A DNA stretch of 64,000 nucleotides from Spirochaetota bacterium (GTDB lineage Bacteria; Spirochaetota; Spirochaetia; Treponematales; Treponemataceae). The notes beneath the pieces are model-generated. The model was not told the origin of the DNA, searched no databases, and was given only the letters and a program-made list of their open reading frames with translations. The position numbers and the translations under genes were made by a program. Below are positions 1 to 64,000 of the stretch, one piece after another; within the stretch, counting starts at the first letter, position 1, and each line of letters opens with the position of its first letter. The stretch spans positions 1-64,000 of the forward strand of contig JAEEQG010000140.1 in the NCBI GenBank assembly GCA_016285185.1. Direction: 5' to 3'.

Positions 1-399
1 GCATTTTGGGCAAAGTCCGTTCAGAGATGATGAATCCAAATCGATTTGCAGTCCGAGTGTTTCTGAAATCGATTTAAGATATTCCGCAGTTTTTTTGTCA
101 GAAAGATGAAGAACAGAACCGCATTTTGAACACTGAAAGTGAATGTGCTCATGGCAGTTATCGGTAGAAGAGGCATCCTGATAGATAAAACCGTCATTTA
201 CCGGTGATTTGTGTTTTATGAGAGTTCCGTTTTCGGTAAGTTTGTCGAGGTTTCGGTATATGGTAGTTTTGTTTACTTCAAGACCGTGATTTTTAAGAAA
301 ATCCGAGAGTTCCGCGGCAGTAAAACTATGATCTGCCTTTGAGTGAATGAACTCCGATATGATGTCCGCTGTTTTGGTATGGTATGACTTTTGCAACAT
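1..399 (-). CDS. Fur-family metal-dependent repressor, 3' end beyond window
   Basis: Reading the minus strand from an ATG at 397-399 gives 133 codons that stay open to base 1, so the C-terminus lies outside the window. The translation has the Fur/Zur/PerR layout: an N-terminal winged helix with the family signature NKTTIYRNLDKL, then a dimerisation/metal domain with NCHEHIHFQCSKCG (His/Cys ligands plus the first CxxC of the structural zinc site) and the start of the second CxxC (LCPKC) at the edge. Which metal or signal it senses cannot be told from this fragment; Zur or Fur are both possible. It has its own promoter flanked by two matching palindromes, one spanning its start codon, which suggests autoregulation. 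It is convergent with nothing in the window and divergent from none; the upstream WYL gene reads the same way. Confidence 0.9.
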   Translation of the reverse strand, partial: MLQKSYHTKTADIISEFIHSKADHSFTAAELSDFLKNHGLEVNKTTIYRNLDKLTENGTLIKHKSPVNDGFIYQDASSTDNCHEHIHFQCSKCGSVLHLSDKKTAEYLKSISETLGLQIDLDSSSLNGLCPKC

Positions 400-460
400 G
401 GTTGCATATTACAGAGAAAACAAAATCATGTCAATAAATTTGCAACAAAGTTGCAAATTT
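391..460 (-). promoter_or_regulatory. Fur-family promoter with two palindromic operators
   Basis: On the minus strand there is TTGACA (429-434), a 17-base spacer and TAATAT (406-411), with the ATG only 6 bases beyond the -10 box. Two inverted repeats share the same core, TGCAAC-N3-GTTGCA. One is at 392-406, its 3-base spacer (398-400) overlapping the start codon (397-399). The other at 436-460 is perfect with 11-base arms (AAATTTGCAAC and complement). They flank the promoter, centres about 49 bp apart. Seen directly; autorepression is inferred. Confidence 0.75.
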
Positions 461-1415
461 ATTGGAGATAGCGTTTTGCGAGGTTTGCGACTTTTTGTCT
501 GATTCTTTCCCGCAAAAAAGATGGTTCAAGAACTTCGGTACCGTCACCAAGTCCTAAAAGGTAATTATCAAGCCAGTAAAGATCGGGGATAGATAGCGTT
601 ACCGTGCATGTGCCGTCGTGATTATCTGCAACCGAGTCCAGAACATACTCATCCAAAAGCATAGGCATTATTGTTTGTTGAACAAGCAACGTCGTGCGAA
701 TCATTTTCGGCTGAACTTCATCGTGATAAGGCTCTGCGGTATTTGCAGCGGTAACAGATTCGGATTTTGCCGACGCCGTTTTTGCGCTCGTCAACATATG
801 TTCAGTAAGAACAACAAGGTTGCGCATTCTGCTCAGTTTGAAAAAGCGCTCTTCGCCGGTTGGAATTGTGCAGGCTTTAAGATACCAGCTTTGCCCCTTA
901 AATATGATTTTTTGCGGCAGAACTGTGCGGTTTTTGCTCTCACCTCGCATCGAAAAATAGTCAAATCTTACCTGCCTCCGCTCTATTATGGCAGTCTTGA
1001 GTTGTGTAAAAAGCTTTTGAACTTCCTCTCCTTTTGAGTTCCACGGTTCAAAATCAATTCCTATCCAGTCGGTTTGTGAGCCTGTAAGTGCTTTCAACTT
1101 TGAGATTGCGGACTGCGTTGAACCGTTCTGCGCCTTTGTTCCGCTCAAAGTTTGAAAAGCTTGAACTGAGGCAAGAATCTCCTGTTTTTCGGCATCGGTA
1201 AAAACCGTTTTGTCCAGCGCATACGTTTCAGAGACAGAAATGCCGCCGCCTTTGCCTTTTGTAGTGTACACCGGCACACCTGCAAGATTCAGCGCATCCA
1301 CCCAACGATAGATTGTCCTTGTAGAAACGCTGAAGTGAGCGGCAAGTTCTCCAGCAGTAACTGTTTTTTTGTCGAGAAGAATATATGTCAGTTCAAAAAG
1401 ATTTTCCGTCTGCAT
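459..1415 (-). CDS. HTH/WYL-domain transcriptional regulator (YafY type)
   Basis: A 318-residue cytoplasmic regulator. Residues about 1-60 form an HTH_11-type winged helix (ELAAHFSVSTRTIYRWVDAL, about 23-42). Residues about 135-220 carry the WYL domain, with the name-giving W-Y-L at 177-179 followed by the conserved FFKLSRMRNL segment, and a WCX-type C-terminal extension follows to the end. WYL proteins bind nucleic acid or nucleotide ligands through this domain and usually control stress, repair or metabolic genes; the target here is unknown. Its stop codon touches the Fur-family operator at 436-460. The gene reads away from the phenylalanine operon and could share the intergenic region for control, but no operator for it is evident. 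Length is normal for the family. Confidence 0.9.
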   Translation of the reverse strand: MQTENLFELTYILLDKKTVTAGELAAHFSVSTRTIYRWVDALNLAGVPVYTTKGKGGGISVSETYALDKTVFTDAEKQEILASVQAFQTLSGTKAQNGSTQSAISKLKALTGSQTDWIGIDFEPWNSKGEEVQKLFTQLKTAIIERRQVRFDYFSMRGESKNRTVLPQKIIFKGQSWYLKACTIPTGEERFFKLSRMRNLVVLTEHMLTSAKTASAKSESVTAANTAEPYHDEVQPKMIRTTLLVQQTIMPMLLDEYVLDSVADNHDGTCTVTLSIPDLYWLDNYLLGLGDGTEVLEPSFLRERIRQKVANLAKRYLQ

Positions 1416-1486
1416 TTGTATATCTATTCTGCTACAAGTATATCACAGTTTATATTTTTTGTTTTTTTATTATAGCTTATACCCCA

Positions 1487-1515
1487 TTGACTCTTTTTTT
1501 ATTAATCGTTATTGT
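1487..1515 (+). promoter_or_regulatory. Promoter of the phenylalanine operon leader
   Basis: TTGACT (1487-1492), 17-base spacer, TATTGT (1510-1515). Predicted transcription start is about 1521-1523, leaving a leader of only 6 to 8 bases before the leader-peptide ATG at 1529. Inferred from sequence match only. Confidence 0.6.
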
Positions 1516-1528
1516 TAGTAGCAACATT

Positions 1529-1633
1529 ATGAATTCTATTAAGACATTTGATTTTTTTACATTTTTCTCGTTTAGTTTTTTCTTTTTCTTTAAGAAGTTC
1601 TGTAGCGACGTAAAGTGTAGAATGATGTCTTGA
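1529..1633 (+). CDS. Phe-rich leader peptide (PheL-like) of the pheA attenuator
   Basis: A 34-codon reading frame upstream of pheA in which 12 codons are phenylalanine, crowded into codons 7-24 (for example FSFSFFFFF). This is the design of classical phe attenuators, where translation speed through Phe codons senses charged tRNA-Phe. The stop codon lies about 20 bases before a strong terminator hairpin (1654-1691) that itself ends 30 bases before pheA. There is no Shine-Dalgarno; the start would be near-leaderless from the promoter at 1487-1515. The last Phe codon ends at 1600, so a ribosome stalled there would leave 1617-1623 free. That segment can pair with 1658-1664, the left terminator arm (7 pairs, two of them G-U), a possible antiterminator. 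It is too short and too biased to be an ordinary protein. Confidence 0.75.
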   Translation: MNSIKTFDFFTFFSFSFFFFFKKFCSDVKCRMMS

Positions 1634-1653
1634 AAATATCTGGACAAAAAACG

Positions 1654-1691
1654 AACGGTTCTATTCTTTACGGATAGAGCCGTTTTTTTTT
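1654..1691 (+). terminator. Attenuator-type intrinsic terminator before pheA
   Basis: Stem arms 1654-1664 (AACGGTTCTAT) and 1674-1684 (ATAGAGCCGTT) pair over 11 bases with one G-U, loop of 9, followed by a run of T at 1683-1691. It lies between the Phe-rich leader peptide and pheA, so termination here would switch off the operon when phenylalanine is plentiful. Confidence 0.8.
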
Positions 1692-1720
1692 ATGGCCCGT
1701 GGACATTTGGAGAAAGCAAA

Positions 1721-2593
1721 ATGGATAAAGACAAAAATTCTGCTGAACAAAAAATAGCATACTGCGGAATAGAAGGCGCATTTGCCAATATTGCAGCAAA
1801 AAAAATCTTTCCGGCCGCAACGCTGATTCCGTATTCCGGTTTTGAAGAAGCCTACGAAGCTGTTGAAAACGGTGAATGTGACAAAGCTGTTATTCCGATT
1901 GAAAACAGTTTTGCGGGCGAGGTTGCGCAGGTTACGGATCTGATGTTTGCCGGTAGCCTATATATAGAAGAATTAGATTCGCTTACTGTTCACCAGAATC
2001 TTTTGGGCGTGCAGACTGCATCGCTTGAACAGATAAAAACAGTTGTATCGCACCCGCAGGCGCTCGACCAGTGCCGCAAGTTCATAAAAACGCGGGGCCT
2101 TAAAGCGGTAACCTGTGTTAATACGGCTGTTGCGGCAAAACAGGTTGCACAGGAAAATGATCCCACTGTTGCGGCAATCGGCAGTGCTGAAACTGCCCCA
2201 ATCTACAACCTTAAGATTCTTGCGGAAAACATCAACGAAAATTCCCATAATACAACAAAGTTTGCGGTGTTCTCAAAAACTCAGGGAAAGGATAAGCCGC
2301 AGAATTCTTCCAATACAAATATTGCAACGGTTTTTATTCTGATGTTTGTGGTAAAAAACGAACCCGGTGCGCTCGTTAAAGTGCTGAACGTTATCAGCGA
2401 CTATGGTTACAATATGCGTGTCGTACGCAGTCGTCCGCTCAAACAGTCACCCTGGGAATACTTTTTTTACGTTGAGGCAGAAGGCAGTATGCATGCGGCT
2501 GATTCTTCTTCGGGTGATTTTATGAAAGAACTTTCGGATGAATGTGAAATTGTCAAAGTACTGGGCGCATCCGTCCCTCATACACAGTTATAA
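1721..2593 (+). CDS. pheA: Prephenate dehydratase
   Basis: Converts prephenate to phenylpyruvate, the committed step to phenylalanine. The 290-residue protein has the stand-alone architecture: periplasmic-binding-like PDT domain (about 10-190) with IENS (60-63), HPQAL (111-115) and the catalytic-threonine segment NTTKF (177-181; the usual TRF reads TKF), then an ACT regulatory domain (about 202-285) with GALVKVL (216-222) and RSRP (236-239), the counterpart of the ESRP phenylalanine-binding motif. No chorismate mutase domain is fused. A good ribosome site (GGAG, 1709-1712) fixes the ATG at 1721. It is followed after 16 bases by DAHP synthase, so entry and exit of the aromatic pathway are co-transcribed. 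Control by the upstream leader peptide and terminator is inferred. Confidence 0.95.
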   Translation: MDKDKNSAEQKIAYCGIEGAFANIAAKKIFPAATLIPYSGFEEAYEAVENGECDKAVIPIENSFAGEVAQVTDLMFAGSLYIEELDSLTVHQNLLGVQTASLEQIKTVVSHPQALDQCRKFIKTRGLKAVTCVNTAVAAKQVAQENDPTVAAIGSAETAPIYNLKILAENINENSHNTTKFAVFSKTQGKDKPQNSSNTNIATVFILMFVVKNEPGALVKVLNVISDYGYNMRVVRSRPLKQSPWEYFFYVEAEGSMHAADSSSGDFMKELSDECEIVKVLGASVPHTQL

Positions 2594-2609
2594 ATTTGGA
2601 GGTATATAT

Positions 2610-3638
2610 ATGAATATGGATTTTGAAAGAAGACTTGCGATTCCTGCTGAAATTAAGGAGCAGTATCCGCTGACTGGCAAAGTGAACAACATTGTTGAAC
2701 AAACTCGTGCCGAGATAAAAGCCGTGTTTGAAGGCCGTTCTGACAAGCTGCTTTTGATAATAGGGCCTTGTTCAGCTGACAGGGAAGATTCCGTTATTGA
2801 TTACATCAGCCGTCTTGTTCCTGTTTACGAAAAAGTTAAGGAAAAGATTTTGATTGTGCCGCGTATCTACACAAACAAGCCCCGTACAACGGGAGACGGT
2901 TACAAAGGTATGCTGCACCAGCCCGACCCTAACGGCAAGCCTGATATGATAAAGGGTATTATTGCCACACGGCATCTGCATATGCGAGCCGTTGCTGAAA
3001 CCGGCTTTGTTTGTGCCGACGAAATGCTTTATCCTGAGAACTATCAGTATCTGGACGATATTCTTGGTTACGTTGCTGTCGGTGCGCGATCCGTAGAAGA
3101 CCAGCAGCACCGTCTTACTGCAAGCGGTATTGAAGTACCGGTCGGCATGAAAAACCCGACCAGTGGTGATTACGCTGTTATGTTGAATGCGATTTCCGCG
3201 GCACAGCACCAGCATACGTTCATTTACCGCGGATGGGAAGTTCATTCCGAAGGTAATGAGCACTGCCATGCCATTTTACGCGGTTCAATAAGCAAGCACG
3301 GTAACTATGTGCAGAACTATCACTACGAGGATTTGTCACGCCTGTATGATGCCTATGCAGAGCGCAATCTGAAAAATCCTGCTGTAATTATCGATACTAA
3401 TCATGCCAATTCCGGCAAAAATCCGTTTGAACAGCCACGCATAATCAAGGATGTGCTTCATTCTTCAAATCACAACGAACACATAAAAAAACTGGTCAAA
3501 GGCTTTATGGTAGAGAGTTACATTGAAGACGGCTGTCAAAAAGTGGGCGAAGACGTGTACGGCAAATCGATAACCGATCCTTGTCTCGGATGGGAAAAGA
3601 CTGAACGTCTGATTTATGACATTGCGGAAAAGCTGTAA
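2610..3638 (+). CDS. Class I DAHP synthase (3-deoxy-7-phosphoheptulonate synthase)
   Basis: Catalyses condensation of phosphoenolpyruvate and erythrose 4-phosphate, the first step of the shikimate pathway. The 342-residue protein matches the AroF/AroG/AroH type: IIGPCSADRED (about 50-60), the substrate segment RIYTNKPRTT, and the later GMKNPTSGDY and DTNHANSGKN motifs that hold phosphate and metal ligands. The start at 2610 is chosen because GGAGG at 2598-2602 sits 7 bases upstream; a longer upstream reading frame overlaps pheA and lacks a ribosome site. It forms an operon with pheA, so phenylalanine limitation would raise both. Which aromatic amino acid inhibits it cannot be read from the sequence, hence no isoenzyme symbol. 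Confidence 0.95.
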   Translation: MNMDFERRLAIPAEIKEQYPLTGKVNNIVEQTRAEIKAVFEGRSDKLLLIIGPCSADREDSVIDYISRLVPVYEKVKEKILIVPRIYTNKPRTTGDGYKGMLHQPDPNGKPDMIKGIIATRHLHMRAVAETGFVCADEMLYPENYQYLDDILGYVAVGARSVEDQQHRLTASGIEVPVGMKNPTSGDYAVMLNAISAAQHQHTFIYRGWEVHSEGNEHCHAILRGSISKHGNYVQNYHYEDLSRLYDAYAERNLKNPAVIIDTNHANSGKNPFEQPRIIKDVLHSSNHNEHIKKLVKGFMVESYIEDGCQKVGEDVYGKSITDPCLGWEKTERLIYDIAEKL

Positions 3639-3737
3639 TTGGTTTACTTTATTCTGGATGAACAGAAAAAACGGATAAAGTTTTCAAGGGCAGGCTGATA
3701 AAGCATAAAATTGACAGCAAACACTTGCCGTCGAAAA

Positions 3738-3778
3738 AAGTAATGCAGGATATTTGCAAACAAGCAATTACTTTTTTT
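3738..3778 (+). terminator. Terminator after the pheA operon
   Basis: Arms 3738-3746 (AAGTAATGC) and 3764-3773 (GCAATTACTT) pair with one bulged base and are followed by T at 3772-3778. It separates the aromatic operon from hydE. Confidence 0.6.
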
Positions 3779-3825
3779 GAAAGCTGATAGTATGCTAAAA
3801 TGTCATTGGGCAAGGAATGATAAAT

Positions 3826-4884
3826 ATGAAAAAAGAATTTGTTGAAATAACGGATGAAATAAAAAACACGAATAATATAACAAAACAACAGCTGAAATAT
3901 ATTTTTGCGGATGATGACAAAGAGAATGAGGAATATTTGTTTAAAACCGCACGCGAAGTGGCAGATAAAGTTTTTAATAAGGATGTGTATCTTAGGGGTC
4001 TTATAGAATTTACCAATTATTGCAAAAATGACTGCTATTACTGTGGAATCAGATGTTCAAACAGAAATGCGGACAGATACCGGCTGACTGAAGAAGAAAT
4101 ATTGTCCTGCTGTGATATGGGTGAAAAACTTGGTTTTAAAACCTTTGTGCTGCAGGGCGGTGAGGATGCGTTTTTTACCGATGACAAAATATGCAGTATT
4201 GTAAGCGGAATAAAACAAAAGAATCCTGATTGTGCGATTACTCTTTCAATCGGTGAAAAATCAAAGGAAAGTTATCAAAGGTTTTTTGATGCAGGCGCAG
4301 AAAGATATCTTCTCCGACATGAAACGGCAAATGAAGAGCATTATGCCATGCTTCATCCAGCCTCCCTGTCTGGTGCAAACAGAAAGAACTGCCTTTGGAA
4401 TTTGAAGGAGATCGGTTTTCAGGTCGGTTGCGGAATAATGATTGGTACACCCGGACAGACTGTAGATTATATATATGAAGATATTTGTTTTATGAAAGAA
4501 CTTGCTCCTCATATGATAGGAATTGGTCCGTTCATAGCACACAAGGATACGCCCTTCAGGGATAAACCGAATGGAAGTGTAAGGGAAACGCTTTTGCTAC
4601 TGGCAATATTGCGCCTTATTTTCCCGAAGGTTCTGCTTCCTGCCACAACAGCGCTGGGTACAGCAGATATGCTTGGCAGGGAAAAGGGAATCCTTGCCGG
4701 TGCAAATGTAATGATGCCCAATTTGTCACCAGTAAGTGTCAGAAAAAAGTATCTTTTGTATGACGGAAAAATATGTACCGGCGATGAAGCTGCGGAATGC
4801 AATATGTGTCTCAGAAGACGGCTTGAAAACATCGGATACCATGTGGCTGAGAGTCGCGGTGATCATCCGGATTTTAGAAAATAG
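3826..4884 (+). CDS. hydE: [FeFe]-hydrogenase maturation radical SAM protein HydE
   Basis: A radical S-adenosylmethionine enzyme needed to build the diiron subcluster of [FeFe] hydrogenases. The 352-residue product has the Cx3Cx2C iron-sulfur motif at C66, C70, C73 (FTNYCKNDCYYCGIRCSN), the LQGGED segment of the TIM barrel, and the HydE-type C-terminus with CNMCLRR and the closing ESRGDHP. BioB-like and PylB-like relatives were considered; the NYCKNDCYYCGIR motif and C-terminus fit HydE best. ATG 3826 is preferred over ATG 3817 because AAGGA (3812-3816) lies 9 bases before the former but abuts the latter. Its client is presumably the hydrogenase encoded at 41-46 kb; HydF and HydG are not in the window. 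Confidence 0.92.
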   Translation: MKKEFVEITDEIKNTNNITKQQLKYIFADDDKENEEYLFKTAREVADKVFNKDVYLRGLIEFTNYCKNDCYYCGIRCSNRNADRYRLTEEEILSCCDMGEKLGFKTFVLQGGEDAFFTDDKICSIVSGIKQKNPDCAITLSIGEKSKESYQRFFDAGAERYLLRHETANEEHYAMLHPASLSGANRKNCLWNLKEIGFQVGCGIMIGTPGQTVDYIYEDICFMKELAPHMIGIGPFIAHKDTPFRDKPNGSVRETLLLLAILRLIFPKVLLPATTALGTADMLGREKGILAGANVMMPNLSPVSVRKKYLLYDGKICTGDEAAECNMCLRRRLENIGYHVAESRGDHPDFRK

Positions 4885-4928
4885 AACATGACATACTGTT
4901 GTCATATTTTACAATGTATAATGTAGAC

Positions 4929-5561
4929 ATGACACGACCAGAATTCAGTTCAATAAGCACATTTGAAGAATTTTCAAAATATTACTGGTACCGGGACGAA
5001 TTAATCGCTATATGCAGAAAATTGGGTGTAAATTCAATCGGCGGAAAACACGAACTTGAAGACATAATCAGACAGCATTTTAATGGAACTCTCGATGTAG
5101 TAAAGCTGAAAAAGCCGCACACAACCGGCAGAACGGTTAGCAAGCATAATCCGAAAGAGCCTTATACACGGAACACAAGCGTTGTTCTTTCAGGCTTTAC
5201 ATGTGGAAATGCGGGGCGGGCTTTTTTTGAGGCAGAAACAGGTATTGTGCCGTTCCATTTTACGGCGGATATGGTTGCCTGCATCAAGAAGGCGCGGGTA
5301 GAAAATGACGAAACCTTTACGCTCGGTGACCTCGTGGACGTTTTTTATGGCAAAAAAACATACGCAACCTACGATAAAAGCGTCTGCCAATGGAATCAGT
5401 TTTTAAAAGACTATTTTGCTGCCCGTGGAAAAACCGGAACAGCCGAAGAAGCCCGCACATTGTGGAAAAAAGTCCGTGACTCCGACAAACCCAAGGTGTA
5501 CACGCCTGAATTGCTTTTAACATATCTTGATGCTTCAACAAGAGGGACTCATCATGCCTGA
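4929..5561 (+). CDS. SAP-domain protein with DUF6434-like C-terminal region
   Basis: About 210 residues. The N-terminal half carries an SAP-type helix-loop-helix (FSKYYWYRDELIAICRKLG and GGKHELEDIIRQHF), a fold that binds nucleic acid. The C-terminal half (from about residue 75) resembles DUF6434: FHFTADMVACIKKARVEND, FTLGDLVDVFYGKK and QWNQFLKDYFAARG. Function is unknown. Start choice is uncertain: TATAAT at 4917-4922 sits 6 bases before ATG 4929 and there is no Shine-Dalgarno, so a leaderless start at 4929 is favoured; ATG 4914 and TTG 4899 are in frame upstream but would lie at or before the promoter. A near-palindrome (ATGACATACTGTTGTCAT, 4888-4905) upstream may be an operator. The stop overlaps the next gene by 8 bases. 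Confidence 0.75.
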   Translation: MTRPEFSSISTFEEFSKYYWYRDELIAICRKLGVNSIGGKHELEDIIRQHFNGTLDVVKLKKPHTTGRTVSKHNPKEPYTRNTSVVLSGFTCGNAGRAFFEAETGIVPFHFTADMVACIKKARVENDETFTLGDLVDVFYGKKTYATYDKSVCQWNQFLKDYFAARGKTGTAEEARTLWKKVRDSDKPKVYTPELLLTYLDASTRGTHHA

Positions 5562-5811
5562 AGAAATACAGAAACATATCGATGAAATTCACACAACCCC
5601 AATGGGAATTGATCGCATAAAACAGAATCTTGGACTTTTGTGTCCTGATTCTGACGTTGTTGACTGGTGTAAATGTCTAATCACAGACCCGGAAGCATTC
5701 TTCACCCTGAAAGGAAAAAACTGGTATGTAACAAGCGGCAAAGCTGTGTTCACCATCAACAAATACAGCATGACAATTATAACAGCGAAGAAAATAAAAA
5801 TTGGTAAATAA
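5554..5811 (+). CDS. DUF3781 family protein
   Basis: An 85-residue protein starting at ATG 5554, supported by GAGGGA about 8 bases upstream; a longer frame from 5527 lacks a ribosome site. It overlaps the end of the SAP-domain gene by 8 bases, a translational-coupling arrangement. The sequence IHTTPMGIDRIKQNLGL, DVVDWCKCLI and KGKNWYVTSGKAVFTIN matches DUF3781, a small family of unknown function common in Firmicutes and spirochaetes. No membrane segment or catalytic motif is visible. Pairing with a SAP protein suggests a shared, perhaps DNA-linked, role, but that is a guess. Confidence 0.75.
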   Translation: MPEEIQKHIDEIHTTPMGIDRIKQNLGLLCPDSDVVDWCKCLITDPEAFFTLKGKNWYVTSGKAVFTINKYSMTIITAKKIKIGK

Positions 5812-5820
5812 AGAAAGCTG

Positions 5821-6918
5821 TCAATCTGCTGATTTCACGTCCACGCACCAAGGCGCTACCCTTTCAACTTTTTCAAATATTATGACATCAGGTTTGGTTT
5901 TAAGTACATATTCCTTTTGGTCATCACAAAAATGCGTCCAATTTAATTGTGTTTCAGAGAAAATGGTAGGTAAATAAGGTTCTATTGAAAACAAGAAGGA
6001 ATCTCCAAATATTATTGCTTTTGGTAAATTTTTGAATTTTTTATTTTTTATAAACTTGAATCTATTTTTTGTTTCTATACATTCATAGTAATCTTCAAAA
6101 GATGAGTTTTTGGGATTGAGTTCTGGTCTTGTACATATTGCGTTATCGATTCCAAGCATGGGAATTATATCACCTTTATCATAACTATATTCAACTTTTG
6201 TGTCATATTCAATTTCAGGGAAAGAAACGTCAGGGAAAAACTTATTAAGTTCATCTTGGATTTCTTTAAAAACATAATAAGCTCCTAAAGGATTCCAATG
6301 TGTATCTGTTTCATAGTATAACGGAATATTTGTTTGTGTTTTCTTTTCTATAAGCAAATCTTTCGGATAAATATATTCTGCATTAAGTTTGTCCATTATA
6401 GAAATAAGTTGATCTATTCGGCTAACCCCTTCAGGTCTTTGTGAAAGATAGTTTTCGGGATATACCGAATGCTTGTTTGGAGCTATGACAAACAGGTAAT
6501 TAATTTTTTGGGTTTTGCACCATTCAATTGTATTTTTAATGTTTTCTTCAAACTCATTCAGCTCTTTTTCGGTCATAAGATTTTTTTTATAAAAATCCAT
6601 AATATTATAGCCATCGCCGTATTCAATTAAATAAAAAAAGTTATTCTTCCCTTTAAATGCTCTTTCATTTAATAGTCTTTTGTTTAAAACCTGATAATCG
6701 ATAAAATTTGCTAGTTTTACAAATTTGTTTCTGCCGCCGAATCTGTCTTGAATATATGAATCACATGAAGAAAATAGCTTTTCATTGAATTCAGGTTTTT
6801 TTGCCAGAGTTCTATTCTCTGTTATGGAAATGTCATCTTTTGTATTAAAAAAGAATAGTGGAATAAGCATTAGTACCAGAATAATACCTATATATATTGC
6901 TTGAAGATTTTTTCTCAT
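5821..6918 (-). CDS. AlgJ/DHHW-type O-acetyltransferase partner
   Basis: A 365-residue protein with one N-terminal membrane anchor (about 7-24, rich in Ile/Leu/Phe) and an SGNH-hydrolase-like extracytoplasmic domain. The catalytic pattern of the AlgJ/AlgX/DHHW group is visible: DTHW at 205-208 (Asp and His) and GDSF at 305-308 (nucleophile Ser). In such systems an MBOAT protein passes acetyl groups across the membrane and this partner moves them to a polysaccharide. The MBOAT gene is directly upstream; its stop is one base from this ATG. The start at 6918 is the ATG next to that stop; a longer frame reaching 6972 overlaps the MBOAT gene. The acceptor polymer is unknown; a cell-surface polysaccharide or glycolipid is likely. 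Confidence 0.85.
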   Translation of the reverse strand: MRKNLQAIYIGIILVLMLIPLFFFNTKDDISITENRTLAKKPEFNEKLFSSCDSYIQDRFGGRNKFVKLANFIDYQVLNKRLLNERAFKGKNNFFYLIEYGDGYNIMDFYKKNLMTEKELNEFEENIKNTIEWCKTQKINYLFVIAPNKHSVYPENYLSQRPEGVSRIDQLISIMDKLNAEYIYPKDLLIEKKTQTNIPLYYETDTHWNPLGAYYVFKEIQDELNKFFPDVSFPEIEYDTKVEYSYDKGDIIPMLGIDNAICTRPELNPKNSSFEDYYECIETKNRFKFIKNKKFKNLPKAIIFGDSFLFSIEPYLPTIFSETQLNWTHFCDDQKEYVLKTKPDVIIFEKVERVAPWCVDVKSAD

Positions 6919-6919
6919 G

Positions 6920-8383
6920 TTAGAACCTGAAATAAATAAAAGGATTATATGTGTTATTTGCCAAAAAAGCAAAGCAGACGATTAGTAAGATTATTGTTAT
7001 TATAAGTTTGGATAAATATACAGGGAATAAATATTTTTGCGGCAAGTTTACTCTTTTCCACCAAGGAAATGCAAATAAAACCGCCAAAGCAAGAATAATG
7101 AAAAATTTTGTATCAACATAAAACCACAATAAATCCATTTTTACAACTTCCTGATAGCCGGAATTTGTAAAACTTCTAAAATTTAAGCCGAACATTTTGA
7201 GTAACAATTTTATGCTTTGTTCTGTATCATTTCTAAATATAAGCCATAAGAAATTAATAGTAGCTAATACCAAAAATCTGTATGTAATTTTAATAATATT
7301 ACACGACTTAACTTTCAGATTCTTTACTTTGTCAGATATTCCACTTATTCTTTCAAAAATCATTGCTGTTCCATGCAAAAGCCCCCATAAAATGAAATTG
7401 ACTGCTGCGCCGTGCCATAAACCGGTTAGAAAGAATACGATATATCTGTTAATAATTGTTCGTTTTTTGCTGATTCTGTTCCCGCCCAACGGAATGTACA
7501 CATAGTCTCTGAAAAAATCTGTTAATGAAATGTGCCATCTTTTCCAAAACTCTGTAATCGAAGATGAACAATATGGGTAATTAAAATTTTCTTTTAGTTC
7601 AAATCCGAATAATTTGGCCAGGCCTATAGCCATGTCAGAATATCCTGAAAAGTCATAATAAATTTGTAAAGAATAAGATATTGAGGCTATCCATGCAGCA
7701 GCTGCCCCATATGAATAAAAATCAGCATTATAAATAGAATCACATACCACTGCTAAATTATTTGCGATTATTACTTTTTTTGAGAGCCCGATTATGAATT
7801 TTTGAAAACCCTTTGAGACTTTTTCTAAACTTTCAGAGCGATTTTCAATTTGCAAGTTGATATCATGATAACGGACGATTGGTCCAGCGATGAGTTGCGG
7901 AAAAAATGATATATACAGCCCAAGATTTAAAAAATTCTTCTGCGCCAGTTCTGGCTTACGGTATACATCAACAAGGTAAGATATTTCTTGGAATGTATAA
8001 AATGAAATACCTATTGGTAAAATCATATTGATGGTATTAAGTGGCTTGATATGGATGGTATTTAGAAAAATATCAATAATTGTAATAGAAAAGCCCAAAT
8101 ATTTGAATATGAATAGAATTGTAAGGTTTACAAAAACTGAAAAAGCAAGAACCATCTTTCGTCTTTTTTCATCAGCTGCATGAGATATTTTAAGACCAGC
8201 GATGTAATTGAGTAAAATGGAAAAAAGCATCAAGAAGACAAATTTAGGTTCGCCCCAGGCATAAAACAATAAACTGGAAAAGAATAACAACATATTTTTA
8301 TATATTCTTGAAGGGGAAAGCCAGTAGAGTATAAAAACAATCGGAAGAAAAAAACCAAGAAAAGTAATGGAACTAAAAAGCAT
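6920..8383 (-). CDS. MBOAT O-acyltransferase (AlgI/DltB type)
   Basis: A 487-residue polytopic membrane protein with about ten or more hydrophobic segments, of normal length for AlgI. It has the family's two active-site histidine regions: EFWKRWHISLTDFFRDYVY (H284) and FFLTGLWHGAAVNFILWG (H324, the invariant MBOAT histidine), plus LPIGISFYTFQEISY. It should transfer acetyl or another acyl group from a cytoplasmic donor to the outside, working with the AlgJ-like protein encoded immediately downstream. No alginate synthesis genes are near, so the acceptor is some other glycan. The pair is AT-rich compared with flanking genes. The promoter region is shared with the divergent TetR gene (8384-8533). 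Confidence 0.93.
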   Translation of the reverse strand: MLFSSITFLGFFLPIVFILYWLSPSRIYKNMLLFFSSLLFYAWGEPKFVFLMLFSILLNYIAGLKISHAADEKRRKMVLAFSVFVNLTILFIFKYLGFSITIIDIFLNTIHIKPLNTINMILPIGISFYTFQEISYLVDVYRKPELAQKNFLNLGLYISFFPQLIAGPIVRYHDINLQIENRSESLEKVSKGFQKFIIGLSKKVIIANNLAVVCDSIYNADFYSYGAAAAWIASISYSLQIYYDFSGYSDMAIGLAKLFGFELKENFNYPYCSSSITEFWKRWHISLTDFFRDYVYIPLGGNRISKKRTIINRYIVFFLTGLWHGAAVNFILWGLLHGTAMIFERISGISDKVKNLKVKSCNIIKITYRFLVLATINFLWLIFRNDTEQSIKLLLKMFGLNFRSFTNSGYQEVVKMDLLWFYVDTKFFIILALAVLFAFPWWKRVNLPQKYLFPVYLSKLIITIILLIVCFAFLANNTYNPFIYFRF

Positions 8384-8431
8384 ATAAAAGGATTATATAT
8401 ATATTCCCTGTTTCTGTATACCAATTGATAA

Positions 8432-8517
8432 TTCATTGAATTTTAATTCAACCAATTGACAAATCCGCATTTCAGATTTATATTGAACACAAGTTCATTG
8501 AATAATAATTCAATGAA
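8432..8517 (+). promoter_or_regulatory. TetR-gene promoter between two palindromic operators
   Basis: A strong promoter, TTGACA (8456-8461), 17-base spacer, TATATT (8479-8484), lies between two similar inverted repeats. The downstream one (8494-8517) is perfect: TTCATTGAAT, 4-base spacer, ATTCAATGAA. The upstream one (8432-8454) has the same left arm and spacing but a degenerate right arm. TetR-family autoregulators typically bind such sites; binding here is inferred. Confidence 0.75.
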
Positions 8518-8533
8518 TAATGGGGGAACCTTT

Positions 8534-9100
8534 ATGACGCGGAACGAACAGAAAGAAGAACGTCGCAAGCAGATTCTGTTTAAGGCGCTGGAACTCTTTG
8601 TAACGAGAGGCTTTAGCGAAACAAAGATAACTGACATTGCACAGGAACTCGACATAAGCACAGGGCTTTTGTTCCATTATTATGAGTCAAAAGAGCAGCT
8701 TTACCTTGCGCTTGTACAAATGGGTGTTGACGGTACGAATATGCCGGATAAAATCCCATACAAAGAGCCGCTGGAATATTTTGAGAATTTCGTAAAAGCG
8801 CTCTTCTCTGCTACTAAGGCGCAGCCCTGGATTTGCCAGATGTTCGTGCTGATGAACAATGCGCGCCGCCCCGGAATTCCTGAGCAAATCCGCAGCGTTG
8901 CGCTTTCCGTGAACCAAGTGGAAAAATCTGTAAAAGTGATAGAAGCTGGGCAAAAATCAGGTTCAATACGGCAAGGCGATGCGGCCGTGCTTTCATCAAC
9001 TTTCTGGAACTGCATTCAGGGCATAATGGAAGGGCACGCGATAAACCCCGAACTGCCGCTCCCAGAAGTCAGCTGGGTTATGGATATATTGAAGGATTAG
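8534..9100 (+). CDS. TetR/AcrR-family transcriptional regulator
   Basis: A 188-residue repressor. The N-terminal domain has the classic TetR helix-turn-helix, KITDIAQELDISTGLLFHYY (about 31-50), preceded by RRKQILFKALELFVTRGFSE. The C-terminal ligand domain is unlike any specific class. ATG 8534 is chosen because GGGGGA lies 7 bases upstream; a longer frame from 8456 runs through the promoter and operators. It heads an apparent four-gene operon (two acetyltransferases and a CrtI-like flavoprotein), with gaps of 6, 28 and 13 bases, and probably represses the whole unit until an unknown ligand binds. Confidence 0.93.
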   Translation: MTRNEQKEERRKQILFKALELFVTRGFSETKITDIAQELDISTGLLFHYYESKEQLYLALVQMGVDGTNMPDKIPYKEPLEYFENFVKALFSATKAQPWICQMFVLMNNARRPGIPEQIRSVALSVNQVEKSVKVIEAGQKSGSIRQGDAAVLSSTFWNCIQGIMEGHAINPELPLPEVSWVMDILKD

Positions 9101-9106
9101 TCAGTC

Positions 9107-9775
9107 ATGATAATTTTACAATCAAAGCCGCTTTTGCTGCGCGCTTGCGAGGCAGGGATTTTCGGAAAAAACCACGTTTATAAAAACGGCTCTATAGCAG
9201 AAGCCTTGTTCACTTATCTTTCGGGCGAGCCAAACGAAGCGCTTATCAATCAGCTTTGCACACCGAAGTGCGGCCGGCATCTTGTTTGTCTTTCAGAGCA
9301 GTGGGCAACCTTTATACGGCAGAATTTCCCGGATGTTGAAACTTATGTGCGCTATCAAATGAAGAGCGCATCGCATTTTGTTTTTCCAGATTTAGGCGGG
9401 CTTTCATCTGAGTTTAAATTACGAAAGTTCGGAGAGAAAGAATTTGAAGCCAAGCCTTTCTCTCACGGTATGAATTATAAAAGTGCGGAAGACTTCGTCG
9501 CAAACGGCGCAGGCGCGGTTATCCGGCATGACGGCAAAATCGTATCTTCGGCTTCTTCATTCATCAGTTTTGAAAATGAAATAGAGCTTGATTTTTCAAC
9601 TTTGGAAGATTACCGAAGAAAAGGGCTTGCAAATCATTGCATAAGTCAAATGCTCAAAGACTGCGAAAAGCGCGGGCTTTTGGTTCACTGGGATGCGCAG
9701 ACAGAACTTTCCAGAAATATTGCAATTAAGTTCGGCTTTGAACTGAACCAGAGCTATACAGTTTATATTGTTTAG
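9107..9775 (+). CDS. GNAT-family acetyltransferase
   Basis: A 222-residue protein of the two-part GNAT_acetyltran type: an N-terminal region without motifs and a C-terminal acetyl-CoA fold (about 125-222) with LDFSTLEDYRRKGLANHCI, where RRKGLA is the acetyl-CoA pyrophosphate-binding loop. The terminal FGFELNQSYTVYIV strand is typical of the fold. Substrate unknown. It starts 6 bases after the TetR gene and belongs to the same operon. Confidence 0.85.
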   Translation: MIILQSKPLLLRACEAGIFGKNHVYKNGSIAEALFTYLSGEPNEALINQLCTPKCGRHLVCLSEQWATFIRQNFPDVETYVRYQMKSASHFVFPDLGGLSSEFKLRKFGEKEFEAKPFSHGMNYKSAEDFVANGAGAVIRHDGKIVSSASSFISFENEIELDFSTLEDYRRKGLANHCISQMLKDCEKRGLLVHWDAQTELSRNIAIKFGFELNQSYTVYIV

Positions 9776-9803
9776 ACATAAAAGAAGGAGACTATTAGGA
9801 ATA

Positions 9804-10253
9804 ATGATGATTATCGAAGTTGATGAAAAAAACATTTTTGATGCCGCCAGGATTCATTCCATTTCATGGCAAGAATCTCACCGCTCTTTTTGCGAAAGCG
9901 AATTTGTCGAACTGCACACACCGGAGCATCAACATGAATATCTTTTAGAAAAACTGAAAAGCGGCTACAAGATTTTTATGCTTTTGGACGAGGAGCCTGT
10001 CGGGATTGTGTCTGTAAAGGAAAATCTGATAGAAGACCTTTATATTCTTCCTAAGATGCAAAACAAGGGCTACGGCTCAGAACTTTTGAAATTCGCCTGT
10101 GCAAAGTGCGTCGGAGTGCCGACACTCTGGATTTTGGAAAACAATGTGAATGCCGCGCGTCTTTACCGCAGAAAGGGTTTTGCAGAAACAGGCCGGCGAC
10201 AAGCTATTACAGAAAATCTTGATGAAATTGAGTTTGCAAAAGCAGAAGCATAA
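9804..10253 (+). CDS. GNAT-family N-acetyltransferase
   Basis: A small single-domain GNAT enzyme of 149 residues. The acetyl-CoA loop is LYILPKMQNKGYGSELLKFA, followed by the strand and helix WILENNVNAARLYRRKGFAETG, which is diagnostic for RimI-like GNATs. Two adjacent ATG codons (9804, 9807) could start it, with AGGA at 9797-9800; a longer frame from 9768 has no ribosome site. Substrate unknown. It lies in the TetR operon, between another GNAT gene and the flavoprotein, whose gene starts 13 bases after its stop. Confidence 0.85.
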   Translation: MMIIEVDEKNIFDAARIHSISWQESHRSFCESEFVELHTPEHQHEYLLEKLKSGYKIFMLLDEEPVGIVSVKENLIEDLYILPKMQNKGYGSELLKFACAKCVGVPTLWILENNVNAARLYRRKGFAETGRRQAITENLDEIEFAKAEA

Positions 10254-10266
10254 CAAGGAGAAGACT

Positions 10267-11751
10267 ATGGCTAAGAAGGTTGTGATTATTGGCGGCGGTA
10301 TCGGCGGGTTCAGTGCCGGAATATATGCGCTCAAGGCTGGTTTTGAAGCTGAAATCTACGAAAAAAACGCGCTTGCGGGCGGTGAATGTATGGGCTGGAA
10401 CCGCAAAGGCTATCACATTGACAACTGCATTCACTGGCTGACCGGCACGGACCAAAAAACGAAACTCTGGCAAGTTTGGAAGACAGTCGGCGCAATTGAC
10501 GAAAACACTGAATACGCAGACACAACCAAGTTTTACTCAAGCCGAATCGCCGGCAAAGAGCTTGCGCTGTGGAACGACCTTAAAAAGACAGAAGATGAGC
10601 TTTTAAATGCCGCGCCCGAAGATGAGGCTGAAATCCGAAAATTCATTCAGCATGTTGAATACGCAAAAAGTTGCGTCATTCCGGCAGACAAACCGCTCGA
10701 CATGATGAAAATCAAAGACTACATCGAGATGGGCAAAGACATGGCAGACATGCCAAAGGTGATGAAAGAATACGGCAAAATCAATTGCGGCGACCTTGCG
10801 AAGAAGTTCAAAAACCCAGTAATGCAGAAGCTGATGAGCGACTATCTTCCGGCAGATTATACCGCTTATTCGTTCCTCGTTTCTTATGCGACAATGGCAA
10901 GCGGCAACGGCAACATTCCGCTGAAAGGCTCTCTGGCGATGTCGCTTAGAATTGCACAAAAATTCAAGGATATGGGCGGCGTCTTGCACACAAACACAGC
11001 CGCAAAACGGATAATCATCGAAAAGAAGAAGGCAACCGGCATTGAGCTTGAAGACGGCACAATCGTAAAGGCTGACGAAGTTATAAGCGCGGTCGATGTA
11101 GATTTTCTTTACGGCAAGCTGATTGACCGGAAATATATGCCGAAAGACCTTAAGAAAGCTTATGCAAACAGAAAAGGCTACCCGATTACAAGCGGTTTCC
11201 AGGTTGCATACGCCATTGACAGCAGTTTTTCAGGCGAAGACACAGTTTTCTTTGACTGCGAACCGCTGAAGATTGGCTCGCAAAGCTTTACAAGAATGTC
11301 GGTGAAAAGCTACGCCTACGATAAAAGCTTTGCCCCGGAAGGCAAGACCGTCCTTCAGGCGAATATCGCGCAGTCTGATATAGACTATGAATTCTGGAGC
11401 AGCCTCAGCAAAGACGAGTACAAGCTGAAAAAGGCCGAACTTGCAGAAGAGCTTACAAAGCGTGTTACGGCTGCGTTCCCTGAACTTGAAGGTAAAATCG
11501 AGCTTTTGGACTGCTGGACGCCGATGACCTATAACAGATATTGCAACGCTTACCACGGCTCGTACATGGGCTTTGTCACCACAGTCGGCAACAAGCAGAT
11601 GCGCTTCAAGGGCATCGTAAAAGGTGTTGACAATCTTTTCATCGCCGGTCAGTGGGTGATGAGCCCAGGCGGCCTGCCAATTGCAGTTATTTCCGGCAAA
11701 TTCGCAGTTCAGCGCATCTTGAAACGCGACGGCAGAAGCATCGAGATTTAA
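10267..11751 (+). CDS. CrtI-like NAD(P)/FAD-dependent oxidoreductase
   Basis: A 494-residue flavoprotein of the phytoene desaturase / retinol saturase superfamily. The dinucleotide-binding motif GGGIGG is at 9-14 with the acidic end of the fold at IYEKN, followed by AGGECMGW, the CrtI-type loop. The C-terminal FAD segment reads GVDNLFIAGQWVMSPGGLP. No other carotenoid genes are present, so desaturation of carotenoids is unlikely; many TetR-linked homologues of this sort in anaerobes have no assigned substrate. ATG 10267 follows AAGGAG (10255-10260); a longer frame from 10150 overlaps the GNAT gene. Last gene of the TetR operon. Confidence 0.85.
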   Translation: MAKKVVIIGGGIGGFSAGIYALKAGFEAEIYEKNALAGGECMGWNRKGYHIDNCIHWLTGTDQKTKLWQVWKTVGAIDENTEYADTTKFYSSRIAGKELALWNDLKKTEDELLNAAPEDEAEIRKFIQHVEYAKSCVIPADKPLDMMKIKDYIEMGKDMADMPKVMKEYGKINCGDLAKKFKNPVMQKLMSDYLPADYTAYSFLVSYATMASGNGNIPLKGSLAMSLRIAQKFKDMGGVLHTNTAAKRIIIEKKKATGIELEDGTIVKADEVISAVDVDFLYGKLIDRKYMPKDLKKAYANRKGYPITSGFQVAYAIDSSFSGEDTVFFDCEPLKIGSQSFTRMSVKSYAYDKSFAPEGKTVLQANIAQSDIDYEFWSSLSKDEYKLKKAELAEELTKRVTAAFPELEGKIELLDCWTPMTYNRYCNAYHGSYMGFVTTVGNKQMRFKGIVKGVDNLFIAGQWVMSPGGLPIAVISGKFAVQRILKRDGRSIEI

Positions 11752-11782
11752 CAGCAAAAACATATCGTAAAAGTATATGTTA

Positions 11783-11811
11783 TTGTCCTATGTGGCAATA
11801 ATCACTATACT
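11783..11811 (+). promoter_or_regulatory. Promoter of the EamA gene, leaderless type
   Basis: TTGTCC (11783-11788), 17-base spacer, TATACT (11806-11811). The ATG at 11819 is 7 bases beyond, so transcription should begin at or next to the start codon. Confidence 0.6.
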
Positions 11812-11818
11812 TTGCGGT

Positions 11819-12700
11819 ATGAGGGCCTTGTCGGATACATCAAAGGGTATATGTTACATAGTCTTATCCGCATTCTGTTTTGCGCTGATGGCTGTTTTTG
11901 TGCGTCTGGCAGGTGACATACACTTTGTGCAGAAAGCTTTTTTCAGAAATTTGGTGGCTTTTATAATTGCAGCAGCAGGTCTTTCTGCTGATTTTAAAGT
12001 TTACGGCAAAGCTTCTGTTTCAATTCCCAAAGGTGCATTCCTGTACATTTTTTTACGCGCTGTAACTGGTTCCGCCGGTGTTTTCGGTAACTTTTACGCA
12101 ATTGACAGGATTGTGCTTTCTGATGCTGCTATTCTGAACAAAATGGCGCCTTTCTTTACCATTCTTTTTTCATTTCTTCTCATAAAGGAAAAAATAAAAC
12201 CTGTTCCGCTTTTGTGCTGTATAGTGGCGTTTTTAGGCGCAATGTTAATTGTTAAGCCGTCTTTTGATTTTTCACGAATGCGCCCAACCCTGGTTGCTTT
12301 TCTCGGTGGGATGGGAGCTGGATTTGCTTATGCCTGCATACGCAAATTAAGCTACATGAAGTGTAATGGGAAAATCATAATTCTGTTTTTTTCGGGATTT
12401 TCAATGTTGCTTTCCGTTCCTTATATGCTTCTTCACTTTAATCCAATGAGTTTGCAGCAGTTCCTTTTTTTATGCGGAACCGGTGTTTGTGCTGCAGGCG
12501 GTCAGTTCTTCATAACTTCCGCATATTATCACGCACCTGCTGCAAAAATATCGATTTATGATTATTCCCAGATAATATTTTCCACATTATTCGGAGTTGT
12601 ATTCTTCGGACAGTTGCCCGACTGGCTGAGTATTGCAGGCTATGCTACAATAATCGCAATGGCGCTGGTTAATTTTTTGTACACAAAGAAAACTTTATAA
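11819..12700 (+). CDS. EamA/DMT-family transporter
   Basis: A 293-residue inner-membrane protein with ten predicted hydrophobic helices arranged as two EamA repeats, the second beginning near LVAFLGGMGAGFAYACIRKL. Members export or import metabolites such as amino acids or nucleosides; the substrate cannot be read here. The start at 11819 (MRALSDTSK) is preferred because a promoter ends just before it; the frame is open upstream to 11777 but that part would overlap the promoter. No Shine-Dalgarno is visible, consistent with a leaderless mRNA. It stands alone, with its own promoter, between the TetR operon and the GGDEF gene. Confidence 0.88.
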   Translation: MRALSDTSKGICYIVLSAFCFALMAVFVRLAGDIHFVQKAFFRNLVAFIIAAAGLSADFKVYGKASVSIPKGAFLYIFLRAVTGSAGVFGNFYAIDRIVLSDAAILNKMAPFFTILFSFLLIKEKIKPVPLLCCIVAFLGAMLIVKPSFDFSRMRPTLVAFLGGMGAGFAYACIRKLSYMKCNGKIIILFFSGFSMLLSVPYMLLHFNPMSLQQFLFLCGTGVCAAGGQFFITSAYYHAPAAKISIYDYSQIIFSTLFGVVFFGQLPDWLSIAGYATIIAMALVNFLYTKKTL

Positions 12701-12766
12701 TTCAATCTGTTTTATATTTGTTTTTTAGATAGAAATGGTTGTATAATTAAGGCTCGGTTTTAGTGT

Positions 12767-13915
12767 ATGGATTATTTTTATCTTGTTATGATAGTTATAA
12801 GTGTTCTCACTATGCTCACGCTGACGATTGATATAGGTACAAATACAATATTATCGCTGACCGAGATAAAATTATTCAGAATCACATTTATTACACTTGC
12901 TGTCGGTGCTACATGCGAGTTTTTAGGATACTATTTTGATGTGTTCGGAACGCGGTACACTTTAGTCCGAAGAATAGTTACTGTAATCGAATTCAGTATA
13001 AGTCCTGTTCTGACAATTCTGTTTGCAAAAAGCTGTGGTCTGCGAAAAAGTATAAAGCCCATGGCTATTTTTATGTTTCTGCACTTTTTATGTCAGGTAC
13101 TGATGCAGCCTTTGGGCGGAATTTTTTCCGTTGATGAAAACGGCAGGTATATTAGGGGACCTTTTTATTGGATCTATCTCGTTGTATGTGCAGTTTCCTT
13201 TTTTTATCTACTGTTTGTGTTTGTTTATCTGGGAAAACGCGGAAGATCTATCAATTTGATAAAAACTATTCTACTCATACTTATTGTACTGATAGGTCAA
13301 GTTGCATGTTTTTGGGATGATTCAATAAGAACAGGTTATATTTCACTTAGTATAGCGGCTGTATTTCTTTATCTTTTTGTTCAGGAATTTATAAGAATTA
13401 AAATGTTGAACACAATAGAAAAAGAACACGAACTTTCCTCTTTGGATTCGCTTACCGGAGTTAAAAGTCGCATTGGTTATGACCGAAAAATTGTTGAAAT
13501 TGATGAAATCCTTAAAATAAACAAAAATCTTATACACTTTGCAATTTGTGAGTGCGACTTAAATAATCTCAAGCAAATTAACGATACTTATGGACACGAA
13601 GCAGGGGATTTATACATAAAACGATGTTGCAAGGCAATTTGTTCGTTCTTTAAGCACAGCCCGATCTTCCGCATCGGCGGTGATGAGTTTGTTGTTCTTC
13701 TTCAGAACGAAGATTATGAAGTCTGTGATGAACTGAAGCAAAATCTTTTGAATTTAATATCTGAAGAAGTACAGAAAGATTGTGCACTAACCGACAAAGT
13801 CTCTTTTGCCGCAGGTTTTTCAAAGTTTAACCCTGCCGCTGATAATTCTTTCAAAGAAGTTTTTGCGCGTGCGGATAAGGAAATGTATGCCCACAAACGT
13901 GAATTGAAAAAATGA
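12767..13915 (+). CDS. Membrane-anchored diguanylate cyclase (GGDEF)
   Basis: Makes the second messenger cyclic di-GMP. The 382-residue protein has six to seven hydrophobic segments (about 1-210) and a short linker, then a GGDEF domain (about 222-380) with the intact active-site motif GGDEF at 304-308 and the metal-binding D264 in DLNNLKQIND. The four residues at the inhibitory I-site position (FKHS) do not match RxxD, so product inhibition is probably absent. A promoter TTGTTT (12718-12723), 18-base spacer, TATAAT (12742-12747) gives a leader of about 13 bases with no Shine-Dalgarno. The signal sensed by the membrane part is unknown. A strong terminator follows. Confidence 0.93.
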   Translation: MDYFYLVMIVISVLTMLTLTIDIGTNTILSLTEIKLFRITFITLAVGATCEFLGYYFDVFGTRYTLVRRIVTVIEFSISPVLTILFAKSCGLRKSIKPMAIFMFLHFLCQVLMQPLGGIFSVDENGRYIRGPFYWIYLVVCAVSFFYLLFVFVYLGKRGRSINLIKTILLILIVLIGQVACFWDDSIRTGYISLSIAAVFLYLFVQEFIRIKMLNTIEKEHELSSLDSLTGVKSRIGYDRKIVEIDEILKINKNLIHFAICECDLNNLKQINDTYGHEAGDLYIKRCCKAICSFFKHSPIFRIGGDEFVVLLQNEDYEVCDELKQNLLNLISEEVQKDCALTDKVSFAAGFSKFNPAADNSFKEVFARADKEMYAHKRELKK

Positions 13916-13939
13916 CGTTAAGCTGGAAAAAAATAAAAA

Positions 13940-13980
13940 AACCGCCTGTAACAGATTGAATCCGTCGGGCGGTTTTTTTT
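13940..13980. terminator. Bidirectional terminator
   Basis: Arms 13940-13948 (AACCGCCTG) and 13966-13974 (CGGGCGGTT) with one G-U pair, T-run to 13980 and an A-run before it. It can serve both the GGDEF gene and the convergent small gene at 14011-14235. Confidence 0.85.
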
Positions 13981-14010
13981 GTCAATATAATGAATATTGG
14001 AAAATGCTAT

Positions 14011-14235
14011 TTATTTTTCCGCATCAGTAAAAACTGATTCATCTTCGTAGTTTGCAATAAAGTCCTGAACATCTGCGGAATCCATGATAATTCCGTATTC
14101 ATCGGAAGAACCTGGTTTTATATCTGCACTAGCAACTTTAAAATCTGCATATGACATAACTTTTCCGCTCAGCTGTCCTTTATCGTTCGCTCTGCTGAAG
14201 TGGCTGTTTGCATATTTTAAATAAATTTCACTCAT
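14011..14235 (-). CDS. Small hypothetical protein
   Basis: A 74-residue, acidic, soluble-looking protein not recognised as a known family. It has no membrane segment, no cysteines and ends ANYEDESVFTDAEK. The ATG at 14235 is chosen because GGAG sits 7 bases upstream; an upstream ATG at 14247 overlaps that ribosome site. A candidate promoter lies on the minus strand with TTGACA at 14281-14286. It is convergent with the GGDEF gene and divergent from ilvE. Confidence 0.65.
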   Translation of the reverse strand: MSEIYLKYANSHFSRANDKGQLSGKVMSYADFKVASADIKPGSSDEYGIIMDSADVQDFIANYEDESVFTDAEK

Positions 14236-14365
14236 GGCAATCTCCATATAAAATTATCGTGTATATATTATAAAGTATTTTGTCAATAAATCAATGTCTT
14301 TATCAAAAAAAAGTTACATTCAAAGAAATTTTTTATGAAATGAGAATTCAGAAACTTTTCCGTTA

Positions 14366-14430
14366 TTGTATAAAATCTGCATCAGCGTTATAATAATTAT
14401 CATCTTGATGTATAACCTGACAGACAGGTT
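14366..14430 (+). promoter_or_regulatory. ilvE promoter and leader hairpin
   Basis: TTGTAT (14366-14371), 17-base spacer, perfect TATAAT (14389-14394). In the leader, AACCTG (14414-14419) and CAGGTT (14425-14430) form a small hairpin that ends just before the ribosome site AGGAG (14432-14436), so it could tune translation. No Ile/Leu/Val-rich leader peptide is present. Confidence 0.65.
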
Positions 14431-14444
14431 TAGGAGCATTTATT

Positions 14445-15470
14445 ATGGAAAAAAAGAATCTCGACTGGGGAAATCTTGGCTTCGCTTATCAGGAGACCGA
14501 TAAACGTTTTGTAGCTAATTATAAGAATGGTGCCTGGGATAAAGGCGTCATCACCGAAGATGCAACTGTCCGGATTTCTGAATGTGCAGGTGTTTTACAG
14601 TACGCACAGACCTGTTTTGAAGGTCTTAAAGCATATACAACCGAAGACGGAAAAATCGTAACATTCCGCCCTGATTTGAACGCGGAACGCATGGAAATGT
14701 CATGCCATCGCCTTGAAATGCCTGTTTTCCCGAAAGATCGTTTTATTGATGCGGTTATGCAGGTTGTAAAGGCCAACGAAGCCTGGGTTCCGCCTTACGG
14801 AAGCGGCGCAACACTGTATGTTCGTCCTTATATGTTCGGCTCAAGTTCCGTAATTGGTGTAAAACCCGCCGAAGAATATCAGTTCCGTATTCTTGTTACA
14901 CCGGTAGGTCCGTATTTTAAAGGTGGAGCTCATCCTATCACAGTCCGCATCTCAGACCTTGACCGTGCCGCTCCGCACGGAACAGGTGACATAAAGGCCG
15001 GCCTTAACTACGCAATGAGCCTTCACAATATTGTAGACGCTCACAAAAACGGTTTTGACGAAAATATGTATCTTGATCCTGCATCACATACTTATATTGA
15101 AGAAACAGGCGGTGCAAACATTTTGTTCGTTACTAAGGACAAAAAACTTGTTACACCTAAATCAACAAGTATTCTGCCGTCAATTACACGCCGCTCGCTT
15201 GTTCACGTTGCAAAGGAATATCTTCACCTGCAGGTTGAAGAACGCCCTGTAAATAAAAACGAACTTAAAGATTTTACCGAATGCGGTTTGTGTGGAACAG
15301 CGGCTGTTATTTCGCCGATTGGAAAGATTGTTGACCACGGAACGGAAATCTGTCTGCCGAGCGGTATGAGCGACTTTGGTCCGGTCTTAAAAGAACTGTA
15401 CGACACACTGACCGGTATCCAGATGGGACGCATCAAGGCTCCTGCCGGCTGGATTTATGAAATAAAGTAA
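14445..15470 (+). CDS. ilvE: Branched-chain amino acid aminotransferase
   Basis: A pyridoxal-phosphate enzyme that interconverts Leu, Ile and Val with their 2-oxo acids. At 341 residues it has the length of the IlvE_II subgroup. The cofactor lysine is K184 in GDIKAGLNYA; the family signature YIEETGGANILFV follows, and CGTAAVISPIGKI lies near the end. It is transcribed alone, between a strong promoter and a strong terminator; other branched-chain synthesis genes are not in the window. Confidence 0.95.
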   Translation: MEKKNLDWGNLGFAYQETDKRFVANYKNGAWDKGVITEDATVRISECAGVLQYAQTCFEGLKAYTTEDGKIVTFRPDLNAERMEMSCHRLEMPVFPKDRFIDAVMQVVKANEAWVPPYGSGATLYVRPYMFGSSSVIGVKPAEEYQFRILVTPVGPYFKGGAHPITVRISDLDRAAPHGTGDIKAGLNYAMSLHNIVDAHKNGFDENMYLDPASHTYIEETGGANILFVTKDKKLVTPKSTSILPSITRRSLVHVAKEYLHLQVEERPVNKNELKDFTECGLCGTAAVISPIGKIVDHGTEICLPSGMSDFGPVLKELYDTLTGIQMGRIKAPAGWIYEIK

Positions 15471-15493
15471 ACTTAGTTGTTGAAACATTTGAA

Positions 15494-15525
15494 ACAGATC
15501 GTCATTTTGGACGGTCTGTTTTTTT
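15494..15525 (+). terminator. Terminator after ilvE
   Basis: Arms 15494-15503 (ACAGATCGTC) and 15510-15519 (GACGGTCTGT) pair with one G-U, followed by T at 15518-15525. Confidence 0.85.
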
Positions 15526-15585
15526 ATGGAAAAATATTACATGAGAACTTTTTTTACCTAACAATTCATGAATAAGTGTAAAAAG

Positions 15586-17346
15586 TCAAATCACAGGACA
15601 TTCTGCATCAGTGAATATATTGCCTGATATACAGAACTTTCCCATTTTATTTGTCAGATTTTGATTATAAAACGGATCTGGTTTATCTATTTCGGTTTTC
15701 CATTTTTTTATAAACACTTTCTTGTCGTGTTTGTTTATCTTACTGTTTGATGTATTTGTATAGAGTAGTTCTGCATGAGGCGTCCATATTATTCGATAAT
15801 TTTGTTTTTTTAACCGCAAACATAAATCGATATCGAACATGGAAAAATGATAATCAGTATCAAAGAGATTTAACTCGGAAAAGATTTCTCTTGAAAGCAT
15901 CATACAATCGGCTTTTATAGCGGAACAATTCTGAACGGTTGAAAGTCGGAATCCATAGTTATTTAAATTATTATGAGCATATCCATAAAAATGTTTTATC
16001 CCTAGTATAGTTCCAGTATTTTCAAGTTTTCTGTCCATATTGTAAATTTTTGATCCTACTGCCCCGACATCTTTAAATTGGGCATACATAAGCATTTCTT
16101 CTATCCAATTTTGTGAAAGAATTTGGATATTACCCTTAAGAAAAACGATATATTCACCTGTAGATTTTTTATATCCTAGATTATAGATTTCCGAATAATT
16201 ATTTTTTTCCTTTAATGTGATTTGTGTTATTTTATTGGTTTTAGCAGGGTATGAGTTTATAGGAATAGAGTCCATTGTATTTATGATTATTAGTTCATAG
16301 TTTCCATATGTAGTTGAATTCTTTATAGATGAAATGCATGCTTCCAAGTCAGATTCTTTATCATTGATTAGTATAATAGAAACTAAAGGGTTATTGATTA
16401 TTGAATAATCAATCTTGTATAAAACATCATTGTATACAGTTACTGCTGCTTCAATATGACTTCGCTTAAAATGGTTCTCCAGAGCAACTTTACCGGCATT
16501 TATTGCATAAGTTTTTGATTGAATCCCGTTCGCTGTGGAAGAAGAGGAAGCGCGCCAAAAATATAAACATTTTGGTATGTGAATAATTTTATTTGTATGT
16601 TCAGATAATCTGAGAAACAAATCAAAATCTTGAGAACCATCTGTTTTTGCATCAAAATTTCCAGCATAATTCAACAAGGATTTTTTGAATGATGAAAAAT
16701 GGCACAAATAATTTGTAGAATGAAAGTAATCTGGAGCAAAATCTGGCTTAAAATTTGTTGATTTTATGTTATGAAGCTTAGGACTGCGAAAAATTAACTC
16801 ATCTGTGTAAACAAAGTCTGCATTTTTTTCACAGATTGCACGCATTGTTTCAAATAAAGCACAGGGGTGTAATAAATCGTCATGGTCGAATAACGATATA
16901 TAATCTCCAGAGGCCATGCTAATACAGGCATTTGTATTTTCTGAGATACCGTTATTCTTTTCAAGTTTTTTATATTTGATTCTATTATCTTTTGATGAGA
17001 TTTCCGTACATATTTGTTCTACATATTTGTGTTCAGAATCACTTCCGTCTGCAAGGCATAGTTCCCAGTTTTCATAAGTTTGAAATAAAACCGAACCGAT
17101 CATTTCCATTAAGAATTTCTTTGGGGTGTTATAAATAGGGACTAATATACTGAATTTTATGGATTTAGAGAAAGTATATTTTTTTTGTTTGGCATAATTC
17201 TTTTTGTTACATCCAAAAGCCTGGGGAGGTAGATAAAAATCATGCCTTAAGGACCAAAAAAAATACATCCTTATAGAACTGGGCATTATTTTTTTTATTC
17301 TACGAAATATCACATTTGGTAATATTTCTAATATCATCTTATTCAT
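15586..17346 (-). CDS. Two-domain family 2 glycosyltransferase
   Basis: A 586-residue protein with two GT-A domains in tandem. The first (about 63-300) begins KFSILVPIYNTPKKF and has the metal-binding DHDD at 154-157 in FDHDDLLHP. The second (about 319-560) begins PLVSIILINDKESD and is more divergent. It resembles O-antigen, capsule or rhamnan-type transferases that build surface polysaccharide. Its first domain is closely related to the glycosyltransferase that reads away at 17510-18625, including shared stretches such as QTYENWELCLADGSD, so the pair arose by duplication. Both are AT-rich relative to ilvE and purH on each side, which suggests acquisition. Sugar specificity unknown. Confidence 0.9.
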   Translation of the reverse strand: MNKMILEILPNVIFRRIKKIMPSSIRMYFFWSLRHDFYLPPQAFGCNKKNYAKQKKYTFSKSIKFSILVPIYNTPKKFLMEMIGSVLFQTYENWELCLADGSDSEHKYVEQICTEISSKDNRIKYKKLEKNNGISENTNACISMASGDYISLFDHDDLLHPCALFETMRAICEKNADFVYTDELIFRSPKLHNIKSTNFKPDFAPDYFHSTNYLCHFSSFKKSLLNYAGNFDAKTDGSQDFDLFLRLSEHTNKIIHIPKCLYFWRASSSSTANGIQSKTYAINAGKVALENHFKRSHIEAAVTVYNDVLYKIDYSIINNPLVSIILINDKESDLEACISSIKNSTTYGNYELIIINTMDSIPINSYPAKTNKITQITLKEKNNYSEIYNLGYKKSTGEYIVFLKGNIQILSQNWIEEMLMYAQFKDVGAVGSKIYNMDRKLENTGTILGIKHFYGYAHNNLNNYGFRLSTVQNCSAIKADCMMLSREIFSELNLFDTDYHFSMFDIDLCLRLKKQNYRIIWTPHAELLYTNTSNSKINKHDKKVFIKKWKTEIDKPDPFYNQNLTNKMGKFCISGNIFTDAECPVI

Positions 17347-17509
17347 GAATATAAACCCTGTCAGTATATATTTATTATAGCGTTTTTTGTTTTAGTTTCA
17401 ATAATCTTGACTTAATATAGCTTTTTTAGGAGATAAGAACCAGAGGACAAAATGTGATAAAAACGTTATGATAATGTATATTTGTTAAATAATTAGAGGA
17501 CTTTATTAT

Positions 17510-18625
17510 ATGAAAGGCGAAATTTCAATAGATGATAAATTATATGCTACACTTTATAAGCGATTGACTGATTCAGAATATAAAGATTTATGTATAGATT
17601 ATCTGGAAACTGTTAATTGTTACAATCGTCTGTATTCAAAGTATTGTGATTTGATTAATTCAAATAGTTATAAAATCACAGCTCCATTGAGGATTTTACG
17701 TAATTCTATAAGCAAAGCAAAAGAACAAGCTGTAAGAACTAATCTTTTTATGAAATTAGCTTGGTTTTTCAGAAAAGACTTTAGTATTCCTTCTTATGCT
17801 TTTGGAATGAGGAAACGTGATTTGTTGAATCAACAAAAAAAAGCAAAACAAAATGGAGAAACGGTAAAGTTTTCTATATTAGTTCCGCTTTATAATACAC
17901 CAAAATCATTTTTGAAAGAAATGATCGCATCATGTTTAGGACAGACTTATGAGAATTGGGAACTTTGTCTAGCAGATGGTTCTGATGATAACCATGGTTA
18001 TGTTAAAGAAATATGTGAGCTTGCAATAAAAAAAGACGACAGGATAAAGTATAAAAAGTTAGATAAGAATCTTGGAATTTCTGCAAATACGAATGAATGT
18101 CTTAAAATGGCAACAGGAGATTGGATTTCTTTGTTTGATCATGATGATTTATTACATCCTGCTGCTCTCTATGAAGCCTATGATAAGATTCTTAATGAAT
18201 CAGCTGATTTTATTTACACTGACGAAGCAATTTTTCTTGGCAAGGATTTGCATTCAATAAAAGAAATTCATTATAAACCGGAATTTTCCCTTTCGTTACT
18301 GGAAACAAACAATTATATTTGTCATTTTACATCTTTCAAAAAAGAACTTCTTGGGGATTATTATTTTGATAGCGAATGTGATGGAGCTCAGGACTATGAT
18401 GTGATTCTGAGGCTCACAGAAAAAGCAAAAGTAATATGTCATATAAACAAAATTCTGTACTATTGGAGAGCTTCACCACAAAGTACTGCTTATAATTCAA
18501 ATTCAAAAGATTATACAACTATTGCAGGGAAAAAAGCCCTTCAAAAGCATTTTTCTCGTATAGGGGGAAACGTGATTGTAGTATCGGGAGGAATACCAAA
18601 TAATTATCAGATTTTAAGAGAATAA
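17510..18625 (+). CDS. Single-domain family 2 glycosyltransferase
   Basis: A 371-residue protein. Residues about 1-115 form a variable helical region, then one GT-A domain (about 120-355) beginning KFSILVPLYNTPKSF, with DHDD at 210-213. It is a paralogue of the first domain of the divergent 586-residue enzyme but ends soon after that domain, lacking the second GT domain; whether this is a natural short form or a 3' truncation cannot be told from the sequence, and no frame continuing the second domain is seen downstream. AGAGGA upstream supports ATG 17510. Probably acts in surface polysaccharide synthesis. Confidence 0.87.
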   Translation: MKGEISIDDKLYATLYKRLTDSEYKDLCIDYLETVNCYNRLYSKYCDLINSNSYKITAPLRILRNSISKAKEQAVRTNLFMKLAWFFRKDFSIPSYAFGMRKRDLLNQQKKAKQNGETVKFSILVPLYNTPKSFLKEMIASCLGQTYENWELCLADGSDDNHGYVKEICELAIKKDDRIKYKKLDKNLGISANTNECLKMATGDWISLFDHDDLLHPAALYEAYDKILNESADFIYTDEAIFLGKDLHSIKEIHYKPEFSLSLLETNNYICHFTSFKKELLGDYYFDSECDGAQDYDVILRLTEKAKVICHINKILYYWRASPQSTAYNSNSKDYTTIAGKKALQKHFSRIGGNVIVVSGGIPNNYQILRE

Positions 18626-18706
18626 AATGGTTTTTCACTCTCTTTGCAAAATACCTGATTCATGGTACTATGCCGATATAATCCAAAAATTATACAGGAA
18701 CTAACC

Positions 18707-20383
18707 ATGAAAAAAAGAGCTCTTATCAGCGTATTCGTAAAGGATGGTATTCTTGACCTCGCAAAGGCGCTTGTAGCCGCAGATTGGGAAATCCTTTCAA
18801 CAGGTGGCACTGCAAAGTATTTAACAAATAATGGAATCAACGTAATCGATGTAAGCGAAGTTACCGGCTTTCCTGAATGCCTTGATGGTCGTGTTAAAAC
18901 ACTGCATCCAAAAATACATGCGGGGCTTCTCGCCATGCGCTCGAACGCGGAGCATATGAAGACTATCGAAAAGCTAGGAGTTGCTCCTATTGATATGGTT
19001 TGTGTAAACCTGTATCCGTTTTTTGAAAAAGTTCAGGCAGGTCTTTCGTTTGAAGAAACTGTTGAATTCATTGATATCGGCGGACCGACAATGCTCCGCG
19101 CTGCTGCAAAAAACTTTCAGGACGTTATCGTTCTAACGGATCCTGCGGATTATCACGAAGTTATTTCCAACCTTGCAAAGGGCAAAGGTGCGGAATGTGT
19201 ATCAAAAGAATTCAAGCGCCGCCTAGCCGGAAAGGTTTTTAACCTTACGTCCGCTTATGATGCTGCGGTAAGCCGCTTTATGCTTGAAGAAGAACTGCCG
19301 CAGTATTATGATATGCCGCTTGTAAAGTCCCAGAGTTTGCGCTACGGAGAAAACGCCCATCAAAAGGCGGCGCTGTACGTTACGGCTGACAAAAAAGGCG
19401 CGTTCGCCGGAATGCGGCAGATTCAGGGCAAGGAACTTTCGTACAACAATATCCGCGACCTTGATGTAGCCTGGAAAGGCGTATGCGCATTCAACCGTTT
19501 TGTAAAGAATGCTGCGCCTGTCAGCGGAACTGATTATTCCGCATACAATGGCATTATTGCCGGAAAAGATGCAGACGGCAACAAGGCAAACCCGATCGGA
19601 ATGCCTGTAACGGCAACATTCGGTGGAGCAGCTTCAAGTGTGTTTACGATTGCGCTCAAGCACAACACTCCGTGCGGCGCATCACTAGGAAAAACCGTGC
19701 TTGAAAGCTACAAACAGACTTATGACTGCGATCCTGTTTCCATTTTCGGTGGAATAGTGGGATGTAGTGCTGTTGTAGACAAAGAAGCCGCTGAAGAAAT
19801 GTCCAAATGCTTTTTGGAAGTTATTGTTGCCCCCGGCTTTACGGATGATGCGCTCGCCGTTTTTGCGCAGAAAAAGAACCTGCGTATCGTTATTGCCGAG
19901 ATTGAAGCGAACGATGACTTTGAATGTATGAGTGTTGCAGGAGGACTTTTGGTTCAGAACCGTGATAACCAGCTGTTTGAAAAATGGGATATCGTTACAA
20001 AGACAAAACCCACGCAGGAACAGATTGACGAAATGGCGTTCGGTATGACGGTTGCTATGTTCGCAAAATCAAATGCGATTCTCGTTATCAAAAACCGTAC
20101 CGCATACGGAATCGGCTGTGGTCAGACAAACCGCATATGGGCTGCTGGTCAGGCTCTTGAACGTGCAAAGGAAAAGACCGATGCGCTTAAAATCGGTAAT
20201 GCCGAAGTACTTATCAGCGACGCATTCTTTCCGTTTGCGGATTGTGTTGAAAAAGCGCACGAATACGGTATAAAGGCTATTGTTCAGCCGGGCGGTTCAA
20301 TCCGTGACCAGGAATCAATCGATGCATGCAACAAGTACGGCATCGCAATGATTTTTACCGGTACCCGCCACTTTAAGCATTAG
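18707..20383 (+). CDS. purH: Bifunctional AICAR transformylase / IMP cyclohydrolase
   Basis: Performs the last two steps of purine synthesis to IMP. The 558-residue protein shows the N-terminal MGS-like cyclohydrolase domain (LISVFVKDG, ILSTGGTAKYL, DGRVKTLHPKIHAGLL, VCVNLYPF) and the transformylase domain with SLRYGENAHQ, LKHNTPCGAS and the closing AIVQPGGSIRDQES. It is a little longer than the usual ~515 residues because of an insert before LKHNTPCGAS. ATG 18707 is used, with AGGAA upstream; an earlier in-frame start at 18662 has no ribosome site and would overlap a TATAAT box near 18677. Monocistronic, with its own terminator. Confidence 0.96.
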   Translation: MKKRALISVFVKDGILDLAKALVAADWEILSTGGTAKYLTNNGINVIDVSEVTGFPECLDGRVKTLHPKIHAGLLAMRSNAEHMKTIEKLGVAPIDMVCVNLYPFFEKVQAGLSFEETVEFIDIGGPTMLRAAAKNFQDVIVLTDPADYHEVISNLAKGKGAECVSKEFKRRLAGKVFNLTSAYDAAVSRFMLEEELPQYYDMPLVKSQSLRYGENAHQKAALYVTADKKGAFAGMRQIQGKELSYNNIRDLDVAWKGVCAFNRFVKNAAPVSGTDYSAYNGIIAGKDADGNKANPIGMPVTATFGGAASSVFTIALKHNTPCGASLGKTVLESYKQTYDCDPVSIFGGIVGCSAVVDKEAAEEMSKCFLEVIVAPGFTDDALAVFAQKKNLRIVIAEIEANDDFECMSVAGGLLVQNRDNQLFEKWDIVTKTKPTQEQIDEMAFGMTVAMFAKSNAILVIKNRTAYGIGCGQTNRIWAAGQALERAKEKTDALKIGNAEVLISDAFFPFADCVEKAHEYGIKAIVQPGGSIRDQESIDACNKYGIAMIFTGTRHFKH

Positions 20384-20395
20384 GAATGGATTTTG

Positions 20396-20430
20396 AAAAA
20401 AGGGTGTAAGCGAAAGTTTACGCCTTTTTT
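20396..20430 (+). terminator. Terminator after purH
   Basis: Arms 20403-20409 (GGTGTAA) and 20418-20424 (TTACGCC) extended by flanking A and T runs. It abuts the stop codon of the convergent TPR gene and may work in both directions. Confidence 0.8.
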
Positions 20431-21820
20431 AAAGTGTTTCTTCTGTAGTTGAAATGTCTTCTTCTGATGTACTCATTTCAGGTTCTAGTTTCAGGTTGCT
20501 TAGAACCTTGTTCAGTTCATTCTTTTCAATAAGATTTATAGGACGGCCATCGATATATTTGTGAGCTTCTTCACTGAAATTGCCTGCGGTAAAGCAAACG
20601 CCCTGTCCAGCTTTTGCATCATGGATCCGTGAATGAAAGTCACGGATAAACAATTCGCCGGTTGTTCCTACATTTCTGAAAAACTTGTATATGATTACAT
20701 CTTCCCAAATTCCGGTATCTATTTCGGCAACAATTTCTGTATTATCCGGTGTTGATTCGACACTTGTTATTTTTACTCGTGCATCCGGATAGTAATTTAT
20801 GGCAATATTCCGGCATAATGTGACAAAATCACTGTTTGTTGCCATCAAATAAGTTTGGAGGTTTTTGTTTTGATTAAGTTCCTGATAACGTGCAATCAAA
20901 GTAGGAACATCTTTGTATCCCGGAATGGTTGCTTCTATTTCTTTTAGGATTTCCAAGGAATCGCTTATGCGTTGCATTTTGAGATATGCCTGTGCAAGCC
21001 TGTAGCGGATATCAGTCATAACTTCAATTTTGGCAGTTGTATGCTTCAAACCGATTTCATAATCCTGTATGGCTTTGTCAAAAGAATTCGCATTGTAATG
21101 CAGAATACCGGCCTGTAAACATGCCTGAGCTCCATATTCCGGATCGGGTCTGAGATGAATAAAAATTTTCAAAGCATGTTCGATATTATTTGTTTCTGCC
21201 ATACTTTGAGCCATACAGAATAAGATTTCTTTATCTTCCGGGTTATTGTCCATTGCCCGTTTAAGGTATGGGATTGATTCTCTGTATTTTTTCCCCTTAG
21301 ACATTGCAAGCCCTAAAAGGCGATATGCGTCAATGTTTTCGGCGTTTGCGATTATCACCTTTTTTATAAGCGGGATTGCTTTTTCAAAGTCATTATTCAA
21401 ATAAAGTGCAAGCCCCAGATAATAATTGACTTGCTCATTGTTCATGTCTTTTCGGCGTGCAATTACAAGACCTTTGAATGCATCCTGATGTTTGCCCATT
21501 TCTATGGCGCAAATTCCCTGGCGGAGACCAGTCTCCAGTTCATCAATTTCTTTGTGGGTTGCAGAAATCTCAAGCATAAGATCGTATAGAACAAAGGCTT
21601 TGTCCCATGCATGTTCCAAAAAATACATATCAGCAAGTGCTTTCAATGCGGCGGGATTATGAGGATCCTGTGCCAGTTTTCTGTTGGCTTCTCTTAATAT
21701 GGTTTGTTTGTCTTTTACTTTTTTTACGGATTGTGTTTTTTTCTGATTGGAAATGAAATAAAAAGCAGATATTGCGATGAGTGATATTAATAAAACGCCA
21801 AAAATAACAGGTAATACCAT
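20429..21820 (-). CDS. Membrane-anchored TPR protein with Mrr-like C-terminal region
   Basis: A 463-residue protein: one N-terminal membrane helix (about 3-24), a basic linker, then a long TPR superhelix (about 45-320) made of repeats such as VNYYLGLALYLNNDFEKAIP and AYRLLGLAMSKGKKYRESIP. The last 130 residues differ: DNTEIVAEIDTGIWEDVIIY followed by GVCFTAGNFSEEAHKYIDGR and INLIEKNEL. The latter resembles the end of Mrr-type restriction endonuclease folds (a segment usually reading as a Thr/Ser-x-x-Phe motif, then a hydrophobic Leu-Ile-Asp end), but a full D-(E/Q)xK active site is not evident. So it may be a catalytically dead nuclease fold used for binding. Divergent from the LysM gene, with which it may share regulation. 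Confidence 0.78.
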   Translation of the reverse strand: MVLPVIFGVLLISLIAISAFYFISNQKKTQSVKKVKDKQTILREANRKLAQDPHNPAALKALADMYFLEHAWDKAFVLYDLMLEISATHKEIDELETGLRQGICAIEMGKHQDAFKGLVIARRKDMNNEQVNYYLGLALYLNNDFEKAIPLIKKVIIANAENIDAYRLLGLAMSKGKKYRESIPYLKRAMDNNPEDKEILFCMAQSMAETNNIEHALKIFIHLRPDPEYGAQACLQAGILHYNANSFDKAIQDYEIGLKHTTAKIEVMTDIRYRLAQAYLKMQRISDSLEILKEIEATIPGYKDVPTLIARYQELNQNKNLQTYLMATNSDFVTLCRNIAINYYPDARVKITSVESTPDNTEIVAEIDTGIWEDVIIYKFFRNVGTTGELFIRDFHSRIHDAKAGQGVCFTAGNFSEEAHKYIDGRPINLIEKNELNKVLSNLKLEPEMSTSEEDISTTEETL

Positions 21821-21864
21821 ATTTCTATTATGACTATCATTTATTCCTGTGTCAAGAAATTACG

Positions 21865-21893
21865 TTGACAAGAATAAAATTGCCTAATACTAT
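21865..21893 (+). promoter_or_regulatory. Promoter of the LysM gene, leaderless type
   Basis: Consensus TTGACA (21865-21870), 17-base spacer, TACTAT (21888-21893); ATG at 21902 is 8 bases beyond the -10 box and no Shine-Dalgarno exists. Confidence 0.65.
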
Positions 21894-21901
21894 ATATAAA
21901 T

Positions 21902-24004
21902 ATGAGTAAAAAGCTTATAGGTCTGAAATTGGCTGACGGCACATTTTATCCAGTTCTCAAAGAAGGAATACCTGAAAAAAAACATTTGAAACTGACTGCT
22001 TCAGGTGATAATCAGACTTCCATGAAAATAGAGCTGTTCAAGGCTTCTGATGATTCCTTTCAAGATGCCGAATACATACAGACACTTGTTTTGGATCAAA
22101 TGATTCCACAAAAAAAAGAAGACCATTTGATTGATTTTGTTGTAAATCTTGATGAAAACAATAATTTAAAAGCTGATTTGAATGATGCAAAAAGTGGAAT
22201 AGAAAAGACCGCTACAATTTCATTGCCGGTTTCGGGTGACGATGATTTTGTTATAGAAACGCCTGTTATTGGGGCTTCTGATGAACTTTCTGATTTTAAT
22301 GATATAGACATAAATATAGAAGAAACTGCTCCTGCATCTGCGGAATCAGCGGACAGTATCGTTGAAGACTTCCTTTCACAACCGTTTACAGAAGAGGGAA
22401 TTGCAACTGCCGGTACAACAGATGAAATTTCCGACAAATCTTTGCCTGATTTTGGAGATTTTGATACATCAACGGAGGCTGTTGCAGAAGAATCTTTCAC
22501 AGAATCCCTGCCAGATTTTGATGATATTGATACTTCGATAGAATCTTCTGTTGAAGAACCTGCCGAAGAAATCTTGCCGGATTTTAATGATTTTGATACT
22601 ACAGCCGAAACATCTGCTGACGATATTGTTTTAGAATCGCCTGTTGGGGAAACAGCGGAAGGACTTCCGGTTTTTGATGACATAGAAGACAGTTCTGCTG
22701 TGTCTACAGACGCAGCAGATAGTGTTGTTGAAGATTTCCTTTCACAGCCGGTTACAGAAGAGGGAATTGCAACTGCCGGTACAACAGATGAAATTTCCGA
22801 CAAATCTTTGCCTGATTTTGGAGATTTTGATACATCAACGGAAACTGTTGTAGAAGAATCTTCTACAGAAACCCTGCCAGATTTTGGTAACATTGATACT
22901 TCGACAGAATCCTTTGTTGAGGAATCTTCCGATGAAGCCTTACCGGATTTTGGTGACTTTGATACATCGACAGAACTTTATGCCGAAGACCCTTCCGATG
23001 GAACCTTACCTGATTTTAAGGACTTTGATACTCCTGCAGAAGTAGCCGCAGAAACATCATTGGATGAATCTCTGCCAGACTTTAGTGATATAGATGCATC
23101 TGTTGAAAATTCACTTGAAGATTCGTCCGGGCAAGTTTTACCCGATTCTACTGATTCTGATATACCAACAGAAACTGTTGTCGATGAGCCACGGGAAGAA
23201 GAATTGCCTGACTTTGGTGACTTCGATATAACAGGAGACTCTGCCTCAATGGAAACAACAGGCAGTGAAGTTGAAGAAGCAGATTTACCTTCTTTTGATG
23301 ACTCTGATTTTGATGATGCGGGATTTGCCGCTGCTGCCACAGCTTCTTTTGCGGATTCTTCTGTCACAAAAGATTCCGTAGATGATTTTTCTCCTGAAAA
23401 TTTTGATATAGACCTGCAGTTGAATTCTGAAGATGATTTGTATTCTATGGATCTGGGTGATGATGCAGATTCTTTTGAATCTGCCCCGCAAGACAGGCAG
23501 TCTGATGATGACACATACACACAATCCCCTGGAATAACAGATTTTGATTTTCTTGATAAAAAGACACGGATTCCTTTTGTTCCTTTGGTTTGCATTATTT
23601 GTGCAGTTGTTTCGCTGCTTTGTATGCTTGGTATGTTTCTCCTGTTCCTTAACGGAAAAAGTAAAAATACCGTACCTGTGCAACCAACTGCTCAGGAACA
23701 GCGGAATAGCATTTCCGTATATACACAGGAAACTGAAATTGAAAAACCTGTCCAAGCGGCGGTTGCCAGAGATAACGTGATTGTGGTTGTAGATTCTCCT
23801 GTTGTTGTTCCGTCTGTTCCTGAAAAAATAGTGACCGCCGCCGATGAAAAAAAATATAAGGTAAAATGGGGAGATACACTCTGGGATATAGCCGAATCAT
23901 ATTATAAGAACCCCTGGATGTATAAAAAAATTGCCAGTGTGAATAATATAAAAAATCCAGATTTTATACTTTCAGGAACTTGGATTGTATTACCTCCGAA
24001 ATAA
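21902..24004 (+). CDS. Acidic repeat membrane protein with C-terminal LysM domain
   Basis: A 700-residue protein in three parts. Residues about 85-540 are a low-complexity acidic region built from repeats around LPDFGDFDTSTE, with two longer near-identical copies 122 residues apart. One transmembrane helix follows at about 556-580 (FVPLVCIICAVVSLLCMLGM). After a linker, a LysM peptidoglycan-binding domain occupies about 650-699 (KVKWGDTLWDIAESYY). The topology puts the acidic tail in the cytoplasm and LysM at the cell wall. The next gene, a lytic transglycosylase lipoprotein, overlaps it by 20 bases, so the two probably cooperate in cell-wall remodelling. The acidic part would be intrinsically disordered; its partner is unknown. 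Confidence 0.85.
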   Translation: MSKKLIGLKLADGTFYPVLKEGIPEKKHLKLTASGDNQTSMKIELFKASDDSFQDAEYIQTLVLDQMIPQKKEDHLIDFVVNLDENNNLKADLNDAKSGIEKTATISLPVSGDDDFVIETPVIGASDELSDFNDIDINIEETAPASAESADSIVEDFLSQPFTEEGIATAGTTDEISDKSLPDFGDFDTSTEAVAEESFTESLPDFDDIDTSIESSVEEPAEEILPDFNDFDTTAETSADDIVLESPVGETAEGLPVFDDIEDSSAVSTDAADSVVEDFLSQPVTEEGIATAGTTDEISDKSLPDFGDFDTSTETVVEESSTETLPDFGNIDTSTESFVEESSDEALPDFGDFDTSTELYAEDPSDGTLPDFKDFDTPAEVAAETSLDESLPDFSDIDASVENSLEDSSGQVLPDSTDSDIPTETVVDEPREEELPDFGDFDITGDSASMETTGSEVEEADLPSFDDSDFDDAGFAAAATASFADSSVTKDSVDDFSPENFDIDLQLNSEDDLYSMDLGDDADSFESAPQDRQSDDDTYTQSPGITDFDFLDKKTRIPFVPLVCIICAVVSLLCMLGMFLLFLNGKSKNTVPVQPTAQEQRNSISVYTQETEIEKPVQAAVARDNVIVVVDSPVVVPSVPEKIVTAADEKKYKVKWGDTLWDIAESYYKNPWMYKKIASVNNIKNPDFILSGTWIVLPPK
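22358..22904 (+). repeat. Internal direct duplication in the LysM gene
   Basis: Bases about 22358-22540 recur at 22722-22904, offset by 366 bp with the reading frame kept. The stretch from GAAGAGGGAATTGCAACTGC (22391 and 22757) runs about 100 bases with almost no change. High identity at synonymous positions points to a recent duplication or gene conversion. Confidence 0.85.
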
Positions 24005-26249
24005 TTTTTTTCACTGTATACTGTACCTTTTCCTTATTGTTTCTCTGTGTCTTTTGATTTCGTGCGATAATTCCCCGAAAATTGATTTGCAGGCACAGAT
24101 TACAAATATTCTTTTTGAAAAGGATTTTGATGCTTTAAAAAATTTTTCTCCAAATGGTCTTGAACTTGCAAAAAAAGTTCAACCGGAGTTGTCCTATTAC
24201 ATTGCGTTGCAGTTTTTGGAAATGGGAGAACCGGATAAAGCAAAAATTTTCTTTGAATACGGCAAAGACAAGGCTTCAACTCTTGTTTCACAGTTATGTA
24301 TTGAACAGTTGCTTTTGCTCCAAACTTCAGGAGAAAGACTGTCGACTGTCCGGCAGTATTATAAAGCAAATCAGACGCAGATAAAGGCAAAACTCTTGCT
24401 GGCGCAGGAATTATATAATCAGGGAAAGTATGCGGAAGTGCTTGCCGCGGCGGGACTTCCCGATTTAAAAGAATATGCTGTTCCGCCTAAAATAACGGAA
24501 AAAGATTCTCCGCGCCAAAAAATCCAGCTGAAAGAGCAGATTGAAATTGAAAATTCTCTGTCGCGGCTGCGTATTCTTGCCATGATAAAATTAAAAAAAG
24601 CACCTGCATTCGATTATCTTAAAACATGGTTTTTGTTTTGGGACACTTCAACCTTTCACAGCGAGTTTTTAACTGACTGGTTATCTTTTTCGGAAGAAGA
24701 AAAAAAGAATGTTTTTCGTGATCATGAGGCTGAAAAAGAAATTTTCCCCAAGATAATGAATCTGCGGGTGTCAGTGTTTTCTGCTGCTTATGTGCAAGCG
24801 CTTCCTTTTGCAAAAGAGATTCCGCTTGAAAATGTTACTGAGAGTCCACTGGTTTTTTCGGACTATGGGAAAGCTTGTCTTTATGGCGGGTTGAATACTG
24901 CAGAAGCTGTTGATATATACAAAAATCTTGCAGAACGCGATTTGAACGCAAAAAATATTTTTCTTGCAAGTTTTTACCTTGCGCGTTTTTATGAAAAGCA
25001 GGGGAACTTTCAGCTTGCCCTTGCTTCGTATGAAGAAGCAATGAACCATGCACCTGAAAAGGATAATTATGATAACGCATTATGGTATTACTTAAAGACC
25101 GCAGAGAAAGTTTCTTTTTCGGCTTTGGTAAATGCACTTTCACATTATATGCCTGCTTGGAATGATGCAAGTTATTTCAGCGACCTGCTTTTTGAAGTAT
25201 CGGAAAAACTGCTTACAGCTCGAAAATGGAATGATTTTGTCAGGCTTTATGTGCTAATTCTACCTTATGCTGATTCTGATGTGATAGCTAAATATTCGTA
25301 TATTACAGGCCGATTGTTATCGGAAAACAAGGCGGTAAATCCTTTCCCCGATTACAGTAAAAAAGAAGCGGCTGAGATTTGTTTTAAACATGCATATGAG
25401 GACGTTCATTCCGAAATATATTACAGAGTTCTTGCAGCGGAAGAGTTAGACATAAAGATAGAGTCAGTGACAGACGAAGTGTTCAAAAAAACGCTGAACC
25501 CCTCATTTGTTCAGAATACTGAGATTGAAGATTTGCTGCTTGGTTATGCTAAATACGGTTATCCTGAAAAAGTTTTTCCACTTTTTAAAAAAGAATATCG
25601 ATCTGTTAGTTTGCCGATTGTTATTGAGCTTTGCAAAAATGTTTCACGTAGTGGTGAAAAAGATTCCGCGCTTTATTCCGAAAGCCTTAAGATAATTTCC
25701 TGGGCTGTCCGGAATCCTGAAATTCCGTTGACGAAAGAAGTTTTGGAATTGTTGTATCCTGTATATTTTTCAGAAGAAGTAAAAAAAGCATCAGAACGCT
25801 TTAATGTCAATGAGTATATACTTTTTGCTCTTGTCAGAACAGAAAGCTTTTTTAATAGCGAAATTGTTTCAAAGGCCGGTGCAATCGGACTTGCTCAGCT
25901 TATGAAACCTACTGCAGAAGACATCGCTTCAAGATTGAAAGTAAAGGAATATGATCTGTGCAATCCTGAAACAAATGTGTTGTTTGGTGCCTATTACCTT
26001 GAGAATCTTATATCAAGACTGAACAATTCAACACTTCTTGCGCTGTTGGCTTATAATGGAGGAATCGGACGTGTTCGCAGCTGGGTAAAATCTTCCGGAC
26101 ATTTACCGATTGATTTGTTTCTTGAAACAGTGCCGTTTTCTGAAACACGAAATTATGGAAAATCAGTTCTTGCTGCAGCTTCACTTTACGGATATTTGTA
26201 TTATGATAAAAATATCCATGAGATTGTAAGTGAAGTGATGAGTTATTGA
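23985..26249 (+). CDS. Slt-type lytic transglycosylase lipoprotein
   Basis: A 754-residue enzyme that cleaves peptidoglycan to anhydromuropeptides. It starts at TTG 23985 (AGGA at 23974-23977, 7 bases upstream), overlapping the LysM gene by 20 bases. The signal peptide ends in a lipobox LLISC with lipidated C27. A long helical (superhelical, TPR-like) region follows, then the SLT catalytic domain (about 605-745) with the catalytic glutamate E620 in LVRTESFF, GAIGLAQLMKPTA and LLALLAYNGGIGRVRSW. This is the Slt70 layout. Its stop codon directly abuts that of the convergent mraY. Confidence 0.92.
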   Translation: MYYLRNNFFHCILYLFLIVSLCLLISCDNSPKIDLQAQITNILFEKDFDALKNFSPNGLELAKKVQPELSYYIALQFLEMGEPDKAKIFFEYGKDKASTLVSQLCIEQLLLLQTSGERLSTVRQYYKANQTQIKAKLLLAQELYNQGKYAEVLAAAGLPDLKEYAVPPKITEKDSPRQKIQLKEQIEIENSLSRLRILAMIKLKKAPAFDYLKTWFLFWDTSTFHSEFLTDWLSFSEEEKKNVFRDHEAEKEIFPKIMNLRVSVFSAAYVQALPFAKEIPLENVTESPLVFSDYGKACLYGGLNTAEAVDIYKNLAERDLNAKNIFLASFYLARFYEKQGNFQLALASYEEAMNHAPEKDNYDNALWYYLKTAEKVSFSALVNALSHYMPAWNDASYFSDLLFEVSEKLLTARKWNDFVRLYVLILPYADSDVIAKYSYITGRLLSENKAVNPFPDYSKKEAAEICFKHAYEDVHSEIYYRVLAAEELDIKIESVTDEVFKKTLNPSFVQNTEIEDLLLGYAKYGYPEKVFPLFKKEYRSVSLPIVIELCKNVSRSGEKDSALYSESLKIISWAVRNPEIPLTKEVLELLYPVYFSEEVKKASERFNVNEYILFALVRTESFFNSEIVSKAGAIGLAQLMKPTAEDIASRLKVKEYDLCNPETNVLFGAYYLENLISRLNNSTLLALLAYNGGIGRVRSWVKSSGHLPIDLFLETVPFSETRNYGKSVLAAASLYGYLYYDKNIHEIVSEVMSY

Positions 26250-27320
26250 TTATCTTACTTTGAATATAATTCCAATTGTACCAATCGTTATGAGCAGCTG
26301 AATAATCAAAAATTTAAGCAGAACCTGCGTAGGAGACCAGTTTCTGTTTTTTCGCATGTGGTCATGTAACGGAAAGCGGATGTTTGTAAAGATTTTAATT
26401 TTGAAAAAGCGTAGAAGAGCAACTTTCAGAAGACCCATTCCACCATTGATCATTATTATTGAAGAAGTTACAAAAATTAAGAACGGATTCCCCGAAACCA
26501 TCACTGCACAACCGATATAGAATCCAAGAGCACGGCTTCCGGCATCACCCATAAGAACTTTACTTGGAAAAGCATTATGCCACAAATATCCCATTAAAAC
26601 CCCTGCCAGAGAAAAGGTTATAATAGCCCATTGCGCACCGCTTGCGAGAGTCGGAACGAGCAGGTATTCTGCAATATTTTTATGACCTAGAATAAAATAT
26701 AAAATACCACCTACCGAAAAAAGCCCCAGCAAAACCAGCGTGCTAGAAAGACCGTCAACGCCGTCAGTACAGTTTGTTGTGTTTATTGAAACCCAAAGCA
26801 AGCATGTTGCAATGAGTATGTATAAAATCGGATGAATTGTTATAGGATTTGCTACAAACGGCAGCCAAAACTGAACTATACCGGAATCTTTATAACCCTC
26901 ACGAAGATAATAAAGTGCAAATGCTGCTGAAATACAGAGTATCAAATCCAGAAATGCTTTTCGATATTCGCCCCAGCTGTTTACGCTTCTATCGTCAAGA
27001 TAACCTGTAAGCATAGTAAACCAGGTTAACAATACAATTATAATTTGCAGAGAATTCATCGGTGCGAACAAAAAAGATGTAAGCACAAAGAATGAAATGA
27101 AGATAAGCCCTGCTCCTGTAGGTTTACCTTTTGCGGCTTCCGCTTGAACGGAAAATTCTCTGCCTCTGTCAGAAGGAAGCCATTTATAGAATTTTGGCAA
27201 AAATGTAAAAGTCAGAAAAAAGCCGACGTATAATGTGGCGCAAATCAATACTGCATTTGACTGTAAAAGACGGATGGGTCCGAAATACTGGACCAGATAA
27301 CCGGCCAAATAATAGAGCAT
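26250..27320 (-). CDS. mraY: Phospho-N-acetylmuramoyl-pentapeptide transferase
   Basis: Integral-membrane enzyme that makes lipid I from UDP-MurNAc-pentapeptide and undecaprenyl phosphate. The 356-residue protein has about ten helices and the catalytic motifs of the family: GYLDDRS, the NTTNCTDGVDGLS active-site segment, LMGDAGSRALG, and a final PLHDHMRK in place of the more usual PLHHHFE. That last change, together with long loops, makes it a divergent MraY; a WecA-like transferase is a less likely alternative, because MraY-type DDxxK/NxxNxxDGxDGL spacing is kept. ATG 27320 has AGGAG upstream; a longer frame to 27386 is not needed. Located next to the convergent lytic transglycosylase, not in a dcw cluster. 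Confidence 0.85.
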   Translation of the reverse strand: MLYYLAGYLVQYFGPIRLLQSNAVLICATLYVGFFLTFTFLPKFYKWLPSDRGREFSVQAEAAKGKPTGAGLIFISFFVLTSFLFAPMNSLQIIIVLLTWFTMLTGYLDDRSVNSWGEYRKAFLDLILCISAAFALYYLREGYKDSGIVQFWLPFVANPITIHPILYILIATCLLWVSINTTNCTDGVDGLSSTLVLLGLFSVGGILYFILGHKNIAEYLLVPTLASGAQWAIITFSLAGVLMGYLWHNAFPSKVLMGDAGSRALGFYIGCAVMVSGNPFLIFVTSSIIMINGGMGLLKVALLRFFKIKIFTNIRFPLHDHMRKNRNWSPTQVLLKFLIIQLLITIGTIGIIFKVR

Positions 27321-27438
27321 GTTGACTCCTGCTGAAAATTTTAAATAATGATAGCATAATATGAACTGCTTGTGAATTAGTCCCATTATACTGTCTGATT
27401 TATAGATAAATTATTGTTTGTGAAGTATACTTTTTGTT

Positions 27439-27855
27439 ATGAAAAGTTTTACAAAAGAACTTTGGTTTGAAACAAAAAGACCAAAGGAGTTTATTAACAT
27501 AACATCAACTGTTGAAGAACTGCTGAAGGAATCAGGAATTAAAGAAGGATTTGTACTTGTAAACGCCATGCACATAACCGCAAGTGTATTTATCAACGAT
27601 GATGAAAGCGGACTTCACCATGATTTTGATAAATGGCTTGAAAAAATGGCACCGCATGATCCGGTGAATCAGTATCATCACAACACATATGAAACAAATG
27701 CTGATGCCCACATAAAACGTCAGATAATGGGACGCGAAGTTGTTGTCGCAATTACTGAGGGCAAGCTGCATTTTGGTCCATGGGAGCAAATTTTTTACGG
27801 CGAATTTGACGGTTGCAGACGAAAGCGCGTTCTTGTAAAAATCATAGGAGAGTAG
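27439..27855 (+). CDS. YjbQ / UPF0047 family protein
   Basis: A 138-residue single-domain protein of the YjbQ family, some members of which show weak thiamine-phosphate synthase activity; the true role is unsettled. Conserved features are [18 protein letters not shown], the histidines of [15 protein letters not shown] and [20 protein letters not shown], and [17 protein letters not shown], which ligate a metal in solved structures. TATACT at 27426-27431 ends 7 bases before the ATG with no Shine-Dalgarno, so a leaderless start is likely. queH follows after 9 bases. Confidence 0.9.
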
Positions 27856-27864
27856 GCTCTGCAA

Positions 27865-28530
27865 ATGAGTTCCGGCAACTTGTTTTATTACAAAAAATTT
27901 GAAGAACAGCTTGCCGCTGTTTTGCAGTCGGGTACCAAGCCCCGCCTCCTGCTCCACTCATGCTGCGGACCGTGCTCCAGCTCGGTTTTGGAGCGTCTGC
28001 TCACATATTTTTGTGTAAGTATCTTCTATTATAATCCTAATATTTATCCCGAAGCGGAATATGAAAGAAGAAAAAACGAGCAGATTCGCTTTGTGCATGA
28101 TTTTTGCCCCGATGTGAACGTGATAGAGACGGACTATGAGCCGCAGGTTTATTATTCCGCCGTGGAACTTGTTCCTGATTATGAACACCAGCCCGAAAAA
28201 GGTGAGCGGTGCGAAGTCTGCTACAGGCTCCGTATGAGAGCAGCCGCTCTTTATGCACAAAAAAACGGGTTTGATTTTTTTACCACAACACTTTCTGTAA
28301 GTCCGCATAAGGACGCTGAAAAAATCAACAGAATCGGCTCTGAACTTCAGATTGAACTGGCGGAAAAATTTGCCGGGCAACAAATTCCTTCATATTTATA
28401 CTCTGATTTTAAAAAGAAAAACGGTTTTAAACGCTCTCTGGAGCTTTCCTCCGAATACGGACTATACCGGCAGGAATACTGCGGATGCGTTTTTTCGCAG
28501 AACGACCGGCACTCAAATACTCAAGTCTAA
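27865..28530 (+). CDS. queH: Epoxyqueuosine reductase QueH
   Basis: Performs the last step of tRNA queuosine synthesis, reducing epoxyqueuosine; QueH replaces the cobalamin-dependent QueG. The 221-residue protein has the signature LLLHSCCGPCSS (CCGPC at 33-37), ERCEVCYRLRM and SVSPHKDAEKIN, with the cysteines that bind the iron-sulfur cluster. No other queuosine gene is nearby. It follows YjbQ after 9 bases and precedes rsmI, which has a promoter of its own. Confidence 0.92.
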   Translation: MSSGNLFYYKKFEEQLAAVLQSGTKPRLLLHSCCGPCSSSVLERLLTYFCVSIFYYNPNIYPEAEYERRKNEQIRFVHDFCPDVNVIETDYEPQVYYSAVELVPDYEHQPEKGERCEVCYRLRMRAAALYAQKNGFDFFTTTLSVSPHKDAEKINRIGSELQIELAEKFAGQQIPSYLYSDFKKKNGFKRSLELSSEYGLYRQEYCGCVFSQNDRHSNTQV

Positions 28531-28537
28531 AATACTC

Positions 28538-28566
28538 TTGCGTTTTAAACAAAATGAGATTATATT
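28538..28566 (+). promoter_or_regulatory. rsmI promoter, leaderless type
   Basis: TTGCGT (28538-28543), 17-base spacer, TATATT (28561-28566); the GTG start at 28573 is 6 bases beyond. Confidence 0.6.
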
Positions 28567-28572
28567 AAAAAT

Positions 28573-29295
28573 GTGTCAGAATTATTTGTTGTTGCAACGC
28601 CGATAGGAAATCTTGGAGATATAACCCTGCGTGCTTTGGAAACCTTAAAAAAAGTTGACTTTATAGCATGTGAGGACACCCGGCATACATTACAACTTTT
28701 GACACATTACGAAATCAAAAAAAAATTGGTTTCGTGCCGGTCGCAGAATGAGGCTTTTGCGGCGGAAAAAATAGTTAAGCTTCTGAACGAAGGCAGCAGT
28801 GTTGCTTACGTGAGCGATGCGGGAACTCCGGGTATAAGTGATCCGGGTGCGGTGCTTGTTGATGTTGTGAGACAAGCCGGGCATACGGTTGTTCCCATTC
28901 CAGGTGCTTCCGCCTTTGCAACCTTGGTCAGCGTTGCAGGTTCAGGCGGCAAGTCCGTTATTTTTGAAGGTTTTTTGTCGCCCAAACAGGGCAGACGCAG
29001 AGCCAGACTGGAAGAACTGCTTGCTACGGGAGATGCGTTTGTTTTGTATGAATCTCCGTTCAGAATTGTTAAGCTTTTAAATGATATTGCCGATATAAAT
29101 TGTGAGCGACGTATCGTAGTGGGTAGGGAGCTTACAAAGCTTCATGAAGAAGTTTTGCAAGGTAATGCGGCGGAGCTTCGGGATGAACTTGCATCAAGGA
29201 CTAAAATCCTTGGAGAATTTGCATTGTTTGTTTCCGGAGAAAAAAGAGTTAAGAGATCGGAAACAGATGCCGATATACAAGTTAGGGAGTTATAA
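28573..29295 (+). CDS. rsmI: 16S rRNA (cytidine-1402-2'-O)-methyltransferase
   Basis: A 240-residue tetrapyrrole-methylase-fold enzyme that methylates C1402 in the ribosomal decoding centre. Diagnostic segments are [42 protein letters not shown] and the VPIPGASAF loop. The start is GTG at 28573; an overlapping ATG at 28571 is out of frame. The mRNA is probably leaderless. It is shorter than the E. coli protein at the C-terminus, as in many bacteria. flgM follows after 12 bases. Confidence 0.95.
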
Positions 29296-29307
29296 GGTAG
29301 GGCTATT

Positions 29308-29595
29308 ATGATTATTGATCGTCTTGGAGGAATAGATCCTCTCAAAAACTTACAGAATACTCAGAGAACACAGGCTAAGGCATCGGCTGTTAATAACGCG
29401 GATTCAGTCAGTATATCCGAAGAAGCAAAACAGATGGCGGAAATGTACTATGCTTCTGAGATTGCGGCTCAGACACCGGATGTAAGAGCTGATAAAGTTG
29501 CAGCTTTGAGGGAAAAAATAAAAGACCCCTCATATATAAATACGGCAGTCGTTAATGTGGTTGCTGAACGCATTATGGACGCTTACGGTATCTAA
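29308..29595 (+). CDS. flgM: Anti-sigma-28 factor FlgM
   Basis: A 95-residue small soluble protein that holds the flagellar sigma factor until the hook is complete. It matches FlgM in size and in the N-terminal IDRLGGIDPL, the central SVSISEEAKQMAE and the sigma-binding C-terminal helices VRADKVAALREKI and VVAERIMDAYGI. It supports a motile spirochaete. No other flagellar gene lies in the window, and it appears co-transcribed with rsmI, with a strong terminator after it. Confidence 0.85.
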   Translation: MIIDRLGGIDPLKNLQNTQRTQAKASAVNNADSVSISEEAKQMAEMYYASEIAAQTPDVRADKVAALREKIKDPSYINTAVVNVVAERIMDAYGI

Positions 29596-29607
29596 TACCA
29601 CTTATAC

Positions 29608-29638
29608 AAAAAGCGGATGAAAATCCGCTTTTTTTTTT
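29608..29638 (+). terminator. Terminator after flgM
   Basis: Perfect 8-base stem AAGCGGAT (29611-29618) / ATCCGCTT (29623-29630), loop of 4, T-run to 29638. Confidence 0.9.
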
Positions 29639-29648
29639 GGGAGTAATA

Positions 29649-30794
29649 ATGAGTGATTTTATTTTTAAAATAGCTCCGAATGTTTTATTAGGAAAACAAA
29701 CTATTACACGTCTGGGTTCTTTGATATGTGATAAGGGGTCCAGATTTATATTGATTTTGGATCCTGCGACCTATGAAGCAGGGTGCCTTGATAAAATCAC
29801 TCAATCAATGCAGAATAGCAAACTCGATTTTTTTACTTATGATGAACTTCCTAACAATCCGGATTCCGTAACGCTTGAAGATGTTATAAAGCTTTCACGC
29901 GGCGGTTGTATAGACGGTGTAATTGCTTGTGGCGGCGAAAAAGCCCTTAATCTTGGCAGGGCAGTTGCAGCCTTGTATAACGAAAAAAATACTATCTATG
30001 ATTTTATTAACGGAGAAATCCCTACTTCAAAGGCGATTCCTCTTATTTGCATTCCAACATCCATAAGAGATTCCTTTTTGTTCTGTGATAGAAGCGCCGT
30101 GATTGACGCGCGTTCAAATCAAATACGGCTTTTAAAACTACAGGAAAATATCTGTGACCTTGTTATTTTTGACGGGGATTTTTCAAGCACGCTTACAAAA
30201 AATCAGGTTGCAGCTGTTGCACTTAATATTCTGTGCATGACTTTTGAAACTTATCTTTCAAAAAAATCCAGCTTTTTGTCGGACGCACTTGCTGAAAAAA
30301 TATTTGAGCTTATGTCGCCGGACGAAAGCCTCACAAACCCGATTGCCATGAATGATGCTTCCGATTTAGGGATTCTCGAATGCGGCTGCATGTCTTCAAT
30401 GACTGCTGCGCTCAGTTCTCTCGGACCTGTTACAGCTCTTGCATGGGCAGTACATGCAAGATACAAGACCAGTCGTACACTGATTTCTGCTATTCTTTTA
30501 CCTTATTTAATAGAAGATACTTTGTTTGCATGTGATAAACTTGTAACAGCCGCACAGCGCTTCGGTGTTGTCGACCGGAATGCAACCGCCACGGAAGCTG
30601 CCGCAAAACTTGCGGAAGAAGTTCGCAGTCGTATTGCAAAAGCCAGCCTTCCGGCGCGCCTTAAGGATTTGTCAATTTCAATAGAGCAACTTGCTCTTGC
30701 TGTAAATGATGCGGTCCAATTGGAATTTGTCCAGTATTATTCCAAGCCGGTAAACTCGGATACTCTGTTTAATCTTGTAAAACTCGCATATTAG
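29649..30794 (+). CDS. Iron-alcohol-dehydrogenase-like protein with degenerate metal site
   Basis: A 381-residue protein with the fold order of the Fe-ADH / glycerol dehydrogenase superfamily: an N-terminal nucleotide-binding half with VIACGGEKALNLGRAVA where active relatives have GGGSxxDxAKA, then PLICIPTSIRDSF, and an all-helical half. The metal ligands expected in the helical half are missing: the usual histidine-rich GHALAHALG and HG segment reads GPVTALAWAVHARYKTSRT. It is therefore probably not a working metal dehydrogenase and may have taken another role. ATG 29649 has GGGAG at 29639-29643. A TrmH-type methylase gene follows after 1 base. Confidence 0.72.
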   Translation: MSDFIFKIAPNVLLGKQTITRLGSLICDKGSRFILILDPATYEAGCLDKITQSMQNSKLDFFTYDELPNNPDSVTLEDVIKLSRGGCIDGVIACGGEKALNLGRAVAALYNEKNTIYDFINGEIPTSKAIPLICIPTSIRDSFLFCDRSAVIDARSNQIRLLKLQENICDLVIFDGDFSSTLTKNQVAAVALNILCMTFETYLSKKSSFLSDALAEKIFELMSPDESLTNPIAMNDASDLGILECGCMSSMTAALSSLGPVTALAWAVHARYKTSRTLISAILLPYLIEDTLFACDKLVTAAQRFGVVDRNATATEAAAKLAEEVRSRIAKASLPARLKDLSISIEQLALAVNDAVQLEFVQYYSKPVNSDTLFNLVKLAY

Positions 30795-30795
30795 T

Positions 30796-31614
30796 ATGAT
30801 TCCTCCTGGCAAGCTTTTTCAGATTAAGAGCGAACAGCGGCGGCGAAAACTGGCGTTGTGTTTTGGAGCTTTGGAAAGGGATATTCTTGGTTGCGCGGAA
30901 TCAGGTTGTGAATACCATTATCCTTCCATGTCGCGCAAAGAATACATAAAAACACTTTCTTCAATTGTATTAAAAGATCCTCTGTTACCTGCGGATGCTG
31001 CCAAAGAAATTTCTGGATTGATGCAGGACGACTCTTTTGACGAATTACGATTGTGCAATTCTGTACGCAATCATTTGCTAAAAATAATAGGAACACTACC
31101 GGCTGAATGGGATCTGATAATAGCACCTCATGCAGAAACCCGCGATGAAAACGGTAATCTGATAAAGCGAAAATACTACAAAGATTTGTATGTTTATGCG
31201 GAAGATATTCGTTCGCCGTTCAATCTGGGCTCAATTTTTCGTACAGCAGAGGCACTGGGTGCTGAAAAAGTCCTTTTATCACCGTTTTGTACGGATCCTG
31301 CACACCCACGCGCCGTCCGCTCAGGAATGGGCTGCATTGAAATAATGCCGTGGGAACGGGTTCCTCTTGATGATTTACGGACTGATATTCCGATATTCGT
31401 TTTGGAAACAGGTGGAACACCGATGGATGAATTTGTTTTTCCACCCAAAGGAATTGTAATCATAGGTTCTGAGGAACTCGGTGTAAGTCCTGCCGCACTT
31501 AAAAAAGCGACTTATGGTCGGGTTACGATCCCTATGAAAGGAATAAAGGCTTCTCTTAATGTGGGAGTGGCGTTTGGAATTCTTATGAACGAATGGGTCT
31601 CCCAACTGTCGTAA
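30796..31614 (+). CDS. TrmH/SpoU-family RNA methyltransferase
   Basis: A 272-residue SPOUT enzyme that 2'-O-methylates ribose in tRNA or rRNA. The C-terminal knotted domain has motif 1 (RSPFNLGSIFRTAEALGAE), motif 2 (GIVIIGSEELGVS) and motif 3 (VTIPMKGIKASLNVGVAFGI), all well kept. The N-terminal 120 residues form a helical extension of unknown contacts. The target base is not predictable. Starts one base after the Fe-ADH-like gene, so the two are co-transcribed. Confidence 0.9.
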   Translation: MIPPGKLFQIKSEQRRRKLALCFGALERDILGCAESGCEYHYPSMSRKEYIKTLSSIVLKDPLLPADAAKEISGLMQDDSFDELRLCNSVRNHLLKIIGTLPAEWDLIIAPHAETRDENGNLIKRKYYKDLYVYAEDIRSPFNLGSIFRTAEALGAEKVLLSPFCTDPAHPRAVRSGMGCIEIMPWERVPLDDLRTDIPIFVLETGGTPMDEFVFPPKGIVIIGSEELGVSPAALKKATYGRVTIPMKGIKASLNVGVAFGILMNEWVSQLS

Positions 31615-31663
31615 TCCCCGGCACGGTACTTGACAAAATCCTTATAAAATATCATTTATAGAT

Positions 31664-32233
31664 ATGCGCATTTCCAATTTAATTAATGAAGATGATATTT
31701 CCCAAATAATTTCAAAAGAAACTATAGATGCAATGAATGTTTTTGTTCAGACATCTGAAATGGATGCCTTGAATTCTGCGGCGACCATTGTTGCAAAAGA
31801 ATTTGGAGATGCCGGGTTATTTCAAGATCTGATACAAAAAGATTCCCTGGCCAAAGACGAAAAAGAAGCTAAATTTTTATCAAGTTTTCATAAAAACCTT
31901 AATCTGCTTGTCCAAAAAACATGGATTGAAAAGGCAGATGAAACATTAAAAGAACAGGCTGTTGTCCGTATTGACAACTTTTGCGATGTTTTTGCACAAA
32001 AAAAATACAACAGCTGCTATTCCGACTTTCTTAGCCTTTTGTATGACGTTGTATATCTTATGTTCGGAATACAGACAAAAAAAGACGGATTCCTTGAATA
32101 TGCAATGCGTATTGATCCCGAATTCGGAATATTCTGGTGGTACATATGCAGTTTGCCTGCTGATGTCCCCGAAAATGACGAAAAAACACGTTTGTTTTTG
32201 CTTTTGGGTATGACATTCCTTACAAATTATTAA
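31664..32233 (+). CDS. Hypothetical helical protein
   Basis: A 189-residue, cytoplasmic, mostly helical and acidic protein that I cannot place in a family. It has no membrane segment and no catalytic motif; the C-terminus is hydrophobic and aromatic (FGIFWWYICSLPAD). TTGACA at 31630-31635 with an AT-rich -10 region (near 31654-31659) ends about 5 bases before the ATG, so it too may be leaderless. proA follows after 23 bases and could be in the same unit. Confidence 0.65.
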   Translation: MRISNLINEDDISQIISKETIDAMNVFVQTSEMDALNSAATIVAKEFGDAGLFQDLIQKDSLAKDEKEAKFLSSFHKNLNLLVQKTWIEKADETLKEQAVVRIDNFCDVFAQKKYNSCYSDFLSLLYDVVYLMFGIQTKKDGFLEYAMRIDPEFGIFWWYICSLPADVPENDEKTRLFLLLGMTFLTNY

Positions 32234-32256
32234 TTGACTGATTAATAGGTACAGAT

Positions 32257-33498
32257 ATGGACTTAAACTCTGTCTGCAAGCAATTATCAGCAGCTTCAAA
32301 AAAGCTGGCGTCGTTGTCTGCAGCTGAAAAAAACGAATCATTGGAAGCTGTTGCAAAAGCTCTCGATAAAAACCGCGTTTCAATTATTGCTGCTAACAAA
32401 CTTGATATTGACGCCGCACGTGCAAACGGAATCTCCGAATCCATAATTGACCGCCTCATGCTGGATGATAAGCGTATTGACGGCATTGTTACTGGTATTC
32501 GCGATGTAATTGGTCAAACTGATCCTGTGGGCGAAGAACTCGGCGGCTGGAAAACTCCTAACGGACTTACAATCAGACAGGTGCGCGTTCCGCTCGGTGT
32601 CGTAGCAATCATTTACGAAAACCGCCCGAATGTTACCGTAGACGCGTTCTCGCTTGCGTATAAAAGTGGAAACGCAATTCTGCTCAGAGGCTCATCTTCA
32701 TCATACAAATCAAATGTTCAAATTGTAAAAGTAATAAAACAAGCCTTGGCTGGTGTCGGGGTGCCTGACGCGATAGAGCTTGTTGAAGTCCGCGAGCATG
32801 ACCACAGCGATGTTGACCAGATTTTGAATGCTGTCGGTTTGATAGACGTTTGCCTGCCGCGCGGTGGTAAAAAGCTGATTCAGAATGTAGTGCAGAATGC
32901 GAGAGTGCCTGTTATAGAAACAGGAAGCGGCGTGTGCCACCTTTACGTGGATGAGTTCGCAAATCTGGAAATGGCCTGCCGGATTGCAGAAAACGCAAAG
33001 ATTCAGCGGCCGAGTGTTTGCAATGCTATTGAATGCATTGTGGTACACAAGACTGTGGCGGACAAGTTCCTGCCGATGCTTGAAAAGACCTTTGCCGGAC
33101 GTGTAAAACTGCATGCGGATGAGCGGGCTCTCCCGCTTTTAAAAAATGCTGTTCCCGCTACAGACGAGGATTACGGCAACGAATATCTGAATTATGAATG
33201 CTGCATAAAAGTTGTAGATACAATAGAAGAAGCTATCAGCTACATTAATACGCATAATACCAAACACAGTGAAAGCATTATTTCCGAGAGCCGCGCAAAT
33301 ACAAGGCTGTTCCAGTCAATGGTAGATGCAAGCTGTGTTTATGTGAACGCCAGCACGCGCTTTACGGACGGCGGAGAGTTTGGATTCGGGGCGGAACTTG
33401 GAATAAGTACGCAAAAGCTTCATGTGCGCGGCCCGATGGGAATAAAAGTGCTTACTACAACAAAATATCTGATTGACGGAGATGGACAAATCCGATGA
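32257..33498 (+). CDS. proA: Glutamate-5-semialdehyde dehydrogenase
   Basis: Reduces glutamyl 5-phosphate with NADPH in proline synthesis. The 413-residue protein shows the ProA-specific ALDH-fold segments VPLGVVAIIYENRPNVTVDA, GNAILLRGSSSSYKSN, the catalytic-cysteine loop QRPSVCNAIE, and FTDGGEFGFGAELGISTQKL. Length matches the family. Its stop overlaps the start of proB by 4 bases (ATGA), a typical coupling. The order proA-proB is reversed from that in E. coli. Confidence 0.96.
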   Translation: MDLNSVCKQLSAASKKLASLSAAEKNESLEAVAKALDKNRVSIIAANKLDIDAARANGISESIIDRLMLDDKRIDGIVTGIRDVIGQTDPVGEELGGWKTPNGLTIRQVRVPLGVVAIIYENRPNVTVDAFSLAYKSGNAILLRGSSSSYKSNVQIVKVIKQALAGVGVPDAIELVEVREHDHSDVDQILNAVGLIDVCLPRGGKKLIQNVVQNARVPVIETGSGVCHLYVDEFANLEMACRIAENAKIQRPSVCNAIECIVVHKTVADKFLPMLEKTFAGRVKLHADERALPLLKNAVPATDEDYGNEYLNYECCIKVVDTIEEAISYINTHNTKHSESIISESRANTRLFQSMVDASCVYVNASTRFTDGGEFGFGAELGISTQKLHVRGPMGIKVLTTTKYLIDGDGQIR

Positions 33499-34307
33499 GT
33501 GCTGATAACAAAAAAACTATTGCTCAGTGTATAAAAAAAGCCAGAAAAATAGTTATAAAAATCGGATCAAATACATTGGCGAATGCTGACGGTAAGATTA
33601 ACTATGGATTTATGACAAATCTTGCAAAACAGTGTGCGCAGCTTATGGAAGATGGAAAACAGATTGTTCTGGTTTCTTCCGGTGCGCAGGTTGCCGGTGT
33701 TTCTACCATAGATCGTTGGGCAAAGCGCAAAGATATTCATTACCGTCAGGCCTTGTGCTCAATCGGACAGGTTGAGCTTATGGATAAGTGGCGCCAGGCT
33801 TTCGGCGTTTTTGGCATTCACATAGGTCAGCTGCTCCTTACAAAAGAAGATTTTACCGACGACCACCGGACTTTGAATGTGCGGAATACGTTATTTACGT
33901 TGGTGGATGAGGGAGTTGTCCCGATTATTAATGAGAACGACTCTGTTTCGTTCGATGAAATTAAAATTGGTGACAACGACAATTTGAGCGCGCTTTCCGC
34001 TATTTGCTGGAGCGCGGATCTGCTTATACTTTTCAGCGACATAGACGGTGTTTTTGACAAAAATCCGAAAGATTTCCCGGAAGCCAAGCTTGTTGAGTTT
34101 GTCTCGAGTATAGCTGACTTGAGAAAAAATATTTCCATAGGAGCGACCAATGCTTTTGGAACCGGTGGAATTGAAACAAAGCTTGAAGCAGCCGAAAAAG
34201 TTTTGGAATATGGTATTAACATGATTCTTGCTAACGGCAGCCGCGAAAATATACTTGAATCGCTTGCTGATGGTTCTGCAAAAGGAACTCTTTTTATATC
34301 AAAGTAG
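33495..34307 (+). CDS. proB: Glutamate 5-kinase without PUA domain
   Basis: Phosphorylates glutamate in the first step of proline synthesis. At 270 residues it contains only the amino-acid-kinase domain: IVIKIGSNTLA, LVSSGAQVAG, TVVDEGVVPIINENDSV-like segment (LVDEGVVPIINENDSV), ILFSDIDGVFDKNP and GTGGIETKLEAAEK. The C-terminal PUA domain found in the ~370-residue E. coli enzyme is absent, as in some other bacteria; feedback control by proline may therefore differ. Overlaps proA by 4 bases. Confidence 0.95.
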   Translation: MSADNKKTIAQCIKKARKIVIKIGSNTLANADGKINYGFMTNLAKQCAQLMEDGKQIVLVSSGAQVAGVSTIDRWAKRKDIHYRQALCSIGQVELMDKWRQAFGVFGIHIGQLLLTKEDFTDDHRTLNVRNTLFTLVDEGVVPIINENDSVSFDEIKIGDNDNLSALSAICWSADLLILFSDIDGVFDKNPKDFPEAKLVEFVSSIADLRKNISIGATNAFGTGGIETKLEAAEKVLEYGINMILANGSRENILESLADGSAKGTLFISK

Positions 34308-34400
34308 ACAACGGGAGTTAGTAAAGAGAAGATTTTAAGAAAAATAATCAAAAAGTTTAAAAACATCGTAGTATTTTCTTAAAATTTGATTAAAAAAGGT

Positions 34401-34429
34401 TTGACAAATTAGTAATCTCGAATTAGAAT
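34401..34429 (+). promoter_or_regulatory. Promoter of the ABC-transporter operon
   Basis: Consensus TTGACA (34401-34406), 17-base spacer, TAGAAT (34424-34429). The ~85-base leader holds an imperfect hairpin (about 34451-34477) and the small palindrome TACGTAAACGTA (34496-34507) just before AGGAGG. The latter may be a sugar-repressor site. Confidence 0.7.
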
Positions 34430-34519
34430 AAAAAAACCTTAAGTAAATTGATTTTGGAAACTAAGCTTTCAAAATCGTTTGCAATACAATTTTCTACGTA
34501 AACGTATAGGAGGAAACGT

Positions 34520-35803
34520 ATGAAAAAGTTTATATCAGCTATTCTGCTGGTTTGTGTTGCGTTGTCTTTCATGGCTTGTGCTAAGAAAGAAGGCGGTGCA
34601 GCAGGAAAAGATGCAAACAATAAGTTGGTTGTTTGGTCATTTACAGATGAATTGGGCGGATACATCGATAACTATTGGAAAAAAGATTTCCCTGATAAAT
34701 ATCAGATTGAGTATTCTTTGACACCTACAGATCAGTTCCCTAACAAACTTGATCCTGTTTTGGCTTCAGGAAACGGTGCTCCTGACGTATTTGCTCTTGA
34801 AGATGCATTTGTTCGCAAATACATCGAATCAGGACTTCTTCTTGACTTGACAGACATGTATAATGAAATCAAATCTTCTATGTATGACTATCCTGCACAG
34901 GTTGGTTCTTACAAAGGTAAAGTATACGGTCTTTCATGGCAGGCAGCTCCTGGTGCTTTCTTCTATCACCGCTCACTTGCTAAAAAATATCTCGGAAGCG
35001 ATGATCCTGACGAAGTACAGAAATATGTAGCAAACTGGGACAAATTCATGGAAACAGCTGAACTCCTTAAGCAGAAATCAAACGGAGTATGCTGCATCCT
35101 TTCATCACAGGGTGACCTTTTCAAACCTTATACATCAGCACGTGCAAAACCATGGGTAGTTGATGACAAACTTTATGTAGATCCAAAAATGGAAGAATAC
35201 ATGGACGTTTGCAAAACATTCCATGACAAAGGTTATGATGCTCGCGTTGGACAGTGGTCAGAAGGCTGGTTCGCAGGTATGAAGGGTGACCTTAAGGACG
35301 AAAAAGGTAACCTCGTAGAATGCTTCGGATACTTCCTCCCTACATGGGGTCTCCACTATGTTCTCAAGACAAACGCTCCTGATACTGCTGGTGACTGGGC
35401 TATGTGCCAGGGACCGACATCATACCGCTGGGGTGGTACATGGGTAGCAGCTTACAAAGGAACAAAGAATCCTAACGCTGCAAAAGAACTCATCAAATAC
35501 CTCGCAACAGATCCTAGCTTCCTCGAAAGAATGGCTAAAGACACAGGTGACGTTGTATCTAACAAAGACGTTGTAAACAAGATTAAAGATTCATATTCTG
35601 AACCATTCCTTGGTGGACAGAACCACTATGCAGCATTCGCAAGCATGATTGAGAATGTTAATGGTGAACTTACACAGGGTTCAGACCAGGCTATTGAAGG
35701 TATCTTCAATGAATGTGTAGCAGCTTATGTTAATGGTGAAAAATCCAAGGCTGATGCTCTTGCAACATTCAAAGAACAGGTTTCAACAACACTTGGCTAC
35801 TAA
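34520..35803 (+). CDS. ABC-transporter extracellular solute-binding lipoprotein (family 1)
   Basis: A 427-residue sugar-type binding protein. The signal peptide ends at the lipobox FMAC with lipidated C20, followed by KKEGG. The mature part has the family-1 hallmarks NKLVVWSFTDELGG, PDVFALEDAFVRKYIESGLL and the aromatic-rich SYRWGGTWVAAYKGTKNP near the binding cleft. Substrate is not predictable, but the context (MalF/MalG-type permeases) suggests an oligosaccharide. The codon usage is strongly biased to a few codons compared with neighbours, as expected for a highly expressed gene. AGGAGG precedes the ATG. A hairpin terminator after the gene would make it more abundant than the permeases. 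Confidence 0.93.
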   Translation: MKKFISAILLVCVALSFMACAKKEGGAAGKDANNKLVVWSFTDELGGYIDNYWKKDFPDKYQIEYSLTPTDQFPNKLDPVLASGNGAPDVFALEDAFVRKYIESGLLLDLTDMYNEIKSSMYDYPAQVGSYKGKVYGLSWQAAPGAFFYHRSLAKKYLGSDDPDEVQKYVANWDKFMETAELLKQKSNGVCCILSSQGDLFKPYTSARAKPWVVDDKLYVDPKMEEYMDVCKTFHDKGYDARVGQWSEGWFAGMKGDLKDEKGNLVECFGYFLPTWGLHYVLKTNAPDTAGDWAMCQGPTSYRWGGTWVAAYKGTKNPNAAKELIKYLATDPSFLERMAKDTGDVVSNKDVVNKIKDSYSEPFLGGQNHYAAFASMIENVNGELTQGSDQAIEGIFNECVAAYVNGEKSKADALATFKEQVSTTLGY

Positions 35804-35820
35804 TCTTTCCTGATGAATAA

Positions 35821-35853
35821 AAAAAGTGCAGGGTAACAGCTGCACTTTTTTTT
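35821..35853 (+). terminator. Partial terminator between binding protein and permeases
   Basis: AAAAAGTGCAG (35821-35831) pairs with CTGCACTTTTT (35840-35850), T-run to 35853. The permease gene begins 32 bases later without another obvious promoter, so read-through is expected. Confidence 0.8.
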
Positions 35854-35884
35854 AGTCTTTTTACACCTTGCCGGGGAGGTAAAT

Positions 35885-36847
35885 ATGAAAAAAAAGTCGA
35901 TAGAAGATACTATCAATCGCAATGGTTACTTTTTTGTATTACCCTTTATAATCGTATATGCCGCATTTCAAATATGGCCGGTTATATATACATTTTTGCT
36001 GTCTTTTACGAATCTTCAGGGATTCAAGACTTTTAAAGATGCAGATTTCATAGGTTTTGAAAACTTTGCAAAACTTATAAAAGATAAAAACTTTTGGGGT
36101 TCTGTAGGAAACACATTTATTATGTGGGGCTGGAACTTCATTCCTCAGTTGGGAATTGCACTTTTGTTTGCAATTTGGTTTACGGATGTAAGACTTAACT
36201 TGAAAGGTAAAGGTCTTTTCAGGGCAATTTTCTACATGCCGAACCTTTTGGCGGCAACTTCTGTTGCAATTTTGTTCCGCAGTTTGTTTGCGTTTCCTGT
36301 TGGTCCGGTAAACCAGTTCCTTACACGTTATTTGAATGTTTGGGACAATGTTGTACTGGATGGTCAGGTTGTTCAGCAGGGATTCAATTTCTTCCGAAGT
36401 CCTGCACTGTCACGCGCAATAGTATCCTTCATCCAGTGGTGGTTGTGGTGCGGACACTCTCTGATTATGCTTATGGCAGGTATCACAAGTATTTCGCCGA
36501 CTTTGTACGAATCAGCTGTTGTTGATGGTGCTTCAAATACACAGCAGACTTGGTATATTACATTACCGCTGCTTCGTCCTATGATGCTTTATATTCTTGT
36601 TACATCAATGATTGGTGGTATGCAGATTTTTGAAATACCGTTCCTTATCACTGGTATGCACGGTGAGCCTGATTTTAAGATTCGAAGTATGTCAGTATAC
36701 CTATATAACATTGGTTTCCAGGGTCGTTCAAATTATGCATATGCAGCTGCAATTGCGATCGGTATGTTTATTATAACAATCTGTTTCGCTGTTGTTATCA
36801 ATGCATTCATGAAAGAAAGAGAGCCTAAAAAGAAGGTGGAGGCATAG
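35885..36847 (+). CDS. Sugar ABC-transporter permease, MalF/UgpA type
   Basis: A 320-residue inner-membrane subunit with six main helices. The EAA loop that contacts the ATPase reads LYESAVVDGASNTQQTWYIT followed by LPLLRPMM. GGGGAGG lies just upstream of the ATG. The next permease gene starts 2 bases after its stop. No ATPase gene is present in the window; a shared MsmK/UgpC-type ATPase encoded elsewhere is likely. Confidence 0.93.
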   Translation: MKKKSIEDTINRNGYFFVLPFIIVYAAFQIWPVIYTFLLSFTNLQGFKTFKDADFIGFENFAKLIKDKNFWGSVGNTFIMWGWNFIPQLGIALLFAIWFTDVRLNLKGKGLFRAIFYMPNLLAATSVAILFRSLFAFPVGPVNQFLTRYLNVWDNVVLDGQVVQQGFNFFRSPALSRAIVSFIQWWLWCGHSLIMLMAGITSISPTLYESAVVDGASNTQQTWYITLPLLRPMMLYILVTSMIGGMQIFEIPFLITGMHGEPDFKIRSMSVYLYNIGFQGRSNYAYAAAIAIGMFIITICFAVVINAFMKEREPKKKVEA

Positions 36848-36849
36848 TA

Positions 36850-37689
36850 ATGAAATATAAGGAATCGCTTTTATTAAAGAAAATACTCATTTATGTGTTA
36901 ATGATATTTTTTGCATTACTTGCAGTTGTGCCTATATATCTTATGATGGTTAACGCAACAAGATCAAATGCGCAGATTAATGATGGTATTTCACTTTTAC
37001 CAGGTACTAATACTCTCTATAACTGGAAAAACCTTACAAACAGAAGCTTCAAGATTTCACAGGGTTTTGGAAACAGTGCATTTATCGCATTCTTTTCAAC
37101 TTTGCTCGGTGTTTATTTTTCAGCGTTGACAGCGTACGGTATACATGTTTACAACTTTAAGGGAAGAAACGTTCTATGGGGCTTCATTCTTATTGTAATC
37201 ATGATTCCTGGTACATTGTCTTTCATCGGTTTTTACCAGTTCATGGCTGCAATCAAACTGACAGACAGTTATATTCCACTTATAATTCCAAGTATTGCCG
37301 CGGCAGGTACGGTTCTGTTCCTAAAGCAATATATGGAATCAATACTTTCAAGAGAATTGATTGATGCAGGTCGAATTGACGGTGCAAATGAATTTTATAT
37401 CTTCAATCTCATTATGCTCCCGATTTTCACTCCGGCTATTGCTGCACAATCGATTTTCTCTTTTGTAGGTTCATGGAACAACTTTACATTGCCGTTTGTA
37501 TTGCTCTCTGATCAGAAAAAATACACACTGCCAATGTTGGTTCAGTCATTGCGCGGTGATATTTATCGTACAGAATATGGTTCAATCTATCTTGGTGTTG
37601 CTGTTTCACTCGTTCCTGTTCTCATATTCTATGCGTTTATGTCACGCTTTATCATTTCCGGTATTACAATGGGAAGTGTTAAAGAATAA
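36850..37689 (+). CDS. Sugar ABC-transporter permease, MalG/UgpE type
   Basis: The 279-residue partner permease with six helices. Its EAA loop reads RELIDAGRIDGANEFYIFNL followed by IMLPIF. The N-terminal region (LAVVPIYLMMVNATRSNAQ) and the end (FIISGITMGSVKE) are typical of MalG-like subunits. Coupled to the MalF-type gene by a 2-base gap; a terminator follows. Confidence 0.93.
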   Translation: MKYKESLLLKKILIYVLMIFFALLAVVPIYLMMVNATRSNAQINDGISLLPGTNTLYNWKNLTNRSFKISQGFGNSAFIAFFSTLLGVYFSALTAYGIHVYNFKGRNVLWGFILIVIMIPGTLSFIGFYQFMAAIKLTDSYIPLIIPSIAAAGTVLFLKQYMESILSRELIDAGRIDGANEFYIFNLIMLPIFTPAIAAQSIFSFVGSWNNFTLPFVLLSDQKKYTLPMLVQSLRGDIYRTEYGSIYLGVAVSLVPVLIFYAFMSRFIISGITMGSVKE

Positions 37690-37708
37690 AGCATATTATT
37701 GTTAGTAT

Positions 37709-37738
37709 AAAGCTGTCGGGTTTACCGGCAGCTTTTTT
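37709..37738 (+). terminator. Terminator after the ABC-transporter operon
   Basis: AAAGCTGTCGG and CCGGCAGCTTT form an 11-base stem with one G-U and a 5-base loop, then a T-run. Confidence 0.88.
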
Positions 37739-37760
37739 TATATCTGAGTCTGTATTTCTT

Positions 37761-37789
37761 TTGACTTTTTGAAAAGAAACACTTATATT
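37761..37789 (+). promoter_or_regulatory. Promoter of the DUF2156 gene, leaderless type
   Basis: TTGACT (37761-37766), 17-base spacer, TATATT (37784-37789). The -10 box touches one ATG (37790), and a second in-frame ATG (37796) falls on the predicted transcription start. Confidence 0.65.
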
Positions 37790-37795
37790 ATGGAT

Positions 37796-38665
37796 ATGTG
37801 CAAAATTCCGCAGTATCCTGATATGGTTGATTTTTCTCCCGAAATACGGGGTGAGATTGAACCTGTATTGCAGAAACTTACCGACGGTATTTCCGAATTA
37901 ACATATTCAAGTCTGATTATCCACAAAGAAAAATATAACTACCGCATCTCAAAGACAAGAGACGGCTTTATTCTGCTGTTCCGTGAGAAAAACGGACAAA
38001 AGTGTTTTATCCCCCTCAACGGAATCCCCGAAAGCACAGCGCGTGATTTGCTCGCAAAAAACTATAAAATGATATTTGTTCCGCAAGATATGAAAGAGAG
38101 GTATGTGTCGTTTTTCGCAGAACAAAATTTTAAACTAGAGGCAAACCGTGATGATGCGGATTATGTTTATTTGCGCACTGATTTGGTGGATTTAAAAGGC
38201 AAGCAGTTTCACAAAAAAAAGAACCATCTTAACGCTTTTTTAAAGAACTACGAGGCAAAAGTAAGCATAATGGATACCGGTAACAAGGCGGATGCGGATT
38301 TTGTACTTGAAAAATGGTATGGGCAGAATAAAAACATCGAATCTGATTATCATACCGCAAAAAAGGCAATAAAGCTTTTTGAGGAGCTGAACTTATTCGG
38401 AATCATTGTTTATGTGAACGATGCGCCGGTTGGTTTTGCGCTGGGTGAATATTTCTGCAACGGTACGATGTTCTGCACTCACTTTGAAAAAGGACTCAAC
38501 GATATAAACGGAATCTACCAGTTTTTAAACTGGAAGCTTGCCTGTATGCTTGATGAAAACACTGTATACATCAATCGTGAACAGGATTTGGGCGACGAAG
38601 GCATGCGGCAGGCAAAAATGACATACAGACCTGTAAAATTCATCGAAAAATATTGCACAATTTGA
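37796..38665 (+). CDS. DUF2156 / phosphatidylglycerol lysyltransferase C-terminal-like protein
   Basis: About 289 residues of the double GNAT-like fold found at the C-terminus of MprF, here as a stand-alone soluble protein. Signature segments are QFHKKKNHLNAFLKNYEAKV, FGIIVYVNDAPVGFALGEYF and YINREQDLGDEGMRQAKMTYRPVKFIEKY. Stand-alone members may transfer aminoacyl groups from tRNA, but the substrate is not established. ATG 37796 is favoured because the promoter's -10 box ends 6 bases before it; in-frame ATGs at 37790 and 37769 lie at or inside the promoter. Confidence 0.85.
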   Translation: MCKIPQYPDMVDFSPEIRGEIEPVLQKLTDGISELTYSSLIIHKEKYNYRISKTRDGFILLFREKNGQKCFIPLNGIPESTARDLLAKNYKMIFVPQDMKERYVSFFAEQNFKLEANRDDADYVYLRTDLVDLKGKQFHKKKNHLNAFLKNYEAKVSIMDTGNKADADFVLEKWYGQNKNIESDYHTAKKAIKLFEELNLFGIIVYVNDAPVGFALGEYFCNGTMFCTHFEKGLNDINGIYQFLNWKLACMLDENTVYINREQDLGDEGMRQAKMTYRPVKFIEKYCTI

Positions 38666-38669
38666 AACC

Positions 38670-38698
38670 TTGTTGTAAAGTCGTTTAGCTGTTAAGAT
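38670..38698 (+). promoter_or_regulatory. thrC promoter
   Basis: TTGTTG (38670-38675), 17-base spacer, TAAGAT (38693-38698), directly followed by AGGAGG (38704-38709) and the TTG start. Confidence 0.5.
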
Positions 38699-38715
38699 AT
38701 TAGCAGGAGGTTGTT

Positions 38716-40023
38716 TTGCAGTTTGCCAGTACCCGTAATTCTGAAATAAACGTTCCTTTTTCTCAGGCTGTTCTCGACTGTCTGCCATCAGACGGCGGCT
38801 TGTACGTTCCTGCCTACGAAGACAATTTGAGCCAGTGGATTCTTTATATGAACGATCAAACCTCATTCAGTTCAATTGCCGGTGCACTTACGTCCGCGCT
38901 CATAAAAGAAGAATTCAGCCCCATTATTTCAGAAGCGATTGCTTCGCGTGCGTTCACGTTTTCTCCAAAGCTGGTACAATTGGACGAAAACCTTTTTCAC
39001 CTCGAACTGTTTCACGGACCAACCGGTTCTTACAAGGATTTTGGCATCTCATACCTTGCTTCGTGCTTGGAACACATACTGCTCATGCAGGAAAAAGAAG
39101 CAATCGTTTTAGCGCATACAACCGGTTCCGCCGGTGCAAGCATTGCCGAATCTTTCCGCGGCAAAAAGCGCTTAAAGGCTATTCTGCTGTATTCCAAAGG
39201 CACGATGAGAGGGCTTGACCCCGCAACGTTCTATTGGAACGGCGGCAATATCTATCCGGTTGAGATTGACGGCAAACAGGAAGACTGCATAAAAGTGCTG
39301 CGCGAGATATATTCTGACAAGGATTTGGTAAAGCGATACGGCCTTACGCTTGCAAATACATCAAACATCGGACGCCTTTTGCCGCAGACTTTCTTTTATG
39401 TTTACGCATTTTCTCGGCTTAAAAAGAAAGTGTACGGCGACATTTACTACGCATTGTCGTCCGCAAACTACGACAACCTTGTGGCAGGGCTTTATGCATG
39501 GAAATTCTCTCTGCCGGTAAACGGATTCGTAACAGACTGCACACCGTCTCTCGGCAACAACCCGGCCGGTTCGTGCGAAATTACCGATTCACGCATTCCG
39601 TTGGAAAAACGCGGCTCTTCAAACCCGATTGTTCCGGCTAACCTGGAACGCCTGGAAAATGTTTTTTCCGCAAGCCCTGCCGTAATGCGCGGGCTGGTTT
39701 TTCCTTCCGAAATAACGCCGGAAGACCAAAAGCAGGCCGCACAGGAACTGTTCACCAAATACAACGAACTTGTTTCGCCGCAAACTGCCGATGCTTATGC
39801 CGCAGTAAAGAAAAGCCCGGTATGCCTGGCGGACGATGACAGCGCAACTGTTCTCATTTCGCGCAATCATCCGGCATTCTACAGCGACAGCGTAAAACGT
39901 ATGTGCGGACGGGCAGCTGAACTGCCAGAAAACCTTGAAAAGCTTTTTGTGCCGAACAAGGTAGAAAAGACAATAAGCCCCGACAGAACAGCCATCATCA
40001 ATATTCTGCACGAAATCAAATAA
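38716..40023 (+). CDS. thrC: Threonine synthase
   Basis: A pyridoxal-phosphate enzyme that makes threonine from phosphohomoserine. The 435-residue protein has the cofactor lysine K107 in HGPTGSYKDFG (HGPTLAFKDFG in many relatives), the N-terminal SDGGLYVP, the phosphate-binding TTGSAGASI and ANTSNIGRLLPQ. It belongs to the class with an extended N-terminal domain. The start is TTG 38716, 6 bases after AGGAGG; there is no ATG in frame nearby. The preceding terminator-free gap and its own promoter suggest independent transcription. Confidence 0.95.
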   Translation: MQFASTRNSEINVPFSQAVLDCLPSDGGLYVPAYEDNLSQWILYMNDQTSFSSIAGALTSALIKEEFSPIISEAIASRAFTFSPKLVQLDENLFHLELFHGPTGSYKDFGISYLASCLEHILLMQEKEAIVLAHTTGSAGASIAESFRGKKRLKAILLYSKGTMRGLDPATFYWNGGNIYPVEIDGKQEDCIKVLREIYSDKDLVKRYGLTLANTSNIGRLLPQTFFYVYAFSRLKKKVYGDIYYALSSANYDNLVAGLYAWKFSLPVNGFVTDCTPSLGNNPAGSCEITDSRIPLEKRGSSNPIVPANLERLENVFSASPAVMRGLVFPSEITPEDQKQAAQELFTKYNELVSPQTADAYAAVKKSPVCLADDDSATVLISRNHPAFYSDSVKRMCGRAAELPENLEKLFVPNKVEKTISPDRTAIINILHEIK

Positions 40024-40064
40024 TTTATGCTTCAGCCGGCCGGATATGAGCCGATAAACAAAGC

Positions 40065-40949
40065 ATGAGTTTACTAACGCCCAAATGTCATTTTTGCTAT
40101 GAGTGTAATGGAACCGGCTGCATCTCAGAGCTGCCCGGTATGGGAGGCATCCGCAAGAACATCAACTTTCAGTTGAACTGTTCCGACTGGAACCTTTATC
40201 CTCGTTGCAGCATTGCGGATGAAGAGCTTGAAAAATATCCAAAGCCAAAAATAAGACTCGCACCTATAACAGGCGGAACAGAAAACATCGGATTTGCCGA
40301 TGAAACGCAGTATTATTATTCAATGATAGAAGCCTGTGCCGAAATAAACCTGCCTCTTTGTATAGGTGACGGCTGCCCCGACATCAAGCTCAAGAGCGGA
40401 ATTGATGCAGTAAAAAAGGAATCAAAAAAAGCTGCGGTGTTCATTAAACCCTATGAAAATGCAAGAATATTTGAACGTATTGAATGGGCAAAACCCGTTG
40501 CCGAGATAATCGGCGTGGACATAGACGCTTATAACATTGTAACTATGCGCAATCTTGTACATCTCGAAAAAAAAGACGCGGATAAACTCATTGAACTCAA
40601 AAAGAACTGCGGTTTTCCGTTTGCAATAAAAGGCGTGTTCACACATGCGGATTTGGACCTTATAAGGCAGGTAAAACCTGATATTGTTGCCGTCTCAAAC
40701 CACGGCGGACGTGTAGATAACAGAACCGGCAGCACAATCGATTTTCTTGCCGAGCACCACAAAGAAATAGCCGCTAACTGCGGTGAAATATGGATAGACG
40801 GCGGTATCCGCCGTGAACGCGATTTGTTTGTTGCTTCGTATTTCGGCGCAAAGCAGGTTATGCTCGGTCGTCCGCTCATAAGCGCATTGTGCCGCGGCGG
40901 CAAAGAAGAAGTTGCGGACTACCTCAAAAGAACCTTCAATTATCAGTAA
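40065..40949 (+). CDS. FMN-dependent alpha-hydroxy-acid oxidase-like protein
   Basis: A 294-residue TIM-barrel flavoprotein of the lactate oxidase / glycolate oxidase group, shorter than the usual ~360 residues. The catalytic C-terminal half is well conserved: PFAIKGVFTHADLDL, VSNHGGRVDNRTGS (catalytic His and Arg) and WIDGGIRRERDLFVASYFGA, where FMN phosphate binds. The N-terminus is unusual, with a cysteine-rich CHFCYECNGTGC that could bind a metal or cluster. The substrate is unknown. Its stop codon abuts that of slyX, which reads the other way. Confidence 0.85.
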   Translation: MSLLTPKCHFCYECNGTGCISELPGMGGIRKNINFQLNCSDWNLYPRCSIADEELEKYPKPKIRLAPITGGTENIGFADETQYYYSMIEACAEINLPLCIGDGCPDIKLKSGIDAVKKESKKAAVFIKPYENARIFERIEWAKPVAEIIGVDIDAYNIVTMRNLVHLEKKDADKLIELKKNCGFPFAIKGVFTHADLDLIRQVKPDIVAVSNHGGRVDNRTGSTIDFLAEHHKEIAANCGEIWIDGGIRRERDLFVASYFGAKQVMLGRPLISALCRGGKEEVADYLKRTFNYQ

Positions 40950-41162
40950 TCAATAGTGCGGAGGGCGGCGGTTTGGAATGTCGCCTTCCTGCTCTTCCAA
41001 AAGCTCTGCAAGCTTGGACTTTAGGTAAGCGTTCTCTTTTTTAAGTTTTTCAATTGTATTGGTGTGTTCAACCGTGATGGTCTGAAGCTTGCTTACAAAG
41101 TCTTCAAGATACGCAAGTTTTATTTCTATGTCAGTAAATCTTTCGTTTTCCTGTTCACTCAT
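40950..41162 (-). CDS. slyX: SlyX-like coiled-coil protein
   Basis: A 70-residue protein with a single coiled coil (EIKLAYLEDFVSKLQTITVE, then EKLKKENAYLKSKLAEL) and the SlyX ending PNRRPPHY. Function of SlyX is unknown. ATG 41162 follows GGGAG; a longer frame to 41219 would start inside the hydrogenase terminator. It lies downstream of the hydrogenase operon in the same direction but behind a strong terminator. Confidence 0.85.
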   Translation of the reverse strand: MSEQENERFTDIEIKLAYLEDFVSKLQTITVEHTNTIEKLKKENAYLKSKLAELLEEQEGDIPNRRPPHY

Positions 41163-41179
41163 ATTCACTCCCAAATCCA

Positions 41180-41214
41180 AAAAAAAGCTGCCCGGAGCAG
41201 AACTCCGGACAGCC
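41180..41214 (-). terminator. Terminator of the hydrogenase operon
   Basis: On the minus strand an 11-base stem GCTGTCCGGAG / CTCCGGGCAGC (41187-41212 on plus) with one G-U pair is followed by a run of T (A at 41180-41186 on plus). Confidence 0.9.
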
Positions 41215-41234
41215 TTCATTATACTACCAATTTG

Positions 41235-42995
41235 TTATTTATTTGAATAAATATCGCGTGGTGTATAGTGTGTGTGCAAGAGATGATGTGCTTTCTTGCT
41301 GTTCGGCTCGTCAAAGTATTCTTTGTAAATCTTTGTGATGAGCGGGTTCTGGTGTGAACAGCGAATTTCGTGGTTTTCATCGTCTTTGTACAATGCGGCA
41401 GCACGTTTTTCGCGAAGTTCATCGCAGTGACCGTATGGCTGACCACCACCAGTTACACATCCACCTTTACATGCCATAACTTCGATAAAGTCGTAAGGTC
41501 TTTCTTTTCCTTCAGCAGCAGCTTTGCGGATTTCCTGTACAACTGCATCTACGTTACCCATCTGGTGAATAACTGCAAGCTTAACTTTTGTTCCGTTAAG
41601 GTCAACTTCTGCTTTCTTTACGCCGTCAAGACCGCGGACTGGTGTGTATTCTACGTTGCCAAGCTCTTTGCCTGTAACGAGTTTGTAAGCTGTACGAACA
41701 GCAGCTTCCATAACACCACCTGTAGCACCAAAGATTGTACCTGCGCCGGAGTATGGTCCGATAGGACTGTCAGCTTCGGAATCTTCAAGTGAAGCAAAGT
41801 CAATTCCTGCCTGGCGGATAAGAGAAGCAAATTCGCGTGTGGTAAGAACCATATCGATGTCCTGAGCACCTGAAGATCTCATGTCTTCGTTGCGGATTGC
41901 TTCGTAAGCTTTTGCTGTACAAGGCATGATTGAAAGATGGAAAATCTTGTCCGGAGCAACCTTAACCTGTTCTGCCCAGTATGTCTTTGTGATTGCACCC
42001 TGCATCTGCTGCGGTGATTTTGCAGTAGAAAGGTTAGGAAGCAGGTCGTGGTAGTTCTTTTCAGCATAGTCTACCCAACCAGGGCAGCAGCTTGTGAACA
42101 TCGGGAGAACTGAGCCTTTTGTTGTAAGGCGGTGTACAAGTTCTGTACCTTCTTCCATGATTGTAAGGTCAGCAGCAAAGTTTGTATCAAAGATGTACTT
42201 GAATCCGATCATTCTGAGTGCTGTGTAAATCTTTCCGGTTGTAATTGTTCCGACCGGCATGCCGAATTCTTCACCGAGAGCAGCACGTACAGAAGGAGCG
42301 ATAGAAACAACTGGTGTAAGTTCAGGGTCAGCAACCTTTGCAAATACTTCTTCAACAGGAGTATGAGTTGTGATTGCACCTGTAGGACAGTGAGCAGCGC
42401 ACTGTCCGCAGCGGATACACGGGCTGTGTGCAAGGTCTGCACCTGCAACAGGACCAATAACAGTCTTGTCACCACGTCCTGTGTATTCAAGTGCCCATAC
42501 GTTCTGCATCATCTGGCATGTTTCAACACAGCGTCCGCAGCTGATACACTTCTTGCGGTCAAAAACGATAGGTGCGTAAGAAGCATCTGTCGGCTGTTCG
42601 CGGATAATTTTAGTAAATCTGTTTGAACGCAGACCAAATTCAGCTGCAAGGTTCTGCAGTTCGCACTGGCCGCTTCTGTTACATTTAAGACAGTCATCAG
42701 GATGGTTTGCAAGAATAAGTTCAAGAACTGTACGGCGGGCCTTTGTAAGTTCAAGGTCGTTTGTAACAATGTTCATACCCGGTGTACATTCGGTACAGCA
42801 GGCTCTTGCCATTCTGGCGCGACCTGTTCTCGGGTCTACGTTTTTGATAACGCAAATACCGCATGAGGCCCAGGCCGGGAGGTCTTTGTTATAGCACAGT
42901 GAAGGTATTTTTATGTTCATCTGCTGTGCAGCTTGAAGAATGGTTGTTCCTGGTTCTACAGAAACTTCCTTGCCGTTTATAGTAAGGTTAATCAT
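41235..42995 (-). CDS. [FeFe] hydrogenase catalytic subunit, NADH-dependent type
   Basis: Catalytic subunit HydA/HndD of a soluble electron-bifurcating-type hydrogenase. In its 586 residues: an N-terminal [2Fe-2S] plant-type domain (C34, C45, C48, C66 region), a His-Cys3 [4Fe-4S] site (H98, C102, C105, C111), two ferredoxin clusters (C150, C153, C156, C160 and C193, C196, C199, C203), then the H-cluster domain with all three signatures: TSCCPGW (301-307), MPCTAKAYE (357-365) and MACKGGCVTGGGQP (507-520). The final ~50 residues are the small-subunit-like HydB tail. Every cluster ligand expected appears present. It is the last gene of the operon, 13 bases after the NuoF-like gene, and needs HydE (3826-4884). 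Confidence 0.96.
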   Translation of the reverse strand: MINLTINGKEVSVEPGTTILQAAQQMNIKIPSLCYNKDLPAWASCGICVIKNVDPRTGRARMARACCTECTPGMNIVTNDLELTKARRTVLELILANHPDDCLKCNRSGQCELQNLAAEFGLRSNRFTKIIREQPTDASYAPIVFDRKKCISCGRCVETCQMMQNVWALEYTGRGDKTVIGPVAGADLAHSPCIRCGQCAAHCPTGAITTHTPVEEVFAKVADPELTPVVSIAPSVRAALGEEFGMPVGTITTGKIYTALRMIGFKYIFDTNFAADLTIMEEGTELVHRLTTKGSVLPMFTSCCPGWVDYAEKNYHDLLPNLSTAKSPQQMQGAITKTYWAEQVKVAPDKIFHLSIMPCTAKAYEAIRNEDMRSSGAQDIDMVLTTREFASLIRQAGIDFASLEDSEADSPIGPYSGAGTIFGATGGVMEAAVRTAYKLVTGKELGNVEYTPVRGLDGVKKAEVDLNGTKVKLAVIHQMGNVDAVVQEIRKAAAEGKERPYDFIEVMACKGGCVTGGGQPYGHCDELREKRAAALYKDDENHEIRCSHQNPLITKIYKEYFDEPNSKKAHHLLHTHYTPRDIYSNK

Positions 42996-43008
42996 TTCTA
43001 TTTACCTC

Positions 43009-44820
43009 TTATTTCTTGATAATTGCGCTGAACTTACAATTTGTCATACATGCACCGCACTTAAGACACTTGCTCTGATCAATCGTCTTCCATGCAAGCT
43101 TCTTGCCTTCCTTAACCTCATTCTTGGGGTTGTTGACAATAGCGTTGGCAGGACAGTTCTTTGCACAAAGACCACAACCGATACACTTGTTCTCGTCAAT
43201 GATGAACTGAAGCAGGTTCTTACATTTTCCGGCAATACATTTTTTGTTCTGGATGTGGTCAATGTATTCCTGTTCAAATTTTCTGATTGTAGAAAGTGTC
43301 GGGTTAGGAGCTGACTGGCCGAGAGCACAGAGAGAAGCTTTCTGCATTGCAAAACCAATGTCCTTGAGCTTCTGGAGGTCTTCCATTTCGCCGTTACCCT
43401 TGGAAATTTTGTCAAGGATTGTGTACATCTGTCTTGTACCGATACGGCATGGAGAACACTTACCGCAGGATTCGTCAACACAGAATTCCATGTAGAACTT
43501 GGAAACGTCAACAACACAGTCGTCTTCGTCCATAACGATCATACCACCGGAACCCATCATTGAGCCGAGTCTTGTAAGTGCACCAAAGTCAATCGGTGTA
43601 TCAAGGTTTTCTTCTGTAATAATACCGCCGGAAGGACCACCAGTCTGAACACCCTTGAACTTTTTGCCGTTTTTGATACCGCCGCCGATTTCAAAGATGA
43701 TTTCGCGCAGTGTTGTTCCCATCGGAACTTCAACAAGTCCTGAGTTCTTTACTTTACCTGTAAGGGCAAATACTTTTGTTCCCTTTGAGTCGTCAGTACC
43801 AATCTTGCTAAACCATGCAGCACCCTTGTTGATGATAACAGGAATGTTTGCCCATGTTTCTACGTTGTTGATAACGGTTGGTTTTCCCCAAAGACCACTC
43901 TGAGCCGGGAACGGAGGCTTTGGAGTAGGCATACCGCGGAGACCTTCGATAGAGCGGAGAAGTGCTGTTTCCTCACCGCAAACGAATGCACCTGCACCAA
44001 GGCGGATTTCAATGTCAAAGTCAAAGCCTGAACCAAGAATATCTTTACCGAGCAAGCCGTTTTCGCGGGCCTGTTCCATAGCAATCTTAAGGCGTTCAAT
44101 GGCGAGCGGGTATTCGGCGCGGATGTATACAAAACCTTTGTGTGCTCCGATAGCCTTACCACAAATAATCATTGCTTCAATGATTGAGTGCGGGTCACCT
44201 TCGATTGTTGAACGGTCCATGTATGCGCCAGGGTCACCTTCGTCAGCATTACATACTACGTATTTGATGTCGCCTGTTGCTTTCATACCGGCTTCCCACT
44301 TGAGTCCTGTCGGGAATCCTGCACCACCGCGTCCGCGGAGACCGGAAGCTTTGAGTTCTTCAATAACTTCTTCAGGTTTCATCTCAAAAAGAACTTTTTC
44401 GAGAGCGAGGTAACCGTCGCGTGCGATATATTCATTGATGTTTTCAGGATTGATAACACCGCAGTTCCTCAATACAATGCGGAGCTGCTTCTGGTAGAAT
44501 TCAATGTCTTCAATCTCAAGGTTTGATTTTTTCTGTTTGTTGTACAAAAGACGTGTAACTTCACGGCCTTTAACAATCTGTTCGGCAATGATGTCTTTTG
44601 CGTCTTCCGGTTTAACTTCTACATAAAAAGAATCTTCCGGAAGAACCTTAACGATTGGTCCTTTTTCGCAGAAACCGAAACAACCGGTTTTTACGATCTG
44701 TACTTCTTTATCAACGTTTTGTTTCTTTGCTTCCGCGATAAGATTTGCATAAATCTGATCGGAGTTACTGGATTCACAACCAGTACCGCCGCAAACAAGA
44801 ATAAAATGATTAAATGCCAT
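43009..44820 (-). CDS. NADH-binding hydrogenase subunit (NuoF/HndC-like)
   Basis: A 603-residue diaphorase subunit that passes electrons between NADH and the hydrogenase. It combines an N-terminal thioredoxin-like [2Fe-2S] domain (LVCGGTGCESSNSDQI, TGCFGFCEKGP), the NuoF core with NADH and FMN sites (GLRGRGGAGFPTGLKWE, GAGAYVCGEE-like GAGAFVCGEETALL) and a [4Fe-4S] site ESCGKCSPCRIGTRQM, and a C-terminal two-cluster ferredoxin (CIGCGLCAKNCP, CLKCGACMTNC). This is the HndC/HydB architecture of electron-bifurcating [FeFe] hydrogenases, not complex I. Confidence 0.95.
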   Translation of the reverse strand: MAFNHFILVCGGTGCESSNSDQIYANLIAEAKKQNVDKEVQIVKTGCFGFCEKGPIVKVLPEDSFYVEVKPEDAKDIIAEQIVKGREVTRLLYNKQKKSNLEIEDIEFYQKQLRIVLRNCGVINPENINEYIARDGYLALEKVLFEMKPEEVIEELKASGLRGRGGAGFPTGLKWEAGMKATGDIKYVVCNADEGDPGAYMDRSTIEGDPHSIIEAMIICGKAIGAHKGFVYIRAEYPLAIERLKIAMEQARENGLLGKDILGSGFDFDIEIRLGAGAFVCGEETALLRSIEGLRGMPTPKPPFPAQSGLWGKPTVINNVETWANIPVIINKGAAWFSKIGTDDSKGTKVFALTGKVKNSGLVEVPMGTTLREIIFEIGGGIKNGKKFKGVQTGGPSGGIITEENLDTPIDFGALTRLGSMMGSGGMIVMDEDDCVVDVSKFYMEFCVDESCGKCSPCRIGTRQMYTILDKISKGNGEMEDLQKLKDIGFAMQKASLCALGQSAPNPTLSTIRKFEQEYIDHIQNKKCIAGKCKNLLQFIIDENKCIGCGLCAKNCPANAIVNNPKNEVKEGKKLAWKTIDQSKCLKCGACMTNCKFSAIIKK

Positions 44821-44833
44821 TTTTGTCTCCTGC

Positions 44834-45229
44834 CTATTTCTTTATAATGTCAACTGACGGCCGGTCGAGAATCTTGTCATCAAGCAAGGCTTTGCCAACA
44901 AGATGTTTTTCAACGATTGTTTTTGCAGTGGCTGCATCAACATTGCCGTAAATAACAGCAGGCATATCGGGAACAACAACTTCTACAGTAGGTTCGTTTG
45001 CACAGTAGCCCATGCAGCCTGTCTGACGGATAACAACGTCCTTTGCGATTCCTTTTTCGTCTACAGCTTTAAGAAATGCGTCGAGAGTGTTCTTTGCACC
45101 GGCGGCGATACCGCAGGTACCCATACCAACGATTACCTGAATGGTTTTTCCGTCGGCGTTTCTTCTTTCAAGTTCGTTCTTTGTTGCGGAGCGAAGCTTG
45201 CGTAATTCTTCCAATGACATTTTTGCCAT
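44834..45229 (-). CDS. Thioredoxin-like [2Fe-2S] ferredoxin subunit (HndB-like)
   Basis: A 131-residue small subunit. The four cysteines of the thioredoxin-like [2Fe-2S] fold are in GMGTCGIAAGAK and RQTGCMGYCANEP, with the pattern C-x-n-C-x3-C. It sits between the ATPase-like gene and the NuoF-like gene in the hydrogenase operon and should relay electrons. The N-terminal helix MSLEELRKLRSATKNELERR is basic and may bind a partner. Confidence 0.9.
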   Translation of the reverse strand: MAKMSLEELRKLRSATKNELERRNADGKTIQVIVGMGTCGIAAGAKNTLDAFLKAVDEKGIAKDVVIRQTGCMGYCANEPTVEVVVPDMPAVIYGNVDAATAKTIVEKHLVGKALLDDKILDRPSVDIIKK

Positions 45230-45271
45230 AGTTATCTCCTGAAATATGTAACTACATTATTAATAACGGGG

Positions 45272-45832
45272 TTATTCCTCCGGTTCTTCCAAACCCGAAA
45301 GATATTGTCCCAGCAGTACGAGCGAGTCGGCATCCTCTATTCCGCCAAGTGCGTCAATCAGTTCTGAACGCAGAATGGTGTAGTGAAGGTTTGCCGTATT
45401 TTGTGTTTTTGTTCTGATAATCTCCAAGTCATAATTTTCCGCTGTTCCCTGAAACATCAATATTTGTCTGAAAAAACCGGGAACATCACCCACCGGCGGT
45501 GTATCAATATTGGATAAATCAAAAGTCATAAACACTGTCGTTCCTGAACCGGGGGCGGATTCTATATCCCACGAACCGCCTGTTTCGGTTACCGTTTGAA
45601 TTAAAAACGGTATTCCAAGACCGACCCTGCGCTTTGGATGCTTTATGCCGTCTGTGTAGAACGGATCTTTAATCCGTTCAAGCGTAGCCGCATCCATACC
45701 CTTGCCGTTATCGCGGATGCTTACCTTTAAGGCTTCATCCGTTTCATTAAATTCAACTGTGATTTTTGAGGCTCCAGCCTCCACAGAGTTCTGTGTAACG
45801 TCCGTTAAAAGCTCACAGAGTGTGTAGTGCAT
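45272..45832 (-). CDS. GHKL ATPase-domain protein of the hydrogenase operon
   Basis: A 186-residue protein with a stand-alone histidine-kinase-type ATPase domain: N box TQNSVEAGAS, G1 box DNGKGMD, G2 box GLGIPF and SGTTVFM. It has no phosphoacceptor or sensor domain. Such proteins recur in HndABCD-type hydrogenase operons, where their role (assembly, regulation or switching) is unknown. It overlaps the NuoE-like gene by 1 base. Confidence 0.88.
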   Translation of the reverse strand: MHYTLCELLTDVTQNSVEAGASKITVEFNETDEALKVSIRDNGKGMDAATLERIKDPFYTDGIKHPKRRVGLGIPFLIQTVTETGGSWDIESAPGSGTTVFMTFDLSNIDTPPVGDVPGFFRQILMFQGTAENYDLEIIRTKTQNTANLHYTILRSELIDALGGIEDADSLVLLGQYLSGLEEPEE

Positions 45833-46314
45833 TATAAGTTCTTGTATTTTTCAAGAATACCCGGAATTTGTGATTTTACCAGTTTTCCATAAACTTCGCC
45901 GTTTACGGAGAGAACAGGTGCCAAACCACAACAGCCGATACAACGTACCGGTTCAACAGAGAACAATCCGTCTGCTGTTGAAATGTCGCCTTCTTTTAAA
46001 CCGAGCAAAGAACGGCTTTCATCGTAAAGATCCTGACCGCCTTTAAGGTAACATGCTGTTCCAAGGCAAACACTGATCTTATACTTACCAGGCTTTTGTG
46101 ATTTGAAGAAATGATAGAACGACATTACGCCGTAAACTCTTGCAAGATGAGTTCCAGTTAATTCTGAAACTGCTTCTGCTGCTTCTTTGGAAATGTAACC
46201 CTGCTCTTCCTGAACTCTGTGAAGAATCATGATGAGATTACCGGGTTTTACTTTCCACTCGTCAATAAACGCAAGGAGTTCTTTGCTGAATCCTGCCGTT
46301 TTTGCTGCTGACAT
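45832..46314 (-). CDS. NuoE-like [2Fe-2S] hydrogenase subunit (HndA-like)
   Basis: A 160-residue [2Fe-2S] subunit and first gene of the hydrogenase operon. Cluster ligands are C83 and C88 (SVCLGTACYLKGG) and C125 and C129 (RCIGCCGLAP), the NuoE pattern. ATG 46314 has GGGGG 6 bases upstream; a TTG-initiated longer frame to 46326 runs through that ribosome site. The promoter is at 46358-46386. In the assembled complex this subunit pairs with the NuoF-like diaphorase. Confidence 0.93.
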   Translation of the reverse strand: MSAAKTAGFSKELLAFIDEWKVKPGNLIMILHRVQEEQGYISKEAAEAVSELTGTHLARVYGVMSFYHFFKSQKPGKYKISVCLGTACYLKGGQDLYDESRSLLGLKEGDISTADGLFSVEPVRCIGCCGLAPVLSVNGEVYGKLVKSQIPGILEKYKNL

Positions 46315-46357
46315 ATGGACCCCCAAGTCTTTTTAATTCTATAAATAAAGCTCTAAT

Positions 46358-46386
46358 ATTCTACATCTTATTACAGTATTTTGCAA
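46358..46386 (-). promoter_or_regulatory. Promoter of the hydrogenase operon
   Basis: On the minus strand: TTGCAA (46381-46386), 17-base spacer, TAGAAT (46358-46363). It gives a leader of about 35 bases before the NuoE-like ATG. Confidence 0.65.
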
Positions 46387-46419
46387 AGGGTATACGATAA
46401 AAAAGTGTTTAAAAAGCTA

Positions 46420-46448
46420 TAGACAAGACAATTTGTTTCTGTTATATT
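46420..46448 (+). promoter_or_regulatory. tRNA-Cys promoter
   Basis: TAGACA (46420-46425), 17-base spacer, TATATT (46443-46448); the tRNA begins 13 bases beyond. Confidence 0.6.
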
Positions 46449-46461
46449 TTGAAAACCAAAC

Positions 46462-46533
46462 GGCGTCTTGCCCAAGCGGTAAGGGAGCGGTCTGCAAAAC
46501 CGTTATGCGGCGGTTCGATTCCGCCAGACGCCT
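46462..46533 (+). tRNA. tRNA-Cys (anticodon GCA)
   Basis: Cloverleaf of 72 bases: acceptor GGCGTCT / AGACGCC, D-arm around GCCCAAGCGGTAAGGG, anticodon stem GCGGT / ACCGT with loop CTGCAAA (anticodon GCA, cysteine), T-arm GGCGGTTCGATTCCGCC and discriminator U as expected for tRNA-Cys. CCA is not encoded. Confidence 0.96.
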
Positions 46534-46538
46534 TGTTC

Positions 46539-46570
46539 AGCTGTCATATTTGATTGACAGCTTTTTTTTT
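46539..46570 (+). terminator. Terminator after tRNA-Cys
   Basis: AGCTGTCA (46539-46546) pairs with TGACAGCT (46555-46562), then a T-run to 46570. A TTGACA (46554-46559) inside the right arm may be the -35 box for ymdB. Confidence 0.85.
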
Positions 46571-46585
46571 GACTAATACTTGTAT

Positions 46586-47401
46586 ATGGAATCCAACGTT
46601 ATAACCGTTTTTATGGGCGGCGATGTTTACAGCGAATCGGGAATCTGCGCCGTAGAAAAAAAGCTTAAGCCGTTCATAAAAAAACATCAGATTGATTTTG
46701 TTATTCTCAATGCGGAAAACGCTTCGGGCGGCTACGGGCTTTTGGAGTACGACGCCAAAAGGCTTTTTGAGGCGGGCGCTGATGTTCTTACCGGCGGTAA
46801 CCACATTTTTGAAAAACGTGAGGCGTATCCATTCCTTAATGAGGAAAGCCGGGTTCTTCGTCCTGCAAACTATCCCGAACTTGGCGGTATTGACTTTGCA
46901 GAACTGCCCGAAATACCCGGACGCGGGTTTGGCTTTTATGAAAAGAACGGAATAACCTTTGCCGTATTAAACCTGCAGGGCAGGGAGTTTATGACCGCTC
47001 TGGACTGTCCTTTTAAGACTTCTTCACGCTTTGTGCAGGAAGCACAGCAAAAGGATGCGGTTCTTCTGGTGGATTTTCATGCCGAATCCAATCAGGAAAA
47101 AGAAGCCCTCGGCTTTTTTCTTGACGGCAAGGCTTCGGCAGTCTGCGGAACACACACGCATGTGCAGACTGCGGACGAAAAAATACTGCCGCAGGGAACA
47201 GCTTACATAACGGATTTAGGAATGACAGGCCCTCTTGAATCGGTAATAGGCGCAAGTGCGGACATTGCAATAAGGCGGAATCTTACGCAAATTCTTTACA
47301 AACTTGAAGACGCTCAGAGTGAACCGATGCTGCAGGGTGTGCTTATAAAAATTGATGCGGACACAAAAAAAGCAGCTTCCCTTGAGCGGGTAAGCTGCTG
47401 A
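46586..47401 (+). CDS. YmdB-family metallophosphoesterase
   Basis: A 271-residue dimetal phosphoesterase of the YmdB family (TIGR00282); the Bacillus member hydrolyses 2',3'-cyclic nucleotides. Metal-binding motifs are present: MGGDVYSESG (Asp), LNAENAS (Asn), GGNHIF (Asn-His), DFHAESNQEKEA and GTHTHVQTAD. ATG 46586 is used; a TTG at 46580 is in frame, and neither has a Shine-Dalgarno. If TTGACA at 46554 is the -35 box, the mRNA is leaderless. The final 11 codons encode the terminator hairpin of the convergent M48 protease gene. Confidence 0.9.
   Translation: MESNVITVFMGGDVYSESGICAVEKKLKPFIKKHQIDFVILNAENASGGYGLLEYDAKRLFEAGADVLTGGNHIFEKREAYPFLNEESRVLRPANYPELGGIDFAELPEIPGRGFGFYEKNGITFAVLNLQGREFMTALDCPFKTSSRFVQEAQQKDAVLLVDFHAESNQEKEALGFFLDGKASAVCGTHTHVQTADEKILPQGTAYITDLGMTGPLESVIGASADIAIRRNLTQILYKLEDAQSEPMLQGVLIKIDADTKKAASLERVSC
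47365..47399 (-). terminator. Terminator of the M48 protease gene, inside ymdB coding sequence
   Basis: AGCAGCTT (47371-47378) and AAGCTGCT (47392-47399) pair; on the minus strand the stem is followed by T (A at 47365-47371 on plus). It lies within the last codons of the convergent phosphoesterase gene. Confidence 0.8.
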
Positions 47402-47407
47402 TATTTG

Positions 47408-48229
47408 TTATTTCTTTTTAGACGCTTCCTGATACAGCGGATAAACCTTTTCGGCAATAACCTGAAGGTCTGCGATACGGTTCTTGTTGGAAGGGTGGGT
47501 ACTCAACAGTTCCGGTACCGAACTGCCCGAAACTTCGTCCATCTTTTTCCAGATGTTAACTGCTTCATAAGGATCATAACCGGCACGTGCCATCAGCTCT
47601 GTTCCCATGCGGTCTGCTTCAGTTTCGTGACTGCGTGAGAAAGGAAGACCGAACGTAAACTGTGCTGCAATACCAAGAATATTTGCCTTTGTCTGGTCAA
47701 GACCAAAGATGGCGGCAGCGGTTGCAATACCGAGAGTTTGTACAGCTTCCTGGCTGGCTCTTTCGCGGCTGTGTTCTTTGAGGGCATGTGAAATTTCGTG
47801 GCCCATTACAGCGGCAAGTTCGCCGTCGGTAAGCTTAAGCGCATCAATGATACCTGTGTAAACAACAATTTTTCCGCCCGGCATACACCATGCGTTGATT
47901 GTGTCTTCAGTGATTACGTTTACCTGCCAGTCCCAGTCGAGAGCATCCTGTCGGAATACGGGCGTTTGGGCAATCAGTTTGTCCGCGATTTTGCGTACAC
48001 GATTAAGAGTCGCCTGATCCTTATTGAGAACTCCGGCTTTTTTAGCTTCGGCAATAACTTCGGCATAAGCTTCGTTTGCACTCTGATTCATTTCTGCTTC
48101 AGAATAAAGCATCATCTGCTTTCTGTCAGCACCAACATCACCACCGGCTGTAGTAGTAGTCATACAGCTCGTAAGTAGGAACACTGATAATAATAATATT
48201 GTCAGGCTGTAAAATATTCTCTTCTTCAT
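47408..48229 (-). CDS. M48-family metalloprotease lipoprotein
   Basis: A 273-residue secreted zinc protease of the BepA/LoiP/YcaL group. The signal peptide ends in LLTSC, lipidated at C22. The zinc motif HEISH is at 144-148 in AAVMGHEISHALKEHSRE, with the downstream glutamate in SHETEADRMG. Relatives do quality control of outer-membrane proteins. No TPR tail is present. A -10-like TAAATT ends 7 bases before the ATG and no Shine-Dalgarno is visible, so translation may be leaderless. Confidence 0.92.
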   Translation of the reverse strand: MKKRIFYSLTILLLSVFLLTSCMTTTTAGGDVGADRKQMMLYSEAEMNQSANEAYAEVIAEAKKAGVLNKDQATLNRVRKIADKLIAQTPVFRQDALDWDWQVNVITEDTINAWCMPGGKIVVYTGIIDALKLTDGELAAVMGHEISHALKEHSRERASQEAVQTLGIATAAAIFGLDQTKANILGIAAQFTFGLPFSRSHETEADRMGTELMARAGYDPYEAVNIWKKMDEVSGSSVPELLSTHPSNKNRIADLQVIAEKVYPLYQEASKKK

Positions 48230-48313
48230 ATTTTTTAATTTAGCACAACTTTTTTCAGTTTTCCAGTTTTTTTATACAGATTTTGTATTTTTTTATTGCA
48301 GACAGTATTGAAT

Positions 48314-48340
48314 AAAAACCCCCGGTTTTTAAGCCGGGGG
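48314..48340 (-). terminator. Terminator after the DUF4469 gene
   Basis: CCCCCGG (48319-48325) and CCGGGGG (48334-48340) form a GC stem with T on the minus strand after it. Confidence 0.85.
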
Positions 48341-48347
48341 GAGAATG

Positions 48348-49106
48348 TTAGGCAGCTATAGTAACAGGTTTACTAAAGGCTGTTACCGCATTCTTTAACT
48401 CCTTGTCACCGGCACAAAACCGTGTTCGGATTACAATACAGTATTGTGAATCGGTGAGCGAGGCGGGAACGTAAAACTCCAGGGACTTGGGTTTGTTTAC
48501 GCTGATGGTAGATGATTCTACAGCTATCCAGGTACTTTCGTCCTTGGAAGGATTGCCCTGCGTATCAAGAGGCGCAAACCAAATTCCACAGTCGTGTCCC
48601 GATAGTTTGAGACGATTCCCTGTGATTTTTACACCTTTGTCTTTGTACAGTATCTTGTCATGATTCTGATCAAAAACATTGATGATTTTGTCAAATACAG
48701 GACAGGAATCGGAGATAACTACCTGGTCAACTTTAAGGCTGCTGAGTACAGCCTGTGACTTTGGACTCATTGTAAAATTGAGTTTAAAGCCGGGAATACT
48801 CGATTCACCGGGGTTTTCACCGGTGACAGAGCCCGAAACTCCAATATACATGGTTCCAATGCCAAGCACATCAACGGCTTTGCCGTTCTGGCAGGCAATA
48901 AGCATTTCGTCTCCCAGGAGATTAGCCACATGCTCAATCATATAAGAGCTGATGCCCTCATTCTTTTTTGCGATTGATGCAATAAGGTTTTCAAGAGTTA
49001 CAGTGTTTCTTGTTACACGTCCGATAAATGAATTTTCAGTAGTACTGAATTGGTTCTTAGATAGTTTTACGCTAAGTAAACTATCAGCTTCCTTAAAATT
49101 AGGCAT
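48348..49106 (-). CDS. HU-like DNA-binding protein with DUF4469 domain
   Basis: A 252-residue protein. The N-terminal ~110 residues resemble the HU/IHF-like HU-HIG fold (TVTLENLIASIAKKNEGISS, HVANLLGDEMLIACQNG, VLGIGTMYI). The C-terminal ~100 residues look like DUF4469, an immunoglobulin-like beta domain (GNRLKLSGHDCGIWFAPLD, YCIVIRTRFCAGDKEL). This combination is common in Bacteroidetes and spirochaetes, function unproven. ATG 49106 follows AAGGAG; a longer frame to 49139 has no ribosome site. It is third in line after XRE and ImmA-like genes, but a structured leader and a strong terminator suggest its own regulation. Confidence 0.82.
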   Translation of the reverse strand: MPNFKEADSLLSVKLSKNQFSTTENSFIGRVTRNTVTLENLIASIAKKNEGISSYMIEHVANLLGDEMLIACQNGKAVDVLGIGTMYIGVSGSVTGENPGESSIPGFKLNFTMSPKSQAVLSSLKVDQVVISDSCPVFDKIINVFDQNHDKILYKDKGVKITGNRLKLSGHDCGIWFAPLDTQGNPSKDESTWIAVESSTISVNKPKSLEFYVPASLTDSQYCIVIRTRFCAGDKELKNAVTAFSKPVTIAA

Positions 49107-49140
49107 TTTAATGCTCCTTAAATGTGTTCTGGTTGTCAAA

Positions 49141-49209
49141 GTGCCTTATACAAAGGCACGTAAGATCAAAACCCCGCTGCAGAGTCGTTATCTTTCCTGA
49201 CACTGCAGC
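49141..49209 (-). promoter_or_regulatory. Structured 5' leader of the DUF4469 gene
   Basis: Two clean hairpins lie in order on the minus strand: CTGCAGC arms at 49176-49182 and 49203-49209, and GTGCCTT / AAGGCAC at 49141-49159 with a 5-base loop, ending about 20 bases before AAGGAG. No terminator T-run follows, so a translational or stability role is more likely than attenuation. Confidence 0.55.
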
Positions 49210-49224
49210 CAGGTAAAAAAATCT

Positions 49225-49254
49225 TTGACAAGGAGCATAGATTCGTAGTATTAT
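49225..49254 (+). promoter_or_regulatory. Promoter of a candidate small RNA
   Basis: TTGACA (49225-49230), 18-base spacer, TATTAT (49249-49254), reading against the adjacent genes and leading into no open frame. Confidence 0.6.
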
Positions 49255-49260
49255 GGATAT

Positions 49261-49336
49261 GCATTTATTCCAGATTACTACGATAATCTATGCAAAGCCT
49301 TTGTTTAACGGTAATTAAACAGGGGCTTATTTTTTT
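49261..49336 (+). ncRNA. Candidate small RNA, about 76 bases
   Basis: A self-contained transcription unit on the plus strand between two minus-strand genes. It has a promoter at 49225-49254, a 5' hairpin (GCAT 49261-49264 with ATGC 49290-49293, and AGATT 49272-49276 with AATCT 49285-49289), and a strong intrinsic terminator (arms 49295-49308 and 49315-49328, 14 pairs including two G-U, T-run 49330-49336). There is no coding frame. The role and targets are unknown; not matched to any named RNA family. Alternatively the terminator could act on read-through from an unseen upstream transcript. Confidence 0.55.
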
Positions 49337-49348
49337 GCCTTGAGGCCC

Positions 49349-49996
49349 TCATTCAATCCTCCCTACTGCTTTAGTGTTTACAAATTGCGGCAGAAAGTTT
49401 TTTACAAAGTTTTCTACCAGCATCTTGTAGTTTTTACAATAAAAAAGCGCAAGAGAAATCTGGGTTTCACTCATACAAGAGTTGTATTCCAAATCTCCTG
49501 CGCTTTGAGCGTTTAAAAGCTCTTCTTCGCTGTATATGAGCAGCGTTGTAAGCAGGTCCGCAATATTTTCGTTAATAGTAAGAAAAGCTGCTTTTGCTGC
49601 CGGAGTAAGCTGCTGATATTCTTTAATGTCAAAATCCATGCCGGAATAATTTATTAAAGCCCAGTGAGAAATTTCATGGGCTATGGAATAGAGAGCCTGT
49701 TTGTTGCCGCTGCGGGCTTTGTTGTATACGGATTCTCTTATTCTTATTTCATGAGAGTTTGCAGAATGGCGATAACAAGCCTGGACACTGTCCTTATAGT
49801 TCCAGTCCTTATCCGCAATTATGCTGAACATAAAGTTGCTGTCTGCCTCACAAAGTTTAATCTCTGCAATGGTAAGTGCAGGAAAGCTTTGTGAGGGAGT
49901 AAGCCCAAAGATTTTTTTAAATTCCAAAGCCATCTTCTTAAAATCAACTATCATCATAACAAGTACAGTGCCAAAGATGGTTAATTGCTCTGCCAT
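49349..49996 (-). CDS. ImmA/IrrE-family metallo-endopeptidase
   Basis: A 215-residue protein with an HEISH zinc motif at 107-111 in SIAHEISHWALIN. ImmA-like peptidases cleave a partner XRE-type repressor to switch genes on, in mobile elements and stress responses. AGGAGG precedes the ATG. The gene begins 12 bases after an XRE regulator, the canonical pair. The N-terminal 20 residues include a short hydrophobic stretch that could be a membrane contact. Its target is presumably the partner repressor. Confidence 0.85.
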   Translation of the reverse strand: MAEQLTIFGTVLVMMIVDFKKMALEFKKIFGLTPSQSFPALTIAEIKLCEADSNFMFSIIADKDWNYKDSVQACYRHSANSHEIRIRESVYNKARSGNKQALYSIAHEISHWALINYSGMDFDIKEYQQLTPAAKAAFLTINENIADLLTTLLIYSEEELLNAQSAGDLEYNSCMSETQISLALFYCKNYKMLVENFVKNFLPQFVNTKAVGRIE

Positions 49997-50008
49997 TCTG
50001 TTTACCTC

Positions 50009-50392
50009 CTACATAGGCGTAGCTTCCGATTTGATTTTTTGCAGAAAGTCCTTAACTTCTGCCAGTTGTTTTCTGTCCATCTGCGACAGGTCATGTGCAA
50101 ACATAACAGCCGCATCCACGTATTCGGGCAGGAGTTCCTGCTGAATACCCGCAAGTCCGATTTCGACCTTTTCTCTTGATTCTGCTACAAGCCGGGCAAA
50201 TTCAAGTTTTTGTTCCTCTGTAAGACTGTAAGCCTTAAAAAGGTTGTCTTTCATATCTTCCGGTATTTTTCTCTTGTCGTTTTCGATTGCCGAAAGATAA
50301 GCGGCAGAAAGGCCAAGTTTTTCTGCCATATCGCCCAAGCTCTGTTCGTTGTCGATCCGCAACTTTCGTAGAAACTTTGCGATTTCTGTCAT
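50009..50392 (-). CDS. XRE-family helix-turn-helix regulator
   Basis: A 127-residue protein with an N-terminal lambda-Cro-type HTH (LGDMAEKLGLSAAYLSAIEN, about 19-38) and a helical C-terminal region ending EVKDFLQKIKSEA. GAGGT precedes the ATG. It probably represses its own operon with the ImmA-like protease as antirepressor. No phage structural genes are next to it, so this may be a domesticated switch. Confidence 0.88.
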   Translation of the reverse strand: MTEIAKFLRKLRIDNEQSLGDMAEKLGLSAAYLSAIENDKRKIPEDMKDNLFKAYSLTEEQKLEFARLVAESREKVEIGLAGIQQELLPEYVDAAVMFAHDLSQMDRKQLAEVKDFLQKIKSEATPM

Positions 50393-50408
50393 AACTACCT
50401 CTGTTCTT

Positions 50409-50507
50409 CGCGGTTAAGACCGCGCTCCTTTTATGATCAGACCTTTTAATCTCCTGTCTGATTCTCTCGCTTGTATAAAAAATACTACAAACATTTTAAG
50501 ATGTCAA
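50409..50507 (-). promoter_or_regulatory. XRE operon promoter and structured leader
   Basis: On the minus strand TTGACA (50502-50507), 17-base spacer, TATTTT (50479-50484). The ~80-base leader contains two hairpins: ATCAGAC / GTCTGAT (50436-50462) and CGCGGT / ACCGCG (50409-50424). Confidence 0.65.
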
Positions 50508-50558
50508 TACAAAAATAATAAATAGTTTACAATTTGTGAATATTTTAGAAAATTTTGT

Positions 50559-50665
50559 CTGCGGTGTCTCCCCTCGCACATCTGCACCCTCTCCCCTCGC
50601 ACATCTGCGGTGTCTCCCCTCGCACATCTGCACCCTCTCCCCTCGCACATCTGCGATGTCTCCCC
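50559..50665. repeat. 23-bp tandem repeat, alternating two variants
   Basis: Four full units and a part unit start at 50559, 50582, 50605, 50628 and 50651. All share the core TCTCCCCTCGCACAT; the bases after CTGC alternate between GGTG and ACCC, so the true period is 46. It is much more GC-rich than its surroundings. The rest of the 346-base gap (50393-50738) holds the XRE promoter and a TATAAT near 50710-50716 for the next gene. Confidence 0.9.
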
Positions 50666-50738
50666 AAAATTAATTATGTTTTTCCCCAAGAACCGGCTGT
50701 TTCGTGGTATAATAACAAAAATACAGGAGGTTTAATCA

Positions 50739-51035
50739 ATGATTATTAATGGCGAGATGGCGGCAAAGCCACGTTTTTATTTCCGCAATGACCTTCTGCA
50801 TGTTCGGTATAATGTAGACCGTGCAGTTGAATTGACAAAAGAAGAAAAAGAAGAGCTTATCGCTAAAATAGAATCCGGTGCAGACAAACATGAAACTCTT
50901 AAGGAACTTTGGAAACGCCTTATCGATACGGAGAAAAGACCGCTAATTAAAGACGGTATTAAATGTGCAATAGAAAAATATGGTGCTGGTGAAAACTTCG
51001 GGAAAAAATTCGAAAACAGCGACTTTAAGAATTAA
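50739..51035 (+). CDS. Small hypothetical protein
   Basis: A 98-residue, charged, helical protein (LTKEEKEELIAKIESGADKH, TLKELWKRLIDTEKRP) that I do not recognise. A strong ribosome site (AGGAGG) lies just before ATG 50739 and a TATAAT box about 30 bases upstream. It lies between the GC-rich tandem repeat and the AT-rich spacer that leads into the BREX locus, so it may mark the edge of the island. Confidence 0.6.
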   Translation: MIINGEMAAKPRFYFRNDLLHVRYNVDRAVELTKEEKEELIAKIESGADKHETLKELWKRLIDTEKRPLIKDGIKCAIEKYGAGENFGKKFENSDFKN

Positions 51036-51289
51036 CGTAATTAAAATACATTCGAACGATATGGTAAAACATTACAGAAAAAGCAAAAGAGATTATGCAC
51101 GCTTGTAAAACTTTTGATCGTAATATATAAAAGTAATTGAACGAGTTTGTGAAAAAATCCTAATGAAATAATGATAAAAACTGGAATAGCTTTAGGATCA
51201 AAAGATGTATCTTTGGATTTTTGCCTTTTGGTTAAACTCTATATAAATTCCGTTACAGTTATAATTATATTTAAGCATTAAGAAAAACA

Positions 51290-51364
51290 ATGACAATTAC
51301 TTATTAGTATGATATAATTTACTATCTATAAGAATTAGATTGAGGTGTCTTGAAGAGATACTTC
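51290..51364 (+). promoter_or_regulatory. Candidate BREX-operon promoter and leader hairpin
   Basis: In the 382-base gap 51036-51417, which otherwise shows no gene, there is ATGACA (51290-51295), 17-base spacer and perfect TATAAT (51313-51318). The leader of about 95 bases carries a hairpin (GAGGTGTCT 51342-51350 with AGATACTTC 51356-51364, two G-U) without a T-run. The region is strongly AT-rich. Confidence 0.6.
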
Positions 51365-51417
51365 TTAATAATTTGCACTTTTCAAAAATGATTATTATTT
51401 ATTTCTAAGCATACTTA

Positions 51418-53556
51418 ATGAAGGGTATGAAAGTGACAGATTTTGAAGATAATATATTCCAACTAGAGTACAATAATCAGTTGGACTATACTTATTCTAC
51501 TCCAATAAAATGTATTCTATTTAATAATGAGATTCCTGGAACCTTTACAGGATGGAGTTCTCTTTATGTGCAAATTCTTAAAACGCTTAGAAAGCAATAT
51601 CCTGATATAATAAAGGCAAATACATTTCTGACTGAAAGAAAAAAAAGAATTGATTTGGTCGATAAGTCGAAAATTTATCAAATTCGAAGATGTGCTATAA
51701 TTGAATCCAATTTATATGCAGAAGTGAATTTGAGTGCAAAAGATATCATTTCTAGAATATTTTACTTATCTATTATTTGCGGATTAAAAAAGGATGATTT
51801 ACGAATTTTCTATATAAAAAAGCATATGGAGAATCCATATACAGAACCTTGTGAGCAAAAAGATAAAAGTAATAATTTTTCAAAGCCGGCAATTACCAAA
51901 AAAGGTCTAATCAACAAAGCTGAAGCGATAAGAATCAATAATACAGCTGTATATATTCGCTTAAAATCAATGGCAAGTGTTTATGATGATAAAAATGAAT
52001 TGGATATATATTGGATTAAATCAAAACTGGGGCTTCCGATAGATATTGATGACTTAAAAATTATACTTGATGAGATTCCATGGATTAAAAAAATTCAAGA
52101 AGGCATCTATTCGTTTTCTAAAAATATAAAACCACATTTGGATTTTGAAAAAGAATCTTTTTTACTTGTTTTAAGCTCAAGATATCAAAATGGAATACAG
52201 TTTGATTCTATTGACCTGGAGAATTTTAGAATGTCATATAATGATATTATTGGTAAACCAATCAATATTACAGATAATGAATTGGAAAATTGTCTCCATG
52301 ATTGCGGAGTGTTATATAAAGGGCGTATTTTCCCTGCTGAAGGTATATTAAATGATACTGCCAAAAGAAGATTAATGGATTACATTCATACAAGTTTCAA
52401 TAATGGTTGTCAAGTTCTGTACTATAAAGCGATTTATTCGGAATTAAAAGATGTGTTTGTTAATTGTTTTAATCTTGTGGATGAGAAAATGCTAAAAGCT
52501 TATCTTGAGTATATATGTGAGCCTTATGAATTCTTTTTTGATAAAGATTATATGACAAAAGAAAAAAATATAAAACTGAATCACAGTTTTGAAATAGAAA
52601 ATTATTTGAAAGCTAATGGAAAACCATTATCCTATGAAGAAATATATACTGGTTTGTCAAATGTATCTAAAAATATAATAATCAATGAGATTAGAAGTAA
52701 TCCTAATATCCTTCTTAATGAAAAGGAGCGTTATTTCCATATAGATATATTTGATATCTCTTCTGAAGAAATGGATATGATAACTAGTTTTATTAGAGAT
52801 GATATTGAGAATTATGGGTATTGTATTTGGTCAAGTGTTTTTACCAAAATAAAAACAGAAATGCCTATCTTTATAGAAAACAATGTATATCTTTCATCCT
52901 TGGGTATTCGAAAAGCTGTAGCAAGAAAATTGTCAGGAAGATTTGATTTTGAAAATGAAGTGATTTGTCATAAAGGTGCAAAAATAAGTATGGCTGATGT
53001 ATACCGACTTTATGGGCAGCATCATGCGCCTTTTTCAGATGACGATCTATATGCTTTTTCACGGGAAATCAACGGAGGAAATATATATTTTGATTCCTTA
53101 TCTGAAACCACTGCTAGAGTAAGTAAGAACTTATTTGTTTCTAGAGACGATATTTGCTTTGATGTTGAAGCTACAGATAATGCTATTTCAACATATCTTG
53201 AAACTGGATATATGTTGATAAGAGATATTGATTCCTTCTTGGTTTTCCCGAATGTTGGATATGAATGGAACGAGTATTTGCTAGAGACTTATTTGATGTA
53301 TTTCAGTAAGAAATACATTTTGTCAAATAACGGACGTTCACTTAATAATGTGGCGGGAGCTGTAGTAAGAAGAGGAAGTGGATTTGATGAATTCGCAGAT
53401 GTATGTGCAGATGCTATTGCAAAAAGTGGATGTGAATTAACAAATAATAAGGTACTTGATTATCTTGGTGAAGTTAATCTTTTGACAAGAAGAAGTTATA
53501 AAAAGATTGATTCGGTATTAGTGAAGGCTAAGCAAATTAGAAACAGGAAGGAATAG
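51418..53556 (+). CDS. Unknown 712-residue protein heading the BREX-4 operon
   Basis: Not recognised as a named family. The N-terminal ~125 residues form a compact domain (CILFNNEIPGTFTGWSSLYV, LKTLRKQYPDIIKANTF) reminiscent of the SW-x-x-LY-V domain seen at the start of several Firmicutes defence proteins. From about 150 on the protein looks like a string of winged-helix units, each with a pattern such as GKPLSYEEIYTGL then a hydrophobic hairpin (ILLNEKERYFHIDIF), another at KISMADVYRLYG, and a last near DSFLVFPNVG. No catalytic motif, membrane helix or cysteine cluster is visible. Its stop is 5 bases before brxP, so it is co-translated with the system; DNA recognition or regulation is a reasonable guess. 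ATG 51418 lacks a good ribosome site; ATG 51427 is an alternative. Confidence 0.75.
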   Translation: MKGMKVTDFEDNIFQLEYNNQLDYTYSTPIKCILFNNEIPGTFTGWSSLYVQILKTLRKQYPDIIKANTFLTERKKRIDLVDKSKIYQIRRCAIIESNLYAEVNLSAKDIISRIFYLSIICGLKKDDLRIFYIKKHMENPYTEPCEQKDKSNNFSKPAITKKGLINKAEAIRINNTAVYIRLKSMASVYDDKNELDIYWIKSKLGLPIDIDDLKIILDEIPWIKKIQEGIYSFSKNIKPHLDFEKESFLLVLSSRYQNGIQFDSIDLENFRMSYNDIIGKPINITDNELENCLHDCGVLYKGRIFPAEGILNDTAKRRLMDYIHTSFNNGCQVLYYKAIYSELKDVFVNCFNLVDEKMLKAYLEYICEPYEFFFDKDYMTKEKNIKLNHSFEIENYLKANGKPLSYEEIYTGLSNVSKNIIINEIRSNPNILLNEKERYFHIDIFDISSEEMDMITSFIRDDIENYGYCIWSSVFTKIKTEMPIFIENNVYLSSLGIRKAVARKLSGRFDFENEVICHKGAKISMADVYRLYGQHHAPFSDDDLYAFSREINGGNIYFDSLSETTARVSKNLFVSRDDICFDVEATDNAISTYLETGYMLIRDIDSFLVFPNVGYEWNEYLLETYLMYFSKKYILSNNGRSLNNVAGAVVRRGSGFDEFADVCADAIAKSGCELTNNKVLDYLGEVNLLTRRSYKKIDSVLVKAKQIRNRKE

Positions 53557-53561
53557 TTGAA

Positions 53562-55904
53562 ATGTACACTTATGAGTGGGACTCATTAACAGGAGGATAT
53601 ATATTAACGCCAATGCCGTTGGCATTCTCAAAGGAGCCGCGTCCAGTTTACTATAAAGAACTTGATGTTTTAGGATTTGACAAGTACTGGGCTTATGATA
53701 AAAATGATAGCTTCCCTTACATGTGGGCGGAAGCAAATAACTATTATTATAGGGGAAGATTGGTTGCGAAAATAAAGGGAGGAACATTATATTCAGCTCC
53801 AGAGATAATACTTATAGAAGAACCTGAACCTGAAGGCTATTCATTGAGATTTGTTGATATACCGGCAATGGTTAATCATAATAGGGGAATAATGGAACAA
53901 TTAGTTCAGGATACAATTAAGAAAATATATAATACATATGTTAAATATAAAGATAAAGTTGATGTCTATTACGTAGCATTTTCAGGTGGAAAAGATAGTG
54001 TAGTTGCTTTAGATTTGGTACAAAAAGCATTGCCGCATAATGAGTTTAAAGTATTGTTTGGTGATACGGATATGGAATTCCCGACGACTTTAGAGTTAGT
54101 TAATAAGGTATCAAGAGAATGCGCTCTTCAAAATATTGAATTCTATACTGCTAGAGCACCAAAAACAGCAGACGAAAATTGGGATGCATTTGGACCCCCT
54201 GCGAGGAAAGTAAGATGGTGTTGCACGGTTCATAAAACAGCTCCGGTAATTAATAAAATTAATGAGATACTGCAATTGAAATATGTACGTACAATGATGA
54301 TAACAGGTGTAAGAGGTGACGAAAGCGCGAGCAGATCTGACTATGATGAACTAAGCAAAGGTAAGAAAATTGCAGGACAATACAGTTTTCATCCTATACT
54401 AGAGTGGTCGTCCGCTGAAGTATATTTATATATGTATGATAATAATCTTGAATTTAACGAAGCATACAAGTTGGGATTTAATAGAGTCGGTTGTATAATG
54501 TGTCCTAACTCCTCTGAAAAGCTCGAATATATGAAGAAAGTTTTTTTTGAAGATGATGTCAATCGATTTACAAAAAAGATTATTAATAATAGTTCGAAGG
54601 ATCTTTCTGGAAAAAATGCTGAAAAGTTTATGGAGGTTGGAGGCTGGAAGACACGGCTTAGTGGTCGTGAATTAAAATTTACGGAAGAGGAGCGCTTTAA
54701 TTTTGAAGAAAAAAAAGGTGATTTTGTCTTTAGTGTAATACAACTAAGCAATAAGTGGAAAGAATGGTTTAAGACTATTGGAACAATAAAGGAGATAGAT
54801 AATAACAATTACATATTAGAGTATGATGGCGTTGAACGCCATTGTACTATAGAAAAAAATGAAAAATATGACATTATTCGAATTGAAAATACTTCAAAGA
54901 CAAAGAATTCTATTGAATTTGTATATTATTTTAAAAGTATTCTTGCTAAAACACAGTATTGTATTCGCTGTGGTGTTTGTGAGGCGGAATGTCCGTATAG
55001 AAATATTATAATGAATCAAAATAGTGTGAATATTTCTGATAAGTGTATTAAATGTCATGAATGCCTTAAAATACTAAATGGCTGTTTATATTATAATTCG
55101 ATAAGAGGGAGTAAAACTATGAAAAAACTTACAGGTATAAATAAATATTTGAGTGTTGGAATTGATGCTAATTGGCTTCAAAACTATTCGAAAGATAATT
55201 TATATGAACCTGGAAACAGAAAAACTGATGTAATGTTTGGATTTATGTCGGATGCTGAGATAGTAAAAAAGAAAAAATTAACAACAATAGGTGAGATAGT
55301 TTTTAAATATGATCTTGATGATGAATTGCCATGGGCTATTATGCTGTGTAACTTGGCATATACTTCTCAATATGGATGGTTCCTTAAAAATATCCCTTTT
55401 ATGGATACCATTACACTAGAGTCGGTAGAATTTAGATTAAAACAAGAGAATGTTAATGATAAGGCAATTAGCGAATTCTGGAATGGATTTAAGGTAATAT
55501 TAGATACAACAAAGCCACTAAATACAATTGGTTTTGGTATTCCTGATATTGAGGATAAAATTACAAAGTCTGGGGATGTAAAAAAGAAAATGATTTCATT
55601 TTATCGTAATCCTTGGAAGAATCCAGACGAGAGAGTAATCTTATATTCCATGTGGCTTTTCGCCGAGAAATGTGGAGGACGTAGACAATTTACTTTAACC
55701 GAACTGTTAGATTATTCGATTGATCGAGTTGGAATTAGTCCTGCCCAGATTTTTGGACTTGACAGAGACACGATGGAAAGAATCTTAAATGGTTTAACAT
55801 TTAATTATCCTGATTTTGTTGAAGCAAGGTTTACTCTAGGATTAGATAATATAACATTAAAAGGAAATATGGATTCTACAGAATTATTGAAGCATCTGTT
55901 TTAG
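53562..55904 (+). CDS. brxP: BREX-4 protein BrxP: PAPS reductase + ferredoxin + DUF4007-like
   Basis: A 780-residue multidomain protein. After a ~100-residue N-terminal region comes a PAPS-reductase / DndC-like ATP-pyrophosphatase domain (about 105-330) with SGGKDS at 141-146, CC at 220-221 (RWCCTVHK) and GCIMCPNSS near 310. A ferredoxin module has C467, C470, C473, C477 (CIRCGVCEAEC) and a second cysteine set (CIKCHECLKILNGC). The C-terminal ~250 residues (GIDANWLQNYS, LPWAIMLCNLAYTSQYGWFL) resemble DUF4007, a family found with DNA phosphorothioation genes. It probably activates DNA or another target with ATP and sulfur. GGAAGGA precedes the ATG. Confidence 0.88.
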   Translation: MYTYEWDSLTGGYILTPMPLAFSKEPRPVYYKELDVLGFDKYWAYDKNDSFPYMWAEANNYYYRGRLVAKIKGGTLYSAPEIILIEEPEPEGYSLRFVDIPAMVNHNRGIMEQLVQDTIKKIYNTYVKYKDKVDVYYVAFSGGKDSVVALDLVQKALPHNEFKVLFGDTDMEFPTTLELVNKVSRECALQNIEFYTARAPKTADENWDAFGPPARKVRWCCTVHKTAPVINKINEILQLKYVRTMMITGVRGDESASRSDYDELSKGKKIAGQYSFHPILEWSSAEVYLYMYDNNLEFNEAYKLGFNRVGCIMCPNSSEKLEYMKKVFFEDDVNRFTKKIINNSSKDLSGKNAEKFMEVGGWKTRLSGRELKFTEEERFNFEEKKGDFVFSVIQLSNKWKEWFKTIGTIKEIDNNNYILEYDGVERHCTIEKNEKYDIIRIENTSKTKNSIEFVYYFKSILAKTQYCIRCGVCEAECPYRNIIMNQNSVNISDKCIKCHECLKILNGCLYYNSIRGSKTMKKLTGINKYLSVGIDANWLQNYSKDNLYEPGNRKTDVMFGFMSDAEIVKKKKLTTIGEIVFKYDLDDELPWAIMLCNLAYTSQYGWFLKNIPFMDTITLESVEFRLKQENVNDKAISEFWNGFKVILDTTKPLNTIGFGIPDIEDKITKSGDVKKKMISFYRNPWKNPDERVILYSMWLFAEKCGGRRQFTLTELLDYSIDRVGISPAQIFGLDRDTMERILNGLTFNYPDFVEARFTLGLDNITLKGNMDSTELLKHLF

Positions 55905-55915
55905 GAGGATGAGAC

Positions 55916-58900
55916 ATGAGCTATCGTGATTATTTTGACATTGATCCGGAATACTTTCCACAAGTTGATAAAAAAATCATTGATACTGTTCCGGATTTGT
56001 GGAAGAAGTTCTATCCACATCCATCGTTTGTCACATTGTTAAAGGCGACGGTAGATGTCTTAAAAAGAAAACACAAACTGTCTATATGGGTTGACGGTGC
56101 ATATGGTACAGGTAAGTCTCATGCCGTTCTGACACTTAAAAAGCTGATTGAGGCAAATCAGGAAGAGACAAAATCATACTTTGAGAAATATAAGCTTGAT
56201 ACATTCCTGTGCAAGGATTTGATAGCTCAGAAGGAATCCGGAAAGATTCTTGTTTGTCACAGATATGGTTCTTCTGATATTAACAGTGATGTTGATCTTA
56301 TTGTGGCCATTCAGGAAGGGATAGAGAAGGCTCTTGAAGAAAATGGAATAGAGAATCAGGCGAGCTCTTCATTGAGAAATGCACTTATCAGATTTCTTGA
56401 GAATAATGAGAATAAACAGAGTTTTGATATATTTGCTTCTGGTTCTTCAAAGGATGTGCTTGGAGGCGATAAGGCTGATGATGTTTTAGAAAAACTTCGT
56501 TCATATGAGGATGATGCACTTCGAACTTTGATTGCAAAACTTTTCAAGGTTAATGTGGTCAGAGGCAGTTTTGCAATGAATACAGGAGAACTCTGTGATT
56601 GGATTCGAGAGGTAATTGAAAAGAATAATCTTTATAATCTGATGTTTATCTGGGATGAGTTTTCGGAATACTTTGAGAATAACTTGCATCATCTTACTGG
56701 TTTTCAGCAGATTGTCGAGCTATCAGCAACAGCTCCGTTCTGCTTATTAATTGTAACACATAAAGCTGAAGGATACTTTTCAGACGGTGATCCGGACAAG
56801 AAAAAGATTTTAGACCGTTTTGTTTCGCCGGTGCATATTTCTCTCCCTGAAAACATTGCATTTGCCCTTATGCATGAAGCCATGAAAGTTACAGATGATG
56901 AAGTATTGGCTGCAAAATGGGAAAAGAATAAAGACAGTCTTGATAAGAGAACGATGCAAAGTCGAACAGCCGTAAAGAATAAGATTGGGCTAACTGATGC
57001 GGATCTTTCTAATGTGTTGCCAATTCATCCGTATGCAGCATTGTTATTGCAACATATATCCATTTATTACACATCTACTGCTAGAAGTATGTTTAACTTT
57101 ATCAAGAATGATGAGGGTGAAGACGTACAGGCATTTCAGTGGTTTATTGATCATTATGATTTTTCTTCGCAGAATCCGTTTATCACAGTTGATATGCTTT
57201 GGAGCTTTTTCTATGAAAGTGGACAGGATAAGCTTGCGTCCGGAATAAAAGAGGTTCTTAGCTGCTTTACTCCAAAACTGAATAAGGATTTGATTGAAGA
57301 TGAGAAGAGAGTCTTAAAGACTATCCTTCTGCTTCAGGCTGTATCAGATCGAATGACAGGAAACAGAGACATTTTCCTTCCGAATGAAAAGAATCTTACG
57401 CTCGTATTTGAAGGTACTGATCTCGAATTTCCTGCAAAGAATATTGCGAAGAAACTTCTTAATGACCATGTGGTTACAAGAACACCATTAACGGGAGATG
57501 TATTCTCATATTGCTGCAAGAATACAGGTGCATCAGTTGATTCGACTCCGTTCATTAAGGATGCTAAGAATAAGTCCACAAAGGATCTGTCATTCATGAC
57601 AGGTTGTGATTTGAGAAGCACTATTGAGTTTACCGGAGCGCTTAAGGCACGCTACAGCTTTGCATATGCGACATTATCTGATTTTGATAGTGAAGCCAAA
57701 AAAGCAAATAATCCTGATTCTGCTGGGAATAAACTTTTTGCTATTACTACGATAGCACGTGATGACAGCGAACGAGTGACGATTCAGAAAAAAATAAAAT
57801 CTTTCTTTGACTCATATCCGGAAACATCGGTTGTCGTAATTGATGCATCAAATACTGTTTTAGGAGATGCCAATTATAGCGAATTTGTTGAGAATTACGC
57901 AATGGCACTTGCAATTGGAAATAGTGATATAACGCAAAGAAAAACATATGAGGGATATGCTACCGATGTATTAAAAGATTGGGCGAAGAGAATAAAGAAC
58001 GGAGATTTTTATGTTTATTCCGAGTACACTGTTGAAGGAGATAGGGTAGCCAACTTTAATGATCTTGCAAGTAAGTTGATGGAGATTAATAAATTCCATT
58101 ATCCGGACAGCCTTGAAGCGGCATTTCCGAGTGTGCTTAATACAATGTACGATGCCAACTCGCTTTCGGCAGGGGCAGCATGCGGTATTACCGAGGAGAC
58201 AAAAGGAACTTTTAGATCCGGAAACGAAGCTACAAAGCTTGAAAATGCTTTGAAGGATGCATGGAAGATTGAAAAGTATTGGGAGAATTCGCATTCATAC
58301 ATTTCAAAACTTAAGAAAACAGTAGATGGGTTGATTGAGGAAACCTATAAGGATCATGACAGAATATCGATTGCCCAGATATATAACATGTTAAAGACGG
58401 AACCTTACGGATTTATGCCTTGTAATCTCACAGCGTTTATCCTTGGCTTTATTCTTAAGGAGTATGCAAACGGAACTTTTTCATACAGCGACAATGTAAC
58501 AACCGATACACTTGATAAAGATAAGCTCGCAACAATGATATCGGAGATTATCAAGCAGGAAAATACTCCTGATAAGAGGTATAAGGACAAATACATTGTT
58601 ACTTTAACAGACTCCGAGAGATCGTTTAATAAGGCAACATCTGAGGCGTTTGGCGTTAATCCAAAGTATTGCGTGTCAATCACCGATACAAGATCACGAA
58701 TCAGGGAGCAGATGAAGACATTTGCATTCCCTATTTGGCTTGTTGAGTTTGCAATTGACGATGTTATTTTCAACACAAGCAAAGATGTCGTGATTAAGCT
58801 TATTGAATGCTTTTGTGCTATAGCAAACAACCAAAACGATGGCAAAGGAAAAACGGATAGTGATATTGCAAAGGAAATCGGAGATATCTGTATCGAGAAT

Positions 58901-60100
58901 CCGGATGCTGTTGAGGACTTAAAGAGTGTTCTTACAAAGGATAGATGTAAGCAGGGAATGTTAAAGTACCTGGAAACATATGAAGGTGGAAAGCTTGTTA
59001 CGATAGCAAAGTCTGTAGGAGACGGTGGGCAGTATATTAATCATTTGGAATATAAGTTCAGTTCTGATGCCGCGAATTGGGTGTGGAACAAGGAAACTGT
59101 ACATGGAAAGATTGATGAATTGATCATAGAATATGAAATTATCGAATATAGCAATAAAGTCCTTGCGAAGAACACCACATATGTTGAAACAATACGTGCT
59201 TGGTGTGACAAGATTGGACAGATCAGACTGGCATATTCGGTTATCAAGAACAATATAGAAGAAGGCAAAGAATTTTATGAAATACTCCGAGATCTGAAGA
59301 AAGCAAATAATCTATTAGACTCACAGAAAAAGAAGTTCTTGGAATTACTGATTGCACATGTTGATAATTTTAGGACATTCATGTTTTCCCAGGCAGAATT
59401 GTTTGAAAAATCATGTTCTCATTACTTAGACGGACTTACCTTGGATGATGTCAAAGTTATAATAGAAGATGATCTGTATAGCTTTAAGGGATCGTATATC
59501 TCTGAACCGGACAAGTATTATGAAAAGGTTCAGAAGGCAGTGGCCATATATAAGGAATCCTTGGAGCATGTAAAATTGCGCAAGCTATGGAAGGAGCTTA
59601 CAGATACCGACAGACCATTTGATTGGTCTACAAAGTATCTTATGCCTATTATGGCCATGGTTCCTGATCAGGAAGCTGCGATTGCAAGGAAGGTATTTTC
59701 GACCATCAATTCCGGTAAGAATGATGCAGAAGCTATAAATAGTGCGATGGATTACATATCAAAAATGTCTTATGTGGACAGATTGAATAGCAAGGAAGAA
59801 CGAGATAAGGCTTTCGCTGAAGCGTTTTTGAAAGAGTATACCGTTTTGTTCGAGAGTGTAGATGTTGTTAAGGATTATTTGAAGAAGCATGTGTCCGAAC
59901 AACCGGATTTCTGGCTAGGGAGCAAGGATGTAGCCACAAAAATCAAGAATCTGGCAACGGCAAGTTATATGGAGTCCGGATACGGAAAAGCAAAGAAGAT
60001 TATAGACGGTATGGAGCCGGATGAAGTAAAAGAATATCTTAAACAACTGATTGAGGATAATATAGTAGTTGGTGTGGAGATCATCAAAGGTAAAAAATAA
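55916..60100 (+). CDS. brxC: BREX ATPase BrxC
   Basis: A 1394-residue P-loop ATPase of the BrxC/PglY family, present in every BREX type. Walker A GAYGTGKS is at 61-68 and Walker B ends in D247-E248 (FIWDEFSEYFE). The N-terminal SYRDYFDIDPEYFPQVD is characteristic. The rest is a very long helical region without recognised catalytic motifs. It is thought to assemble on DNA with PglZ and the modification component. AGGAGG lies before the ATG, 11 bases after brxP. Codon use here is somewhat less AT-biased than in the 712-residue gene and brxP, so the island may be a mosaic. Confidence 0.93.
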   Translation: MSYRDYFDIDPEYFPQVDKKIIDTVPDLWKKFYPHPSFVTLLKATVDVLKRKHKLSIWVDGAYGTGKSHAVLTLKKLIEANQEETKSYFEKYKLDTFLCKDLIAQKESGKILVCHRYGSSDINSDVDLIVAIQEGIEKALEENGIENQASSSLRNALIRFLENNENKQSFDIFASGSSKDVLGGDKADDVLEKLRSYEDDALRTLIAKLFKVNVVRGSFAMNTGELCDWIREVIEKNNLYNLMFIWDEFSEYFENNLHHLTGFQQIVELSATAPFCLLIVTHKAEGYFSDGDPDKKKILDRFVSPVHISLPENIAFALMHEAMKVTDDEVLAAKWEKNKDSLDKRTMQSRTAVKNKIGLTDADLSNVLPIHPYAALLLQHISIYYTSTARSMFNFIKNDEGEDVQAFQWFIDHYDFSSQNPFITVDMLWSFFYESGQDKLASGIKEVLSCFTPKLNKDLIEDEKRVLKTILLLQAVSDRMTGNRDIFLPNEKNLTLVFEGTDLEFPAKNIAKKLLNDHVVTRTPLTGDVFSYCCKNTGASVDSTPFIKDAKNKSTKDLSFMTGCDLRSTIEFTGALKARYSFAYATLSDFDSEAKKANNPDSAGNKLFAITTIARDDSERVTIQKKIKSFFDSYPETSVVVIDASNTVLGDANYSEFVENYAMALAIGNSDITQRKTYEGYATDVLKDWAKRIKNGDFYVYSEYTVEGDRVANFNDLASKLMEINKFHYPDSLEAAFPSVLNTMYDANSLSAGAACGITEETKGTFRSGNEATKLENALKDAWKIEKYWENSHSYISKLKKTVDGLIEETYKDHDRISIAQIYNMLKTEPYGFMPCNLTAFILGFILKEYANGTFSYSDNVTTDTLDKDKLATMISEIIKQENTPDKRYKDKYIVTLTDSERSFNKATSEAFGVNPKYCVSITDTRSRIREQMKTFAFPIWLVEFAIDDVIFNTSKDVVIKLIECFCAIANNQNDGKGKTDSDIAKEIGDICIENPDAVEDLKSVLTKDRCKQGMLKYLETYEGGKLVTIAKSVGDGGQYINHLEYKFSSDAANWVWNKETVHGKIDELIIEYEIIEYSNKVLAKNTTYVETIRAWCDKIGQIRLAYSVIKNNIEEGKEFYEILRDLKKANNLLDSQKKKFLELLIAHVDNFRTFMFSQAELFEKSCSHYLDGLTLDDVKVIIEDDLYSFKGSYISEPDKYYEKVQKAVAIYKESLEHVKLRKLWKELTDTDRPFDWSTKYLMPIMAMVPDQEAAIARKVFSTINSGKNDAEAINSAMDYISKMSYVDRLNSKEERDKAFAEAFLKEYTVLFESVDVVKDYLKKHVSEQPDFWLGSKDVATKIKNLATASYMESGYGKAKKIIDGMEPDEVKEYLKQLIEDNIVVGVEIIKGKK

Positions 60101-60115
60101 TTATGAGGTGTGCGT

Positions 60116-62407
60116 ATGACTCTCGATAAAATAGAAAAAAGAATCGAAGCACTATTGACTTCAGATAAAAGATGGCCTGTAATTGTTGATTTTTCCAACA
60201 AAAAAAATCTTAAGGATTTTCTGTATCATTTTAAGGTCGGAAGCAATGAGATCCTTTCTACAGGGAAGTTCTGCGGGAAAGATGGAACGATGAAATCGGA
60301 GGAACTGTCGGATTGTATAGATAACAATTCGGAGAATTTGTTTATAGTACATCTATCTGCCTATTTAAAGCTTGATGGGGAATCCGTGCTTAAGAATACG
60401 CTCAGGTCAATTATTTCTAAAAGCATAGGTGGACATGTTGTAATTGTTACATATCAATGCCGAAACTATCTAAAGTTTACAGACAGCAGATTCTCTGAAA
60501 GAGGTCAGATTATAATCGCAGATGGTGATTTTGATGATACACCGGATATTTGTCTGATATCACCGGATCTTTCAGGTGCCTTTATGAAATCATATGCAGG
60601 ATTTGAAAAGCTTGGAGAGGCATACGAAACGAGCGGAGATAAAGAAATATACATTGCTACGGATGTAGACAAGCAGATATTCCCTTTATCCCTTGTCAAT
60701 GTAATACAGTTAAGCAATGGTTATGACATTTTGTGTACTAAAGATTCAAGAATAAAGAATGTCCCTGAAAGCTTTGGTGATGCATATCGATGGAATGGAC
60801 TTCTGAAGGTTATGGGATCCAATGATTTTTCGTATGTTATTGAAATGGAATTTGGTTCCAATGCTAATCTGACAAGTTGTGCAAAACAATATCCAACATA
60901 TACTGATGACAGAAAGTGGCTTTATTATATTGCTATATGTGTTTTGGGTGCAAAAAAGAATTCATATCTATCATTGGCAATGGTTAATTCTACAAATCAC
61001 AAGGATTTTGCAAAGAGCCTTTTTAGATCCATCCTTACAGTTGACAGGTCGGATGAAGATTTTCAGAAACTGTACGAAGAACGAAAGGAAATACTGAAGT
61101 CTTATACAAATTATACAATATATTTAAGTGAGATTATGGATTTCTGTAAGGTGGTGTCCACAAAACAGGAAGATGGTATTTATTACCTTACGGATTTGAC
61201 TAAGCCAGAAAAGGAAAAGGTAATTGAATGGTTGGATACGTATGGGCATAATTACTCAGCGGAACAGCTTGGTTTTATTTTAAAAAATGTATATCCGGAT
61301 CTTGCAGACTATCTTTCAAAATATAGGTTTAAGAATGAACTGCTTGATAATTATTTCGAGGCCTATAGGTATCAGAAATTGATAAACAGAATATTGCCAA
61401 GTTTTGAGGTGACTGTGGAAGAACAGGCAACTGAACTTGGATTTGTTAGTGCGTTAAAACCGAGGACACAGCTGTTTGATAAAGTGGATCTGAAAAATTC
61501 ACATGTTTTCTTCTTTGATGCTTTGGGCGTTGAATATCTTGGCTTTATACAGGCTAAGTGTAATGAATACGGATTGTCAGCAAATATTTCTTGTGGAAGA
61601 TGTGAACTACCGTCATTAACATGCTTTAACAAGGACTTCGTTGAAGTTTGTATTGAAAAGGGTTGTCCTATATCCGATATAAAAGATCTTGATGAGATAA
61701 AGCATCATGGCAAAGATAGCTTTGATTATGAAAAGACTAAGCTACCAATATACTTAATACGTGAATTGGAAATCATCGATGATTTGTTAAGTAAGATTCA
61801 CTCTGCCGTTATCGGAGAACAGTATGAAAAGGCGGTTATTCTTTCTGATCATGGAGCCAGCAGACTTGCTGTATTGCATGAAACTGAAAACATCTGGGAA
61901 ATGGAAACAAAAGGCGAGTACTCCGGTAGGTGCTGCCCTAAAAATGAAATAAATACAAAACCAGATTTCGCAATCGAAGAAGCCGATTACTGGGTTCTTA
62001 CAAATTATGACAGATTTAAAGGCAGTCGGAAAGCAAATGTTGAGGTTCATGGTGGTGCTACATTAGAAGAGGTAACGGTTCCGATTATAGAGATTACAAG
62101 AAAAGCAGAACAGGTAGAGGCATTTATTCTTGACGAATATAAGATTATTACATTGGCAGCTAAAGAAATACCGGTGCTTCGAGTATACGTAGGAATACTC
62201 AGTGATAGCATTTTATTAAAGGTCAATGATCAGTTTTATGATGCTAAGCCTACAGGGGATAAGTATATCTATGAATGTCAATTGGTGGATTGCACGAAGA
62301 AGGGATTTTACTACGCAGATATTCTGAATGGATCAGATGTATTGTCGGTTAATAATTCGTTTGAAGTAACCAAAAAAGGAATGACGGAAGTCAACCTATT
62401 CGATTAA
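60116..62407 (+). CDS. pglZ: BREX phosphatase-domain protein PglZ
   Basis: A 763-residue protein with an alkaline-phosphatase-superfamily core in its C-terminal half, the defining component of BREX. Metal-site motifs are FFFDALGVEYL (D468), VILSDHGASRL (D578, H579) and VEVHGGATLEEVTVP (H645). The N-terminal ~400 residues are PglZ-specific and the last ~90 residues form a beta-rich tail. ATG 60116 is chosen with GAGGTG 6 bases upstream; a GTG at 60110 is in frame but overlaps that site. The target of hydrolysis in BREX is not settled; nuclease activity has been suggested for relatives. Confidence 0.92.
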   Translation: MTLDKIEKRIEALLTSDKRWPVIVDFSNKKNLKDFLYHFKVGSNEILSTGKFCGKDGTMKSEELSDCIDNNSENLFIVHLSAYLKLDGESVLKNTLRSIISKSIGGHVVIVTYQCRNYLKFTDSRFSERGQIIIADGDFDDTPDICLISPDLSGAFMKSYAGFEKLGEAYETSGDKEIYIATDVDKQIFPLSLVNVIQLSNGYDILCTKDSRIKNVPESFGDAYRWNGLLKVMGSNDFSYVIEMEFGSNANLTSCAKQYPTYTDDRKWLYYIAICVLGAKKNSYLSLAMVNSTNHKDFAKSLFRSILTVDRSDEDFQKLYEERKEILKSYTNYTIYLSEIMDFCKVVSTKQEDGIYYLTDLTKPEKEKVIEWLDTYGHNYSAEQLGFILKNVYPDLADYLSKYRFKNELLDNYFEAYRYQKLINRILPSFEVTVEEQATELGFVSALKPRTQLFDKVDLKNSHVFFFDALGVEYLGFIQAKCNEYGLSANISCGRCELPSLTCFNKDFVEVCIEKGCPISDIKDLDEIKHHGKDSFDYEKTKLPIYLIRELEIIDDLLSKIHSAVIGEQYEKAVILSDHGASRLAVLHETENIWEMETKGEYSGRCCPKNEINTKPDFAIEEADYWVLTNYDRFKGSRKANVEVHGGATLEEVTVPIIEITRKAEQVEAFILDEYKIITLAAKEIPVLRVYVGILSDSILLKVNDQFYDAKPTGDKYIYECQLVDCTKKGFYYADILNGSDVLSVNNSFEVTKKGMTEVNLFD

Positions 62408-62421
62408 AGGAGGGAAATCAA

Positions 62422-63858
62422 TTGGAAGATAAACTGCGGGATTATTTCGAGGAGATGGTTGTTTATAAGGATCTTAAAAATAATAATTTCTTCTCATCCT
62501 TGGGGTTGCCAGCGTTTCTGAGGGATTATTTGCTAAAAACCTTCTGCGATGATTATGGTCATTTTGATATAGATGAAGTAACTTCATTCATAAAAAAATT
62601 CATTCCTAAAAAAGAAGAATGGATGAAAATAAAGAACCAGATCATATACGAAAATGAAACGGTTCAGTTACTGACAAAAATTGCAGTTGATATAAATATC
62701 AAGACGGGAGAAATATCGTTTGCTTTGCCCGATTTTGGAGTTACGGAAAAAGAAACGATGATAGAGCCGTCCATATGGGAACTATACAAAAATGATTTGA
62801 TTCACAGCGGAGAAGTTTGGGGAATTATCAAGCTGGGTTACAGGCAACCGGATGATACTGTTAAGCCAAAAATCCCTGGAAAGATTAAGCTTGTTGGATT
62901 TAAGAATTTTTGTCCTTATACGGTAGATATAGAATACTTTAAGGATATGAGAAGTCATTTTTCGACAGAAGAGTGGATAAATATAGTATTAGGGGCGATT
63001 GATTACAATGCAGAAGGATATGAGACTGAATTGCAAAAGCTTTCAATGCTTACGAGATTATTGCCTTTTGTAGAAAAAAGGGTAAATATTATCGAGCTTG
63101 CGCCTAAAGGTACGGGAAAAAGCTATGTATTTGGACATGTAAGTAAATACGGACTGCTTACAGATGGCGGTAAGGTTACTAGATCGAAAATGTTCTATGA
63201 TGCAGTAAGAAGAAAGCCTGGCTTTATTTGTGGTCCTGATTATGTAGCAATTGATGAAGTAAAACTTGTAAGCTTCGGTGATGAAAACGAGATGAGATCT
63301 ATATTGCAGGGATATCTTGAGTATGGAAAGTTCAATTCAAATGGCTATGACGGTGAGTCTGATGCAGGGGTGGTTTTTCTCGGAAATATTAAAGAGGAAA
63401 AAATGAATGAATACGAATACATGTTATCAGAGCTTCCAAATTTGTTTCAGGAAACAGCTTTACTTGATAGAATTCATGGTTTCGTAAAGGGATGGGATAT
63501 TCCCAGAATGAATGATGGTTTGAAGATAACAGGATGGGCATTGAATTCCGAGTATTTCTGCTCTATTCTGCATGAATTAAGGAGCGATACTTCATATAGA
63601 GCAATTGTAGAAAAAATTGTTAATGTTCCTGAACATGCTGATACTAGGGATACTGAAGCAATTAAACGAGTATCTACAGCATATTTAAAACTTCTTTTCC
63701 CTCACGTTAGGTCTGAATTGGATATAGATAAACAGGACTTTACCGATTATTGTCTCACCCCTGCTATGAGGATGCGACGTATTATAAAATTACAACAAGG
63801 TATGATTGATACGGAATACAAGGGTAAGGACGTACCTTTTTTGACAGTCAAGGAATAA
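62422..63858 (+). CDS. brxL: BREX Lon-like ATPase BrxL, short form
   Basis: A 478-residue AAA+ protein. Walker A is ELAPKGTGKSYVFGH with K233; Walker B is near DYVAIDEVKLVSF (about 273-285); a sensor-like FLGNI follows. It starts at TTG 62422, which follows AAGGAGGG. Long BrxL proteins run to about 680 residues with a C-terminal Lon-protease-like domain; this one stops after the ATPase, with no sign of a frameshift, and matches the length of the short BrxL subgroup. Related BrxL forms ring assemblies on DNA. Overlaps nothing; the next gene starts 2 bases after its stop. Confidence 0.92.
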   Translation: MEDKLRDYFEEMVVYKDLKNNNFFSSLGLPAFLRDYLLKTFCDDYGHFDIDEVTSFIKKFIPKKEEWMKIKNQIIYENETVQLLTKIAVDINIKTGEISFALPDFGVTEKETMIEPSIWELYKNDLIHSGEVWGIIKLGYRQPDDTVKPKIPGKIKLVGFKNFCPYTVDIEYFKDMRSHFSTEEWINIVLGAIDYNAEGYETELQKLSMLTRLLPFVEKRVNIIELAPKGTGKSYVFGHVSKYGLLTDGGKVTRSKMFYDAVRRKPGFICGPDYVAIDEVKLVSFGDENEMRSILQGYLEYGKFNSNGYDGESDAGVVFLGNIKEEKMNEYEYMLSELPNLFQETALLDRIHGFVKGWDIPRMNDGLKITGWALNSEYFCSILHELRSDTSYRAIVEKIVNVPEHADTRDTEAIKRVSTAYLKLLFPHVRSELDIDKQDFTDYCLTPAMRMRRIIKLQQGMIDTEYKGKDVPFLTVKE

Positions 63859-63860
63859 TA

Positions 63861-64000
63861 ATGGAGAAAAAATGCTTAGCATGTAAGAAGTCACCATTAG
63901 ATAAAGATACTATAGGGATAAATAAAAAACTGCTTGGAAAAGATATAAAAACTTTTTACTGTATAGATTGTCTTGCTAATTATTTGGATTGTACAGTATC
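63861..64000 (+). CDS. Cysteine-rich protein, 3' end beyond window
   Basis: Open frame from ATG 63861 to the right edge (46 full codons). The start has CLACKKSPLDKDTIGINKKL followed by TFYCIDCLANYLDC, so two CxxC pairs probably bind zinc. Not recognised as a named family. It begins 2 bases after brxL, which suggests it belongs to the same operon as an accessory or is the next gene of the island. The product is too incomplete for a function. Confidence 0.65.
   Translation, partial: MEKKCLACKKSPLDKDTIGINKKLLGKDIKTFYCIDCLANYLDCTV

Follow-up and report, generated by a model that had tools for sequence, protein, structure and literature searches.

Type-4 BREX acts by phosphorothioation, in which sulfur takes the place of an oxygen in the DNA backbone, with BrxP as the PAPS-reductase component (PMC11931770; type-4 section of the survey PMC12839542), and brxPCZL represents one of three gene families that synthesize phosphorothioate (PMC11931770). 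In the type-4 section of that survey, a small zinc-finger protein has already been reported beside a cysteine desulfurase, and desulfurase and zinc finger are given for 56% of the type-4 loci (PMC12839542). With respect to the choice of the modification site, the specificity of DndE in the Dnd system has only been proposed to come from other Dnd proteins (PMC9239217). Here we describe an operon of type-4 BREX in a Treponemataceae genome (contig JAEEQG010000140.1), in which the core genes are preceded by an additional gene, designated U. The whole stretch of DNA analysed, 64,000 nucleotides in length, is referred to as the window.

Organization of the operon

The genes are arranged on one strand (+) with near-zero gaps in the order U-brxP-brxC-pglZ-brxL-zinc finger-cysteine desulfurase. 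The first gene of the operon, U (51418..53556; 712 aa), belongs to no known family and is separated by 5 bp from brxP (53562..55904; 780 aa), of which the product was matched by PADLOC BrxP with 731 bits over residues 1-778. These are followed by brxC (55916..60100; 1394 aa), encoding an AAA+ ATPase of the BrxC/PglY family (PADLOC BrxC, 752 bits), by the type-4 pglZ (60110..62407; 765 aa; PADLOC PglZ, 298 bits; NCBIfam BREX_PglZ_4, 469 bits at a cut-off of 140 bits), which judging from homologues probably starts at 60116 rather than 60110, and by brxL (62422..63858; 478 aa; PADLOC BrxL, 671 bits; Pfam BrxL_N and BrxL_ATPase). The family-model scores for BrxP, BrxC, PglZ, and BrxL exceed chance, and brxP, brxC, type-4 pglZ, and brxL are all present and intact, adjacent, in order and on the same strand. 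A previous reading of this DNA from the letters alone (the sequence-only reading) had claimed a complete type-4 core in this order, with which the family models and the gene order agree; it had also placed a 712-residue gene 5 bases before brxP and a cysteine-rich gene 2 bases after brxL, and open reading frames are indeed located at these positions. Besides the genes named here, no other large open reading frame was detected within 51418-66723. Since BrxP carries PAPS_reduct, a PAPS-reductase component replaces the BrxX/PglX methyltransferase.

A predicted operon promoter (51290..51318, +), ATGACA-17-TATAAT with TG before the -10 element, is located 100 bp 5' of U. In a consensus scan, this promoter-like site was the sole 11/12 match in 50400-53700 and the best of 23 sites.

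The contig extends to 74,644, i.e., 10.6 kb past the end of the window. The zinc-finger gene (63861..64000 and on to contig position 64058, +) starts 2 bp after brxL and encodes a cysteine-rich protein of 65 aa with two CxxC pairs (CxxC...CxxC). Past the window end, a DndA/SspA-like cysteine desulfurase of 397 aa is encoded at contig 64033-65226 (DndA, 456 bits; SspA, 456 bits). The two genes share 26 bp (L012:333-358), and this overlap suggests translational coupling. Because a zinc finger beside a desulfurase has already been reported in type-4 BREX, the cysteine-rich gene is not specific to the present locus. The sequence-only reading had taken both extra genes as functional parts of a variant: for the cysteine-rich gene this holds in the sense of a known type-4 partner rather than of a locus-specific part, and for U in the sense of a gene stably kept in the operon across one large portion of type-4 BREX. 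The operon itself was correctly recognized by that reading, which did not include the desulfurase lying past the window, the phosphorothioation chemistry or the exchanged segment of brxP. The core and the 3' end are a fresh example of the already described type-4 BREX.

At 21 bp past the desulfurase, a gene for an AlbA_2 (Schlafen-type)/Fic-like-C protein of 491 aa was found (contig G000:C4 65248-66723; L012:1548-3023), of which an 82% identical copy is present in another genome of the same genus without BrxP. Further downstream, in or near the island (L012:6158-6975), a two-gene pair resembles by eye a toxin-antitoxin module of the DUF3791/DUF3990 type (ADP-ribosyltransferase-like).

Genomic setting

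A contamination of 8% is reported for the assembly; contamination was rejected for the present contig, of which the flank matches 7 of 7 other genomes of the genus. The G+C content is 0.30-0.38 from ~50.5 to ~70 kb, as against 0.43-0.48 outside. A genome of the same genus, 98-99% identical in the flank, diverges at contig position 48,294 and carries there, as judged by eye, a macro-domain-like gene instead. The closest operon backbone found was that of an Acetatifactor (Lachnospiraceae) metagenome-assembled genome, and, provided that the host is a spirochaete, the operon was therefore likely transferred between phyla.

Outside the operon near the left edge of the island, a pair of an XRE-type regulator and an ImmA/IrrE-like metalloprotease was noted by eye at 49349-50392 (-); a pair of HTH and ImmA/IrrE genes is also located just before brxP in the BREX-4 locus of a Methanosphaera plasmid (L147). 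Between the XRE gene and the operon, a tandem array at 50558-50665 consists of 2.3 copies of a 46-bp unit with 98% matches (or 4.7 copies of a 23-bp unit) and is G+C-rich inside the low-G+C island.

Exchange of the central segment of BrxP

The Pfam matches in BrxP were PAPS_reduct, a PAPS-reductase-like sulfur transferase, at residues 137-316 and Fer4, a ferredoxin-type cysteine cluster, at residues 462-503. The PP-loop SGGKDS (53982..53999, +; residues 141-146) is invariant in the alignment. An SspB/DUF4007-type domain at residues 526-778 was detected solely when profiles were compared with those of DUF4007 proteins encoded in Ssp-type loci (hhalign, probability 97% (96.9%)), while Pfam alone gave no DUF4007 match in BrxP.

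When pairs of operons with close backbones were compared by sliding identity, the identity of BrxP dropped near residue 331 and returned near residue 690. The operon in the window and that of L045 are 91% identical in BrxC, 86% in PglZ, and 96% in BrxL, yet 29% in BrxP 331-680; L047 and L038 are 80% identical in BrxC and 91% in BrxL, yet 34% in this segment. Conversely, L045 and L038, with distant backbones (BrxC 46%, PglZ 37%), have segments of 59% identity, and those of L045 and L037 are 58% identical. The tree of the segment, in which the branches are long, rejects the backbone clades window+L045 (AU p 5e-6) and L047+L038 (AU p 2e-54), and the PglZ+BrxL tree rejects the group formed by the segment (AU p 7e-4) and L045+L046 (AU p 1e-51). 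These AU p-values are somewhat flattering because the clades were chosen after the identities had been seen; the likelihood differences in the tests are large, ranging from 68 to 1085 units.

Sliding identity and conflicting trees altogether indicate that BrxP residues ~331-690 (54552..55631, +), containing the ferredoxin and most of the SspB/DUF4007 domain, are exchanged between operons as a cassette. The pattern might alternatively be produced by fast diversifying evolution, for instance against phage inhibitors, with no exchange of a specificity cassette, as many comparisons show divergence of the segment while its cysteines and domain architecture are kept; near-identical operons, however, carry different cassettes. 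Fast evolution alone is insufficient because similar cassettes occur on distant backbones and the two trees reject each other's clades, and we regard this explanation as improbable. The exchanged cassette is probably the determinant of the phosphorothioation site.

Domains and predicted fold of U

No match to U was obtained in Pfam, NCBIfam or PADLOC; as the U family is not named in these collections, U was missed by automatic annotation. Two AlphaFold2 models of U gave pLDDT of 81 and 82. An N-terminal alpha/beta module (51442..51843, +; residues 9-142, about 12-134 in the model) is followed in the models by units of helix-helix-helix-strand-strand, repeated up to the C-terminal end. Alignment, AlphaFold2, and Foldseek together define a winged-helix array of about 6-7 units (51985..53553, +; residues ~190-712), of which residues 242-712 are, by alignment, the family-defining part. 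The best Foldseek matches were the winged-helix arrays of UFL1, SelB, Dcc1, and TFIIIC, for which only the type of module is informative because the TM-scores are low; against viral models, nothing was found at E <= 0.001.

The length of U varies from 693 to 1263 aa across the loci, with variation in the N-terminal part. The N-terminal module of the U in the window recurs as a protein in its own right next to a PLD-type helicase, and again at the C-terminal end of a GmrSD-type restriction protein, and other U proteins contain integrase-SAM-like stretches. The models thus predict for U a rod made of winged helices in tandem and preceded by N-terminal modules that are exchangeable. By analogy with SelB and UFL1, the ligand of these winged helices may be RNA or protein instead of DNA.

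Winged helices in the first gene of an operon, right behind the only strong promoter-like site, would also fit a repressor or activator that acts at the operon promoter and takes no part in the modification and restriction complex, and Sigma70_r4 and RNA_pol_A_CTD-like domains are present in relatives of U. An ordinary autoregulator, however, would be unlike U, which has 712-1263 aa, an array of 6-7 winged helices, and large N-terminal modules that vary and are shared with restriction proteins. We therefore consider autoregulation unlikely, even if it is the strongest of the alternatives for U, and prefer a role of U as a subunit of the complex.

Occurrence of U beside type-4 BREX

Two samples driven by BrxP were used, 391 genomes of one Clostridia class and 398 genomes of its phylum. 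Together they yielded 24 type-4 BrxP loci that were distinct and of full length, of which 23 were testable, one ending at a contig edge. Weaker BrxP matches (E ~1e-68 to 1e-90) were excluded from the BREX count, because a separate DUF4007/SspB gene lies close to most of the examined ones, in agreement with Ssp-type loci.

In 12 of the 23 testable loci, U precedes brxP, and the two genes nearly always overlap slightly or are separated by up to ~50 bp. In one locus (L134), an HNH-nuclease-like gene (by inspection; L134:5298-6014) lies between U and brxP; the N-terminal domain of this HNH-like protein resembles that of several U proteins. Two of the loci without U carry a short or partial relative at the same place, a distant relative of 535 aa with a HARE-HTH domain in L142 and a protein of 262 aa with only the N-terminal module (by inspection) in L033. 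Because about half of the type-4 loci are without U, the core chemistry does not require it.

The strong U subfamily (E <= 1e-50) was present in 6 of the 391 Clostridia-class genomes, all with type-4 BrxP and with U directly before brxP (Fisher p 2e-11 for the association of this subfamily with type-4 BrxP in the 391 genomes). Among 195 genomes of the family to which the window belongs, full BrxP was found only in the genome of the window and in one other (G001), and full U in the same two; the other BrxP-like matches in this family scored lower and belonged to the Ssp-like class. Two changes account for the distribution of U on the BrxL tree, compared with a mean of 6.2 after shuffling, and U is therefore clade-bound. 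The conserved part of U co-diverges with PglZ (Spearman rho 0.89, Mantel p 0.0005), the correlation with the identity of the BrxP cassette being rho 0.30. Judging from this co-divergence and its fixed place, U is part of the inherited backbone in one large part of type-4 BREX. It is not mentioned in the text of the type-4 section of the 2026 survey (PMC12839542).

A remnant operon was also observed (L040; G432), in which U is kept and brxP is truncated, with no other BREX genes within 12 kb downstream. Among phage records, U was found in one faecal contig only (MT835511); this 'Bacteriophage sp.' record from human faeces (L146; MT835511.1) carries a complete U-BREX-4 operon with desulfurase. 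No U was found on plasmids.

Relatives of U outside BREX

Among 17 genomes with any relative of U (E <= 0.001), 11 were without BrxP. Most of the non-BREX relatives scored E 1e-49 to 1e-88 against a profile built from 17 U proteins. Two of them are located directly behind M33C of the PDC-M33ABC candidate defence genes, and others stand alone. A strong bond between PDC-M33 and U was rejected, since a U-family gene was present in only two of nine PDC-M33A genomes.

The sequence-only reading had regarded homologues of U mostly away from BREX as evidence against its view; such a distribution was observed for the wide family and not for the BREX-linked subfamily, which in the sample was always accompanied by BREX. 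Members of the wider U family are also present where BREX is missing. The U in the window fits the BREX-linked subfamily, being located directly 5' of brxP and having a winged-helix C-terminal part of ~470 aa.

U could be an independent defence gene that lies by chance beside type-4 BREX in a defence island, as its wide relatives either stand alone or follow PDC-M33 genes and about half of the type-4 loci do without it. The position 5' of brxP is nevertheless constant, with gaps from short overlaps to ~50 bp, the gene co-diverges with the backbone, and the BREX-specific subfamily was not found elsewhere in the sample. Since the place and history of a hitchhiker would vary, this reading is disfavored, and we give it only a small chance.

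Discussion

We consider it reasonably probable that the operon is a horizontally acquired type-4 BREX defence system of phosphorothioation, in which U is the DNA-binding subunit of the complex and the BrxP cassette chooses the site. Within such a system, the desulfurase would supply BrxP with sulfur, the site would be chosen by the cassette of BrxP, which includes most of the SspB/DUF4007 DNA-binding domain, BrxC would drive and license the complex, and PglZ and BrxL would act on unmarked DNA. U would hold the DNA or scan it for the complex, and its N-terminal module could be used for sensing or for docking of a partner.

More tentatively, and at somewhat less than even chance, we propose that U is a seventh component, not described so far, of a large share of type-4 BREX and serves as a scanning subunit built of winged helices that is shared with other defence systems, and that the site choice of phosphorothioation resides in the BrxP cassette (~331-690), which is swapped like the target-recognition domains of HsdS in type I restriction-modification systems. 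The papers considered here do not appear to settle what determines the sequence specificity of phosphorothioation, and the exchanged BrxP segment offers a concrete, swappable candidate. U, for its part, is a winged-helix component present in more than one defence context and unnamed by Pfam, NCBIfam, and PADLOC.

The operon resembles the described type-4 BREX (BrxPCZL) in the order brxP-brxC-pglZ-brxL, in the SspB/DUF4007-type domain fused in BrxP, and in the zinc finger and desulfurase downstream (PMC11931770; type-4 section of PMC12839542). It differs in the addition of U before brxP, as observed in about half of the sampled Bacillota-type loci. With SspABCD/SspE, it shares an SspA-like cysteine desulfurase, DUF4007/SspB-like and PAPS-reductase domains, and an SspC-like ATPase, but it contains PglZ and BrxL, the SspB domain is fused into BrxP instead of standing alone, and SspE found no match among the operon proteins. 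The PADLOC candidate system PDC-M33 has a U-family gene in common with the operon in two of the nine sampled PDC-M33A genomes, while U is missing from the other loci examined; PDC-M33 contains no BREX genes, and PADLOC gave no matches to M33A, M33B, and M33C in the present operon. In HsdS of type I restriction-modification systems and in BrxX/PglX, a central variable segment lies between conserved ends and is exchanged independently of the rest of the operon. The BrxP cassette is likewise central and exchanged independently of the remaining operon, but is different from these proteins in that it sits in a sulfur-transfer protein, where it is a candidate for the choice of the modification site.
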